Assembly (NCBI GenBank): GCA_004154925.1
Contig: QJNS01000247.1
Span: 1 to 64,000, forward strand
Direction of reading: 5' to 3'
Source of the DNA: Monosporascus cannonballus
Taxonomy: Eukaryota > Ascomycota > Sordariomycetes > Xylariales
DNA: 64,000 bases
Shown here: positions 1-64,000 of the stretch, piece after piece
How positions within the stretch are numbered: position 1 is the first letter of the stretch
Layout: every line of letters starts with the position of its first letter
Notes under the pieces: model-generated
The model's database searches: none
Seen by the model: the letters and a program-made list of their open reading frames with translations, nothing else
Told to the model about the DNA's origin: nothing
Position numbers and translations under genes: made by a program

Positions 1-1548
1 ACAGGCGGATGAGCGGTTCTTGCGAATATTACACGTATCGACCGGAGCCAGAGCTGTTGTTACGTAATGAATGCATGAGCGACGATAGTTAAATTGGGAA
101 TGGAATGCAGGATTAGAATCGCAGTGTACACATACTTGCTGAGCTGGTTGGTGTAACCCCCTTTTCTCTGTGGGAGTAGTTGAAATATATACTTGCTCTA
201 TAAGATCCTCCATTATATCCGATAGAGTGGTAACATACAATGCAATTTCGACGCAAGGTTAGGTCGTTTCATTAAAGAACGATGTTAACGAAAGGCTGGC
301 TGTCTAATAGGAGGAGGCTGCATAATATAAATCCTCGGGTTAATTGGGCGTTCGAGTACAACAAGCTGCAGAGAGTCCTACATACTCTGCTACTTACTGT
401 ACATACACCGACCAATCCCCATAATGCAAGAACGGGAGAATGACGTCTTTCGGTTACTTAGAAGACAGAGTAATTTAGCTTAAGCCTCAAACACTCTCAA
501 AACACGTCGCTCTTCACCAAGTGCAAGGAGATACTACTACATTACTACCCATCTAAGTGGGTATTACGCATCCCTTTTCATTTGAGAATATCTCCCCGCT
601 GATTGATTTTCTTCCCCTTACCAGGTACCTATTTGCGTATTCTTCTAGCGTCTTTCTGCATATTTTATGTACCTAGTTCCGAGAATCCTTGCCTCTTTTC
701 CCACTTTCGCTGCCCTTCATCCACCTACGGATTAACATTGCATTAGCAGCAGCGCCACCGAGTTGTGCCTACTTAACTTGATAATCTGGCCAGCCTACCA
801 GCCCTACATTCTTATCATCAGGTACTTAGGTACGGATACGTCAGCGTCTCTCAGGGCAAAGAGAGGCTCCAGTAGCGGTCCACCGTCTCTGCCGTCACTC
901 ACTGACCATTCTTGGCCAATAGGTAGCTGGACAAGCAACTAACCACACTAGTGCTCAGTTATTGACTGTAACCGAGTTCCCGACCGATCCACCCCAGATC
1001 ACCGGCGAGTTCGATTGGGACAGCGCTTCGCTCGATTCTGCCAGCCTCGTTTGCCTGCCCCTCACTCATTGTCGTCTCTTGCGCACGGTAAGCTCCTCTG
1101 CGTTACTACTACTACTAATCAGAGAACAAAGCATTCCAAAATCTTGGGTGTCGCCTGGTTGCTCTTCTATCTTCTATACTACCCAGAGTTGGCCACCAAT
1201 AGCGATCAACAACGATATCATCACCTATACTTCGTTTCGGTCTCGAATCTACCTACAGTGCTACCTCGGCGGTTTGTTGTCACAGCGCGGGCGCGCCAAA
1301 TATCCCGCGGGGCCACTTCCATTTTGACCGTTGTATGAGTGAATCGTCTTCCCTAATAAGCTTTTGGCCGTTGCGACCCCGACCCCACCGTAACTAGATG
1401 CAACTTGCCATTACAAACCCGTACCAGCGTCACGTACCCTTAACATTAGACTCCGAACCGTCGCAAACGATCAGAATTGGTCGATTCTTTATCCGCAACC
1501 GCACACAATCACCTTCGACAGCGCCCTAGAGAAGAGCTCGAGTTTGAC
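1..1548. other. 5' flank of frq1, no gene seen
   Basis: I find no supported coding region here. The short open frames between 962 and 1338 overlap each other in two frames and have no family resemblance. The stretch nearest the gene is rich in pyrimidine tracts and probably holds the promoter and 5' leader of the calcium-sensor gene. A GTAAGC at 1089 could be a donor of a leader intron, but no partner can be proven. Confidence 0.5.
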
Positions 1549-2486
1549 ATGGGCAAATCGTGAGTGCTCCTTTGTCCCCCTTTAGACCCTCGCGCTTCAT
1601 TTAATACTACCGACCGAGTTGCGTACCATGGTAGATGCTGTACACTTCGATAGGATGCGCGACCCCGTCTTCCACGCCCAGACGAGCAGGCGTCACGAGG
1701 GATGAGAAGCCTATTGCCGCATATCCCTCCTTAAATATGTCATATGGTACTCGGTGCTTTGATTGCTGACTAACCTCTTTACCCCGGACAGCCAGTCTAA
1801 GCTCTCTCAAGAGCAACTAGCCGAGCTTCAAAAGTCGACGCATTTCGACAAGAAGGAGCTGCAGCAATGGTATAAGGGTCAGTCGTATCTCGCAGTTGCA
1901 GGAGTGCGTCGACTGGAGAGTCTGCTTATTGTGCACTAGGCTTCTTAAAGGACTGCCCCTCAGGCATGCTGTCCAAAGAAGAGTTCCAGAAAATCTATCG
2001 ACAGTTCTTTCCGTTTGGAGACCCATCCTCGTTCGCTGATTATGTCTTTAATGTCTTCGATGCCGACAAGTCCGGCTCCATTGACTTCAAGGAGTTCATT
2101 TGCGCCTTGAGCGTCACCAGCCGCGGCAAGATGGAGGACAAACTTGACTGGGCCTTTCAATTATACGATATCGATGGGGACGGCAAGATCAGCTACGACG
2201 AAATGCTGAAGATAGTAGAAGCGATCTACAAGATGGTACGAATGTTCACTAGTTACGGACTACCACCCCTACGATGGTCGCTAACAGCGCATTGTTCGAT
2301 GCATAGGTCGGATCCATGGTGAAGCTTCCCGAGGACGAAGATACCCCGGAGAAACGGGTGAGAAAGATATTCCGTATGATGGATAAAGACGAAAACGGGA
2401 GCCTCGATATGGAAGAGTTCAAAGAGGGAAGCAAACGCGATGAGACTATCGTCTCGGCGTTGTCGCTATACGACGGGCTTGTTTAG
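1549..2486 (+). CDS. frq1: Neuronal calcium sensor-1 / frequenin homologue, 4 exons
   Basis: Calcium-binding regulator. In yeast Frq1 binds and activates the phosphatidylinositol 4-kinase Pik1 at the Golgi; that role is known for the family and inferred here. The model is exons 1549-1559, 1792-1877, 1940-2235 and 2307-2486, giving 190 residues, the same length as yeast Frq1. The N-terminus MGKSQSKLS is a classic N-myristoylation signal. Three canonical EF-hand loops are visible: [24 protein letters not shown] and [12 protein letters not shown]. The first, N-terminal hand (around KDCPSG) is the degenerate one typical of the family. All introns have GT...AG ends, and the first carries a CTGACTAAC branch site. 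The first exon encodes only about four residues, so automated callers often miss this start. Neighbours give no functional clue. Confidence 0.95.
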
Positions 2487-3722
2487 GGCTGACTTCTGGG
2501 TCTCAATTATTTTGCCGTGTCAGGTGTCTGGGTAGGAGTCCCGAACGTTTTGAGCAGAACAACCGGGGAAGGGCAGCAGGGGGAGAAAGGGACAACGAGA
2601 ACGGATGGACAAGAGGCTATGATGGAAATGAGGCTGATGAATTAAATGAGCGCCTCTGATTAGAGGGCTTCTGTAGGTAACGAGGGGCACCTTTCCTTTC
2701 AAACCCACTCTCAAGCCCGATACGTCCTACTTCGAAAGAAAGGATAAACGCTGGTTATCTCTAGTTCGATATATTACCGGTGAACCGATTTATTAGCATA
2801 GTGTGTTAAGGGCTGGACCACACCGAACCATGGGTAGCTCAGCTATCTACGTTCTTGTCTTGTCGTACCCTCGTGACGACTCCGAACAATGAAGCCATTG
2901 GAGCTGTGTACGTGAAGAGATCGGATGACTCGTGTGGCCGGAGATTTGGGGGAGCCGGTTGTCAATACCCCGTCCGTAGGTACTTAAAGTACCCCCTTAA
3001 CAGCCTGACATGGAGGCATAGGGGTACATGTAGGGAGGTGCCTATTCTCCGTACTTGCCGTAAGCTCGGACCATGCGGAGAGAGAAAGAGTAGCATCAAT
3101 TGGAGACGGTTGAAGCGCTTCAATGCTTTTCCCAACCTGCAAATCGCCGTGCATATTGGCCGGCCCCCTGAACAGTCCCCTAATCCCCGGAACAAGTAAT
3201 CCTGTGCGATTCAGGTAGGCGGGACCATTTGCCGGCCGCATGTTTTCTTTCAACCATGATAGGAGGCCGCTTGAGAGTTTAATTCCTTTATTAGTTAGAT
3301 GGCTGACAATGCCCCGTGACGAAATCCCCTTGGGGAGATCGACTACATGGCGATGAGAGTCGGACGGGAGGTATGGTAGCATGGAGTCTGAATAATTATA
3401 CGACCATTTGTTGGTGGGAGATCACAGCTAAGGTCATTGAGTTCCTCAGTGACTACCTGATAGGAGCGACGCATTTAGCCCGCTGTGCAACCCAACTTAC
3501 TATTACCATAGTGGTTGGCCAGTTGAATTGGCACGCATGCACACAGCCTCCAAGTTTCTTTTCGGGCTTCCTAGAGACCAGCAGGATCGATGGGCAGATT
3601 CGGCGACGCAGCCTCGCTCGAGTGAGCGCCCACCCCGCCTCCCGCGCATCCTCCTCTATCTCTTGACCCGAGCCGTCTGCTTCTACCTTCTTCCTTCACT
3701 ATGACTCTCATGCCTCGTCTAG
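2487..3722. other. Intergenic, no gene seen
   Basis: This holds the 3' flank of the calcium sensor and the leader of the ankyrin-type pseudogene. Open frames of 64-132 codons overlap on both strands and look random. I recognise no RNA gene or repeat. Confidence 0.5.
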
Positions 3723-6700
3723 ATGGCTGACCCCATCTCCGCGGTCGGTTTAGTCGCCGGCCTCGCCTCCCTGGGCATCCAGGTTTGCGGCGGCATCACC
3801 AATTATCTCGACGCCGTCAAATGCCGTGCAGACGACATCGCTTCCGCTCGCCGACAGGCTCAGAGTTTCAAGAACGTGCTATAAGTCATTCAGGCAACAG
3901 TTACCCAGGTTGATTCAAACCATAGAGTTTCGATTCCAGAAGTTGTGGAATGCATCAAGTCATGCGAAATTGAACTAAAGACACTAGAAAGTTTCGTGTC
4001 TGAACTTACTGGCGATGTCACTTCCCCGGCAAATTTCAAAGGCAAAGATCAAAGAACGGACCGGGAAGTTGAGCTATGCATTCAATCGCTCCAAGCTTGT
4101 CCAACTCGAGGCCAGACTGGCTCGAGCCAACGGGATATTCCAGACAGCGGTACAAAGCCTTAGTTTGTAAGCTATTCCCCTCCAAACTTTTCATGCATGG
4201 TATAATAACTGGTTCGTAGAGGCATCTCAGCATCAGCCAATAAGACACTCGGTGCTATAGAAATCAATTCGCGTGCAATATCAACCGAACTTCTGGTGGT
4301 GAGGTCTGAAGTGGCAGTGCTCAATGGCCCCTAGCGGAGGTCAACGACAGCTTGCCAACAATTCAGGGCTCGGTCGATTCCTTACCCCCTTTACTTGCCC
4401 AGAAAGCCAACAGCCTATCGACTCAATTGCATACCGGTGCGCAGCGGATAAGAGAAGACTTAGGCCAGCAAAGCTCCTTCCAAGCATCATTCGTGTCGAA
4501 CCGAGATCAACTAGACCGAATCGAACAGTCCCTTCAAACATTTGATCAGTCCTCCCAGCTCGCTAGAATGGAGCGCATGCTGGGTGAGCTTGTTATCCAA
4601 GGAGCACCAAGGAGTGCGCAGGCACAGCGTAGGGTAAGAGAATTTGAACTACACCAGTGCATAATCTAACCATCAGCAGCAGGACTCAGACGTCATCGTC
4701 GGCCGGCTTGTAACAAAACCCAGCAGCCTCAGAGCGTTATGTGATGAGGTGGCAGCGCCCCTCGAAGTGGCCCAGACTGGTTTGAAGGGGCCATCACGAC
4801 AGTTCGGGACCCCGTTGCTGCGTGGTTCTGTAATAGGGAGTGGTACGAACTGCATTTGCCGGCGTCGGCGACGATACCAACAACAACGCTTGCGATTGGG
4901 TACCCTCGAGTTATACGATGAGACTACCGTTAACGAAGAGCACTTGCCGGATTGCCAGATCTCTCAGGCCCTGCCTCGTCATCGCCATCGATCTCTCGGC
5001 GTTAGGTACACCGGAGCAGCGAGACTCTTAAACAGAGCCGTCAACATGGCATTTTCTATGACCTTTGGTGCTGGCGGCTTCAGCCTCGCCCCGGTATTTA
5101 CGTATTACGCGACTGTTGACGGTCGGACGGCTCCAGCTTTCCAGCTTTTGCACATCCTGAGTTTATCCGTGTGGTATTTAGATCGGACGCGTTGGAATAT
5201 GTTGGCAGAAACCGTCTTAAAGAAGATACTGAAATTGTTTCGCGAGCGAAAAGCGTCGCCTACAGACGTGAATTCAATGAACAAATCTCTTTTGCATATC
5301 ACGGATTATTTGGTATGTATACGGTTGTATACTCCTGGCCCTTCTCACATATGGTCTGAATGGCATGCTAATATTTGATCCTTACAGATAGGGCAAATAG
5401 GTGATAGGCGGAAGGATGTGTCTGTACCATTTAATATCTTCAAAGCGCTAACAGACTACGGCGTCCCTATCACATATGACGCCACCGGAACGCATGTAGC
5501 CCGGATAGCCCACACTGTTCAGATTCCATGACATGGCTTACAATGAGGCAGATCACCATTAATAAAGATGTTCAAGTGGGTGAACGATGGTCACCTTATA
5601 GTTGCAGAATCACTCCTTTCGCAAGCTCATGATTCTGCGCTGGTGGCTTTAAGGCCGGTCCCATTCATCGCACACGGACGAACTCCGAGTCTGATAAAAA
5701 GGTTAAACATTTCACAGCGAATAGCGGAAGGTATGTACTCACGATGTAGCTGAATTCCCATGGATCCGTCCGTACAGGATCCAACGCTGACGTGCAATAA
5801 GCATATGATTGTGGTCCCTTGAGCCTGGCTATTCTGGCAAACGACGTGGAGCGGGTCAAACATATCCTGACAGACTACCCATCTACTATACGCGAAGAGA
5901 AGAACTTACTTGGTCAGACTCCTCTCCATCTTGCCGCAGATAAACCAGAATGTCTACAATTATTGCTTCAAATTGCGGACGACAGTCTACTCAATCAAAT
6001 CGACACCTGCAGCGACACCGCCGTTGAATATGCTTTATACTTAAGCCGAGACCTTTGCCACGCTCAACAATCGGAGTTATGCGACCCTCAGTGTATCTGC
6101 ACAAGCTGCCTCGGCCTGCTGTTAGATGATGACTGTGCTTGTGAGTAGAAACTGGAATATTTCAGAAAGGCCTCAATGCGGAGCAAATTGAAATACGTCG
6201 AGGGGTTGCAAAACAGGCGTGAAAGACTGAAACATTTAGCTTTGGAACACCTGTCGCCTGTAGATGCTGAGAACTTGGGTCTATATGATGGGAATGTGCT
6301 CGATAGTGTCGCGGGCCGTGTCATCGAACGGTTGCACAAACATCATGTTCCAGTTCCTGTTCCCTTGCTGTCCATCGTTTCCAGAGGACTGTCTTATACG
6401 AATGAGTCCATATATTTCGATTTGAGAAGTGCCACCGACGCCGAGCTCTTCTTCCGTCTTGGTTTCCGCGACCCAAATACGACTGGTACATATGAACCAA
6501 CCCCGTTGGCCTACGCTGCCAAAAGCGGCTGCTCCATTGCCTATATTTTGTGGCTTATCGAACACGGGGCCGATGTCTCCCGTTGCCTCGAATACTCGTC
6601 TGATACCTTTCCGCAATTCGTAATTCAGGGAGCAACCAATGCACATTGGCTGTCCGGCTGGATCGGGGACTGGATACCGTCATCTCAGAACGTCGAATGT

Positions 6701-7354
6701 CTCAATCCGGAGGAGAGACGAGCGGTCGGACAGCTCAATGCAATAGTTCTGCGTGTCTACGCTCGGGATGGGTGTCGCTGTAGATGCTCGATAGGTGGTT
6801 ATAGCCCGCTTCTCTGGATGTTGGGAAGGATGTATTATGATACGAAAGCCGTGACTAGTCTAGTCGCTCGCCTCGCTTGGTACATGGAGCATTTTGGCTC
6901 GGATATGAGTGTACAGCAGCATAAAGATTCGGTTCGATTCATTACGTTCGAAACTTTAAGAATTCAGCACACCTGCTGCAACCCGAAGTCGTCGTGGGAC
7001 TGGCCTTGTCCAAGCTACGACTTCGAAGAAATTCAGGAGATCGAAGAGGAACAAGCTGCTTTACTGGAGATCCTAGGAGATCTAGTTGCAGAGTTCGAAG
7101 GCAGAGTCATGGACATCCTTGAACAAGAAAGCACAGAGACCCTAGCAGCGTTGGTCGAGTTTTGGACCGGCTACTGGTGTGATCGGATAAAGGAGGTCCT
7201 AGAGGATCTTAATAGCGCTATGATTTCGGATGAAGAGCGACTTGCTGCGGAAAGGATTGGAGTCAGGTGGTATGACGAACCGGACGAGGAACCAGAAGAG
7301 GAGGACAAGAGAGATATCAAGTATTGGTATCGCCGTATTGACGAGATCGCCTAG
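3723..7354 (+). pseudogene. Decayed STAND N-domain / ankyrin-repeat protein gene
   Basis: The start MADPISAVGLVAGLASLGIQ and the following helices match the fungal N-terminal domain found on NACHT/ankyrin (STAND-like, non-self recognition) proteins. The reading is broken. An in-frame TAA lies at 3882. Frame changes are needed near 4030 and 4325. Stops lie near 5530, and a TAG at 6146 separates an ankyrin-like stretch (TPLHLAADKPECLQLLL) from a 392-codon open C-terminal part (6176-7354). That part has the family's second ankyrin-like unit (PLAYAAKSGCSIAYILWLIE), a cysteine cluster CRCRC, a HTCC motif and an acidic tail. GT...AG introns are plausible at about 4164 and 5312. The TAA reads as a CAA codon changed by one C-to-T step. 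The C-terminal part could still be expressed alone from 6176. Confidence 0.75.
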
Positions 7355-9028
7355 AATACCCTTCCAGGGTCTTTGATTGCTCCGGATTTCCATATGATAA
7401 TTTGAAGCTCTACTGTTACTCCTGAACATCAATGACTAAGAAGTGCTCTGATCGAAGAACTTCAAGAAGCCAAAAACCTACCTACCTAGTTACTTGCTAC
7501 TCTGTACGCAGTCTCATATATGTATGATCACAACTTAAGCCGTAAGACGTCGTTGACGCACGGCAACCCGTTCTAAGACTCCCTCGAATATTAACGCGCA
7601 GAGGCACGACGTATGGGTGCGGCTTTTTCGTGGTCAAGTAAACCAAAGAAAAGAAAGAGAAAAAAGATGGTGCGCCAAGCGCAGCAATGATGCCAGTCGG
7701 GAAAGCCGTCGGACCTGAGACGGTTGACGAGCTCTCCTGGAAGCTCCACCGACAACCTGTCTCTTCTGGAGTATCTCCGAGTCTATAACATGCCATTGCC
7801 TCTTAGGTGCAACATGTTTCCGAACGGTTTCCCTTCCTTTCCTTCCCTAGAAGCCTTCCCACCATCTATGCGCGTCTATCGATGTAGTACGCCTCTACCC
7901 AATGCACGGAACATAGCCCGATGGGTCGTCACACATGTCAATATCCATGTATTGCATTTTAACCAGACCCCAGGCCTCAACCCGGGCTAACAGTTTGTTC
8001 GGGGCGCTCCACCAGAGCGTTTACTAGCAAAAGACCATAACTCGGTCAAGATCTGGGACTGGAGGCGCATAAGTCGAGACCTCTCGCGAGCTCTAACCTA
8101 CAAGGTTAATATCCGGTGGCCACCCTCGAACCATGCTCCTCATATTCCCGGCCACCACAGGAGCACAACATCCTAGGACAGGGCTAGAATAGAAGTAGTT
8201 GGAAGGAAGTAAATGACGTTCGGTGCGTTAAACCGATCTACTTATTCTAGAACGTTATCAAATCATGCATCTTACAAACTCGTTGATATGGTTGGTCATG
8301 GTGTCTCCGTGTGCGGGTCCGGACGTCCGAACTTTGAAAACACACACTCTGCGTTATTGTCAAAGAGCAAGCATGCAGTTACCACTCCAGTCATAAACGC
8401 CCGCCTCCCCTGACCAAGATGCAGATGCCATCTTGATACGGATGATCGGTTGCCATGTGGATCAAATCTAAGCTGAATCTCGGGATTCTTCCAGGGGTGA
8501 AAAGCCTCGCGTCACGATTCCGGTGCACGTCACCACTGACTATTTCCCGTCGTAAATACCAAGCCATGTTTCGCCAAAATAATTCCTGTTCGAGATAAGC
8601 CAGGTTGATGCTAATACAGGAGCGAGGCCCAAGAGAGCGAGGTTGGAAAACAGTCTTGTTGCCAAAGCCTTGGGCAATCCATCGCTCAGGCAGGACATCA
8701 AGGCTGATGCCAGTATCGTGAATCAGGCAACGCCCTTGCTACTCACTGTTAGCACTTTTCCAATTTTAGCTCGGAGTTTGCATTTAGCCAGAGCACGACG
8801 GAAGGTACGAGAATTAACTCTCAAACTTTACGCACCAGAGAAATATTTATGATGGCTTCGGTGCTATGCTTTCTTCCATTTCCTTCCCTCCCTTTATCGT
8901 CCCTATCCTACACCCACGGGAACTACCTATCCTCCCTCGTCTGTTATTCCTGTGTCAGTCTCTATCCCTAGTACACCTCCCTGTCTCTCCTACACCTCTC
9001 CGACCCTGGTACGCCTCTGTCGTTCAAA
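7355..9028. other. Intergenic, no gene seen
   Basis: Only short random frames on both strands. A pyrimidine-rich tract just before 9028 fits a fungal promoter or leader for the next gene model. Confidence 0.45.
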
Positions 9029-9771
9029 ATGGAGGAGGTTCTCCATAATCTCAATGATGCCCTTGAGGCGCTCACTCGTGTGATAAATGAGCCGGTCAGC
9101 ACACCTCTGCGGTGCCTCCAGGACCTGAACTCTTACTTGATTTTCCTCCTAGTCGAGTGATTTGAGCGAACAGGACTGTAGAACACTCGAAAACGCGCAA
9201 TCGGTAAGTTCTTAGCAGAGAAGTTTTCCCCTTTCGAGTTTCCTGGTCAGATTTTCCTGGTCGAATACTTGAGGAGCATCTTACGCACTTCCCAACCAGA
9301 TCCCTGCCGGTATGGCCGCACGCGGCTAGGTGTCTCACGATAAATGAGCGGACAGGTAGTTGCAATCATAGGACGTACCGGTGTCGAAGTGATCGGGAAG
9401 ACGAATCGCAAAATGTTCCATTCCGGGGGCTTGATCAACAACCTGATCCCCTCCCTGCTCGAGCCCCTGTCCCTGCTCCTCAGGTCCCTGCTCCTCAGGT
9501 CCCTGCTCCTCAGGTCCCTGCTCCTCAGGTCCCTGCTCCTCAGGTCCCTGCTGCGGCACCTGTCCTCGTCCAAATTCCTGGTTGGAATACCCGTATCCTG
9601 AGATACGGACATACTAGCATGACTTCACAGGCGTTTCGATACAAGACCGACAGCGTGAGCTCCGTGAGGAATACATGGACGGATTTATATGGGATATGTG
9701 CCGGATGTAGGGTGAAACAATGCAGACACTGTCGCGTTGCGAATGGCTGGGCTCGTCCTCGTCGTCGTTAG
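9029..9771 (+). CDS. Small spliced gene with PAPQV repeats, GCR1_C-like tail
   Basis: Hand-built model: exon 1 9029-9094 (starts MEEVLHNLNDALEAL, heptad-like), exon 2 9153-9203, exon 3 9274-9771, joined by GTCAGC...CTAG and GTAAGT...GAG introns. The joined frame stays open for about 204 residues. Exon 3 has a Cys/Arg-rich segment, a proline-rich segment with five perfect PAPQV repeats (15-bp units), and a C-terminal stretch FRYKTDSVSSVRNTWTDLYG. That stretch resembles the start of the fungal GCR1_C DNA-binding domain (tyrosine, SV, W and G spacing). The domain is then cut short by a Cys-rich end, so the protein may be a truncated member. The domain call is an inference from a short match. The 67-nt second intron has a weak acceptor. 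Confidence 0.4.
9466..9555 (+). repeat. 15-bp minisatellite inside the PAPQV exon
   Basis: Five tandem copies of GTCCCTGCTCCTCAG, nearly perfect, with a partial unit on either side. The unit is a multiple of three, so it keeps any frame open and produces misleading frames on both strands (LLLRS on +, GPEEQ on -). Confidence 0.9.
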
Positions 9772-10361
9772 GTTTCTAGGTCCCGTTGTTGGCCCTTCCC
9801 TACCCTTAAGCATATTCTAGTGCCACCAGGGGCGGGAGTTAGGTGCCGAGACATGACCATGCCATATCCGCATTCCGCAAAAGTTCGTCACCGCCTCATT
9901 TCGCGAAAAGCATATCTCGAAGGGTCACGGCCATGAAAGAGGAATCGAGAAAGTCATTCCATTACTACTCATGATCGGGGTCCTCCACATATGACGGCGA
10001 GTAAGAAACCCTGCTGTACCCACCTTCCTTGGAGATCATGTCTTGTTTTATATTAGTTCATTGACAGGCTAGGTATAGGTAAGAACTTAGAAAAGGAGAG
10101 AATCATAACGGCTAACTGCGACATGGTATATACGTACAAAATGACGGGGAACAAAGCACCAACTCGGGAAAACAAAACAACGCTGGGCTCGCGTAGGAGC
10201 TTTCCGGAATCATAGCCCCGCCCTGAACAGCATGTTACCACCAAGCTCGCGGGGTGGGACCAGACGGGAGAAATCAGGCGTCTTGCCATCCAACCAGGAG
10301 GTACGTATCAACGCTGGGCAGAACGAAGTGCTACGAGTGCGTCGAGTCTGCTTGATGACGT
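9772..10361. other. Intergenic between convergent genes
   Basis: This separates the PAPQV gene (+) from the 3' end of the acyl-CoA synthetase gene (-). It should contain both 3' ends. No gene or repeat seen. Confidence 0.5.
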
Positions 10362-12581
10362 CTAGCTCGCCGAGTCGTAGGCCGCCTTGACCTCCTTCTC
10401 GTATTTGTTGAGGATGCCGTTGCGGTTGAGCTTCTGGGCGGCGGTCACAAGTCCCTAGATGTATCTGTCAGTTTCCTGCTCTGCACAACATATGTCATAT
10501 CGACTTACGCTTTCTGGGGTCCACTCCTCATCGCAGAGCACGACTCCTTCGATGATCTCGATGCCAGACAGGCCGCCAGCGCGACCGGCGTTCTGGAGCT
10601 GGGTGAGGACAATGCCCTGGAGCTTCTTGTTGTGTACCAGCTCCTCGACGCCAGCTCCCGAGATCCCGTGCGATTCGGCAAGACTCTTCAGGGCTGGCTC
10701 AAGCGGCACGATGATAGCGACGGGTTTGGCCTTGGACTGATCTGCATAGACGCAAATATTGCCGACAAAGCGCACAGATCGGTAGATGGATTCCAGTTTC
10801 TCGAGAGCAATGTATTCACCGTTCAGGGTCTTGACCAAATTCTTCTTACGGTCAATAAGTTTCATATGGCCATTCGGTAGGAATTCACCAATATCGCCGG
10901 TCCTGAACCAACCGTCAGGAGTCATGGCCTCCGCGGTCTCCTTCTCGTTTTGGTAATACCCTTCCATGACGGAAGCACCCCGGATCCAGAGCTCGCCTTG
11001 GGGATTAGGTTTGTTTGTCGCATAGTAACCAGCCTCAGGGTAATCGACGAGTTTGATCTCGATGGAGCCTGGTATAGTGCCAATACTCTCAGTTGACCAT
11101 TCGAGGGGCGACATCAAAGCGCCCATGGCAGAAGTCTCGGTGAGGCCATAACCAATGATCATGGGCGCAATGGCCATGGAGATGAACTGTTGGGTATCCT
11201 TGGAAACCGGACCACCGCCGTTCATGCAGAGCTTCAAACGGCCACCAGTGGCTTCCTTGATCTTTTTGAAAACCACCGCGTCAAGAACACCCGCCCCCGG
11301 AAGGCCAGAAGATAGCAGTCGACTCTTCAAGGACAAGCCACCCCAGAACATGTTCTGGACCACAGGGCTGCCGGCAGCCACCTTGGCAGTAATGCCCTTC
11401 TTGACGGACTCCCAGACGGCAGGGACACCAACCAGAACAGACGGCTTAAACTCGCGAATGTCACCGGCACAGTTGCGAACCGAGGTGTCCGAGAGAGTCT
11501 TGGGGTTGCCATATCCGAGGGTTGCGCCCCAGTACAGTGCGGCATTCTCGAAGACGAGCTCCAGAATGTGCGCAAGGGGAAGATAGGTGAGCAGTCCGTC
11601 TCCAGGCCCAATGAAGGGCTGGATAATGACACTTACGCCGGTAACTAAAGCACACGGTTAGTCTCTGAGCCCCTCTTCCGATGGCGGATCAGACTTACCT
11701 GCAGCCACAAGGTTCCTATGCTTCAGGGGTGCACCCTTGGGGGTACCAGTCGAGCCCGAAGTGTACATGATACAGCAGAGGTCTTCAGGAGTAGGCGGAA
11801 CGGGATCGGAGGGGTTGTCCCTGCCTAGCTTCTCAAGCTCCTTGAAGCTGAGAACAGTGATGTGGGGATATGTGCTCTTGAGGTTGTTGATGTGCTCCTG
11901 TTTGACCTGGTTCTGATTGTTCCAGATGACATAGCGGATCTCCGTGGCGTCTTTGAGAACATTGGTGAGGGTCGGCAGCAGATGGGGGTCGAGGAAGATG
12001 GCCTTGGCACCGGTAGCAACCATGGAGTGTCTTAAGCCTCCCTCGCCGAGCGTATCGTAGGCGGTGACGATAGGCATGGACTGGGAGGAAGCGCCGTGGA
12101 ATGTGGCCAGCCAGTGAGAACTGGTGGCGGCGAAGACGTGAACCCTGTCACCCTTTACCATCCCAAGTTTCCTCAAACCGGAGCCGAGACTGAGAACGAG
12201 CTTCTCATAATCATTGTAGGAAATGTAGTCATATGGGCTGAGCTCGAAGAAAGTCCAGCTCTTGTCGACCTGCTGCTCTACACCATCGACAATCTTCTTG
12301 ACCTTCTTGGTCTCGTGATGGGTGCGAACCAGACGCCGCGAGCCTATAGCCTTCGCGTTGCCATATTTGGCGACAGTCACGCGCATAAGCTCGTAGGCGG
12401 TGGTGATGTCGTCGGAGGGTGTCGTGATGAGGCCATTTTTGGCCAAGGGGTGTCTCCGCGGGATCGTCTCACCTTCAACAGGCTTGGCTCCGGGCACTTC
12501 GACGGAGAAAGGTGGCTTCGCCGATGTCTTGGGCTGGAGGTTGAGGTGCCTCAGCTTCGACTCTTGCCACTCGGTAGTCAT
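10362..12581 (-). CDS. Long-chain fatty-acid-CoA ligase (Faa1/Faa4 type), 3 exons
   Basis: Activates long-chain fatty acids: fatty acid + ATP + CoA gives acyl-CoA + AMP + PPi. The yeast Faa1/Faa4 relatives act at ER, lipid droplets and plasma membrane. Exons on the minus strand are 12581-11699, 11644-10509 and 10454-10362, with introns of 54 nt each (GTAAGT donors), giving 703 residues, the usual family length. The adenylate-forming signature YTSGSTGTPKG lies near residue 272. GYGLTETSAMG lies near 458. The fatty-acyl-CoA synthetase motif GWFRTGDIGEFLPNG begins near 538 and is followed by DRKKNLVKTLNGEYI. The first intron falls just after the P-loop-like signature, and splicing restores NLVAAVTGVSV. 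The last exon ends KEVKAAYDSAS. Which FAA paralogue this is cannot be told from the window. Confidence 0.95.
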
Positions 12582-14802
12582 TGTCGCGTCGAGGATGTTG
12601 ATGATATATGTTTAGACAGATACGGACAGGCGATGGTGCTGTTGGTTTCGTACCTCTAGGGTGGCCGGCTGCTGCGCGGGAAGCAGTGGTAGAGGAGGGG
12701 AGGGGAAGGGGACCAAGGGCTGCGCTCGTAGGAATGGAAGATTGGGGGATAAACCAGCTATTTAGCTCTAGTTTGTCAGGTGCACAAAGGCCGGAACAAA
12801 CGGAGGACTTAATGGCGGCGATGAATGGCGTCTTGGACGCCTTACCCTCTGCCTATTCGAGGACCGTTGCTTGGATACACAGAGAGAGTCTTGGTGTTTG
12901 TCTTGGGTCCCCTTCGCCGAGATGTAGCAACGTAGCTGGTTGTGGGCCAGGTACTAAGATAAGTGTCCGTAGAGCACGTCCAGCGTGGGTATCTTTCTGG
13001 TGTGCACACTACCAAGGCTATATCAAGTTAAGGTTAGCGCCAACAGGGTAGCTCTAGCAGCCAGCCCAGCGGTTATGTCCTCGTGCAGCCCGCAGCAATA
13101 CAATTTTTGGAACTGGTTCTAGACAAGCAAGGGTGCAGGGTTTAGCGTGAATCATCCCCATATAATTTGCATTAAAACCGTATATGGAGGAGGTCGTACG
13201 TATTTATGGCACGGGCCCCAAGGCTGACCCCAAAGGCTGGGTTTGGGTTGGCGTGATAGCCAAGCACGGTATCGACATCGTTCGCAGCCACGACTTCATC
13301 CCCCGCCGTCAGCTAACTATTTGGAGTTTGGCGGCATACACAGTACATTAATTGCATAAAATTCATCTGCGACAAGGATAGAAGGTCACTATTGATCCAG
13401 TATCAATCGATCCCAAATATGGGCAAGCGCCGTCATTCGGGCGCCGTCTGGTCGAACTTTAACCTCCCAGTGCCCAGGTGGTAGTAGTAAAACGCTCCTA
13501 CTACACGCTTCGTGGTCGAGGTCTACCGAGCGCGTCCCAACCGATTCGTTCCCCAGCCTTGTTTTTCCCTTAGGTATCGATCCATCTTTCACGCAGTCAA
13601 AGGACTATATATACTCCTTGTAGCCCAACAAGAGGACGTGGCAACCACCCCAAACTCCAGACGGACCTGTCGTACGGACATTATTGGACTTGGCAACAAG
13701 CCATAAATATGTGTGATACTAGTTGACATCGTTACTGTATATTTATCGATAAGTTGGAAGTATTCAGATGACTAAATAAGCAAACTATATGTGCACACGG
13801 TGTTATTATAATGTCATGCGCATAATACGCAATGTGGTGTTCAATCAAATTTAAGAGGCGGGGGTTCTGGCAATCGGCAACTTGTAAGGCTATATTTTCC
13901 CCGGGCTCTTGACAGGGCTATGGGAGATATTCTAATGCACGCTAAAAGAAGTCCGGCGAATACCCGTGCGTGTCTATTGCCTCAGTAGTAGGTACATGCA
14001 TCATCAGTATGCACCTAGAGCTCACTGGTAAGCCACAAACCGATTAAACCTTCTAAAATAGCTGGCTGGATGGGGGGATCTGGCATCCCTCAACCATGTT
14101 ACACAACAGCGTGCAGCATGTAAGCTTGACCCTTTGCTGTATCCCCCGACTGCGAGAAGCGCACACAATTAATGGCACGTACCGGTGTCGGCGCTAACCA
14201 TATATGGGAAAAGGGCTACTTTGGGCTCGATACATGGGAGGAACGCGGCGTAACGCGGGTTTGCAGCCTTTGATCGTGACGTATGTGGCGTACCGATTTG
14301 TCCTACTAACATATGTTGGTACGAATACCATTGCGAAAATTAGGTGCAATTGGATGTATATTATTATTGGCTAATTTGATTCGCTATAAAGGTTCCAATT
14401 TTCGAAGAGCACGAGCCAAAATAGCAGTTACCGCTCATTGTGTGCGCTTTTCGCCGTCGGGAGGATTTTAGGAGGAGCCAGGTGTTTATGGAGCTGATGG
14501 GCTGGCTATCACATGCTGCCCTAAGTGTCCATCTATCTAAACGCTAAGCCACTGGCTAGGAATCCAGATAAGACGATACATAATATATCGGAAACAGATC
14601 TTCAAAAGTTGCAAGACCCACTCCACAGTAAAAAAAAAAAGGACCGAGTGAAGGATCGCGCAGTTTGAATCCATCGCTATTACCACGACTTTGCAAGCAT
14701 CCCCTTACCCCTGCGTCAAGAAAGAGGCGCTGTCCAATCGACAGCATTTTGGAGACCCCGCTGTGTGAGACTCCCCCGACAAGTCCGTCTGAATGAGACA
14801 TC
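12582..14802. other. Divergent promoter region, no gene seen
   Basis: The 2.2 kb between the divergently transcribed acyl-CoA synthetase (-) and methyltransferase (+) genes. Frames up to 147 codons near 12608 lie directly upstream of the synthetase start on the opposite strand and have no family match. A run of ten or more A residues lies near 14631. I see no RNA gene. Confidence 0.45.
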
Positions 14803-15967
14803 ATGCCTGTGCAGGATTTGCTCCGCCAGCTCGGGCCTGAAATAGAGGATCCGGAAGAAGGTCAGCATTACATACAATAACGCAGCTGATATGGACATTT
14901 CTGCTGACCACCATGCCCAGAGACGTTCTTACTATTCTCCCGGGACGTCCCGTCACAGAATCTGGGGTTTGTTGACTCCCGCGCTGCCGTGATAAACTTG
15001 ACCCTGGCCAACAAGGACTACACTATTCGCCAGTCGCCGACAATTCTGTCAGTCATTGCCTGCCTTCTATTCCAGTGCTTTATATGGTATCTCTCAGCTG
15101 CCAGTGCTTCTTTCATGAACTTTTTTTTTTTTTGAAACATCGGTAGCCTGCGGGGCCGCCTCGAGAGCCAAGGTTATGGGCAATTGCTGACCTACAAGTT
15201 TTGCAGCACCTCAAATCGAGAAGGCGGCACCACTGGCGCTGGTACTGTCCTTAAGCTCGCATAGGGTCCATGTCGTTACCTAGCTAACCATTAATTAAGT
15301 CGTCTGGAAAATTACGCCACTTGTTGCCGAATACCTCGCTGGGTCGGAGAACATCCTGCGATCATCCGGTGTATTATCCTCGTCGTCCGGCGTGCTTGAA
15401 CTGGGATGCGGCATCTCGGGCCTCGTCGGCCTGGCAGTGGCTCCGACGGTTGAGAGGTACATTTTGACGGATCAGCCGTACGTCGCTAGGCTTGTAGAGA
15501 AGAACATCAGCGAGAACCTCGCTGTGCTGAGCCTGAAACTGTCGAACTCGACAAGTCAGAAGCGCAAAGGGAGAATTCCCACCAGTCAGCCGCGTGCCAG
15601 TTTGCGATTCACTCCCCTGGATTGGGAGCAAGATGAGGTGACTGCGCGCCTTACTGGAGACGACGCTAAACGAAGTTTCGATGTTGTGCTCGCTTGTGAC
15701 TGCATCTACAACGAGGCCTTGATCCAGCCCTTGGTGCAGACCTGTGTTGACGTCTGCAAACTGAGGGCGTCGGACCCCGACGCCGGTGGACCAGCCGTCT
15801 GCGTCGTCGCGCAACAACTTCGCGACCCAGGTATTCTGGAAGGTTGGATTAAGGAGTTCTATAAACACTTTCACGCCTGGCGCATTCCCGAGGAGGCTTT
15901 ATCTGAGGCGCTGCGTTCGAATCCCGGCTTTGTAATACATATAGGCATTCTCAGAGATGCGGCCTGA
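14803..15967 (+). CDS. Rkm5-type protein-lysine methyltransferase, 4 exons
   Basis: A class I SAM-dependent methyltransferase of the METTL21/Rkm5 group. In yeast Rkm5 methylates a lysine of ribosomal protein L1. The model is exons 14803-14860, 14921-15047, 15147-15241 and 15300-15967, giving 315 residues with all phases consistent. The family's lead-in strand (VINLTLANKDYTIRQSP) and GGTTGAVVWKITPLVAEYL precede SAM motif I, LELGCGISGL, near residue 123. The acidic motif YILTDQP follows, and the post-II motif DVVLACDCIYNE lies near 221. The order and the T-G-x-V-V-W signature match Rkm5-like proteins of filamentous fungi. The second intron ends in a 13-T tract before its CGGTAG acceptor. Target specificity is inferred from family only. 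Confidence 0.85.
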
Positions 15968-16451
15968 CGGGCAACAAGGAATAGCGGAGCCTTATGAAGA
16001 TTTCCCAAATCAATGCCCGAACAGTCACCTTCCCCCTTTTTTGACATAGTATGGGCAATATGACACGAGAATGGTAAGTTCGCTTACAAAGTTTTACATA
16101 CCTAGTATATTACTAAGGCATCAGTACATCGATATAGGCACAGGCAGGCTTTAGCCGAAATAGTCGAGCTACCTATTACTATACTCTTTGCCATCTGTAT
16201 CTTTCTATAGGTTTACGAGGGGGGAAATTGGAGTGATAGTTAATCTTTCTTGCTCTTGAAATATTATCGACTATTATTCGCTAACCGGTGTTTCTCTATT
16301 CGACGCCTACTTTTCGGCTGCTGGACACACCGGTGCCTTAATTTTTATGACCAGAGTTTGACAAGCTTACGTCGTATCCGCAAGGAATGCCATTGGCAGG
16401 CAGCCTTCTCAGAGATCATTTACGGCCCCGCGCACCGGGAAGAGCGTCCCG
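15968..16451. other. Intergenic, no gene seen
   Basis: AT-leaning spacer downstream of the methyltransferase gene. The short open frame at 16250-16474 has no recognisable features. Confidence 0.45.
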
Positions 16452-16817
16452 ATGATCCTCAAGAAGACATATAGGCATCCACAACCCCGAGTCCGTCGAT
16501 GCCGCGGACAAGGAACCCCGAGCTACTTGGCGCGGTGGTCCCGGGCCTCGTCGCAAATCCGGGGCCCGACGCCGCCTTCTTTCGAGTCTGAAGAAGTGGC
16601 AACGTCGTCATCTGCGGGCCACGCTCGCGTGAAGAAGTTGTCGCCGTCGAGAGGCGCGACGGACGGCCGCGTAGACGCGCTCAGCCGACTGCGCGCCCTC
16701 GACCGCCGCCTGCAGGACCCGCTCTTCGTCCGCGTTCCCGGAGCGGCGGTGGTGGCGGAGGAGGAGCAGGGGAAGGAGGCTCCCCCGGTAGCGTCGGTAT
16801 TATCCGCGCCTCGGTGA
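16452..16817 (+). CDS. Short GC-rich open frame, doubtful
   Basis: A 121-codon frame rich in G+C at third positions, ending AEEEQGKEAPPVASVLSAPR, with an amphipathic-looking middle (DALSRLRALDRRLQDPLF). I do not recognise it. Its 3' third overlaps, on the opposite strand, sequence related to the Gly/Asn/Thr mini-gene family described at 44924-45828, so the plus-strand frame may be a by-product of GC-rich relic DNA. It has no convincing promoter or intron. Confidence 0.2.
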   Translation: MILKKTYRHPQPRVRRCRGQGTPSYLARWSRASSQIRGPTPPSFESEEVATSSSAGHARVKKLSPSRGATDGRVDALSRLRALDRRLQDPLFVRVPGAAVVAEEEQGKEAPPVASVLSAPR

Positions 16818-17030
16818 TGGTATTATTGGCAGCCCCGTTGCAACGGGCCTTGAGCTTCTTTTGGCGGCGCTATTACGTAGTTGGAAAAAGAGTTAGAGTT
16901 AAATTACGGTAATGTGATAAAGAAAGGAACTGTAGGATAATACTTGCCAACATGCCGCCGCCGCCTCGCGGACGTTGGCAATATTGACGGATCCGGCGCC
17001 GTTGTTTATGGTGAAGATGAAACCAGGGCT
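16700..17030 (-). pseudogene. Relic of the RRQKK/GANDT mini-gene family
   Basis: Read on the minus strand, 17027-16948 encodes FTINNGAGSVNIANV followed by an alanine run. A 78-nt segment follows that starts GCAAGT and ends AATAG (16947-16870). Then comes RRQKKLKARCNGAANNTITEA from 16869. This parallels exons 2-4 of the intact-looking gene at 45367-45773 (FVIHNYGTINI..., then RRQKKQKARSD..., then GANDTDTG). The intron before RRQKK is in the same place. The next intron is absent, and the frame slips after ITEA: a one-base shift would restore the Asn-Thr-Asp pattern. Hence a degenerate copy. What the family does is unknown. Confidence 0.45.
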
Positions 17031-17033
17031 ACA

Positions 17034-17163
17034 TATTCCACTCGGTAGCTCGTGGTTATTCCACTCGATAGCCCGTGATTATTCCATTCGGTAGCCTATG
17101 GTTATTCTATTTGGCAACCCCTGGTTATTCTATTTAGTAGCCCGTGGTTATTCCACCCGGTAC
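17034..17163 (+). repeat. 23-bp minisatellite, about 5.6 copies
   Basis: Tandem units of the form TATTCCACTCGGTAGCCCGTGGT, five full and one partial, diverged at a few positions each. Differences are mostly C/T and G/A. The array lies immediately upstream of the minus-strand mini-gene relic. Confidence 0.9.
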
Positions 17164-17990
17164 TGTGTTTAGTTGCGATGTATAACAGAATACTGAAAGA
17201 CTTTAGGATGATGAGATGGGAGCTGATATAACGCGGGCAAAAAGTGATATAAGATCGGCTAAAGGGAAACGGAGATGACAACGCTGAGCAACGCTTGACT
17301 GGGTGGATATAGTGTTACGGGGACGAGGCATACGTGTGGGTGAGCGGATGGGAAGGCTGGAAAGGCAGACGTAAGGGGTGTGTAAAACGTCTGCTTAAAG
17401 TACTACGACCGCCTCTTTCAGTACAGCTGCTACGCACAGATAAGAGCTGCAAGGAGGTTTGTATATGGCAAATACGATAAAGGATATATGTAGGTCTTTG
17501 CGAAGGGGTAACAAAGTGGGGGGTCATACGGAGCCGCCAACAATAAATCGTATGTACATATTTATTGATGGTTGCTGAAGAACACCGTTTCGTATGTGAT
17601 ACGACGTACCACTTCTATTTTGGGGGGGGGGGGGGGGGGGCCTTCGCTGCCGACCTCCCCCCGGCCCTCGAGAACGAATGGAGGAAGACCTTTCGCCGCA
17701 AGTCAACGTGGATTCGGGAAGGCTCACATCGCACCACGACGGCCGAGAGCATGCGTACATAGGTGTGAGAACCAGGCTCAGCGCCCCAAGGGCGCCTAGA
17801 AAAAGGGAAGACTGTTGTCCCCGCCTAAAGTGAGAAAATTTTCTAAAGGCTTCACGGTCGCTCGAGTCGATCTGTCAGAATGTGTTTGCTAAGTTTAGAA
17901 TCGAGAGGCTCGTCACGGCGGTGACGCACGAGGGGGTCGAGGAAGTCTGACCGTGTGTGGGTTTGGTTAGCAACGGGAAGAGCACCTGTC
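17164..17990. other. Spacer with a 19-G homopolymer
   Basis: No gene is supported. Positions 17622-17640 are nineteen consecutive G residues, followed by a GC-rich patch. Open frames here depend on the homopolymer and are not credible. Confidence 0.6.
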
Positions 17991-18011
17991 AGACAGCCCT
18001 CGAGAGAAGCT

Positions 18012-18290
18012 CCTGTCAGAATGGGTGGTACCATTGGCGGCACCCTCTGTATTGGTATCGTTGGCGGCCTTCTCGGCACCCTTCGTGGCGTGATGTTTGA
18101 CCAGAGAGGTTAGGTAAGTCTATGCCCCGAGTAATAAATATGGACTTACCCGGGCTGCGCCACGGTTGGCCCCTATTATCCATTTACCAGGAGAATTAAA
18201 CTGCCATGAACTCAAGACGTGGATACAAGGGGAGGATATATACTCACGGTACGGCTGGCGCTGGTGGAATCGGGGTTGTGAGCGGTAAAT
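18012..18290 (-). pseudogene. Second relic of the GANDT mini-gene family
   Basis: Minus-strand translation of 18084-18012 reads GAEKAANDTNTEGAANGTTHSD, close to the GANDTDTG repeats of the gene at 45.7 kb. Upstream on the same strand are GTAAGTCC (near 18120) and GTGAGTATAT (near 18245) donor-like sites with short GANRGAA-type coding between them. I could not build one frame-consistent model, so I treat it as a relic. Confidence 0.3.
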
Positions 18291-18299
18291 CGGGTTGAC

Positions 18300-18956
18300 C
18301 TGCGTATCATTCCAACGTCAAGTCATTATCATACCGCTCAACTCTGGGTTGGTGAGATCAAGATCCAGGAGGCTTGGGCTAAAAGGATGGGGTACCGGGG
18401 GACATAAGCCGGACGAAGGGACGCAGGAAATTAAGGTCAGGCAAAGTGTAATGAATGGATGTGATGTCAGAGGCGAAGAATATGTGTAAATAAGTTCGGA
18501 GATTGGAATGGTAGAGGTAGAAATGATGTAAGCGGTGGTTGAAGTGATAAAATTCCTCGGCATGATAGAGAGAAGAGAGAAAGGAGGATCAGTAACTCCA
18601 TCCGCTTGACATATCAACTCTTTAAAGGCAGTGTCTTAATCACTTATTATAACTAGTCAACATGTATTATTCAGCCTCGGTATTTTGGCCCCTATATATA
18701 GGTATGCGATGGCTTAACTATCACGGGCAAGACAGAACCGAATAGGGCGCTGAAAGCGGTGTGCCTTCATATTTAATGCATTCAACGTCTACGTATGTGG
18801 TACGTATTTCAATTTCATAATATAAGGCTTTAAATATATTAGTATAAGGACATAGGACACCTCCAGGTCTAGAGCTGGGGTATAACCATAGAAAATACCA
18901 AGTCCCGGACGGCATAGCTCTTGAAGTAAAGTTACCTCACCTATATGATCAAGTAG
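18300..18956. other. Spacer, 3' flank of pms1
   Basis: AT-leaning DNA with no supported gene. It must contain the polyadenylation region of the minus-strand pms1 gene. Confidence 0.5.
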
Positions 18957-21900
18957 TTACAACTCACCGGTACCCCTGATGTACGCAGCCCAATCCGTCG
19001 GCGCTGTCCTCTTCCGGCCATCAAACCCGTCGCCCTCGCGCCAGCACGCCTCGTCCCAGGTGCTGAGGCCGCAGAGGTGCCGCATCGTTGGGCGGCCGTG
19101 GGGGCAGTTCCAGGGCTTGTCAAGCTCGCCCATGTGACGGACGAGCTTCTCCATCTGCCGGGTAGTCAGCGACTTGCCGATCATGACGCTGCTGCGGCAC
19201 GCGCGCATGGCGAACATCTTGCGGACCCTCGACGGTCGGGGTATGACGGCGGCCGACGAGGTGGTTGTGGACGACGGCTGGTGATCGGTGAGGAGGGAGA
19301 TGAGCTCCTCGAGATCGGCGAGCGAGAAGGTCGTCTCGCGGCTTAGCGGTAGGCTTAGAAGCCGGCACCGCGAGCCGACGGGCCGGTCACTGCCCTCGCC
19401 GTCGTCAACGTCGACGAGGAATCCGTTGGCTTCGAGAGCGGCGAGGTTCTCCTTGACCACCTCCTCTTCGAGGGCCGTGAGCTCGAGGGGCTTCGGCTGC
19501 ACGAGCCGCTGCGACTGCACAACGGTGCTCGCCTGAAGGCGCTCGAAATTGTACTTCTCGTCGGTGGCGTGCTGGTCGATGATGAACAGCTCGTCGTCTT
19601 CTCCGGTGGCGCCGTCGCCGCTGCCAGCGGTAGTGGTAGCTCGCTCGGCCGGGCGGACCGCTATGATGAAGCCTAGGTTAAACTGCCCGATGATCTTCAT
19701 CTTGTCAAAATCCGATTTCGAGATCTTCAGCGACAGCTTCTCCTCGGCGTCGTCCGCGTCGAGCCTGTTGGCAGATGGCGCGGAACCTGACTCCAGAAGT
19801 GATTTTCCCAGGTAAACGTCGCGGTCGGCGAGGGCACGTCGTATACGACTCTCATCGATGCGCAGGTTCTGCTGTAGTGGAAACGTCGCGTCCTTTTTCT
19901 TTGTGCCTCCTTTGATGAAGCTGTGCGTGCGTTTCTCGGTCTCTTCTGAGACCCCCTTGATGGCGTCTTCTTCTGATTGAGCCTCGGTCGATGCTCCAAG
20001 CTCTTTCCGAGCTACTCTCGTTTCTTCGTCTATGTATTCTTCATCGCTCTGATTGGTCGGGGACCGATGCTCGTCTTCCTCAACAATGTCTTCTTCGGCA
20101 GCGTTTGGGGTGGCACCGTCATCGCTATGGTCGTGATCCTCTCCAATGTCCCGTGCGTCATCTTCTTGAGCCTTTTCGCCTTCGCCGTCACTTACGAAGA
20201 GATGCTCACTTGATGACGACTCGGACTCTTCCGCACCATCTACTGATTCGGAAGTAACTACAATCTCCTCAGTTTCGGTGGGTGTTGCTTGACTGTTGGC
20301 GGAGAACATCTGTGTGAGACGGCCATGGAACGAAGGAACTGGCATCGACTCTTTCACCTTCTGTCGCCGAGGTGAGTTGCTCACGTGGGCATCTTCTGCT
20401 CGGAATCTCTTCGAGGGGGAGCCGATGACACTAGTGACTGTATCATTGCCTATCGTAATCGTCGCAACCTCTGGTGCGGTCCGCTTCAGGCCCCTAGAAA
20501 GTGCGGCTGTCCCTGTTCGCATATCTGTCGTTCGCGGTGGGGCAGAGACGGCTGGAATCGGAGGTTCTGCAACATGCGGCTTCGAGTCGACACCGTCTCC
20601 TACTGGCTTCCCCCCCTGTGAGCTGCGGAGCTCTTCCAACCGGGCACGAAAATCCGCGCCCTGATTAGGCTTTTCGTTCGCTTCTCGTACGGGTGATGAA
20701 GGCTGCGAGAGCCCTTCCTCTTCCGATTCGTTCTCCTGCACACCTTCGCTATCTCTTCTCAGCTTGGCAGCAAGTTTCTCTTTCGATTTTGTAGCTTCGT
20801 TCTCGCGACTCTCTGACACCCGTGCAACCACCCTGTCAGTTCGCGGATCCGACTCTCGCTCGATCCAGCGGCTGATGAGGCCGTCCCGCGCTAGTAACTT
20901 AGCCGCAATCAGATTGCTTTGGGTGCGCTCGTCGTCATCGTTATCTTCTTCGCTCTCACTCGCCTTATGTTGTTTCGAGTCTGCTGACAGAGATACACCA
21001 CGAGCATCCTTCTCGGACAACGCTGGACTATCTTTTCCACTTTCGGATGTTTCAGTACCCCGCCTATCGATAGAGAATTTATTGAATGGTGTCTGCTTCG
21101 GCATCGATAATTGTGACACGGGCACCGCATAATCGTGCGACTCGAATAGCGCTATAAGTGACTCCCTAAGATTATCAAGCATCCGAGATTGATCGTGCAG
21201 GAGGATAGTCCGCTTGTCGGGGCTCACGTTGACGTCGTAGAGGTGCGTGTCTAGCTGGATATCTGCAAAGATGAAGGGCGACTGCGAGGCATTATACGAC
21301 TTGTATACCTCGTTGAATACTTTCGCAAATTGCGGCAGTCCACAGGGGCGTCCATTGACAAAGAACATTTGCCTGTCGGGTGTCTGTCGTCCTTCTCCAT
21401 GAGCGGGGCGAGAGACATGACCACGAACATGTACCTCCTTGGTGCCTCCGTCTTCTTGCCCGGTCCAGCGCTGACCAGGTGCGTTGGTAGGCTCGAACTC
21501 CAACTTGAGATCCAGAGGTATCAGAACGGACAACGTCTTGGCACCAAACACGTTGATAATATTTTCACGTGTGGTGTGGTTAACTTTCGTCGAGAACAAG
21601 ACCACGCGTTTCCCTTTAGTCGGCTGTTGGGAGACGGAAAATTTGACGCCCGTCTGCACGCAGGCATATTGATTGAGAAGGCCGATGACTCTATTCCACT
21701 CGCGCTTGATGTTGCGCTCGAGCTCACGTCGACGGACAGGTAGGTTACGGAAAAGTCCCTCTACCGATACAGTGGTCCCCCTCTGGGCGGCTACCACGCT
21801 CGTGCCAGAAAGCTTTCCCGAAGTTTCAAACTCCAGCTTGGAGCCTTTCGGCGCGTCGACCGCCAGACAAGTGGTAACGGTAAACTTAGAGAGGGCGCAG

Positions 21901-22343
21901 AGGGAAGATAATGCTTCGCCCCGAAAGCCGAAGGTTTGTAGAGTGCCGAGGTCGTCGTAAGTAGACAACTTGGAGGTGTAGTGTTTTAAGGCTAGTGTCT
22001 CGTAGTTTTCCTTCGAGATGCCAGAACCGTTATCTTGAACCTCGATGGAATCTAAGCCTTGGTTCTTAAATCGGACGTCTTCGTATCGCCAACCAGGTCA
22101 GCACCGAATCAAGCACAACTCACCGCGACCGGAGCGCGGCCACGAACCGATATTGGTTGCCCCAGCATCCAGGCTGTTCTCAACGAGTTCCTTCACAACG
22201 GAGCAAAGGTCGACAATGACCTGCCCGGACTGAATCTGATGGACCTATACGAGGGACGCTCAGCACACTCCTCTCTCCCATCTGCTCGGGTGTGCCAACC
22301 GAACACATACCGTCCGAGCCTCGATAGGCTTGATCGTCGCCAT
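18957..22343 (-). CDS. pms1: DNA mismatch repair protein Pms1 (MutL alpha subunit), 3 exons
   Basis: Partner of Mlh1 in the MutL-alpha nicking endonuclease of mismatch repair, acting in the nucleus. The model is 22343-22311, 22244-22148 and 22078-18957, giving 1083 residues. Two short 5' exons supply the start [12 protein letters not shown] and the first ATPase motif. GHKL ATPase motifs are seen as [21 protein letters not shown] and [10 protein letters not shown] (residues about 30-96). A long acidic, Ser-rich linker follows (about 330-780). The C-terminal metal-binding endonuclease motif [12 protein letters not shown] lies near residue 877, with ACRSS and CPHGRPT (about 1033), so the active site looks complete. 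The final residues contain a GTGAGT that could splice to an alternative tail. The coding strand is G+C-rich and produces many false frames on the plus strand. Confidence 0.95.
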
Positions 22344-24694
22344 CGATAGTCGGTCGATGCGCACACATGGATCTCATGTAAAAGCGCGCACGTGATAGTT
22401 CTACTACAACCTGTGTTTGCGCCTCATGCAGTCGGATAAGGATCCCTCAGTTCGCAGATGCAGCCTGGCAACCTTGCCTCGTGTTCTCATCCTTGGCGCG
22501 ACGGTACGTGTTACGTGATGAGACATACGAAGTACTTTACGCGTCGACACACGTAGCTGCACTCTGGATCGCCACATCCCTAGGCGCTAAGGTGGGGTGG
22601 AGCGTGGCTGCACTTGAGGCTCATGTATGCATTAAAGAAGCGTATCTGATTGGCCGAATTGACACTCTATGGGTCGGAGTTGCACCGCATAGAGTAACAT
22701 CGCGTATAGTATCAATGTGCCTAATGTGGTGGTTGCCTCGTATTTGGTAGATGCATCCGATGGATGTAAATTTGCGACCGATGACGACGGGATACTATAA
22801 CTGCGACTCTGGCTATAAATAAAAATCAAGTGAAACATCTAAGGGCCTGGAAGGCTGTGGGCTTGTCTCTAAAAAGGTTGTTTGGACAAGCCCATTAAAT
22901 GCGGCTCGGGATATACCGCACGCCGTGACAGAGACTATCCTGCCTACCTGGATGGGAGCATTGAAGCCGATCCGGGTAGGGAACGTGGCTGGTGCAGGCT
23001 CACATGGTTCAATGCATGCGGCTCTTAGAAAGTACCCTGTGTTGTGCCCAGTTATAATTGACCTCTTGCTCTGGTTTATTCACGTAATCAATTCTCGAAT
23101 CCGGTTTCACGAACTCTTCAGGATAGCGATGGTTGGTAACGCAGGGCGGAAGGCGACGAAACTTGGAGCTTTTACCGCATCTATCCCAGAATTCGGATGT
23201 AAAAGATGTTTATGCAAAACGGGATCGACCATACTCCTGAGCCGGCAGGGTCTTCGGCCAGGTCCACTGCTCACAACATGGTCGGCTTCTCAGCTACGAA
23301 GACCAATGTCGATATTTGTTCGTCAGATATGCGACTAGGGCGGCCGGAGTATACGCGTTTCCACTCGTGTGATTGGCGGGTTGTAGGGGCTTGCACAAAG
23401 TGGGGGTGGTCGGTCTGCAGATCAGAACCTAACAGGGATCCGACTTTGACATTGCGATTCACGCCGTTGCTACAGACCAAAAAAGTGTCTCTGGAAAAGC
23501 TCAGACGGGTGATCATGGAAGTCCATAGGGGGCTTCTCTGCTTTCAGATCAATCCACCAACCGAACTAGACCCTCGAGGCCGCTATGAGACAACTCCTTA
23601 GCTATTTTATGGGAAATTTGGCAAACATCATTTGCGTTACCGGAGCAAAGATCAGCACATGGTGTTTTATCCCGAAGAACTTCCCATGATGTCTACTTTA
23701 AGTATGTAGCTCAACAGTGGGGGACCATGAAAGCATGAAATGTCTCTTGCGACACCCAGCCCTTTTCCACCCACAAATCAGCTGAGATTCCAATAATACC
23801 TACGTAGCTAGATGCCTCCTTCCCAGGAATAAGTTCCGTCGTTGGTGCTTCATCCAACAGTCAGGTTGGTGATATGTCAGCCCAGCTAAATACGAAGTAA
23901 TAAAGCCTACACTCATCCCGAGAATCGATAGCTGGCTACGCAGACGCACGCATACCCTTTTATTAGCTTGAATAACGGTGTATTGGCACATGCGTGGAGA
24001 GCGTTTCGCTCATGGGCCCCACCTTAAAGCCCTGATTGTTTAGGAACTAAACCAAGCTTAGTGGACTGCAGAGCGCTAACAAATGCCGAGCTCAAGCTCA
24101 AGAGGGCCAAACGGATCCATAGGTGAACCGTCCAGACCTCCTAAGCTGAGATATTGACCCCCTGGCCCCCTGCACAGGCACGCCGAGGCGCTTCCAACCT
24201 CTGGATCTAACCCCCATGCCTAGAATTGCTTATCATTTAGCTCTCGATTTGTTAACCCCCCCCCAAAAAGCCGAACTCCATCTTCTTGCAGACATTACGC
24301 AACGAGGGACTGACATACCACAACAACTTTTCCTTCTTTCCCTCTTTTCCTTGCCGGCGTGGGAATCGGGCTATCCTAGGATACCACATTCGTTTTATCG
24401 TGTCTTATAGCGGCGCTTCCAGCGTTTTTAATCGGTCGTTTGTAGAATTTCAGCGCTCTCTTGTGCATGTGACGGGTCACTCCTGTCTCCGCTTGCGAGA
24501 ACCACGGCTTGGATAGGTATCCGATATCCTCCAACATCACATCAGGTTTGGGAGTGCTGGAATCCCAAACACTTGCGCACGGATTATTGTCTCATGCACA
24601 ATCTGATGCTGCGGCGGACACAATATAATAATACCGGTTACGACTGAGCGGACCTTACACGGAAGACTCTCGCGGGAGTCTCCCTTCCTCCTCG
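22344..24694. other. Divergent promoter region of pms1 and bst1, no gene seen
   Basis: 2.35 kb between divergent genes. Several unrelated frames of 60-137 codons overlap on both strands (for example 22925-23338, 23206-23601) and share no recognisable motif. No tRNA or repeat was found by eye. Confidence 0.45.
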
Positions 24695-27600
24695 ATGAAG
24701 GGGCGTTCATCAGGGTCGGCCGAAGACAGCGCCCCTGCCCGTATCGAGACTACGCACTCTAGAGAGTCCTCGAGGCCGAATGATCAACGTTCTACCGCCC
24801 GGCGCTCTCCCTCCAGTTCCAACGAACAGCAGTATTCGAGCACAAGAGCTACATCTGCGCGGAATCGGACATCGACCTCCAATGTCGAATGGAGGGCTAC
24901 ACAGGACCAGAATGGATTCCGGGAGAAGGAGTTCTCTACTGGGCAGCCTCTTGCGGTGACGACATCTTCCGAGGACGACACTATCAAAGGTGGGAAAGGG
25001 GCCGAATGGCGGCCGAATAGGGGCTGGCTGTCTCCGTCTCGTAGTCCGTGGGCTATATCGCTCTTGACTCTTTTCTCAAGCATTATCGGGATTGTCCTCC
25101 TATGCGCCGTGCTAAGATCCTCGACCAAACTGCACTGCGACGTCAAAGGATGCCGTATGTCATATATGCGACCTTCGTACATAAAGTTTAACGACTTCGA
25201 TACTGAACATACTCGGTTCGCAAGCAAGTATTCGTTATATTTATATCGAGAAGACGGAATTATCTACGATGGAAAGGTAGGAGGCAGAAGAAACGGTATT
25301 CTCCCACAGAGCTATTGTTAATTTGCTCGATAGATTTCCGGCATACCGGTGCTTTTCATACCTGGGAATGCCGGCAGCTACAAGCAGGTTAGGCCTATCG
25401 CCTCGGAGGCTGCTAACTACTTCCACGACGTCCTACAGCACGATACGGCAGCTACGGTTGCCGGTATCAAGAATCTTGACTTCTTTACCGTTGACTTCAA
25501 TGAGGATTTCACGGCTTTCGATGGACAGACTATGTTGGATCAAGCTGAGTATGTGAATGAAGCGATCCGATATATCTTGTCTCTCTATCTCGATCCACGC
25601 CTGTCGGACCGAGACCCTGATCTGCCGGATCCCACTTCGGTCATAGTGCTAGGGCATTCGATGGGAGGAATCGTTGCGCGCACTATGCTTATAATGCCGA
25701 ACTATCAACCCGACTCGATAAACACCATCATTACTATGTCAGCTCCACATGCGCGGCCGCCCGTGACCTTTGACCCACAGATTGTCCAAATCTACGAAGA
25801 CATCAACCGGCACTGGAGAGATTCGTATTCACAGCAGTGGACTGATAATAACCCTCTCCGGCAGGTCACTCTCGTATCAATCGCTGGTGGCGGCTTGGAT
25901 ACTGTTGTTCCGTCAGATTATGCAAGCCTCGAATCCATAGTACCGGACACGCATGGTTTCACTGTTTTCACATCCACGATCCCCAATGTCTGGACTAGCA
26001 TGGACCATCAAGCCATCACGTGGTGTGACCAATTTCGGAAGGTCATCACACGTGCCCTATATGAAATCGTCGATATCGGCCGCGCATCGCAGACGAGACC
26101 ACGGTCTGAGAGAATGGGGGTTTTCAAGAAATGGTTTCTGACTGGACTGGAGAACGTAGCCGAAAAAACGGTAACCCAGAAAAAGCCCGGCACGTTGCTG
26201 ACTTTCGAAGACGGCCCGAACCCTACCATCGTCCAGGGCGAGCGACTCACGCTTCGCAGATTAGGAATCGACGAGGGCCCCAGGACGCACCTCCTCACCA
26301 TCCCATCTGGTAGCTCCGCTAATGCTAAGTCGTTCACTTTATTGTCTAACGCTGAGTTGAGCGGCCCAGGAGATGAAGGTCCCCTGGAAGTGCTTCTCTG
26401 CAGCGCCCACCCTCCAGAACCTGGCCAAGAGGAGATTACGTTGACGATGGACGTGGATATTTCCAGCAATGATGCCAACGATGGTAGCGTAGCGAAGTTG
26501 ATCTGCCACAACGCAGCATCTGACGTGGTGCTTTTGCCGGCGTCTACCCGCGCGACGGCACACCCCTTTTCTGTCGACGGCGAAATGCGAACCCAGCCCT
26601 TCTCATATCTACAGTACGATCTGAAAGGCATAGCTGGTTACCAGTATGTCGCAGTTGTGGATAAGGCGGGTTCTCGGACTTCGTCATGGGTAGTGGCCGA
26701 GTTTAGCGATAGGTCCGCCTCACATTCTACCAGCTATATCGGCCTGAACCGGCTTCTTGCATTCGGCTTACAACTCCATCTTCCTTCTAAGCGGCCTATG
26801 GTTACGGAGATACATATCCCCTCGGTTGAGAGCAGTTTGTTGGCGTACAATCTAGAAATCGAGGGACACGGCTGCTCTCAACATGATGAACTCTTCGCAC
26901 CATTGGTACGGCAATATCTATCTGAGCCTTACGAGTCTAAATATTTTGTCAATGCGAGAAATGTCGAAGTCAGCCTCCACGGTATATCGCCCTATATGCC
27001 ATCGCCAATGAAACCCAAGAGGCCCGATAGGGGAATAAGCTTCCAGCTCTGGACTGATCCAACCTGCGGCTCGAGTATCTCGATACGCCTGGCCGTGGAT
27101 CCTCTGGCCAGCTTGGGGAAGTTATACATGCGATACCGCACGGTTTTCGCGTCATTCCCTATTCTTATAGTGGCACTAGTTCTGCGGCAGCAATTCCGTA
27201 TGTATGACACCACTGGGGTGTTTATTTCATTCTCCGAGAGTTTGGACAGCTGCCTCAGACGCTCCCTGCCACTGCTGCTCTTGTCGTTAACGCTCCTGTC
27301 ACTCACTATCGGCCAGCTCACTATGTCCCCATTCAGTACGCTATGGCCCCGTGGGAGCATCACAGACACGGTCGACTTTAGCCAGAATGACCTGCTGACT
27401 GGAACTCATGATCCACTATTCTGGTTCTTGGTACCGATGATTGGGCTAGTCTGTACTGGGGTTTGCGTGGCACTACATTACGTTGCACTACTGCTCACGT
27501 ACATTCTCAGCTTATTCTGTGGGCACACTTTCACCCTATTTTCCGGTCTCAACTCTAGGGCGCGCGCGTTCTTCTTGCCTAGCACATGGCAAGAAGACAG

Positions 27601-28219
27601 GAAAAGTGCGACATCGGTCGGTTTCACGCCTTCGTCACCGCGGCGACGGTTAGTAACTACCGGGATTCTTCTATTGCTTGTCTCGACGGTCCTTCCCTAC
27701 CAGTTCGCCTATGTGGTGGCTTGCCTTATTCAGCTGGGTACCAGCGTTCGGGCTTTCTGGTTTGCCCGCAGTGTCCCCTCATCTTCAAACGTAAACTTCA
27801 GCAACTATGTTCACTCGGTCTTCCTTCTCATGTTCTGGGTGTTGCCGGTCAACTTGCCGACCTTGGTCGTCTGGGTACGGAACCTGGCTATCCACTGGTT
27901 TACGCCGATTTCCTGCCATCACAACTTGGCCTCGATTCTACCGTTCGTCCTCCTGGTGGAGACTTTGACAGCTGGTAGAATGGTTCCGCGAGTACCCGGC
28001 TCACTCCGGCATGTCACGAGTTCCCTTCTCTTTGGCACTGCCGTCTACGCTGCAATCTACGGCGTGTCATACGCATATACAATCCATTCTCTCGTAAATG
28101 CAGTTGCGGCATGGCTGGTGGTTATCCATTCGACAGCCGACCCCTGGCCACTTTCTGGTTTGACCGACCTGTTTGACGGCGGCATGCTGGAAGACTCCAA
28201 GCAGCGCAAAAACCCTTAG
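24695..28219 (+). CDS. bst1: GPI inositol-deacylase (Bst1/PGAP1), 2 exons
   Basis: ER membrane lipase that removes the inositol acyl chain from GPI anchors, needed for ER export of GPI proteins. Exons 24695-25276 and 25334-28219 are joined by a 57-nt GTAGGA...TAG intron, giving 1155 residues, in the range of fungal Bst1. A hydrophilic Ser-rich N-terminus (about 1-120) precedes one membrane segment (ISLLTLFSSIIGIVLLCAVL). The lipase domain follows, with FIPGNAGSYKQ and the nucleophile motif LGHSMGGIVA near residue 300. The C-terminal third is strongly hydrophobic, with many predicted membrane segments from about residue 810 onward. The upstream region carries CT-rich tracts. The assignment rests on the PGAP1 nucleophile context and overall architecture. 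Confidence 0.93.
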
Positions 28220-29985
28220 TCCGGATGGACCCGACTGAATATAATAGTTTTAATACGTCAACTCAGTAGATCGGTTATCTACATCTATCTCTGAGCGCCT
28301 CTATACGACGTTTAAAATCTCCGTCCATATACATCTTCAGCCTTACGACCTATTTCCGACCTCTTGAGTAGATATAAATATGGTTTCGGTGAGGCATTGA
28401 TACCCATAACTGGCCTGTACACTCCGGTCTCCCTAGTGCTCCTAATCTGAAAGCGAGCAGAGCAGAGAGGGACATTTGAGTCGATATTTTCTGCCATGCG
28501 GTTCGCTGAATGTCTAGACGGCGGTTTCCATTACTACACCCTTCATCTCATACTTACTTTACGAGTTTGGTCGCTTTGCACATATATATACCGGGATCCG
28601 GCCTCTGGAACTGGGGGGTTTGCGACTTCTATTATTTCTTCAACGGCATGTCACTTGATCAGTATTTGATTTTAACAATATAATATACACGGCAGCGCCC
28701 TGCGAGGTGGGCGCCCTGCAAGATTTAATTCTGACGATATTCCGTTCAGAGGGGGTAGTCATTCGCCCCAGGAGCGACCCATCCGAGGAGAGCGGAAGCT
28801 TGAGTCTGTTATATAATCCATAATCGGCGGCAAGGACGGTTTCTGGGCCAATCCGTCTCGAGGGCAGGGTAGATGGAGTTGGCATCAGAGCGGGGGTTCG
28901 GATGCGGGCCACACCCATCGATTGGCCGGTGGAGCTTGCTCTCTGAGGTATCTGGATATATATAGACCGCGCAGGACGGAGCGTGACCGTTTCCAGCGGA
29001 TGGATATAGACGGGCCCATTGGTCCAGCAAATAGGATAAACCTAATTGAGGAAACAGATGGAAAATTTCTGTCATTGCCCACGCCGCGTTTGCGCTCGTG
29101 GCAGTCGTCGATCCGGACCGCTACTTCCCGACTGGCCATCGGAAGCCTTGTAACCCGTCGCCGCGGGAGTTCGTTACGGTGGCAGGCGAGGAGCGTCCAG
29201 AAACCTTCCCCCACTCTCTCTTGGCCGCTATCGCTTGCCTCTCACCTACGGATCCTGCTTGCTTCGGGTACGAAGATGAAATATTCCTTATTTCCCCGGG
29301 CATAGCTTCGGGCCTGGGGAAATAATATGCCGGGAATGTGGAGGGATTCGCATAATCGCGCGGTAGGTAGTCGGCTTGGTTCTCACCCTTTCATGGTGAC
29401 ATAACTTACCAGCCGAGCTGAGTGTAATGTAGGGGGCGGAAAGAACCCCAAGGTACCGACCGTAGTGGGCTCCGGCCATCATATGTAGTCGAGATTAAAC
29501 TAGTTCCCAAAGCTCCTCCGCGGGGACCGATACTACATCAGGGGTAGCCTAGCTATCCCCGAGGACCCCGGAATCCGCACGGGGTTTACATTGTTTGCCT
29601 GGGGAATCCTCTGCTAGCCCCACGATGTGCGGTAGGTAGGCGGCCGTCGTCCTACCTCAGATCTCGAGGCGGTGCCCTGTTGTCAAACCGGATTCGCAGA
29701 GACAACGATAATTACGGAGAATTATAGGAGTGGATGGCGACGGGTCGGCTTGGCGGGGATTGTTTATATAGGACCTCCCGGCATGGGTACTAATCTAGAG
29801 GAGGGATATGAAGTAGGCGTCTCGGCCGCCGCGGAGTCGGACTTGCCCTCATCAAAGATTGTACGTTCGTAGGGGGCAACGACCCTTGTTTCTATGAATG
29901 GGAGGATGGGCTGGTCCCATTAAAAGGGGGTGTACACGGCGAGCGGGAACTACAAGCCGTAATCGTTAGTTGTAGTAGTAGATAT
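28220..29985. other. Intergenic, no gene seen
   Basis: 3' flank of bst1 and spacer. Frames of up to 127 codons at 28885-29305 overlap on both strands and look random. The part near 29450-29660 is locally GC-rich with short CCCCG/GGGG runs and no clear element. Confidence 0.45.
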
Positions 29986-29986
29986 C

Positions 29987-30049
29987 ATGGCCGGCGGAGG
30001 CGCCAGAGTTACCAATACCGACAGAGGTGCCAATGGTACCAGAGCCTAG
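29987..30049 (+). pseudogene. Third relic of the GANDT mini-gene family
   Basis: A 20-codon frame reading MAGGGARVTNTDRGANGTRA and ending in TAG. The GGA-(R)-VTNTD-RGANGT pattern mirrors the GANDTDTG tandem at 45675-45728. No splice-consistent flanking exons could be found, so this is probably an isolated fragment. The match is short and could be convergent low complexity. Confidence 0.25.
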
Positions 30050-30393
30050 GGGTAGTACCGCTAATCCTGTGTCGTTCAAAATATAGTCATCCGTCGTCAT
30101 TCATTACACACAGTAGCTAGCTACGATTTACCCCCTGCCCGGGATAGTTGGTGATAGTTTACATGATTATCGAAAAAAGTGCCCCCGCTCCATTTGCGAA
30201 CGGTATGGTATGGTGTGGTATGGTGCCAAACAACGCAGATTAGCCCCCACACTGTTCATGGCCCCGGTGGTATCCTTGCTCGTGTCAGTCGTCAGGCCCC
30301 TATCCTATACGCGTTATCGAAGAACGTAGATTGGTCCGTGAAGTTGACCTCATTATCCCATGATAGTTCACCTAACTTCTGGGGTGGCCTTTC
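30050..30393. other. Spacer, 3' flank of the kinase-like gene
   Basis: No gene seen. It must contain the 3' end of the minus-strand kinase-like transcript. Confidence 0.45.
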
Positions 30394-33212
30394 TCAAGCC
30401 ATAAACGTCAAGTTCTGAGCCACGCCTGGTGTCAGGCCTAGATCCTCATCCGAGCAGACGGGCTGCCGAATCTCGGCCTGCTTGTCGTAGGCAGAGCCGA
30501 CGCCCGTCAGATCGTGATTCGGTTCCCGCCCGGCTGGGCTCCCTCGGGAGCGAGGCTCCTTATCGGGAGAAGATTCCGCTTCTGTTGTTCGCGTTGGGTT
30601 TCCTTCTCTTCTGTCGTGCGTGTAGTTGCCTCCGCCTGATCCGGTTTCCCCCTCCTCATCTAACTCATCTCTGGGTCGAGCCGCTGCCTTCATCTTGCCC
30701 TTGACTCTCTTCCCTGATTGCCTGGATCCTGTGGTTCCCCTTTGATTTACCGTCGGGCTATTATTAGGTTTCGACTGCGGATGCTGATGTCTCGCGCTTG
30801 AATCTCCCACTTCCACAGCCGCCAACCGGTCATCATGCTCCGAGGTTCTTGTGTCCCCTTCAACTGGAGAGCCCCGTTCCCCGGGTTCCCCAGTAGTGCT
30901 CATAGGTGTGTGGGCCCCAACAATATCGCGGGAAGCCTCCGCCGTCCGGCTTTCACCACCAGTCGCCCGAGCTAGCTCATTAGCTGGCTCGTCTTGAAGG
31001 CTCGCTTCGATGCTTTTGAGGTCCTGTACAAATTGTTCCGCTACATCCATCCCTTCCCGGGTTCTCCTCGGCGTCTCGGCGCTTGTTCCCTTCATATTCG
31101 GCTCCGTCATGCCGGTATACGTGCCAATGTCGTTGGACCACATCGCGTTATGGTTAATGTAGGGGACGTCGTACGTGTCGTGGTGACTCGGTAAAGGGCT
31201 TGGAGGTGACCGTCCGCGAGGAGGATCGTAATATGATTCCTCGGAGATGCTAGTTGACATTTGCGTGTTCCCGGCATTGGACTGATCGTTTCGAGGCTCT
31301 GCCATCATAACCTGAGGACGACTGCTGTACTGGAAATCACCGACTAGGTACTCTTGTAGGCGATTGCCGTAGTCGGCTGAGATCGTCGAAGGTTCCAGCT
31401 GCTCAGGCCTGACATCGTTAACCGGTTCGGGGAACATTGCAAGAAGATCTTTAGCCTGCTTCCTGACACGAGGATTTTCATGCAGGCAATATGTCACTAT
31501 CCTGCGATAGTATGTCGGTACTTCTATATCCGGATCCAGACGTAGAGGACGCCGGCGCGCCTCGGGCTCGTCCTCCAACGTCGCAAGCGCCCACAACACC
31601 ATTCCCAGTTGGTAAAGATCGGATTTCACGCCGATATACATCGATATTCGCTGATTGCTGTCGATAAGCGGAGCTGCCTCCGGAGGTTCCCAGCCGACCG
31701 GGCATCCTCGCCTGTTGATGTCTATTATTTTTGCGTCATCGTTGTGGTCGATGACGATGTTCGATAGAGTGAAATCTCCCTGGACAAATCCGGATTCGTG
31801 AATATCCGCTAAGCCCTGGACAATCTGTCTAGCCCATCTTTCTCGCGTTGGCCAGGGAAGATGGGGTTCATGTCCCTGGGAGTCGTAAATTACGTCGATG
31901 AGGGCCCCGTTCTCCGCATAGCTAATTAAGAGGCCTTTAACGTTGTCTTCGTTGTCAACTACGACGCCATAAAATTCAATGACGCTCTTTGAAAAGCCTA
32001 GGTGGTTAAGCGCGTTGACCTCGTACAAAAATTCCTCCACGGTGTCAGGACCGGGGATTTCTTTCTTTATCAGAGATCGACCATTAACTCGGACCTTGTA
32101 GACAAAACCTGACATATGAGAGTCAAATTGGATGTCACTCTCTCTGACTCGTCGGCACCTCAGATGCTGCACCGTGTGGATAGTCGGGTAAGGGATGATC
32201 TCCTTCGTACGGGGTTGGGTTCAGCTTTAACATTTCAGGTCCGCAGAGGTTGACTTACATTGACGTCTTCCACCACGTGGACATGTAGTCTCCCTTTCGT
32301 TGTTTGCAGCTTGAGATTAGTAACGGTTTCATAGAACTGAATGTCTTGAAGGCTCTCGCGGATGGCCTCATAGATTTTGGCACTCTTATCGCGCTGATAC
32401 CTGATCGAAACTAGGTCCTTCTCGAGCGAGCCTTCTGGAGCATTCCGATAGTCCAACGATATAGTGACACGGCGCCATAGCGACTCCTTTTCACGGTAAG
32501 TGACGAAGAACTTCTCCCTCTTAGACTTATCCCGAAAGTGCATGCTGAGATTCAAAATCCATTTGTTCTCCAGCTCATCGTGGATCATGGCGTCGTACTG
32601 AGAAGTCGTGGTGGACTGGACATCCGCCGTTGAAGATGGCGCTTCAGTGTGAATCGGTGGGGGCTCAGTTATGTCTCGATGATCCGTATCTATGCTGAGA
32701 TGGTTGAGGTGCCCGATGTCTAGATTCTGATTTCCATCGACTGGAGTCCCAGGCTGCGAGATGGTCTGGGAGAGGGTAGTCTGAGGCCCCACAGATTGCG
32801 TACCATCAGGGAAGTCGGGCGCACTCGCGCGAGGAGGTGGGTGGCAGCTATGGGAGACATTACGCCGTCGATCGACAGAAACGGCCCTGCGTTCTGCTGA
32901 CGTAGGTACTATTGGTTCAAGCCTCTCCCGCACCTCTGACTGTTGCCTTTTGAAAGTCTTCATGCGGGGGAGACCTGGGACGACTTTCCTCGACGCCCTC
33001 CGCAAACCCGAACCAGGCGAAGGCTCCAGAGATGGCTCGCTCCCATGACCTTGTGCGGTGGACGATGGAGGGACCTGGCTCTTCTTCGTGAGCTTCTTCC
33101 CACAGTTTGCCGGCCCAACGCTTTCCGGTGGTGGCGGCCCAGGTGCCGGAAGATCCGTTGGTGCTGCCATTCTCGGTGTGATCTGATGAGGACTTAGTGC
33201 GGTCGTTAACAC
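30394..33212 (-). CDS. Kinase-like protein with atypical catalytic motifs, 2 exons
   Basis: Exons 33212-32259 and 32202-30394 (minus), joined by a 56-nt GTAAGT...GAAG intron in phase 0, give 920 residues. An alternative start is the second Met (MAAPTDLPAP). Residues 1-200 are Pro/Ser-rich and disordered-looking. About 210-320 is a folded part (WILNLSMHFRDKSKREKFF...). A protein-kinase fold begins near 340 (FVYKVRVNGRSLIKKEI, carrying the candidate ATP lysine). The catalytic loop is QGDFTLSN (near residue 457) instead of HRDxxxxN. The metal-binding DFG is replaced by IIDINRRG. The PE motif (WEPPEA) and a C-lobe (SDLYQLGMVLWALA) are present. The last 300 residues are low-complexity and charged. 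Similar proteins occur across Sordariomycetes as uncharacterised kinases; substrate and activity are unknown. The loop keeps the catalytic Asp and Asn, so activity is possible. Confidence 0.85.
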
Positions 33213-36200
33213 GCTCGTAAACGGGACCGACTCGCGGTCATTGCCATGCAGAATGGAGGAGTTGCACGGCTGAGGCCATGTACATATGGTGAGATACTAC
33301 TATTATTGAGGGGTTTGGCAGCGCAGGTAGGCGGGGCGGGTGCTTGCTGTACGAAAGAGAGGGTCACGCTATCGTCGAATATTTGAGACTTAACACAATT
33401 GTCCTTCTATTTTGCAAACCTACCCGGAGGCAGCTTCCCCAAGAGTAACAGACTATTAAGATAATAGATAATAATCGTTTGGGGGAGGGAATAATCACAG
33501 AAGCAAGGGTTGCAGGAAGCAAGACGCAGAGCCCGTTCAGCGAGAAAGATTGAGGTTGGTGCAAGCGGCCGAATCGGCTATGCGTTGAAAGTACAGATGT
33601 GGACAGGTTTGGGCTAGCTAGAAACCAATGTGGTAAATGAATACATCGTCTGGGAAGCAATACAGGGATAATAGATGACACAGCCGCGGGGGGGGGGGCC
33701 TGTGGAGTAGGCATGGGGGGAGATAGAGAATGAGGCTTTGGACGGCCTTCGGTTGGGTGGATGGGACGGGCGACGATGGATACCTCACACAGAAGGTGCC
33801 GATATGCTTGCTGCTGCTTGTGCGTTGGCAAATTGGGCTTCCTTTCTTCTCTCGGCCCTTCGCACACGCGTGAATGTAACGGATGAGATGGGGGAGCGAG
33901 TACCTGTGATCTGTGACTTGTCGAGAGAAGATTGAAAAGGAAAAATGGCCTCCGCAAGAGATGCAGCCAGACATGCAGGAAGAAGTTCCGCTTGATTTGG
34001 TGCCCCAGCATGCGGTGAACAACTCAATTGCTCTATACCAAGTCAGGAGGGAGTGCCCACCCCGATTCTCTAACTAAAAGTTTAGAGCCCTCTGCTACGG
34101 GCCTGGAGGGGCAGAGGGGCTTAGGGCGGGGCTTCTCCTTTGCTTAGGGGTAGATCCCAAGACTCTTAGCTACTCAGGCTAACTCGACTAGGATTTACAT
34201 ACCATTAGGTTGACGACTGTGTCGACACCTACAATAGTAGGGCTTTGAATTCTACCTAGCCACCTCATGGTTGAGCGATAATGGAGTGGCTTCCTCTGAC
34301 TTGCATATGAAAAAGGTGCCTTGCTACTCAACGTTAGAGGGGGAAAGGGGCGCGGGGGAGGGATTCAATACCCCGGATCGGGTTCCCATACTTTGCCAAA
34401 TAAATGCGTGTGTCACCTCCTGGGTTTCCTTCGTGGGATGATAGACCAATCGAGCAAGTAGGAGGAACTACCTAAGATGGATTGATTTGAGGTTGTGCTG
34501 CGCAGTTGTGTTGCACCAAGTTATAAGTGGCTAAGGTAGTAAGTATAGGTAGATGCGGGCACATCGGTGGTTGGAGATGGAAGTTGACGTATTCAGTTCC
34601 AATCCATACATTCTCCCCATCTCTCTCTCTTCCTCATCTCTCCTTATTGGCAGATCGGGCTGCTTACCACCTAGGTATATATGACATCGTGGGGGAGACA
34701 TAGACACTCCCGGAGTTATCTGAAATGAAGATGCCCGTTTCGATGTCCCGATGATAAGGAGGTGCATTTCGTATTCATCCCACGTCATACTTCAAATGCA
34801 GTGTCATTATCTGTCCCCCAGCGTACCCTCTCCTGTAATATTGCTTCAGCAGTAACACCTCGTGCGTAACGTCGTTTAGAACCGGGCTGCTCCATGATGA
34901 ACCGGATTAACTGAATTCTCAGCCCGGTCCGAAACCGGCCGTCCCGGCCCATCGTCGCACAGCTAAGTGTATTTCTCGCTACGTTGTATTTCTCGGCAAC
35001 TATCTTGAAGGCCGGAGAGAAGGCTGGTCAAAGGATGACATCGAACACTGTTGGTTAGGCTCGAGTTCACCACAGCTTGTGTCGGGTTGTCTAAACACCA
35101 ATAGAGACAGCGGCGACCCTTTCAGCATGTCGAGAGTTGGCCGGTTGGCCGCCTTTCCGCATAGTGGTATTCTTCACCGACTTCACCTTGAATCGTAGCG
35201 TGACTATTCTCGGCACCAACCGTCGTACTCGAAGGCTAAGCCGGGAGTCTCCAGGGATGTTCCAAGTTTCAAAAGGCTGACAGGTCTCAAACTTCGAGCC
35301 CCGCGAGCGGTTCTCTGACCGCGGAACTAGTAGGGCTCAGTTGACTTACTAGTACTAGGACGTAGAGCTAGGTAGTTAACCAGCGAGTGGGCACCCTATC
35401 ATCGCCGGTGATCTACGGCAGTAAGAAGCGACGTTAGGATAAAAAAGGCTGACTGCAGCAACGGAATTCTATGGCTCTGGTCAGCTGGCCGACACGGACA
35501 CGTATGGCGTGGTGCGGTGCGGCGGCGTTACAACGATTAGCGACAATGATGACGATGACGTGTGAGGTAACGCAATTTATAACCCGTTCATGTGCTGTAC
35601 TCCTTAGCGTATTCAGAAGTTTAATATGTCGTCGGGTTCACCTTGAGGTGCCGGCCGGGCCATCGAGCCGCGTCGTAAAGTCAACTTCACCCCTGTATCT
35701 ACGTGCTGGGTGTACCAAGTGCAGTGGGTTGCACTGGTACCCTAACCCTCGGAAGCAAAACATCGAGAGAAAAGAGAAGGGGGGAGAAAGCAATTACTGA
35801 AGAGTCGGGTCATGGTTAGAATTAGCCGTTGGAGAAACCATCCCACGACCTTGACAGCGACCACGAATTCATCAAATGCCTAGCTGGATGGCCGCGATGC
35901 TTATTTGAGGCTAGACTATTAGTTCGGGCAGCGATACATGCGAAGGGCGTCTATCAGCTAGGAAAGCGAGGCTGCCATCGAAACATTGGTCACTAGCAAA
36001 GCTCCCTGCATACGGTAAATGATCCCGAAGAGGTTCAGTTGGGCCTTACCTGCTGTCCGATCGAGGCTGTGCAAATTCATCTGTAGAAGCCCTTCCGTCA
36101 ATGTAGCACAAGCAGAAGCAATCAAGTCGATGAGACTTGCTTCCTTTGCGTTCTGAGGTCGAGGCGTGCAGATCTTCGAAGGACCCGTGATCTCGCCTTA

Positions 36201-37270
36201 ATTGAGCGACCAATTTGGGAATTTTTGGAGCACACCTCATTTGCTTCTCGACAAAAGCGACAAGTGCGAAATAGCAGACCCGATCAAGACAGGCATATCC
36301 CAAGAGCGAGCAACTGGAACAGCCTATGCTTCCGCGGTGTTGCGAGGGAACCAAGACGGGAAAGGCTGGCAGAGCTGGGGTACTTATGGGGGGTTGGTCT
36401 CGTCTCGCATTGGCCCCCGTGTCATGCCGCCGTCTCTCGTCGTGTCGGCAGCACGCCCCCACCGGCCAGACTAGGTGCAAGCGTCTGATGTGTTCTGGAA
36501 GTCCCTCGTAGCTGGGACCAGGGTTTAAGAGGTTATCTGATGCCGTCCAGCACATCGACAGTTGGGCAGTTGGGCACCCAGCCTTCGACCGGCCATCTTC
36601 TTCATTCTTCCTCGGTCCGCGACACACTTCGGTTAATTGCTGAATTATTTGCTTCGCCATCGATATTAAACGGATCAAAACTGGATGCAACTGTATGCGG
36701 AGTAAAGAATGAAGGACGTGGGGCACATCTAGGAGAATCCGGCATGCGCCAGAGTGCATTAGGTAGCAGCGTGCCTTGAACAACATCGTCCTACCAACAT
36801 CGCAACGTCCTAGCCCGAGAGAAAACGAGCTAAATCGGATAGCCTCCAGATGGAGTACCTCGAACACTTTGGAGACGGCACGGTCGGGCACCTATGATTG
36901 TATAGCCGGTTTCGCTCATTACATTCCCTCAAGACGGGCCAACAAGGGGTTCCTCCGCTGCTATGACGTCTTCCGTCTTCCACGTTGCGGTATATGTACA
37001 AGGTATGAACAGCATATGACTATAATTCCACAGTCTGTTGTGCGTACGTGAGTGAAGAGTATGGTAATGTTAATGCTTGATGCCGGAAGCACCTTGGAAA
37101 CGGCGTAGCAGAATTATCTGCGTTGCCGCGCCTGAACGCCTTCCCCTGATGACGCCCTTCCTGCAGATGCCTCGTGCCTTCTTGATGATCTATGCTATGC
37201 GATTCGACGTAGACACGGTCTATGAGCCTCGTGAAGATTTGTACGTTTCGCGCCCGAATCCCGCGGTTCC
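33213..37270. other. 4 kb gene-poor stretch, no confident gene
   Basis: The first kilobase is CT-rich on the minus strand and gives a 215-codon low-complexity frame (33364-34011) that reads like promoter or leader DNA. A 281-codon minus frame at 36046-36891 has no recognisable motif and is overlapped by several plus frames of 60-90 codons. A run of nine G residues lies near 33690. Nothing here reaches the standard for a gene. Confidence 0.4.
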
Positions 37271-40200
37271 CTATTCGTCGTGGTCGTCTTCCTCCTTTGC
37301 GTCATTCTCCTTCTTCGATCTCTTCTGCTCGCAGATCTTACACCGATTCGCCTGCTCTCGGTCCAGGTTGGGGAAGATGAGTTCGAAGACCTCACTATAC
37401 CAGCTAGCTGGACGGCCCTCGATGCCCTCTTTGATATTCTGTGACGCGTTAATACTAATGGCTTCTTCCCCAGCGCACGAGGCGGCGCATTAGGACATTA
37501 CTCACCTCGGGAAGTTCTAGCCAGTCGGACATATTGTCCTCTGGGAAAATAATCATCTTGCATCCCGCCCGCCGCGCCGCGACCGTCTTCTCCCTTAATC
37601 CACCAATCCTAAGAACCTTGCCGGTCAGGGTGAGCTCTCCAGTCATAGCGACGGCAGGATCCACGGGACTATCTAGCGCCAATGACAGGAGAGATGTCGC
37701 CATAGTGATACCAGCTGACGGACCATCTTTTTGTACTGCACCTTCGGGGACGTGCAAGTGGATCTTGGCTTTGTCGAAAAAGTGGTTATCGCCAAACTCT
37801 TTCGCCATGAATGCCTTGGCAAACGAGTAGGCAATGGATGACGACTCTTTCATGACCGTCTTCAGATTGCCCGTGATCTCCAATCCTGGGCGGCTACTCG
37901 GCCGCAACGCGGACTGAAGGATGGATTCTATGTACATCGCAGAGCCGCCGAGTTGGGTCCACGCCAGGCCCATAGCGACTCCAGGTGGCGTTACCTCGTA
38001 CAAACGATCCGAGGTGAAAATTGGCGGACCGACATAATCCTTCAGATTTTCCTTGCCAATGATAACGTGGACCGTATCGGGAATTTTGAGGGCAACCCTG
38101 GGGGTCTCCGTAGTCTCCTTCTCGGATGCCTCCGCCGCCGCCGTAGGTTCTTTGCCTTTGTTCTCCTGCTTTTCTGATTCGTTCAGGGCTGCTTTGCCCT
38201 CCTCAGTCAGAGCTTCCGACTCGGGCAGAACGTCCTCTCCGAGGTCCTGGACGATCTTCAGCGCCGACTTTCTATAGACCTTTTCAATCTGCTTCTTCAG
38301 ATTTCTAACACCAGATTCTCGGCAGTATGACTTGATCAGCTCTTCAATAGCCTCATCAGAAAGAGAAACGTCGGCGTCTTTCAAGCCTGCAAGCTCCTTT
38401 GCAGCTGGAGCAAGATAGCGATCTGCGATCGCTTTCTTCTCATCGGAGACATAACCAGAGAGTCTAATAACCTCCATACGGTCCAGGAGAGGTCTCGGGA
38501 TAGTATCCGTCATATTTGCTGTGCAGACAAATAGTACTTTGGAGAGGTCGACGGGAACATCCATGTAATGATCTAGGAATGAACCGTTCTGCTCAGGATC
38601 TAGCAGTTCCAATAGCGCAGATGACGGGTCACCCTGGTAGCCGCGTCCGATCTTGTCAACCTCATCAATCAGAATCAGGGGGTTTTCTGTCTGGCATTTC
38701 TTAAGGGCTTGGATGACTCGTCCTGGAAGCGCACCGACATACGTCCTCCGGTGACCCTTGATCTCAGCCACATCCGTAAGACCGCCGACGCTGAATCTGT
38801 AGTATTGCCTGTTCAGAGCTCTCGCGATCGACTTGCCGATACTTGTCTTGCCGACTCCGGGAGGTCCGACGAAGCACAGGATCTTGCCTTCGACCGTACC
38901 GCGTAGCTTACCTACCGCGATGAACTCCAGGATACGATCTTTGACATCCTTGAGACCATAATGGTCCTCGTCCAAAACTTTCATGGCGTTCTGGATCCCG
39001 AAATTCTCGGCACTCCTTTGACCCCAAGGTATCTGAGTGAGCCAGTCCAGATAGTTTCTCGTGACGTTAAACTCGGATGCGGCGGGCTCGAGATGAGCGA
39101 GCTTGTTAATCTCGTCATCGAATACCTTCCGAACCGCCTCGGGCATAGCAAGTTTGTCGGCCTTTTCCTTGAACTTCTCGACAAGCTTGTCCTTGCCGTC
39201 GGACTCGATACCGAGCTCCCGACGGATCCCCTTCATCTGCTCCATCAACCAGTATTCTCGCTGTCGCTTTGTGATTTTTTGTTCAACATCCTTCGTAATC
39301 TTTGATTGCAGTTCTGCATTCATAAGTTCTTTCTTCAAGACGACGAGAGCCTTTTGCATTCGCTCTTCAACGTTCAAGCTAGATAGTACTTCCTGTAGCT
39401 CAGCAGGTTCTCCGGCGGAGACAGCAGCCGCAAAATCGGCCAGTTTGCCCGGCTCTGATGTGACGTTACCGGTGGACTGACTCATGGAGAATGTCGATAT
39501 CTGATCCCTGAACAAGCTGTTCATTGAAGCGACTTCTTTGAAGACGTTGACAATTTCGTTCGTGACAGCGCGGATTATAAGACTCTTCGGGTCGAAGGGT
39601 TCTTCGGCCAAATTCTCCACATTCACGAGGCTAACCGGGTACTTCCGCAAGAAAGAGGTCGGCTCGAATTTCTCAGCTGCCGCTTCGGGTTTTGTAGCCA
39701 CCGCACTCTCCTCGAAGCTCGCAACAACGTCACCCTTCTTCTCCTGCGCGACACCATCTTCTGTCTTGGGGGGTATCGGCTCCGGAACGGGTTCTGATTC
39801 CGTGTCGTTCTTTTTGGGATCTTGCGCCCCAGGAGGTATCAAGGTAGATAGCTTGATTCGGCGGTGCGGGTATAGAATGGCAGTAAGGCTGTTTGTTTCT
39901 CCGTGTACTGGAAATGCACTAGTGATCTGAGCGAACACTCCAGTATCGTAGACATCTGCCGGGTCTCGGATGACATCTTCGTCGGCGTTCTCGTCCCTAA
40001 ACAGGAACGCGCCAACATAAGGCTGCCCTCTCTTGATCATCTCCATTATGGCGGCTGCGACATTGGGGTCCTTGATTGTGATAGCCTTATAGAAACCAGG
40101 AAACAATGGGCGCTTCGCTATGGGAATAGCCATAACCTGGGGGTACACCTCGGGGACGACGGGTTTTTGAAGCGCCCTGTCGGCGCCGGACTTGCGCCCC

Positions 40201-40664
40201 CGTCGGCCTCCATCTCCCGGCGCATTGTTGCTTGATCCAGAGGATGCACCTCCTGCTGCACTGCTTCCTTTCCCATCTGGTGCCTCCCCTTGACCCTGGC
40301 TGTTGTTCCCAGATGGTGGCGCCTCGGAAGAGGAGCTCTTGGCCTCGCTCACATCTACTTTGCGCTCTTCGGCGGTCTTGTCAAGGTTCGCCTTCGCCTC
40401 CTCTTCCGACAGCGGCTCTACAGGTCCGTCAAAGAAGCCATTACCCTTCTCTTTCCGTCTCGCGGTCGATGTTGAGAAGCTCGCATTCGTTGACACGGTC
40501 GTAGTGGGGTTCGCGTGTCTGGAGCATGCGATCAGACTCTCTGTCGGCCGTCCCGGTGCATTCCTCGAATAGAGGCGCGCGGTTGAAGGCGTAAGTAATC
40601 TCAGCGCATACCGCGCCGGCGTTTTCGCAGCGAGCTGCCGTGACAGATGCTGTCGACACAGCAT
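37271..40664 (-). CDS. pim1: Mitochondrial Lon protease homologue Pim1, 2 exons
   Basis: ATP-dependent serine protease of the mitochondrial matrix that degrades misfolded and oxidised proteins. Exons 40664-37506 and 37438-37271 flank a 67-nt GTGAGT...ACAG intron, giving 1108 residues. The N-terminus (MLCRQHLSRQLAAKTPARYALR) is Arg-rich and acid-free, as expected of a mitochondrial presequence. A Ser/Gly-rich linker follows, then the Lon N-domain (QVMAIPIAKRPLFPGFYKAI). Walker A GPPGVGKTS lies near residue 598 and Walker B LILIDEVDKIG near 666. The catalytic Ser is in KDGPSAGITMA (about 983) and the Lys in TGKVLRIGGLREK (about 1015). The second exon adds a C-terminal tail with CKICEQKRSKK and an acidic end. 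Without the intron the protein would end prematurely in an RRLVRWGRSH-like tail. Confidence 0.96.
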
Positions 40665-41246
40665 AGCAGAGCTTCTTGTGTGAAGGGGGGGGGAGGTAGG
40701 AGAGTGTGCTAGGAAAGACTTGTGCGGGTGAAGGGTTAGTGATCAGCTAAGAAAGGTCAGATGCGGAAACCCGGTAAATGAAACGAGATGAAGTGTTCGT
40801 ACAAGAAATTCTACTAGTTATTACAGTGTATAAAGCAGTGAAAAACTAGTTATTGTGGCTGTTGCAGATGCCCATGCCTTGCCACCGTAAGGCAGTTTCT
40901 TAATAATTCCATGAGATGGAGCTTGGGATTCTAGAGGAAAGACGACATCATCGAACTTAGTCATAGTGTCAATTGCTAAGCCGACACTGGCCCGGGTCGG
41001 TTCCAGATGGCGCCCATATGATGCTGCAGCTGGCTTACACCTGTCATGACTAATCAGCGGCTATCTGATTGCTGGTGGGACAGCTGCCGGACAGCTGCCA
41101 GATGTCGAAAACGCCCCCCTGAGCCCCTTTCGAATTTGGATATAGAGAATCTTTAAAGAACAATTAATTACAGAAAATAGATATGAACATAAGACCTGGC
41201 ATGTGCTTTCATGTTCTTGTGAATCATTGTTCAATGTATCAGATTC
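40665..41246. other. Promoter region of pim1 and spacer
   Basis: This includes the 5' flank of the minus-strand pim1 gene. No gene, repeat or RNA was recognised. Confidence 0.45.
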
Positions 41247-41375
41247 CTGCTGGCTAAACCTCGGAAGTGGCCGAGGAGCGAGTCCCTGCTACCCACCCTC
41301 CGACACTGCAACCCTATATATTCCGGAAAGCACTCTTCTCTCAACAACCTAAAGCCACAGCTACAGAAGTAGTTA
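41247..41375 (+). repeat. Duplicated 5' flank of a tRNA-Asn locus, copy A
   Basis: The sequence from TGCTGGCTAAACCTCGGAAGTGG up to the tRNA 5' end is clearly related to 46464-46582, although diverged by small indels. The homology covers about 120 bp upstream of the tRNA-like sequence in both places, so the locus was duplicated as a unit, not only the tRNA. Confidence 0.7.
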
Positions 41376-41409
41376 TCCTCTGTGGCGCAATTGGACAGCG
41401 CGTCTTTTT
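41376..41409 (+). pseudogene. tRNA-Asn 5'-half, truncated after position 28
   Basis: TCCTCTGTGGCGCAATTGG and the following ACAGCGCGTC give the acceptor 5' strand, the D-arm (GCGC/GCGC) and the first two bases of the anticodon stem, identical or nearly so to the copy at 46583. It stops at 41404 and runs directly into TTTTT, a Pol III terminator. I find no 3' half in the next 200 bp. The A box is intact, so a short transcript is conceivable, but without a B box this is most likely dead. Confidence 0.65.
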
Positions 41410-42070
41410 CCCTTTATTAGGTCGATAAAGACGTAGAAGAAGGGGAAAGGTGCATATTACTACAATCTATGGCACGGCGCGTGTAAGTCTGTCTACTTAA
41501 GACTGTAACCACCTTCTTTCTGATCAGCATGAGACCAACAATTTGCTAATACAGAGGACACCAAACCCACCAATAACGGTGAGGTGAATAACATGTGTTT
41601 TGCTTGGGCGAGGGGAAATGAGGGCGTGGGTAGTGGGCTTTACTGTCGCGGAGGAGAGTGTGGCATATCGCACTGCCTACCGATGCCGATCGTTGCGGTG
41701 GAATTGGTGCCGTGACAGTTTTTTCCTTGATTGCTTAGCTATCTTGCGGATGCCAATGACCCTGTTTGAGATTATAATTCGTGCATGTGACAAGATATTC
41801 CAGGCCATTGATAACTGATTGACGTGAGGTAACCGACCACTAACTATCATGCAGGTCAATCTAAGCAGTTTTCAAGGCTCTCTTTAGGGGCAACCCAGTT
41901 AACCCCATAGCAGGCCAGCGTTATGCGATGCTTGGGTAATCGACTGCGCCGAATTTGGTAGCTTACAAGGACTTAACAATTGCTCGGGCTCAATAACAGT
42001 ACGTATACTCCTAACCCCTTCCCCAAATCACCGGAACGACTTCTATGTGGTCGCTTACCTACCGAGCTAC
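41410..42070. other. Spacer, no gene seen
   Basis: This lies between the truncated tRNA and the AT-hook gene 5' end. If the latter gene has further exons they would lie here on the minus strand, but I could not find a convincing acceptor and coding continuation. Confidence 0.4.
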
Positions 42071-42086
42071 CACAGCCCAACCGGGG

Positions 42087-42466
42087 TAACAACTCACCAC
42101 GCTCGCGAGGATGCTGGCCGCCGTCAGGTCCAGCTGCTGCTGCTGATGCTGGTGCTGGTGCTGGTGCTGGTGTTGGGCCCGGGTCTGGGCTTGGGCCCGC
42201 TGCTGTTGCTGTTCCCGATATTGCGCCGCGGCAGCTGCTGCGGCGGCAGCGGCCTCGGGATCGAAATCGCCATGATCCTGATACTGGGCGTGTTGCTGGT
42301 AAGGGTCGTGGTAGACCTCGAGGGCGCTGCCCTCGTGCGCTTCGAATTCTGGGTTGGTTGGGGATGGCATCGGAAAGGGCAGGCGCACCGGACAACTGCG
42401 CGGTGCCGCCGTGGGTTTGGTGGCTTTGCTCGGCCGGCCGCGAGCGGGAGATTGCACGCCCTTCAT
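42087..42466 (-). CDS. 5' exon of a possible AT-hook / poly-Ala / His-Gln-rich protein (partial)
   Basis: The minus frame from 42466 starts MKGVQSPARGRPSKATKP, which contains the AT-hook core RGRP. A proline-rich segment and an acidic, Tyr-rich segment follow, then ten alanines and a His-Gln tract, ending LDLTAASILASV. A GTGAGT donor-like site follows near 42094, after which the open frame ends within about 15 codons. Downstream exons are not recognisable, so either the gene is truncated or its 3' part is small and atypical. The amino-acid tracts come from CTG/TGCTGG-type microsatellites at 42135-42180 and 42228-42255. A 207-bp solo LTR sits only 177 bp upstream of the start codon and brings its own TATA box. 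Confidence 0.45.
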
Positions 42467-42642
42467 GCTGCTGAAATGTTCGCCTGCTGGCTGACAGTTG
42501 GTGATGGGTGCAAATGGGGGATTACGTAGGAAGGGGCTTGTAGCAGCTGTCGGCAGCCGCTTGGTGACTTTCGAGATATGATACGGCTATGAGAGGCTCG
42601 GGGACTCTCTCTGGTGGTAAGTGGGATGCGTGAAAAGATAAG

Positions 42643-42849
42643 TGTCGGAGAGAAGGGTCAAGTACAGAGTGAAAGGCAGAAGAAAGGAGCCTAGCAGGTA
42701 GTTCGTAGTATGGGTAGTGAATAGATGACCATTAACGCCTGCCTTTCTCTAACTACTCGGGGGCGAAGCCCCCCTATATATACACAAACCAAACCCTCAC
42801 TAGTAGGGCGCTGAGCCCCAGAAAGGCGGTCGCACCTTGGCACCTGACA
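42643..42849 (+). mobile_element. Solo LTR, ~205-bp family, copy 1
   Basis: Begins TGTCGG and ends CACCTGACA (TG...CA), flanked by the perfect 5-bp target duplication ATAAG at 42638-42642 and 42850-42854. It contains a GGGGGCGAAGCCCCC hairpin followed at once by TATATATAC, the likely core promoter. It is diverged from copies 2 and 3 by perhaps 15 percent by eye, so it is older. No internal retrotransposon domain or second LTR is nearby. Confidence 0.9.
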
Positions 42850-44923
42850 ATAAGAGCCCTTCATCAGTATTCATTGTCACCACCTACGCGAGCCATGGTT
42901 ACCAAAGCTTGGGAAACGTAGGGTATTCCTAGAGGTAGGGGAGTGCTATCGTGACGAAATAGGATACTGTCACACTTACTAGGGAGCAGATACACAGCTC
43001 TTGAAGGTATATTGACTTGTAGGAAGCTAGGAAGCGCTGATCCCACTTGTTGTGGGTGATCTACTGATATAAGGCTCCAGGGCTCCGGAAGGATCAACGT
43101 TGTTCCGCATATTGCTGCCCAACGGAAAGGGGACCTTGCGACAGATACGAACGTAGTTACGACGGGTTATCGTGTGGAAGCTTTCCTCCCGTATAACACG
43201 TCTTCCCGATGGAAAGGAACTCAATGCGTAGTATGCGATTGGTATAGACCCTGTCTCCTAGATCCGTGCGAATTTGAGGCTCGTGTGAGGCCTGGCAATG
43301 TGGCTGCCAATAACTTGAAGCCCTGGAAGCTGGTTAACCTGAGTCGTGTAAGAAAAGATCAAGGGAGAAACGTGTATGCCTATAAGTTGCTGTTTGCTGA
43401 AGAACTTCCCGGGTGCTTAGAATAAGAGCGTTTCTGAACGGGTGGATAGCAACGACGTTTTCGAGTAAACAGAGTGTTCGGCGATTTCCGTGCCATTGTG
43501 ATTGTTGATGAAAGGAAGGGGGGAGGTGATAGTGTCCGGGGCCTCCTCGAACCTAGGTAAGCAGGCGTCAGGGTGCTGAATATATCTGGTTACTTTTGAG
43601 AGTGGATGAGACCCGCGATCTTCGGCACCAGTGATTGTCCGTGCATTAGTTAGAATGCTTTTAAAGATACGAGCATACATCCGATTGTAGGGAATGCAGG
43701 GGTATACCTATGAAAGTAAAGTCGTTTCGATAGACCAGGTCTTTTACCAGCTGACTTTAGTTGAGTTGAAACGCGTGGCCATCGCCATCGAGGTGTCAAA
43801 CCGCGGTGAGTATCTCAGTTTTTGCATGGCGAGGTTTTCCGAAAGACGTGGGCAACAGGTTGGTGGCAGTAATTTATCACTGTATTAAGAAGAGGAAGAA
43901 GCGTAGGTATGCAACTCCTATACGCCGAAATCATCACCCTTATCTGATATTGCGGGATGTTACCAAAATGTATGGCTTTTGTCCTTTCCAGTGGGCAGTT
44001 ATCTTGACATATATATATGTATATAAAGTGCCGAACATTCGCTATCAGTACGAACCTAGGAGACAGAGATCAGACTAAGATATATTCCAACATTATCCTA
44101 CCCCTTTACTGCCTACTGGTGAGAACCGCTTACATCTACATTAGAGAAGGCCATGCGCTTGTCAGGTCCATATGTGGGGATCCGGGGACGATCTATATAT
44201 ACGGGCCTTCCTTCCACATTTCTGTAATATATGGACGGCAAAGGAAGCAACTAGTACTATTATGCGCTATAACCTCTAAATTTCGAGAGCCAATCCTATG
44301 CCGTGGCTAGCCCGTTACCCTTACGGCTGCATGATATTTCCATATAGTACTAGTCCCAAGTGAGCGTTTGTGTGCAAGACGGCCATCGAATTTAGTACGA
44401 GCTCCTGCTTGCGCTTCGCTCTATCGACATTAAATGTACATGGTGATTCTGACAGAAGACGGGAGTTAACTTCCAGACTCGACAACCTACATGTACAAAA
44501 TGCCGGAGCCCTGAGTATGGGTGCTAGATACTATTGGGAGGAACGGCTATTGCTCCCTAGCGGCCCTGAATCAGTACTAAGACTGATGCTCTTTGTATGG
44601 GAAAGGAGAAGGGCAATGCTTTGCGTTCGTTAAGCCATTGCCCGTCAAGATGGAAGGAGCTATGCTGTCTGGAATCCACAAAATCGGACAACCTAGGTAC
44701 ATAGGCAGCGCAGCAATCTTGAAGTACATAGGTAAACTTTGAAGAAGGAGCTCTACACGTGTAGGTCATCTGATCCAAAGGCGATAGTAAATCAGTAGAC
44801 AGGAGAGTCCAGAATTGGCCTGTGCGTACAGTCACTGTAAGGCAGGTAGGTATATTAAATCTCTTTCGCGTATGGGAGCTCCCGACCTTCTCTTCCTTTC
44901 TTCTTCAGCAACCATCAATCAAG
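42850..44923. other. Intergenic, no gene seen
   Basis: AT-leaning DNA with several random frames of 60-97 codons and TATA-like runs near 44010-44230. No tRNA, repeat or gene was recognised until the CT-rich leader just before 44924. Confidence 0.45.
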
Positions 44924-45828
44924 ATGTACGTATGGTTTAATCCCCTAACCCGCCAGCCCATTCCGCTCTAGACTGCAGCTTGCCTATGTCCACCACTATC
45001 CACAGCTGTATCTGGTCACCTTGTCCCTGAGCTTTCCAATCCTGTTCATCCTAGATCCCTCTCGAGTTACTATTGCCCGTACTCATCATCCCTTACTCTC
45101 CGCAGTCTTACCCCGTCACTTTGTCCTGAAGTCGCTGTCCCTTCAACAGAAGTCTCTGCCCATCTCCCATGACTCCGTTGTGCACTCATACTTGCCACAT
45201 TCCATATGCCCACCACCTCTTTTCGGAGCCTCCATACTTTTGGCTCGAGTGTTATAACAGTTCCTATCCCATCATCCCAAAGTCTCCTTGACTATCCTTT
45301 TGTGCATCGTAACTAAGCATAGTACGTACATTGAATAACCATGAACTAACGAGTTGAATAATGTAGGCCGCGTAATTTCGTTATCCATAACTACGGCACC
45401 ATCAATATAGGCGGCGGGAGCCGCGGCAGGCGCCGCGGCGGGGGCAAGCATGGCCGGGGGGGGGGCGGGGGCGGAGGCGGCGACGGCGGCGGCGACGGCA
45501 TGACCGTAAGCACTATCCCCGTTTCAAATATACTCCATTTTCCTAATTGCATAAATAGCGCCGCCAGAAGAAGCAGAAGGCGCGCTCCGATGCGCGGGCC
45601 GCGGCGGTTAGTTTATCTTATATACCTTATATTTACAATCTAGCCTGTTAGAACAGTTCCAGGCCGCCGGCAAGGGTGCCAATGATACCGACACCGGTCA
45701 GGGTGCCAATGATACCGATACCGGCAACGGCGCCGATGAGATGGAAGGGATCGAGGAGGTATCAATGGGTTGCGTATGTATGCTTTGATGTACATTAACG
45801 TTTAGTATACTAACAGATATCTTAGTAA
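44924..45828 (+). CDS. Five-exon mini-gene, Gly-rich RNA-binding-like N-part with GANDTDTG repeats
   Basis: Hand-built model: exon 1 ends at 44925 with AT of the start codon (leader ATCAATCAAG), exon 2 45367-45505, exon 3 45559-45606, exon 4 45657-45773, exon 5 45826-45828 (a stop codon only). All four introns are GT...AG. Intron 1 (441 nt) ends with an ACTAAC branch, and intron 4 starts GTATGT with TACTAAC. The product is about 102 residues: MPRNFVIHNYGTINIGGGSR, a Gly/Arg-rich stretch, RRQKKQKARSDARAAAFQ, then two tandem GANDTDTG units and an acidic end. I do not recognise the family. Related fragments lie at 16.8, 18.0 and 30.0 kb. The RGG-like and basic segments would suit nucleic-acid binding, which is an inference. 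Codon choice is strongly G/C-ending, unlike the AT-rich introns. Confidence 0.5.
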
Positions 45829-46463
45829 TGGGTTTGCTTTAGCCGTGGTGTGTGGGGTGGGGGTTTTGTGGGGTTTGTGTGCTGCTTAATAAAACCAGAG
45901 TTTTTTTTCCCTTCCTTTTATTGTGACCTCGTAGATATAGTATGCCATTGTAGACATTCTATTATGAATATGTCGACGTTGAGAAGTGGCTCAGGGGCTC
46001 ATGCGGCGTTTCGGTTATTCCCACCGTCAAGCAGGCCGCGATTTGACAGCAGTTCAATCGTTAGCTGGTTGCCCTGACCTTCAACCCCTTGAGGCTTTAG
46101 CCCTGGCCTCGCCGTGGAAGCCCTGGCTGACCTAGACCGACCTGACTTAGAAGCCTGGAGAGCTTTGGGAGCCCTGGGAGGCCTCGGGAAAAAGGGTCCA
46201 GAGCACATAAATAATGCGCCCGGGTCCTCTGTAAGCGCCATTTTTCTTTAAGGAGGCATGAGAAGTGGTTCTGGCCATAGAAGCGAGTATATAATGCTGT
46301 TACGGCCCGCGGTAACCTTACCTCGGATAAGTCCACGTCGGCATTGGAGTGCCAGTCGTCAAACTATCTATCCACTTGAAACCAATAAGTTTATTTTATA
46401 CACCGTCGTGTCCTAATCTATGTTAGTGCTTTGGATCCTCCGCAACATATCAGATCAGACCCC
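45829..46463. other. Spacer, no gene seen
   Basis: No supported gene. A G-rich patch (GTGTGGGGTGGGGG) follows the mini-gene's stop, and a run of CCTGG-type short repeats lies at 46080-46190. Confidence 0.45.
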
Positions 46464-46582
46464 TGCTGGCTAAACCTCGGAAGTGGCTCGGAGTGAATCC
46501 CACGATCCCCCTGTCACCCACACTCCGTTGCATCGCATTAATATACTCTGAAAATCCCCTTCCTACACAACTAGCAGCCACA
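46464..46582 (+). repeat. Duplicated 5' flank of a tRNA-Asn locus, copy B
   Basis: Counterpart of 41247-41375, sharing TGCTGGCTAAACCTCGGAAGTGG and interspersed blocks up to the tRNA start (for example the CACCC...CTCCG segment and the AGCCACA...ATCCTCTG approach). Confidence 0.7.
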
Positions 46583-46727
46583 TCCTCTGTGGCGCAATTG
46601 GCTAGCGCGTCGTCCGTATTCCTATCCATTGCTTGACCTTTCCCTAAAGCTAACCGTTTCTCAGTGACTGTTAAGATCATCAAGATCGGCAATCAGGAGG
46701 TTCGTGGTTCGAGCCCACGCAGGGGAG
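46583..46727 (+). tRNA. tRNA-Asn(GUU), interrupted twice
   Basis: The ends pair as a perfect 7-bp acceptor stem (TCCTCTG at 46583-46589 with CAGGGGA at 46720-46726, discriminator G46727). The D-stem is GCGC/GCGC. The T-arm is CGTGG-TTCGAGC-CCACG. The anticodon arm forms only after two removals: 46612-46664 (53 nt) and about 46674-46691 (18 nt). Then TCTGA pairs with TCAGG around the loop CTGTTAA, giving anticodon GTT. The 18-nt piece is at the normal eukaryotic site after position 37. The 53-nt piece lies between positions 28 and 29, starts GTCCGT, contains GCTAAC and ends TTTCTCAG. A T6 Pol III terminator follows at 46741. Both internal promoter boxes are intact. It may be a functional gene with an extraordinary second intron, or an insertionally dead copy. 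Confidence 0.75.
46612..46664 (+). other. 53-nt GT-AG segment within the tRNA anticodon stem
   Basis: Has the 5' GTCCGT, the branch-like GCTAAC 14 nt before the 3' end, a short pyrimidine tract and CAG, all as in a fungal spliceosomal intron of typical length. Its removal restores C28 next to T29. No target-site duplication typical of a transposon is visible at its ends. Confidence 0.6.
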
Positions 46728-46740
46728 GTGATGACTTAAC

Positions 46741-46746
46741 TTTTTT
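46741..46746 (+). terminator. Pol III terminator of the tRNA-Asn gene
   Basis: Six consecutive T residues starting 14 nt after the discriminator base, the usual spacing for a tRNA gene terminator. Confidence 0.75.
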
Positions 46747-48548
46747 CCCTTCATCCTTTCGTAATGCAAGATGTATGATGCTAGTTGCTAGCTTGATTAG
46801 TAGAGGAGAGAATCTATAATAGAGGAGAACACGGTCAAGAACTACTTAGGCACATGATATATATGCAGCGGTGCCCTGTAAGGCATACCTATTCTATCTA
46901 CCTAGAATCTATCCAACCCCAGCGTGTCGCCATCAACCAGAACAACATAGAGGTCAAATACACCATCGGGGGGGAATCCCGACACCCATAAATTCCCTCA
47001 ACGCTTCTGTTTCAACTGCTGGGACTCTGTTGGCGTGTAGATGGTGGTTTGAAAGGTTTATTTGATGTGCCAGGAATTTTGAACCCGGCTAGGCGCCCGC
47101 TCTGTTCTTGAGCCATGGCTTGCTGTTCCTGTCGGCAGAAGTTTTTCTTGTTGTGCATCAATCTAGGAGTGCAACTGTCCCTGTCTAACCGACCAGGTAA
47201 TGTTCGCAATGTCTCGGGTAGTACGCGGCGTCGGCAGGATAATTCTTGTGAGAGTTGCAGTTGGTACAGAACATATCTAGCGACAATAGTGGGGTAGAGT
47301 TGCCGTTATCGATATTGGTGAAGCGCGGAGGGGTCAGCATCTTCAATACAAGGATTGTTGACAATGACGGAACCGTTTGATGCCCAAGCAAGTGAGAGAT
47401 TATTGTATGTGTTTGAAGCTAGTATTGCGGATATAGACGATGGAATGGAATTGTGCTATATCAGCATATTTCACCGGCCGCTGGGGCCGCGAAGCTGTGT
47501 CAGACGCGGGTCCGAACGTGCAAACTCCAATTCGGATGGTAAAGCATTACGAAATGGAAGGCGTGCGACTAGGACGCATATAGAAGCGATTTGGCTAAAG
47601 TAGCCGGGCAGTTCCAAGGCGGTTCTGATGATCTGACAGCATTAGATCGCGGAGGGTAGTGTTTGCTGGTGTCGGTTAAGTCGAATTCCAAACTCGACTG
47701 CCCAATAGAGATGAGTGAGTCAGACTGCGGACGCGACATGACAGCTCCTGAACGATAATTGATAGTGTAAACGTGCGAAATTGGCGCCAAAGTGATTGGC
47801 GATGGAATCAAGGTTACATCCCCCAATAGACGATTTAGACACAGGCGAGCTGGCTGCTGAGTGAACGTTTGTGATGGCCCATCGAAGCCGGAGTCTTTTC
47901 GACGGTGAAAGTCGATGAGCGCGCGGTTTATGGATTAATATTTGAATGTTTGGAAGAGGAGGCTTATTGTAAGGGAGACTGCAGCATCCAGAATGCACTG
48001 GTAATCCTGTGACGTTGCAGCTGTAACAGTGCTTGCCCTGCGCTATCCGGAAGCACATAGGGCAGTCGTAGTGGAACCCGTTAATGCACACGACAGCCAG
48101 CAGTGGACCTGATCGGGGAATGCGGGAGATAAGCCCCCGAAAAAGCATATCCAGGGGTGAGTAACTCCCTACAGTAAACGGCTGCAGCAATAATTTGTTC
48201 TCGGTTATCAGCTGTGTTTCTTGCAGGTGTCATGGTATTGTGGATGTCTGAAGACGTGGGAAGCCACGGAAGACTTGTCGAAACCTTTATATGGATGATT
48301 GGCAAGTTCACGGGACGACAAATCTATATAGGTTGAGATGTTGCTGGCGGTGAAGCCCTATATCGTAATACTTGAGGGATCTTCTTTTTCGATACATCGC
48401 TGGCGAGATGGTGCGGCGCATTACGGGGCCCTGTGTGGCATGATGTATCATGACACTTTGGACGGTCGAAGCTCTTATTTGCTCTAATGACGAGCGTCGT
48501 CTAAGAGGATGTCTGTTGTCGTCACGAGTACGAGCAAGAAACACCCCC
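46747..48548. other. Gene-poor stretch, no confident gene
   Basis: A 156-codon minus frame (47720-48190) includes cysteines (YDCPMC...HCYSC) but has no clear zinc-finger spacing and no homologous flank that I recognise. The remaining frames are under 90 codons. Some of this may be decayed coding DNA attached to the helicase relic that follows. Confidence 0.35.
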
Positions 48549-49101
48549 CTATTTGTTATAATATCCTGTGTTCATGTGCTGATGTTGAAATGTCGAAATC
48601 CCATTAAAGTCAGGCGCCTGCGCGACGTCGGTCTTCTTTATGTCGTTTTTCCGTTTCTGTTCCAGGGCATCGCTGCTGGCGAGCACGTTGGAGACCTGCT
48701 TCAGGGCGCCAGTCTCGTACTTGGCGCCCTCCTCTTTCTTGATGAACCGAGACATTTCGTCGTCGTCCTTGGCGGCCTTGTCCATGTCCACGTCCATGTC
48801 CATGATTCCATGAGCTGCAGCCCATCCGGGCTCCGGCGACGTTGGTCTCGTTGATGATCTCCCGTACGATGATCAGGTTGCCATGGTACGCGAGGAGGTT
48901 TGGATGCCGAAGATCTCGCCCTTGCGGTTCTCATCCTGCTGTACGCCCTTGAAGTACCGGCACTCATTAGAAACGTTATCGCCAATGCTGGTCTGCTGCT
49001 GATATATCTGCTGTGCAGAGGCGATCTCTTCGATGGTGCCGGTGGAAATTAACCCGTATACGTCAACGTCGAGAGTTTGGCCGATCCCGTAGGCCCGGTC
49101 C
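48549..49101 (-). pseudogene. C-terminal relic of an SNF2-family helicase (ERCC6L2/Rad26-like)
   Basis: From 49101 downward the minus strand reads DRAYGIGQTLDVDVYGLIS, then TGTIEEIASAQQIYQQQ and RYFKGVQQDENRKGEIFG. This is the motif VI region and following helix of Rad26-like/ERCC6L2 SNF2 ATPases. The family arginine in AYRIGQTR is replaced (AYGIGQTL), which would abolish ATP hydrolysis. A stop (TGA after RTMAT) lies near 48877. The conserved continuation NLIIVREIINETNVAGARMG is then in another frame. A final frame holds an acidic Asp-Met repeat and SRFIKKEEGAKYETGALKQ. No upstream helicase motifs are present, so this is a truncated, frameshifted remnant. Confidence 0.7.
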
Positions 49102-52100
49102 TAACGCGTAAGCTTTGAGGCCATACGACGGCATATGGATCATAGGTATCAGGTGGTGTCTGATACACTAATGAGTTCCGTGGTTCTAGCAATGTGGAAT
49201 CGTATCAGGTGGTAAGCTTTGGAGAGGCCGTTTGTACAAATTGCGCATGTGTTTTGCCGATTTACGTGGATGAATAGGTTCGTAGATCAGGTCACTTCTT
49301 GCGCTGTCCTGGCTAGCGCCATGCAGTTTCGTGTAGACAGGCAAAGTTGGATCTGTTCGCAGGCTCACTAGCTAGGGTCGCCGCCGAGAACGAGGGAAAT
49401 GTCAGTGCTATCCGGCCTCGATATGTGTGAGTGAGATACAATGACGTATGCCGCGCATTGGGCTGAAATCTGTTGCTGCACCTCGATAGATGTTGTATCG
49501 AGATAGGTTGCTGGCTGAGAGCTGTGGTTCCTGTTCTTGATATGCTCGAGATCTTCCTTCTTTTCACCCGATGCTGAGCGTATAACCGAGCTGCCAAGAT
49601 TGGCGCATCCATCACAGTCTCATAGCCTTTGCATATAGGTATAGGGCCGAGGGCGCTCGTTGTGACTAGTGTCGAACTTGCTGCATATTTCCCGAGAGAC
49701 CCCATCCAAGGCAAGATGGCTCTTCAGAACAGAAAATAGCAAAGCGATCGCACCAGTAATGTACTCGATAGTCTTCGGTCCCCTCGAGCTTGCAGCGGTA
49801 TGTCGGAGCCCAGGACTCTATTGCATGATGTGCTTACAATCTGCTGGTGTGTTCAGTGGTTCGTGTCGGTGTACTACCCGAGTTGCCTCTGAGGTCGGCA
49901 TCTCACTGAACCAATCGGAGCTTTGGTTTATCATAGGTCTAGCTGCCAGCAAGGAGGCCACTGCGGTCATGGCCTTTGATGGACAGTTAGATAGTCCCAG
50001 CGGTATATCTTGGAAGTTTTGGCTTCGGAGTGAATAGGTGCTTTTACGGATGGAATGGGTCTATGCCACGCCTGCGGTACCGCTCTATCTCGATTTCACT
50101 TTAATACCGTTAACATTGGTTCATCCTTGGCAACTAGGGAATACTACCTCGTCTCGTAAAGGCGAAACGCGTGAATACTGGTTGCTCTCCGGGCCTCAAG
50201 GCGAATCATGCTAGAGTGTGCTATTCGGGACCCCTCGGGCTATGCTATGACTGAATGTCTTTTCAAGCCGAGTAGCTTCGATTCGAGGATTATTGTACGC
50301 TGTAATGGAAAGAAGTAAGATTATACGTTAGTACATGTTAGTACTGAGTCAACTTTTGCTTCCCCGAGTGGCTGTTCAGAGTTAATACGGTGGCGACACG
50401 AGTTGACTTACGTGCCCCCTATTTGCAAATTCCTCTCTCCTCCGCGCGGTCTGCCAACTGTACAGAAGTTCTGGAATGCGGTAGGGCCGTAGGCTGCCTA
50501 ATATCCCTAGGTTAGCTTTGGGCGGAACACTTTCTAGAGCGCTTCTTTCCTTCTTCGGATTGCTAATGTCACCCTGCTTCCCCTAGCCGGTGACGGCCTT
50601 GTCTTGTTCACCTCCCCGATGGTGGCCGGTGCCCTGAAGCCCTCAGAAAGCTTCGACTTCTAGAAGGATATAAACTGGAAGCGCCGGAAGAACAGACCGT
50701 CGAAGTCGGAGGGCGATTTGATGGAAGCCTCAGGTGCTGCATATACCAATCGCCCCCCCCAATCCTTCCCAGCCTTTGTCCTAACATCTCGAACTTCCCC
50801 CTTCTAAACTTCTCTCCGGAGTTCCCTTCACATGCCTTCCAAAACCTCTCTCTATAAATTCTTCCTGATTCTTCTTCCGCACATATCCTCCATCCTCGGT
50901 TCGCGCTGGCTCTCCTCCTCCAAACCATTTCGTTAACTGTCGTACGCTTGCCCCGTTATCTCCACACCAGACTTTGAGTTGGGACTATGCTAGGGTGTCC
51001 CAATTCAGAGAAGACTATGGCGAAGATGGAGTTTGCTTTGCTATAGAGATGTAGTGCTGAAAATCACTGTCCACCTGCAACATTGACATAATCAAGCAGT
51101 GCGAGGGATTTCATTGCATTTCCCGTGGGTCTCGCGGAATGCTAGGCACGGAAAATATTGCATACTGGGCGTTTTGGGCCCAATACCTGCGAGATACACT
51201 CCGTCTGATGTCTCGTCGACATATCACTGGCTCGTCCCATGTGGTGAGGTTCACTGTTGTGATGCCTGTAGCAAAGCCGGTGTATCGGTGACAGTTGAGC
51301 GGGACTTGACTTGGCAAAGCGCAATTTCTGATCGTCTGGATTTTGATCACATTTCTTTGGAGTTGCAGTTGAATACGACTGACCCGCTCCGAGGCGATTG
51401 GCCTTCCATCATATTCGTTCGCACAGACCTGGGGCTGTTCATCTGATCAATTTCTTGTAAGGTTTACTGCAAGCTTCTCTTGGATGGAACCCTGTGAGGT
51501 GTACCCGGTGAAGAAAGGACAATCTCATGTGCCGTGATGGCGCACGATGATTCGCAGGTGTCGCGCTGTCAGTAGATACCATTTGTCCCTGACTTCAATT
51601 TCGCCATCTTGTTAGTAGTGGATTCATGAAAAAATGAAGTCTACCATTCGCCCCCGGTAGTCTGCTCACGGTGGAGATCTCTAGAGTACGGTGTGGTGTC
51701 TCGGCGACAGCTGCTAGGGCAGATATCTGTTGAACATGAAGTGAGGCTGTGCATTTTCGACTGCCGCGGTGCTGAACATCATTATCCTTGTTTCCCTTCT
51801 ATGGTTTTGGATCCGTTATTCCGTCACTCTACCGTACTGTGCATACCAGCCTGAAGGCCTTCTTGAGCGTGATGGATGTATGGAATTCAAGGCAGTCCAG
51901 ATGTTAGGTTTGCGAGGCTGTGGCCGAGCTGGTGTTTTGGGGCACTGGGGCAGGTTCTATGCATACTAGCGGTATCTCTAGGTTGATCAGATTGCTTGTC
52001 TAGTGTCTGAGCCCGATTAGTGCCTGGTTGAGAGAAGCCACCGTGAAGAGTCCGTTCGAATTCCGGCACGCTGGTTGGCGCTAGTCCGTAAGATTGGTGG

Positions 52101-53516
52101 GGCAAGCGAAGTGCGCTGTAGATCCGATCTAAGAAGATATTTTAACGCACTGCAAGTAGCTCTCTCGTGCTAGCCGCATGGGCGAGTTGGCGTACCTTCG
52201 AGTCCGGAGCTTGACATCTGATATATAATGGCGGCTTTGGGTGAACGGAAAAGACAAGAAGGCCTTATGCATCTGACATATGTGCGATTCCTGAGCGAGA
52301 TGCTAAGGGTGTTACTGCTACCGTCTCATTTGCCAATCTAAGTGATAGTAGCTTGAGTTACGCTTCTAGAAGCCCGGGCCGGTTGATCGCTGATATATTC
52401 CTTGCGGGATGCCTGGTTTGTTCACCATTCGTCCAGGCCCACCCTAGGCTCTTGGCGGTTGTTACCATATTCGAACCATTCGAAATGGCCTTCCAGCGAA
52501 AATGTTATCTGGTTGTGAGCCACCAGAAGTAGACCGGGCGCCAGGACATCAAGATACAGCATAATACTTCACTTCGTCAAAACGAAGCTTGAATCCGGTG
52601 ACACATGCTCTGTTGGCTGACTACATGAGAAGAGCTATGGAGGGTGTTAGTGAAATGGCCTCTAAAATTGGACAGTGATGTATGGTCCAATCCATACCTT
52701 TCTGTAAGCAGTGCCACTTGAGTATCGATATGTGTGATCTTCAGCTTTCCTGTGAGTGCATACCCGTGGACGTCGGTGTGATTAGCTTTAGTGCCAATAT
52801 CTGTTTTCTTGTAATCTCGTGTGGCATATAGCGGCGAGCTGTTGAACGCGGCTTAGCACCACTTATACCAAGGTTTTGGGGCCATGATAACAGTCGCTTC
52901 TTAATGATCTTCATGGTATTTAGGGGCCCATAGCTTGTAGTCCATATGCAACGTCACATGGTCTGGGGACTCATGGTGACGTTCTTGGGTTGGGGATGAA
53001 GGATGTCTGCCCGGAGCTGTCAAATCGATGTTGACTGTGGCTAGTGCCGGTCCTCCGTTGCTGGCTAGCTCCCGAGCCAGTTTCTAAGATATCGTCTCAG
53101 ACAAGACTCCCACGGAGCGTGTAAATGGGATTGTAGACGTTGAACTGTCAGCTTGTATGGTCGAAGTCCTTTGCAGACCGATCTAGGTAGAAATCGTTGC
53201 TAGGCTGGAAGTTCGGCTGTAGCGGCAACAGATGCTACACCATAACACGGGTCCTAGAGGAGATGATGGAGAACATAAAGCAATGTGAGAATGAAAGCCC
53301 ATGGGAGTCGAAGTGGAATAGAAGACAGCATGAATCGGACATGGGAGAGGGAAATCCAGGGGTTCGATAGCTCTCTTGGATAGGTCTTACCCCCTCCGTT
53401 TTCTTGAATAGTGCGATTCAGGCATATGTAATGCGACTCTCTTACGGACGGGACGAGACCCCAGACAGACTATGGACATGGTTAAGTGCTCAGATTCCAA
53501 ATAAAGGAAGTGGTAG
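49102..53516. other. 4.4 kb without recognisable genes
   Basis: The longest frames are 122-133 codons near 49313-50037 and overlap on opposite strands. From about 51.0 to 53.4 kb the plus strand looks G+T-rich with TG-rich short words and stops in all frames. This could be strongly decayed coding sequence or non-coding transcript territory, but I see no motif. Confidence 0.4.
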
Positions 53517-53721
53517 TGTCAGGTGCCAAGGTGCGGCCCCCTTTCCGGGGCCCAGCGACCCACCAGTATGGCTCCAGTTTGTGTATATATAGGGGGGCTT
53601 CGCCCCCGAGTAGTTAGAAAAGGGCAGGCATTAATGGTCATTTATTTACTACCCATATACGAACCACCTGCTGGGCTGCTTCTTCTGCCTCTCACTCCGT
53701 ACTTTACCATTTTCCCTGACA
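53517..53721 (-). mobile_element. Solo LTR, ~205-bp family, copy 2 (inverted)
   Basis: Runs TGTCAGGTGCC...CCCTGACA on the plus strand and is the reverse orientation of copies 1 and 3. It is flanked by the perfect 5-bp duplication GGTAG (53512-53516 and 53722-53726). By eye it differs from copy 3 at only a few positions, so both inserted recently. It contains the same hairpin and TATA box in reverse. Confidence 0.93.
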
Positions 53722-54181
53722 GGTAGCGCTTACACGTCTCGTCATAACATCTTTAATTACCTCCAGCCAGGCCAACTTGACTCGGCACGATGCAAAGGAT
53801 ACTGAGGTAATGTTCGACATCTCGTAGCAGCAAACGACGCATTTCCGAATACGTCAGGTATGGCTCAAAAGTGGAATGCATGAAGTAGGATCCATACGTG
53901 TGGGATTGGTTCCATTGTAAGGAGGGCAAGCTGTTTGGCGAATCGAAGTATGGTAGTGCTATCAAGCTGGTCCTCGAGAGACAGCGGCAGGCTGAGAGTG
54001 ATGGTAGGCCATGTGAGAGCTACCCGATGTACATAGGATTCTGCGTTGGCTTAGAACAGAACGACAATAACACCAATAATCTCGTTTTCGGGGGTTGGAG
54101 GGGGGAGGGGGAAGGGGGGAGATGATCAGGTAGAAAGGTAGTACTTACTCGCAACCTGGCTGGGTGGGTTTTGTATGTTCC
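53722..54181. other. Spacer between two inverted solo LTRs
   Basis: 460 bp with no retroelement coding. Different target duplications on either side show that the two LTRs are separate insertions and not ends of one element. A G-rich stretch lies at 54088-54122. Confidence 0.7.
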
Positions 54182-54385
54182 TGTCAGGGAAAATGGTAAA
54201 GTACGGAGTGAGAGGCAGAAGAAGCAGACCAGCAGGTGGTTCGTATATGGGTAGTAAATAAATGACCATTAATGCCTGCCCTTTTCTAACTACTCGGGGG
54301 CGAAGCCCCCCTATATATACACAAACTGGAGCCATACTGGTGGGTCGCTGGGCCCCGGAAAGGGGCCGCACCTTGGCACCTGACA
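54182..54385 (+). mobile_element. Solo LTR, ~205-bp family, copy 3
   Basis: TGTCAGGGAAAATGG...GGCACCTGACA, flanked by the perfect 5-bp duplication GTTCC (54177-54181 and 54386-54390). Same hairpin GGGGGCGAAGCCCCC and TATATATAC promoter as copy 1. Apparent open frames across it are not genes. Confidence 0.93.
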
Positions 54386-54562
54386 GTTCCGTACGCACTC
54401 AGTACTCGGTGCGATATTGGTGTAGTCGCAACGACAAATCTATTTCAATTGCGTCAATTGATGCTGATACTGACCCGGGGATATAGCCCCCTCGTCGAAG
54501 GGCAATCCCGACCACTGAATGCGGTTGATATCGGAACGTGGAATTCCCCTGAGTAGTTCCAT

Positions 54563-54796
54563 AGTTTACACTAGGGTTTGCAATGGGTACCCGAATGGGT
54601 ACCCATCACTACTCACGACGTAAATTCACACGTCATAAAAGCTTAATACTTAGGGTTTCCTAGAAAGATTTATTATACAAGTAATTCTGTATTGTTTACA
54701 GATGTTTATTATTTATTTATGATTGAAAATATCATCCGTGGGTAGTGATGGGTACCCATTTGGGTACCCATTGCAAACCCTAAAGTTTACACTAGG
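54563..54796. mobile_element. MITE-like element with 41-bp terminal inverted repeats
   Basis: Left inverted repeat 54572-54612 and right 54742-54782 match at 40 of 41 positions. Each begins TAGGGTTTGCAATGGGTACC and contains two GGGTACCC palindromes. The 211-bp element has an AT-rich core without coding capacity. It is bracketed by a 13-bp direct repeat AGTTTACACTAGG (54563-54575 and 54784-54796), which includes the probable target duplication. The terminus resembles the CAGGG start of hAT-type ends with C changed to T. The hAT assignment is an inference. Confidence 0.85.
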
Positions 54797-56499
54797 ATGC
54801 CATTGCTTCGCAATATCGAAGGATCGTTGCAAGAGATACGAATTGTTTATCGGTCGGGGGTGGGCTTTTCCACATTTGAATGTCATGTCGGAAACCGACT
54901 TTGTGCGTACGGAACATACAAGGCTGCCAATGGCTTTAGGTTCCAGATGGGTTCGATGTCGAACTATGACTCGTAGGGAAGCCACTGATACATTCGTGGT
55001 ATATCGAATCTGAACAGTGCCGGAAAATGTGAGGCCCTACACTATGGCGGGGACACTATCAGTTCTCATATGGTACAACATATGACCCGATGCCGTTGGA
55101 GGTTTGTGGCAGGTTATATCGTGCTAACTCTCTACCTATAGTCCTATGATAAAGTGGGAACTGATACTGCGAGGTGGATCGCATATTATATGACTTCGAG
55201 TCTAACATCGAGAATGGAGGTCCGCCTCGATGGCAGGACTTGAAACGTAGAACATCACAATAGTGAGCTGGAACCCAAGCCAAGGCAGCCTGGTGGATGG
55301 ATGGGGAGGGGGGTTATCTGGATCTGCGTTCTGATGACGTAGTGGGAAAAATTCGACTCTGTGGGGTTTCGCATAAGGCACTTGTTCAGTTGGTCTTCAG
55401 GTTCCCGGATGCCAAAAGATGTAGTCAATGTCGTGCCGTAGTAGGACACCACAGATCATACACATTAGGAGAGCATAGCTCCTAATTGCAAGCCTAAGGA
55501 TAGGGAGCTGTTGCTGTAGTTGAGAGACGTAATAAGCTATCTCGCTCAAATCTGCTCCGATGGTAAAGATATAGTAATGGCCAAGATAAGAGATATTGCG
55601 GGAAGACTTGTCTTGAAGAAGATCCAGATAATGATGCATGAACACTGTATGAACCGGTACCGGCCATAAATGGGCAAATCAACTGGACATGGATGTACTA
55701 AATCCTAAGGTATGGATGCTTTTTGGGATGCCTAAGAGATACTGAGAGTACGTAGGCAGATGGGTTCGAGATAATTGATGGCTGAGGAACCATGGTGATG
55801 CCCGAAAAAGAGCCTACTATATTGCAATATTTCGTTGGATGCAATGAAAATGAGGGAGGAGGCAGTCATGTCCCATACTAGCAGGTCATCGTCTTTTAAG
55901 ACGCTAAATCATGGGCTTCGTGTGCGGATGGTATCCGAGTTCATACAGGTTCATTGCAACGGGGAGTGTCGTCGGTCCCATAGTAGGGAGTCTGAGGATC
56001 TTAGTCCAACTAATAAAGATGTGCTAGACTTGTGCCGTCATAAACACTGAAGAGATTTGGGATCGTATGGAAGGATCCGATACTGACTAAATGTTCCTTC
56101 TGAAGTGCTGGCGCGATAGGCTTGGCAAGGTAATGCTTATGGCGGCAGCTGATGCTCGTAAAATACGCATTGTAATCGTATCTTGGATTTTCGAGTGTTC
56201 TTCAGCCTTATCGAATAAGGTTGTGGATATAAGACAGCATGATCTCAGAGTCTGATGTGTAGAGTTTGCTTCGTGTCTGGGTGTGATCCACGCGGGAGGG
56301 AAATTGTCTGGTCGACTCGAGTTCCTGTAGCCGAGAATCGGTTTGGCAAAGTCAGGGTAGACGACGGCAGAAGGACAGTCAGTTGTTGTGGCAGATGTTG
56401 CTGCTGAGACCACGCTCGGGATGTTTGACAGGCAAAGGTCACCGCGCGACCATTTCCATCGATGCAGGCTGCGACGACACTCCCCTTCAACCCCCCTTC
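54797..56499. other. Gene-poor stretch, no gene seen
   Basis: Random short frames only (up to about 96 codons at 54723-55013, which begins inside the MITE). No repeat recognised. Confidence 0.4.
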
Positions 56500-56539
56500 C
56501 CGATCCGAAAGTTAGTAGATTATCAACCCTAGATTGCTC

Positions 56540-56735
56540 GTTTCTTTTAGTCCTTGAAGCTTTCCTACTCTTTGGCTGCAGCCACAGATGGATTGCCCGA
56601 TCAGTTACTACAGCCGCCAACGGATTCGCTTCAAGGCCCTCCCAAGGTCTTTCCACTTATTGGCCGTAGCCGCAAAAGGATTTGAACACTCGAGGCCTCT
56701 CCATTTCCTAGCTATTAGCTTGTGCCGCAAGCGGA
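56540..56735. repeat. Diverged tandem-like repeat around a GCCGCAA-GGATT core
   Basis: Three to four diverged units of roughly 45-75 bp share a CAGCCGC/TAGCCGCAA...GGATT core and a CTTTCC/CTCTCC lead-in (near 56560, 56610, 56665 and 56730). They inflate an open frame on the minus strand (56087-56656) that I do not accept as a gene. Confidence 0.4.
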
Positions 56736-56907
56736 ATCTGGGAGGGAAGTTTCCGGCTTCGTCTAGAGTCGGCGGCAGGCTACCAAGCGCTGGCCCACGA
56801 CTAGCGATGGTGTTTGCCCTGTGAAATGAATCAATATGCATCGAGTACGCGCTAGAATGCGCGGGTCCTATCAGATCTCTTGCTGTGGCAGAGAAAATAA
56901 GCTAATT

Positions 56908-58650
56908 TCAATGCTGGTATTGTGCCTCAAACTCTTTAAACACTTGGAGCTTTCGTTTACCTTCTTGGGTATTTTTCCCATTAGGGAATAAGACGGCGGG
57001 ATGATCAACCGTGTTATCAGGTTCGGGACAGGTTTTGCGCCCATCGCCCACATAATGCAGGCCTTTCGGATGATCCTTGTTAGCCCACGTGACAAATGCA
57101 TTCAGGAGGTTCTGTGATGCTGATGTCGACAGACTATCATAGTCAGCGACTTTAGCCCAGAAGTTCTTCTCGGCTTTACTTCTCTCTTTTTCGGGTCTGT
57201 TTCGAGAATCAACAAGTTGCTTAGTACGCAACAATGCGTTCAGCTTGTTTCTCCGGTCCGAGACACCCTGCGCTATGACAAGAGCCCTGTCTCTCATTCT
57301 CCCTCTCTCGAGACCAGCTAATTGCTTTTGATAACTTTCAGTCAGTTTCCATTCAGGGCGTGACTGAATATCCCGTATTTTGGCGCGACCTTTCGCTGCT
57401 CCGAGGAGATACGCCTCTCTAGCTAGCCCCTCTCTATAGTCCCTATCTCCCTCGCCGGCTAGGGAAATGGCCTGGGCGAGGAACGAGTTGTAGTTCTCTA
57501 CTTTGAGATCGAGCAACTCGCAGATTGCGTTGAGAAGCGCGTCATGGTACGCAGCCAACGGTCGGCTAGCTCTGTAGAAGAAGGTCTGGCTGTGGTAGAG
57601 GAAGAAGACCAATTGCTTGATGTCCTTGCTTGATCTCTCTCGGACAATATAGAGGTAGGGTTCCCGGCCATAAAGCTTCATATAAAACGAAGGCTTGATC
57701 TCAACGTCCGCCAATTCGAGCGTATTATCGAGAGCGATACGGCCTTTAAAGGCCTTGTAGTTTTCCCTTCCAAATAACATGATGACCTTTGCAGGCCGGT
57801 GATGGTTCATCTCCTTTGTCACCGAAGTCAGCTCATGCTCGACCTGGTCCCAGTTCGTCACTTCTTGGACCCATGATATTTTGCTTTTGTAACTCTTTCG
57901 AATAGGGATCGCGTCCTGGGTTCTGACATAGGCATTATAACCCATCTTCTTGTTCTGGGCCCTGAGACACGGGTTTGTGTGATCCATAACGAAACCGTAC
58001 TCTTTCTTGCGTGTATTAAAGGTTGGATAATGCCACTGCATGACTAGGACCGCATCCAATGGCCCAGAAGGCTTGGCCATGTATTTCGCCTTAACTGTAT
58101 GCTCCGAGATCTGTTCGATGCTAGCGACGTGGGAATCCCAGATGCGGGTCAACAGCGGATCGTGGTCATCCCAACCCCTGTCAGCCGGCATGTCGAGGAA
58201 TGCGTCGAGTTCTTTCGGACTTCGTTGCTTGGTCTCTTTATGGTGCGACATGAATGCCTTTATACTATTTAGCAGGCCTTCGTCTTCAATACCATCGAAA
58301 ATGGCACTGAATGACTTTTCAATGGGCAAGCCAAGCACCTCTTTCACCTCGGATATCTGCTTTTCCATGGTAGTATCCGCGTTACCGTTAAGGGGCTCCG
58401 CGCGGGACGCATCATTGAAGGCGTCGGCTTGCTCACCCAGGGAACCGGCAAGTTCATATACAATATCTTGTGCTAACTCCTCGTCGTCGTCATCGTTCGC
58501 TGCATCTAGAAGATAGACAATACCATCTTCCTCTGGGTCACTGACGGCTGCAGAAACCGGTGCTCCAAGTGAGTCGAAACCTGACACCTTGGGCTTCTTG
58601 GCCATGAACTCGTTGTCGGACTCTACTGCTCGCTTCAAAAGGGAAGACAT
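56908..58650 (-). CDS. Single-exon orphan protein, 580 residues
   Basis: A long uninterrupted frame, by far the longest in the right third of the window, starting MSSLLKRAVESDNEFMAKKPKVSG. KKPK could serve as a nuclear localisation signal. Residues about 30-100 are acidic and disordered-looking (DPEEDG, NDDDDEEL). About 150-390 looks folded, with VLVMQWHYPTFNTRKKEYGFV, a WVQEVTNWDQVEHEL helix, PAKVIMLFGRENYKAF and LVFFLYHSQTFFYRASRPLAAYHDALL. About 400-560 is helical and highly charged. I recognise no family. The order of a hydrophobic VLVMQ strand, a partner helix, a VIMLFGR strand and an F-Y-H-S-Q-xFF stretch loosely recalls the uracil-DNA-glycosylase fold, but that is speculative. It sits next to the RIP-affected repeat block, so lineage-specific content is plausible. 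Confidence 0.8.
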   Translation of the reverse strand: MSSLLKRAVESDNEFMAKKPKVSGFDSLGAPVSAAVSDPEEDGIVYLLDAANDDDDEELAQDIVYELAGSLGEQADAFNDASRAEPLNGNADTTMEKQISEVKEVLGLPIEKSFSAIFDGIEDEGLLNSIKAFMSHHKETKQRSPKELDAFLDMPADRGWDDHDPLLTRIWDSHVASIEQISEHTVKAKYMAKPSGPLDAVLVMQWHYPTFNTRKKEYGFVMDHTNPCLRAQNKKMGYNAYVRTQDAIPIRKSYKSKISWVQEVTNWDQVEHELTSVTKEMNHHRPAKVIMLFGRENYKAFKGRIALDNTLELADVEIKPSFYMKLYGREPYLYIVRERSSKDIKQLVFFLYHSQTFFYRASRPLAAYHDALLNAICELLDLKVENYNSFLAQAISLAGEGDRDYREGLAREAYLLGAAKGRAKIRDIQSRPEWKLTESYQKQLAGLERGRMRDRALVIAQGVSDRRNKLNALLRTKQLVDSRNRPEKERSKAEKNFWAKVADYDSLSTSASQNLLNAFVTWANKDHPKGLHYVGDGRKTCPEPDNTVDHPAVLFPNGKNTQEGKRKLQVFKEFEAQYQH

Positions 58651-59885
58651 TTTTAACAGCGGTTTTGAACGTAGTGTGTATATAATATGTGTATAAGAAC
58701 GTTAATAATACAGTCAATAATACAACGTTGCTTGTAATAGCGTTGAGACACAATATTAGAAGAGACAAGTCAGATAGAAAATCCCCCCAACTTCAAACAT
58801 CATTTCGTGGGTGCTGTCCTCCTGCGTGCTCTGGGAAGGAGCAGCCCCTTATCGCGGAGTCATAGTTCCTCCCCCTTCCTTCCTTTCTCTGGGACTTCAT
58901 AATAGGGACTAGGCATCTTGACAGATAGCGTGTTACAGCCCAAAGAGTCGTCTTATCCGACTGTAGTCTCCGGTAGCCTGTAGCCTGGTCCCTGGAAATA
59001 GACCGTGCCTGCCTCTCTATGAACGAGCTGTCGTGGCTGTCGTGATTGTCTGGCTCCAGTCCTCAATAGATATGCGAGAATCCGCACTGTCATGCCAGAA
59101 CAAGAATTATGCCACTACTAATGTAGCCGTCCGGGTATCAGTTGTTAACCTGGAGACTGGTTCTTGTCCAGATAATTGCCTCAACCGACGGGTAGAACTT
59201 TTGCGACAATACTGGAGTGCCCATGTATTTGCGCTTGCCGAGGCTACGGTCAGGTAACGAATATACGTCGGATAGATAGGTACTTACGTTAAATCCATTG
59301 GACTTTGCAAGTGGAGAGATCTCTGGGAAGTGTAGGTCTGTATTATCATGATTATCCTACGCCCTCGCACATCCCCGAATGCGTCCTGGCATTCGGGATT
59401 CGGCCCCAAACTGTAAGTTGTATTTGTAGCATTACGCAAAGGCCTGCATACCATATTACATACCTGTACATCTCATGTACCTGTGTACTTAGGTAGCCAG
59501 CTCCCGAATTATATTGCATGGTGTCGTGGCAGATAATGAGCTTGAAATAGATGAGAATTAACGTTTGGGTGCAGGATATGGTGTCCATTGACAGAACTCT
59601 TGATCCAATACAGCAGATGCAGCACATAGGGGTACTTACTGGGTAGGCAATGTTAAAGTGCCAACGATTATTAGAATAAATGCCATCATTCCAGAATCCC
59701 GCGCGAATGGGCAACAAGAGCCCTTGAAACACTTGCTCTGCTTCAACATGGTAGCGTCGATCGATGTGGTTGGTAGGCTGGCTTTGCATCTTTGAATTGA
59801 TTGGTGTTGAACCTAACAACGCCATGGCTTAGTAAGCTAACAAGCTAACCTCGGACCCCACCAAAGGAATTACCCTAGCAATGAA
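58651..59885. other. Spacer up to the AT-rich block
   Basis: 5' flank of the orphan gene and unremarkable DNA. Frames of up to 157 codons on the minus strand (59352-59825) show no motif. Base composition changes sharply near 59885. Confidence 0.45.
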
Positions 59886-61169
59886 TACGGATTTCCACCA
59901 AAACGCGCGATATAAAAAATTTAATAATAAATTAACAAAACATATACAATAAAATAAAGGCAATACAGATATAAAAGACATTATATTACATGTATGCAAC
60001 TAGGTATATATTTAGAAAATACTTCATTTGATTTTTTAAAATTAACTATATTTTCAAAATAAGTATATATTTATAAACTTAGTAAAATATTAACTTGGCA
60101 TAAATTGAAAAATTAATGGAGCTTTCTTATTATATATATTATAAATTATATGTACGTAAAATCTATAAAAAGTAAAATATTATAACAATATATTTTTTTA
60201 AAAAAAGTTATAAATATACTAAATGTAATAAAATTTATCGAACACATATTTTACAATATTTTAAAAAATATATCAAATTATTATAAATTTTTGTTGCGTT
60301 TTGACATATTAATATTATGGTATTATTTCTTTTCTTAAATTATAATATATTACGTCCAAGAAAGGGGACTTTACTAGACTCGGAAGAGACCAGGTGAGCT
60401 AACCTGTTTTGATCTCCACTTTGACCGGAAAAACCTCGGATTTACATATGCCTCTATTAATTTACAGAGACGCTCGGAAACCTCCAGAGATTACGGGAGG
60501 ATGGTTTTTCGTAAACTCCAGAGATCAAGGGAAACAAAAAAGGATATATAGTAAAGTAATTTCTTTTATAAAATGGCATTTACTTAATTTCGCTTTTTAG
60601 CTATTAATTTAAGTTTTTAATTAAAAAGTAATTATACCGTTTTTTAATTAAAAGAAAATTTTTTAAATCTTTTTAACGAATAAATTATTAAATTATTTTT
60701 CGCTTTATTATTACTTATAAATTAAAATCTTATTTCGGATACTACTTATATCTCCAGGTAAATATATAATAAGTTCGTTATATTTTAATAATTTCTTAAT
60801 TAATAGCCGACAAATAATTTAAGGCCTAGTTAAATATAAGCTGTTTTAAATTTAATAAAACCGATATTACAAAACGATATTTAAAAAACAAATAACATAC
60901 CCGATCCCCGTTATTAGCCAGTAAAAGATCAATAACCAAATTAAATAATTTACCCCTTATCGAAAAAGTTTTTTAATTAATTAATAATATAACACCCCTT
61001 ATTACCCGATTTTAAGAAAAACCATTTTCGCAGCCCAGATAATAACTTACCCCGACCCCTAAGGATATTATTAAAGTCCAGGAAAAGAAGTCGGAAAAAA
61101 AGATGGTTAAAAAAAGGATTAAGAAAAAATACGGAGCCGAAGTTTTAAAAGGAAAGGAAAAAAAACTTA

Positions 61170-62640
61170 TTATGGAAGAAAAATTGGACCTTTTGGTATA
61201 AGAAGTCAAAGGCCTAAAGAAAGAGAATGTTCGACTTGCTAAAGAAAAGAAACCGGTTTTTCCTCAGTTTGGCTCAGCCAGAGGACGAAACCAAGGAAGT
61301 GGTTTTCGACCACTTTTATTCGGAACAGAATAAACTCCAGAAGGAATTTCGATTTTGTTATTATTCGGAGCAAACCAAATTCGCGAAAGAACTATTCCGC
61401 CTCCTACTTACCATGGAATGCCAAATATTAAGGGTTATAAGCCAAACCCCCTAAAACTTTATAATGGATCTAAGGACCCGGAAAAATTTTTGGTGTAGGC
61501 CAGGTTTTACCTTAAATTCTATAAGAATTCTTTGACCGAAAATTATCAAAAGGTAATGGCCATTTTATAATTACTTATTAGGAAAAAATTTTTATAATTC
61601 GAACCTATTATAAAAAATTATTTAAAGAATTACACGAACGATTTTTCGGACATAACCAATTATATTTTTAGCAAATATATGTAACGAACCTGTCATACAC
61701 CACCTGGTGATATGAGCAGTATCCGAAAAGGGTCTTGATTTGCAGGTAACAATAGGACGAAGAATGATTCAGTGTGTTCGTTAAGGAGATTTCAAGGTAC
61801 TCTTCTCTTAGTCAAAGAACGGTGCAGTTGCCTCTGGCTCAAGAGCTTAGATTGATAGCTAAGGAGCGAAACTAAGTAGGTGCTATTTACATGAGAGACC
61901 GATTCATTATATATCCCAATTCCTAAAGTGAGTGTGTCGTGGATCTATGTGATCTATGTGATCTGGTCGTAGATCAATTAGATCACCTCAAAAGCCAAGC
62001 TTCCTTGTCCGGAGTTTAGCCATGACAGGTCCGCGCTAGGCCTTAAAGGTTGGTCTCCTCGAGACGGGAACCCCTGTTCCTGTAACAATATAACTATTTC
62101 GAAAAACGAATACAAACCTTGTTTAAAAATCCCGACAAAAAGCAAAACGTTATTAAGCAATTATATTTTCTTTATTAAATTAAGTTAGCCGCCGAATATA
62201 TAACGGAATTTAATCGCTTTACCGCCATTTCCAATTTATCGGAAAACGCGTTATTTTACCCTTATTATAACGGCTTAAAGCCCTTAGTTAAGAACGAGAT
62301 ATATAAGAAACTAAAAGTTAAATCTTTCCCGGAATACATTAATAAGGTTATTATTGCCGACCGACGCATTTTCGACCGATATCTCGAGAAAAAAAGGACT
62401 AATAAGCGAAATAACGATAAAGGCTTTAATAGCCGAAATAAAAAAGATAAAGGCAAGCTTTAAAAAAAAGCAAATACCGTTTCGAAAAAGCCTAAGAAAA
62501 ATAAGTTTAAAATGGAATATTTTAATTATGGCAAAAAGGGATATTTTAAAAACAAATGTCACTTTTCTGCAAAAAGAAACTTTAAGAAAAAAGGAATTCC
62601 TTAACCCCAGAAAAAAATCAAAATAATTAAATAAAAAACC
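61170..62640 (+). pseudogene. Gag of a Ty3/gypsy-type retrotransposon, RIP-destroyed and interrupted
   Basis: Plus-strand reading with many TAA/TAG stops gives MEEKLDLLV, a helical EVKGLKKENVRLAKEKK, then LYNGSKDPEKFLV-ARFYLKFYK. After the inserted solo LTR it continues AAEYITEFNRFTAISNLSENA, YYNGLKPLVKNEIYKKL and DRRIFDRYLEKK. This is the typical capsid order of fungal gypsy-type gag. A CX2CX4HX4C zinc knuckle follows at 62518-62559, in which the first two Cys and the His all read as Tyr. Stops fit CAA, CAG and TGG codons changed by single transitions. Confidence 0.85.
61680..62087 (+). mobile_element. Solo LTR (408 bp) nested inside the RIP-mutated gag
   Basis: TGTAACGAACCTG...CCTGTAACA with the perfect 5-bp target duplication ATATA at 61675-61679 and 62088-62092. 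Its base composition is normal and free of the RIP pattern around it, so it arrived after the host element was mutated or escaped mutation. It belongs to a different family from the 205-bp LTRs. A GATCTATGTGATCTATGTGATCTGG triplication lies near 61945. The gag reading resumes directly after it. Confidence 0.9.
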
Positions 62641-64000
62641 GATAATAAGGCAAAAAAGAAGGGAAAAAAATTAGTTCGATTTCCTCCTAACTAGAATTTA
62701 TTATTACTATAACTACTTAAATCAAAAATAATATTCCAAAATATAAGAATTATCTAGTTTATTAGAACTTGAAGGTTAAAGCTTACAAATATTACCTAAG
62801 ACAAACGGCTTTTAAAATAACTATAAAGCTAAGATGCTGCTGTTATTTTGACTTATCTTAATATAAGATGCATAATAAGGACGGTCAGTTCCGATCCGAC
62901 GTTAATAACTATGAACGGTTATTTCCAAAACTTTATAAATTTTCAAAATGTTCGATGCATACTAAAAAACCCAAATCAATCCCTTACGACCTGCTGTATT
63001 TTACTGCCTATTACCTCGACGATTGTTTCGTTTATTTTAAAGCTAAAGAAAATAATAATTTTTGGCCTAAATAGGACGAAAAAACATATACCGAACCAAA
63101 TAACGAATATAAATGTACAAAAACCCCCCGATGGCCAAAATACCCTAAGTTTTATTATTTACATTTTAATTCAAAACGGAATCGGAAGGCCATATTATAA
63201 GGATATTTATATTATGCTCCGACGTTTTGCATTTAATATAAGTTCCTAAATATAAAAATACCTTTTTCGGAAATGTACTTTTTTAACCTTATAATTAAGA
63301 AAATATAAAACTAAAGGATAAGCCAAAAAAAGATAATTATTTTCGGATGCTAATTAAGTAGAAAGAAATAATATAAATGCATAAATAACTATTATACTAA
63401 ATACGCGGCTAAAAAGGCTCGAAAATAAAAACGCCTTTTCGTAAGTAAATTACGCCAATTAAAAAACGATAAAGGTTTTCGAAAATAAGGTATCGAAAAA
63501 CCTTAATATACAAAACCTTATATAAGGTAATAAAAAGGCTACGCAGCCAAATAAAGATTTCTTTTCGGTATAAAAACAAAATATTTAAAGTTATGATTAA
63601 TTTAAAAGCCGAAAGCAATTTTATTGTCCTTAAAATGGCAGAAAAATATTAAATTCCCTGGAAATATAAATTAAAATTTTATAAGTTACGTAGAGTGGAC
63701 GGAAGTTTATTTACGTACGAAAACGGATATTACTGAATATTGCCGACATTTCCGGGTACGACATTATTTTGGGAATACCGTAATTTAAATTTAGCAACTT
63801 ACATATTAATTAGAAAAACCAAATATTTTTATAAGAACAGAAATAAAAACTACTTAAAGAAAATAACCAAAAAATCTGCTATATTATTAAAAAAGTCCAA
63901 ATTGCAAATTAATCCTTTATAGTATTACTTGAGTATCGACGATTTAAAAAACTGTTTAAAGATAAAAAAAATTACGAACTGTTATTTTATAATTAATAGG
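62641..64000 (+). pseudogene. Protease/pol start of the same retrotransposon, RIP-destroyed, continues beyond the window
   Basis: From 63593 the plus strand reads MINLKAESNFIVLKMAEKY, then IPWKYKLKFYKLRRVDGSLF. A frame including GYDIILGIP, a stop and NPHIN-like residues follows near 63755. This is the gypsy-type aspartic protease and its downstream GYDxILGxPWL signature. The active-site DSGA reads NLKA (63599-63610), each change explained by G-to-A or C-to-T steps. The W of PWL reads as a stop. The reverse transcriptase would lie beyond position 64000. The section 62640-63590 is too mutated to assign. Confidence 0.75.

Follow-up and report, generated by a model that had tools for sequence, protein, structure and literature searches.

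The tRNA-Asn(GUU) gene at 46583-46727 on the forward strand of the window, a 64,000-nt stretch of the Monosporascus cannonballus genome (contig QJNS01000247.1), forms a cloverleaf only if two segments, of 18 nt and 53 nt, are taken out, which raises the question of what the larger segment is and which machinery would remove it. In the textbook view, a nuclear tRNA gene has a single intron, located at 37/38, and a dedicated endonuclease excises it.

All parts of the gene lie on the forward strand. Exon 1 (46583-46611) comprises tRNA positions 1-28, namely the 5' strand of the acceptor stem, the D arm and the first two bases of the anticodon stem, and contains the A box TGGCGCAATTGG (46590-46601). 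It is followed by the 53-nt segment (46612-46664), placed between positions 28 and 29 by fold parsing, which begins with GTCCGT, ends with TCAG and contains the branch-site-like sequence GCTAAC (46649-46654), whose YTRAY motif ends 10 nt short of the end of the segment. ARAGORN identified exon 2 (46665-46673, positions 29-37) with the anticodon GTT at 46670-46672. The 18-nt segment (46674-46691), recognised by ARAGORN after removal of the 53 nt and supported by the fold z-score, lies between positions 37 and 38, the canonical TSEN-type position. Exon 3 (46692-46727, positions 38-73) carries the B box (46706-46716) and the discriminator G73, and a run of six T residues resembling a Pol III terminator is located 13 nt 3' of the gene (46741-46746). 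The cloverleaf, the GTT anticodon, G73, both internal boxes and a terminator expected of a functional tRNA-Asn gene are present in the sequence.

With both segments cut out, ARAGORN reported a 74-nt tRNA-Asn(GTT) in which every arm is paired, and with the 53 nt alone cut out it reported tRNA-Asn with an 18-nt intron in the anticodon loop. If introns were allowed in the uncut sequence, the program returned either Leu(CAA) or Asn(ATT), depending on the setting, with mispaired anticodon stems in each. The claim of an earlier note that pairing of the arms requires taking out 18 nt at 37/38 and 53 nt at 28/29 therefore agrees with both the ARAGORN predictions and the coordinates. No tRNA was found in the uncut window by ARAGORN without introns (bacterial code) or by Rfam at the gathering threshold, and a permissive Rfam search of 46500-46800 gave no tRNA among its matches. 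An Rfam match to SNORD12 just downstream of the gene scored 22.2 bits against a gathering threshold of 43 and was taken as chance. Thermodynamic folding of the precursor lacking the 53 nt (z -3.13) yields the acceptor, D and anticodon arms together with a hairpin in the intron, and a T arm that differs from that of the cloverleaf; in the precursor retaining the 53 nt (z -0.61) the anticodon arm is gone.

The fit of the 53-nt segment to an mRNA-type intron was evaluated with a custom parser, which excises a single segment at any place, optionally a 37/38 intron as well, and rates the product by tRNA features alone, ignoring GT and AG. Two top-scoring removals tie for the tRNA-Asn gene, and just one of them is bounded by GT and AG. 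Replacing the insert by real 53-mers of the window made a GT..AG segment a top fold in 278 of 8000 trials, and in only two of these did it also have a YTRAY motif ending 9-12 nt from the end; for 8000 shuffles of the insert itself the corresponding numbers were 161 and 10. With shuffled inserts of the Asn gene and of representative Lys, Gly, Ala and Arg genes described below (200 shuffles each), a GT..AG removal reached the top in 3, 7, 8, 15 and 9 cases, respectively, and one that also had the branch motif in 0, 0, 0, 1 and 1. GTCCGT, GCTAAC and CAG had been described previously as standing at the places expected of an mRNA intron; their positions were confirmed, and the null model places the arrangement beyond chance. 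An introner or other mobile origin was rejected, as the 53 nt together with the flanking tRNA sequence match nothing else in the genome.

Other genes of this type were sought in the whole genome (88.8 Mb, 618 contigs) by T-arm pattern searches, from which 182 loci were parsed. The first pattern gave 118 matches, 109 of which were among the matches listed (100, plus 9 obtained through a narrower form with 58 matches, all listed); further patterns gave 100, 37 and 53 matches, each fully listed. Matches not yet assigned to a locus and having pairable T-stem ends were picked by eye and fetched as 33 and 40 stretches, one of the 40 (L182) having been chosen for a match to a 5' half. Of the 100-match T-arm pattern, 30 loci were examined, and none yielded a tRNA. 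Entry into the parser required seven acceptor pairs, five T-stem pairs, T8 and A14. This partial census yielded 71 candidates, and 62 rows remained after repeat copies and contigs C93 and C392, inferred from their tRNAs to be mitochondrial, were set aside.

In 45 of the 62 rows the tRNA has no intron (6) or a 37/38 intron alone (39; 9-66 nt). Another 11 fold only if one extra segment is removed, and in 10 of these, the tRNA-Asn gene of the window included, a removal with the ends GT and AG is among the top-scoring ones; the eleventh, the tRNA-Lys(TTT) gene of L109, has a segment that begins with GA. The tRNA-Asn gene and nine further tRNA genes of the genome thus carry a GT..AG segment of 49-69 nt outside the 37/38 site, the nine being all five copies found of Lys-CUU, both of Gly-UCC, one of three of Ala-AGC and one of two of Arg-CCU. 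Full T-arm listings obtained with exact motifs for Lys-CTT (five places) and Gly-TCC (two) revealed the segment in every place. At four loci (L094, L096, L148 and L149) two GT..AG removals tie, and the one leaving the usual D-loop was chosen. Besides the ambiguous L052, five rows are left, namely L091, L099, L173, L174 and a Gly copy in L156 that is degenerate; by eye, L173 and L174 resemble Pro-CGG genes with a canonical intron.

The ten tRNA introns share a signature with an insert in a U6 snRNA gene, described below. The donor is GTRAG in 10 of these 11 sequences, compared with 2.9% of random GT..AG segments, the exception being GTCCGT of the Asn gene. A YTRAY motif ends 9-12 nt before the 3' end in all 11, while in random GT..AG segments it is found anywhere between 4 and 20 nt from the end in 13%. 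The canonical 37/38 introns of the same genome, used as a control, have GT..AG ends in 0 of 39 cases and YTRAY at 9-12 nt in 2 of 39. The extended consensus of U2-type donors is GTRAGT-like; against this consensus, GTCCGT preceded by the exon end GTC makes the Asn donor the poorest match of the set.

Four mRNA introns of the window provide a comparison for these properties. Two were delimited by eye, a 57-nt intron (25277-25333, forward strand; GTAGGA...TTAAT...ATAG) in a PGAP1-like gene and a 54-nt intron (11645-11698, reverse strand; GTAAGT...CTAAC...TTAG) in an acyl-CoA-synthetase-like gene, both gene names and intron boundaries being presumed from conserved protein sequence. The other two belong to PMS1 on the reverse strand, intron 1 (22245-22310, 66 nt; GTATGT...CTGAG...ATAG) and intron 2 (22079-22147, 69 nt; GTTCGT...CTGAC...GAAG), and their boundaries are consistent with three homologous proteins, two from Monosporascus and one from Diatrype. 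The PMS1 protein (18957-21968) is 92, 90, 89 and 88% identical to those of Monosporascus sp. CRB-8-3, CRB-9-2 and 5C6A and M. ibericus, respectively, and the next organism-named match, to Diatrype, has 67% identity (both statements refer to the best 120 of 2918 matches). A lichen as the source of the DNA, considered in view of the spliceosomal introns in rDNA, was rejected on account of this similarity. The mRNA introns of the window resemble the tRNA and U6 inserts in length and mostly in motifs: they are 54-69 nt long, compared with 49-69 nt for the tRNA introns and 62 nt for the U6 insert; their donors are GTAAGT, GTAGGA, GTATGT and GTTCGT, and three of the four have YTRAY 4-20 nt from the end (at 12, 11 and 18), with none in the fourth.

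Comparison within gene families separates the behaviour of exons and introns. The five Lys-CTT genes have 73 identical exon bases and an intron at 15/16 in every copy, while the intron cores are 55-68% identical in pairwise comparisons, shuffled pairs giving 56% on average. GTAAGR, the branch motif and YAG are common to the five introns and little else is. Identical exons combined with diverged cores indicate that the exons are held and the introns drift, with the donor, branch and acceptor staying. The two Gly-TCC genes share an insertion site, and their introns are 76% identical. The three Ala-AGC genes encode one mature sequence and differ in their introns: L092 has none, L084 has a canonical intron of 30 nt, and L096 a 56-nt GT..AG intron in the D-loop. 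Both the Lys and the Ala introns fall inside the A box and split it. The U6 snRNA gene (L183) contains a 62-nt insert, GTAAGT...CACTAAC...GTAG, between ACAGAGAAGAT and TAGCATGG. Another U6-like copy (L184) of the genome has no insert, and its ACAGAGA box is altered.

Taken together, these data point to the 53-nt segment being a spliceosomal intron of the U2 (mRNA) type within a tRNA gene read by Pol III, with at least nine more such tRNA genes in this genome, and we give this interpretation of the sequences a probability of roughly 0.8. The fungus would then probably need its mRNA-splicing machinery for making some of its tRNAs. In the proposed pathway, Pol III would transcribe the whole tRNA-Asn gene, including both introns, and the spliceosome would take out the 53-nt intron first, in the nucleus. 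This order is suggested by the structure, since the anticodon stem cannot form while the 53 nt remain; only after their loss would it arise and allow the tRNA endonuclease and a ligase to excise the canonical 18-nt intron at 37/38. The ends of tRNA-Asn would be trimmed by RNase P and RNase Z. It also appears reasonably likely that the Lys-CUU and Gly-UCC isoacceptor sets are made only via the spliceosome, that the Asn and Arg-CCU genes depend on two splicing machines, and that translation capacity is tied in this way to the spliceosome, including the intron of its U6.

The earlier note had offered two alternatives, a tRNA with two introns needing an unusual splicing route, and an insertion-inactivated copy whose insert mimics an intron. 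The former is better supported, as nine other tRNA genes and U6 have like inserts. The latter is less so and concerns this gene only. According to it, the window copy would be a decaying pseudogene in which the 53-nt insert is a disabled or merely intron-like sequence, the work being done by another gene, while the introns of the other genes may still be functional. Such a gene exists: the census includes another tRNA-Asn(GTT) gene (L157), whose sole intron is canonical and 16 nt long. The possibility that the window copy is the only tRNA-Asn gene was thereby ruled out, and the claim that it must work was dropped.

The weak donor GTCCGT would also fit a disabled gene, as would a wrecked duplicate in the neighbourhood. 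About 5 kb upstream, a second copy of tRNA-Asn exon 1 alone (41376-41404, forward strand; 27 of 29 bases) is followed directly by TTTTT, and a 49-nt block upstream of it (41238-41286, forward strand) is 86% identical to 46454-46501, upstream of tRNA-Asn. In this remnant (41376-41409) the loss starts at the boundary between exon 1 and the intron (one base is ambiguous) and ends at the T run, past which similarity to the tRNA-Asn locus resumes weakly. It looks like a duplicate of the tRNA-Asn locus that is missing all sequence between the splice site and the terminator. This region has not been stable, and its surviving copy could be inactive despite perfect exons. However, all stem pairs, the A and B boxes, G73 and the T6 run of the window copy are intact, although decay should strike its 74 exon bases too. 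The chance fit of only 2 in 8000 likewise speaks against a pseudogene, and GTTCGT is the donor of a real mRNA intron of the window, in PMS1. Loss of function of the window copy is thus improbable, though it deserves more weight than the other alternatives.

The geometry expected of a substrate of the tRNA endonuclease is the bulge-helix-bulge, in which a central helix of 4 bp, here the intron start paired with exon 2, is accompanied by flanking helices. The second alternative holds that this enzyme cuts the extra segments as non-canonical tRNA introns, in the manner known from archaea and from the red alga Cyanidioschyzon. Non-canonical nuclear tRNA introns are indeed described for C. merolae (PMC4090602), and the central-helix test gave 4 of 4 pairs in L109, a tRNA-Lys(TTT) gene with a GA donor, and 3 of 4 in both Gly genes. 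In contrast, it gave 0 of 4 for the 53-nt Asn intron, 1 of 4 in the five Lys genes, 0 for Arg and 2 for Ala, and both flanking helices were present at no tested junction, that of L109 included. The limited conservation of the five Lys introns, confined to little more than GTAAGR, the branch motif and YAG, is likewise at odds with endonuclease recognition. The U6 insert and the tandem locus L052 each scored 1 of 4. With no central-helix pairs, removal by the endonuclease is unsupported for the Asn gene and, for the extra segments generally, very unlikely; the case of L109 is less clear. That the intron-like look of the window segment is due to chance, for which it may be said that the motifs are short and that 10 of 8000 same-composition shuffles match equally well, is hardly credible given that nine other tRNA genes and U6 show the same signature and that GT..AG is found in 0 of 39 canonical introns.

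The assignment of the 53-nt segment to the spliceosomal introns can be compared with known systems. U6 snRNA genes of fission yeast and some basidiomycetes contain an mRNA-type intron. They are similar in that Pol III transcribes a gene with a spliceosomal intron, and an insert of this kind is also found in U6 of the studied genome; they differ in that U6, unlike a tRNA, is itself a component of the spliceosome. Spliceosomal introns are also known in the nuclear rDNA of ascomycetes, mostly lichen-forming, for which Bhattacharya et al. (2000) are cited; they are reportedly removed completely from the rRNA (PMC8527467). These are again mRNA-type introns in genes for non-coding RNA not read by Pol II, but they belong to Pol I rRNA genes of other fungi, whereas those described here belong to Pol III tRNA genes.

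Canonical nuclear tRNA introns are represented in the window by the 18-nt segment and in the genome by 39 of the 45 single-site genes parsed, whereas the 53-nt segment sits elsewhere and has GT, a branch motif and AG. In archaea and Cyanidioschyzon, too, a tRNA gene can have two or more introns, of the bulge-helix-bulge type, whose positions vary (PMC4090602, PMC8450103), and those of Cyanidioschyzon are attributed to the splicing endonuclease (PMC4090602). In contrast, the Asn, Lys and Arg junctions of M. cannonballus have no such central helix (0-1 of 4 pairs) and show GT..AG ends with a branch motif instead.

We know of no tRNA gene with an mRNA-type intron. None of the literature matches listed describes nuclear tRNA genes with spliceosomal introns, which is weak evidence of absence, as these matches consisted of titles and abstract starts and covered few subscription papers. 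The exon/intron junctions of tRNA-Lys had no matches in viral contigs or prokaryotic genome contigs. The kind of intron is known, and it is tRNA genes as its host for which no report was found.

If the proposed nature of these introns is correct, standard annotation can miss such tRNA genes, as both ARAGORN without introns and Rfam missed tRNA-Asn. The tRNAscan-SE 2.0 paper treats eukaryotic tRNA genes as limited to one intron (PMC8450103). The spliceosome would also have to handle Pol III transcripts that are short and fold tightly, and in the Lys and Ala genes the D-loop intron would even interrupt the A box used by Pol III. How introns are gained and lost could be studied in the Lys, Gly and Ala families, where identical exons are found with introns that are present, diverged or absent.

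Several further loci deserve description. The tRNA-Lys(TTT) gene of L109 (175-310, forward strand) has TACTAAC and CAG at the usual places together with an 11-nt canonical intron, and because of its GA donor it was kept apart from the GT..AG set. On the reverse strand of L052 (approximately 1325-1812 of that strand), tandem tRNA copies are present, the first of which contains GTAAGC...ACTAAC...ACAG in the anticodon loop; it was not counted as a two-intron gene, since introns of 51 and 27 nt (anticodon CCG) and a single intron of 78 nt (GTA) both fit. The tRNA-like genes of L091 (207-310, reverse strand) and L099 (206-310, forward strand) are related to each other; their anticodon stem covaries, and neither has a reading with U33. 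In the tRNA-like gene of L093 (ending at approximately 310, forward strand) the acceptor strands match and a T run follows, and no GT..AG reading resolves its fold. Several loci between L015 and L041 represent a tRNA-derived repeat family, and the C-to-T type differences of many copies look like repeat-induced point mutation.

The Lys-CTT genes (L068, L085, L103, L148 and L149) share a trailer of approximately 40 nt before the T run, which forms two hairpins with fold z-scores of -5.7 in the L068 form and -5.1 in the L148 form. The first hairpin pairs with the 3' strand of the acceptor stem and the end of the T stem and could delay tRNA folding, and the second contains a paired change in L148.
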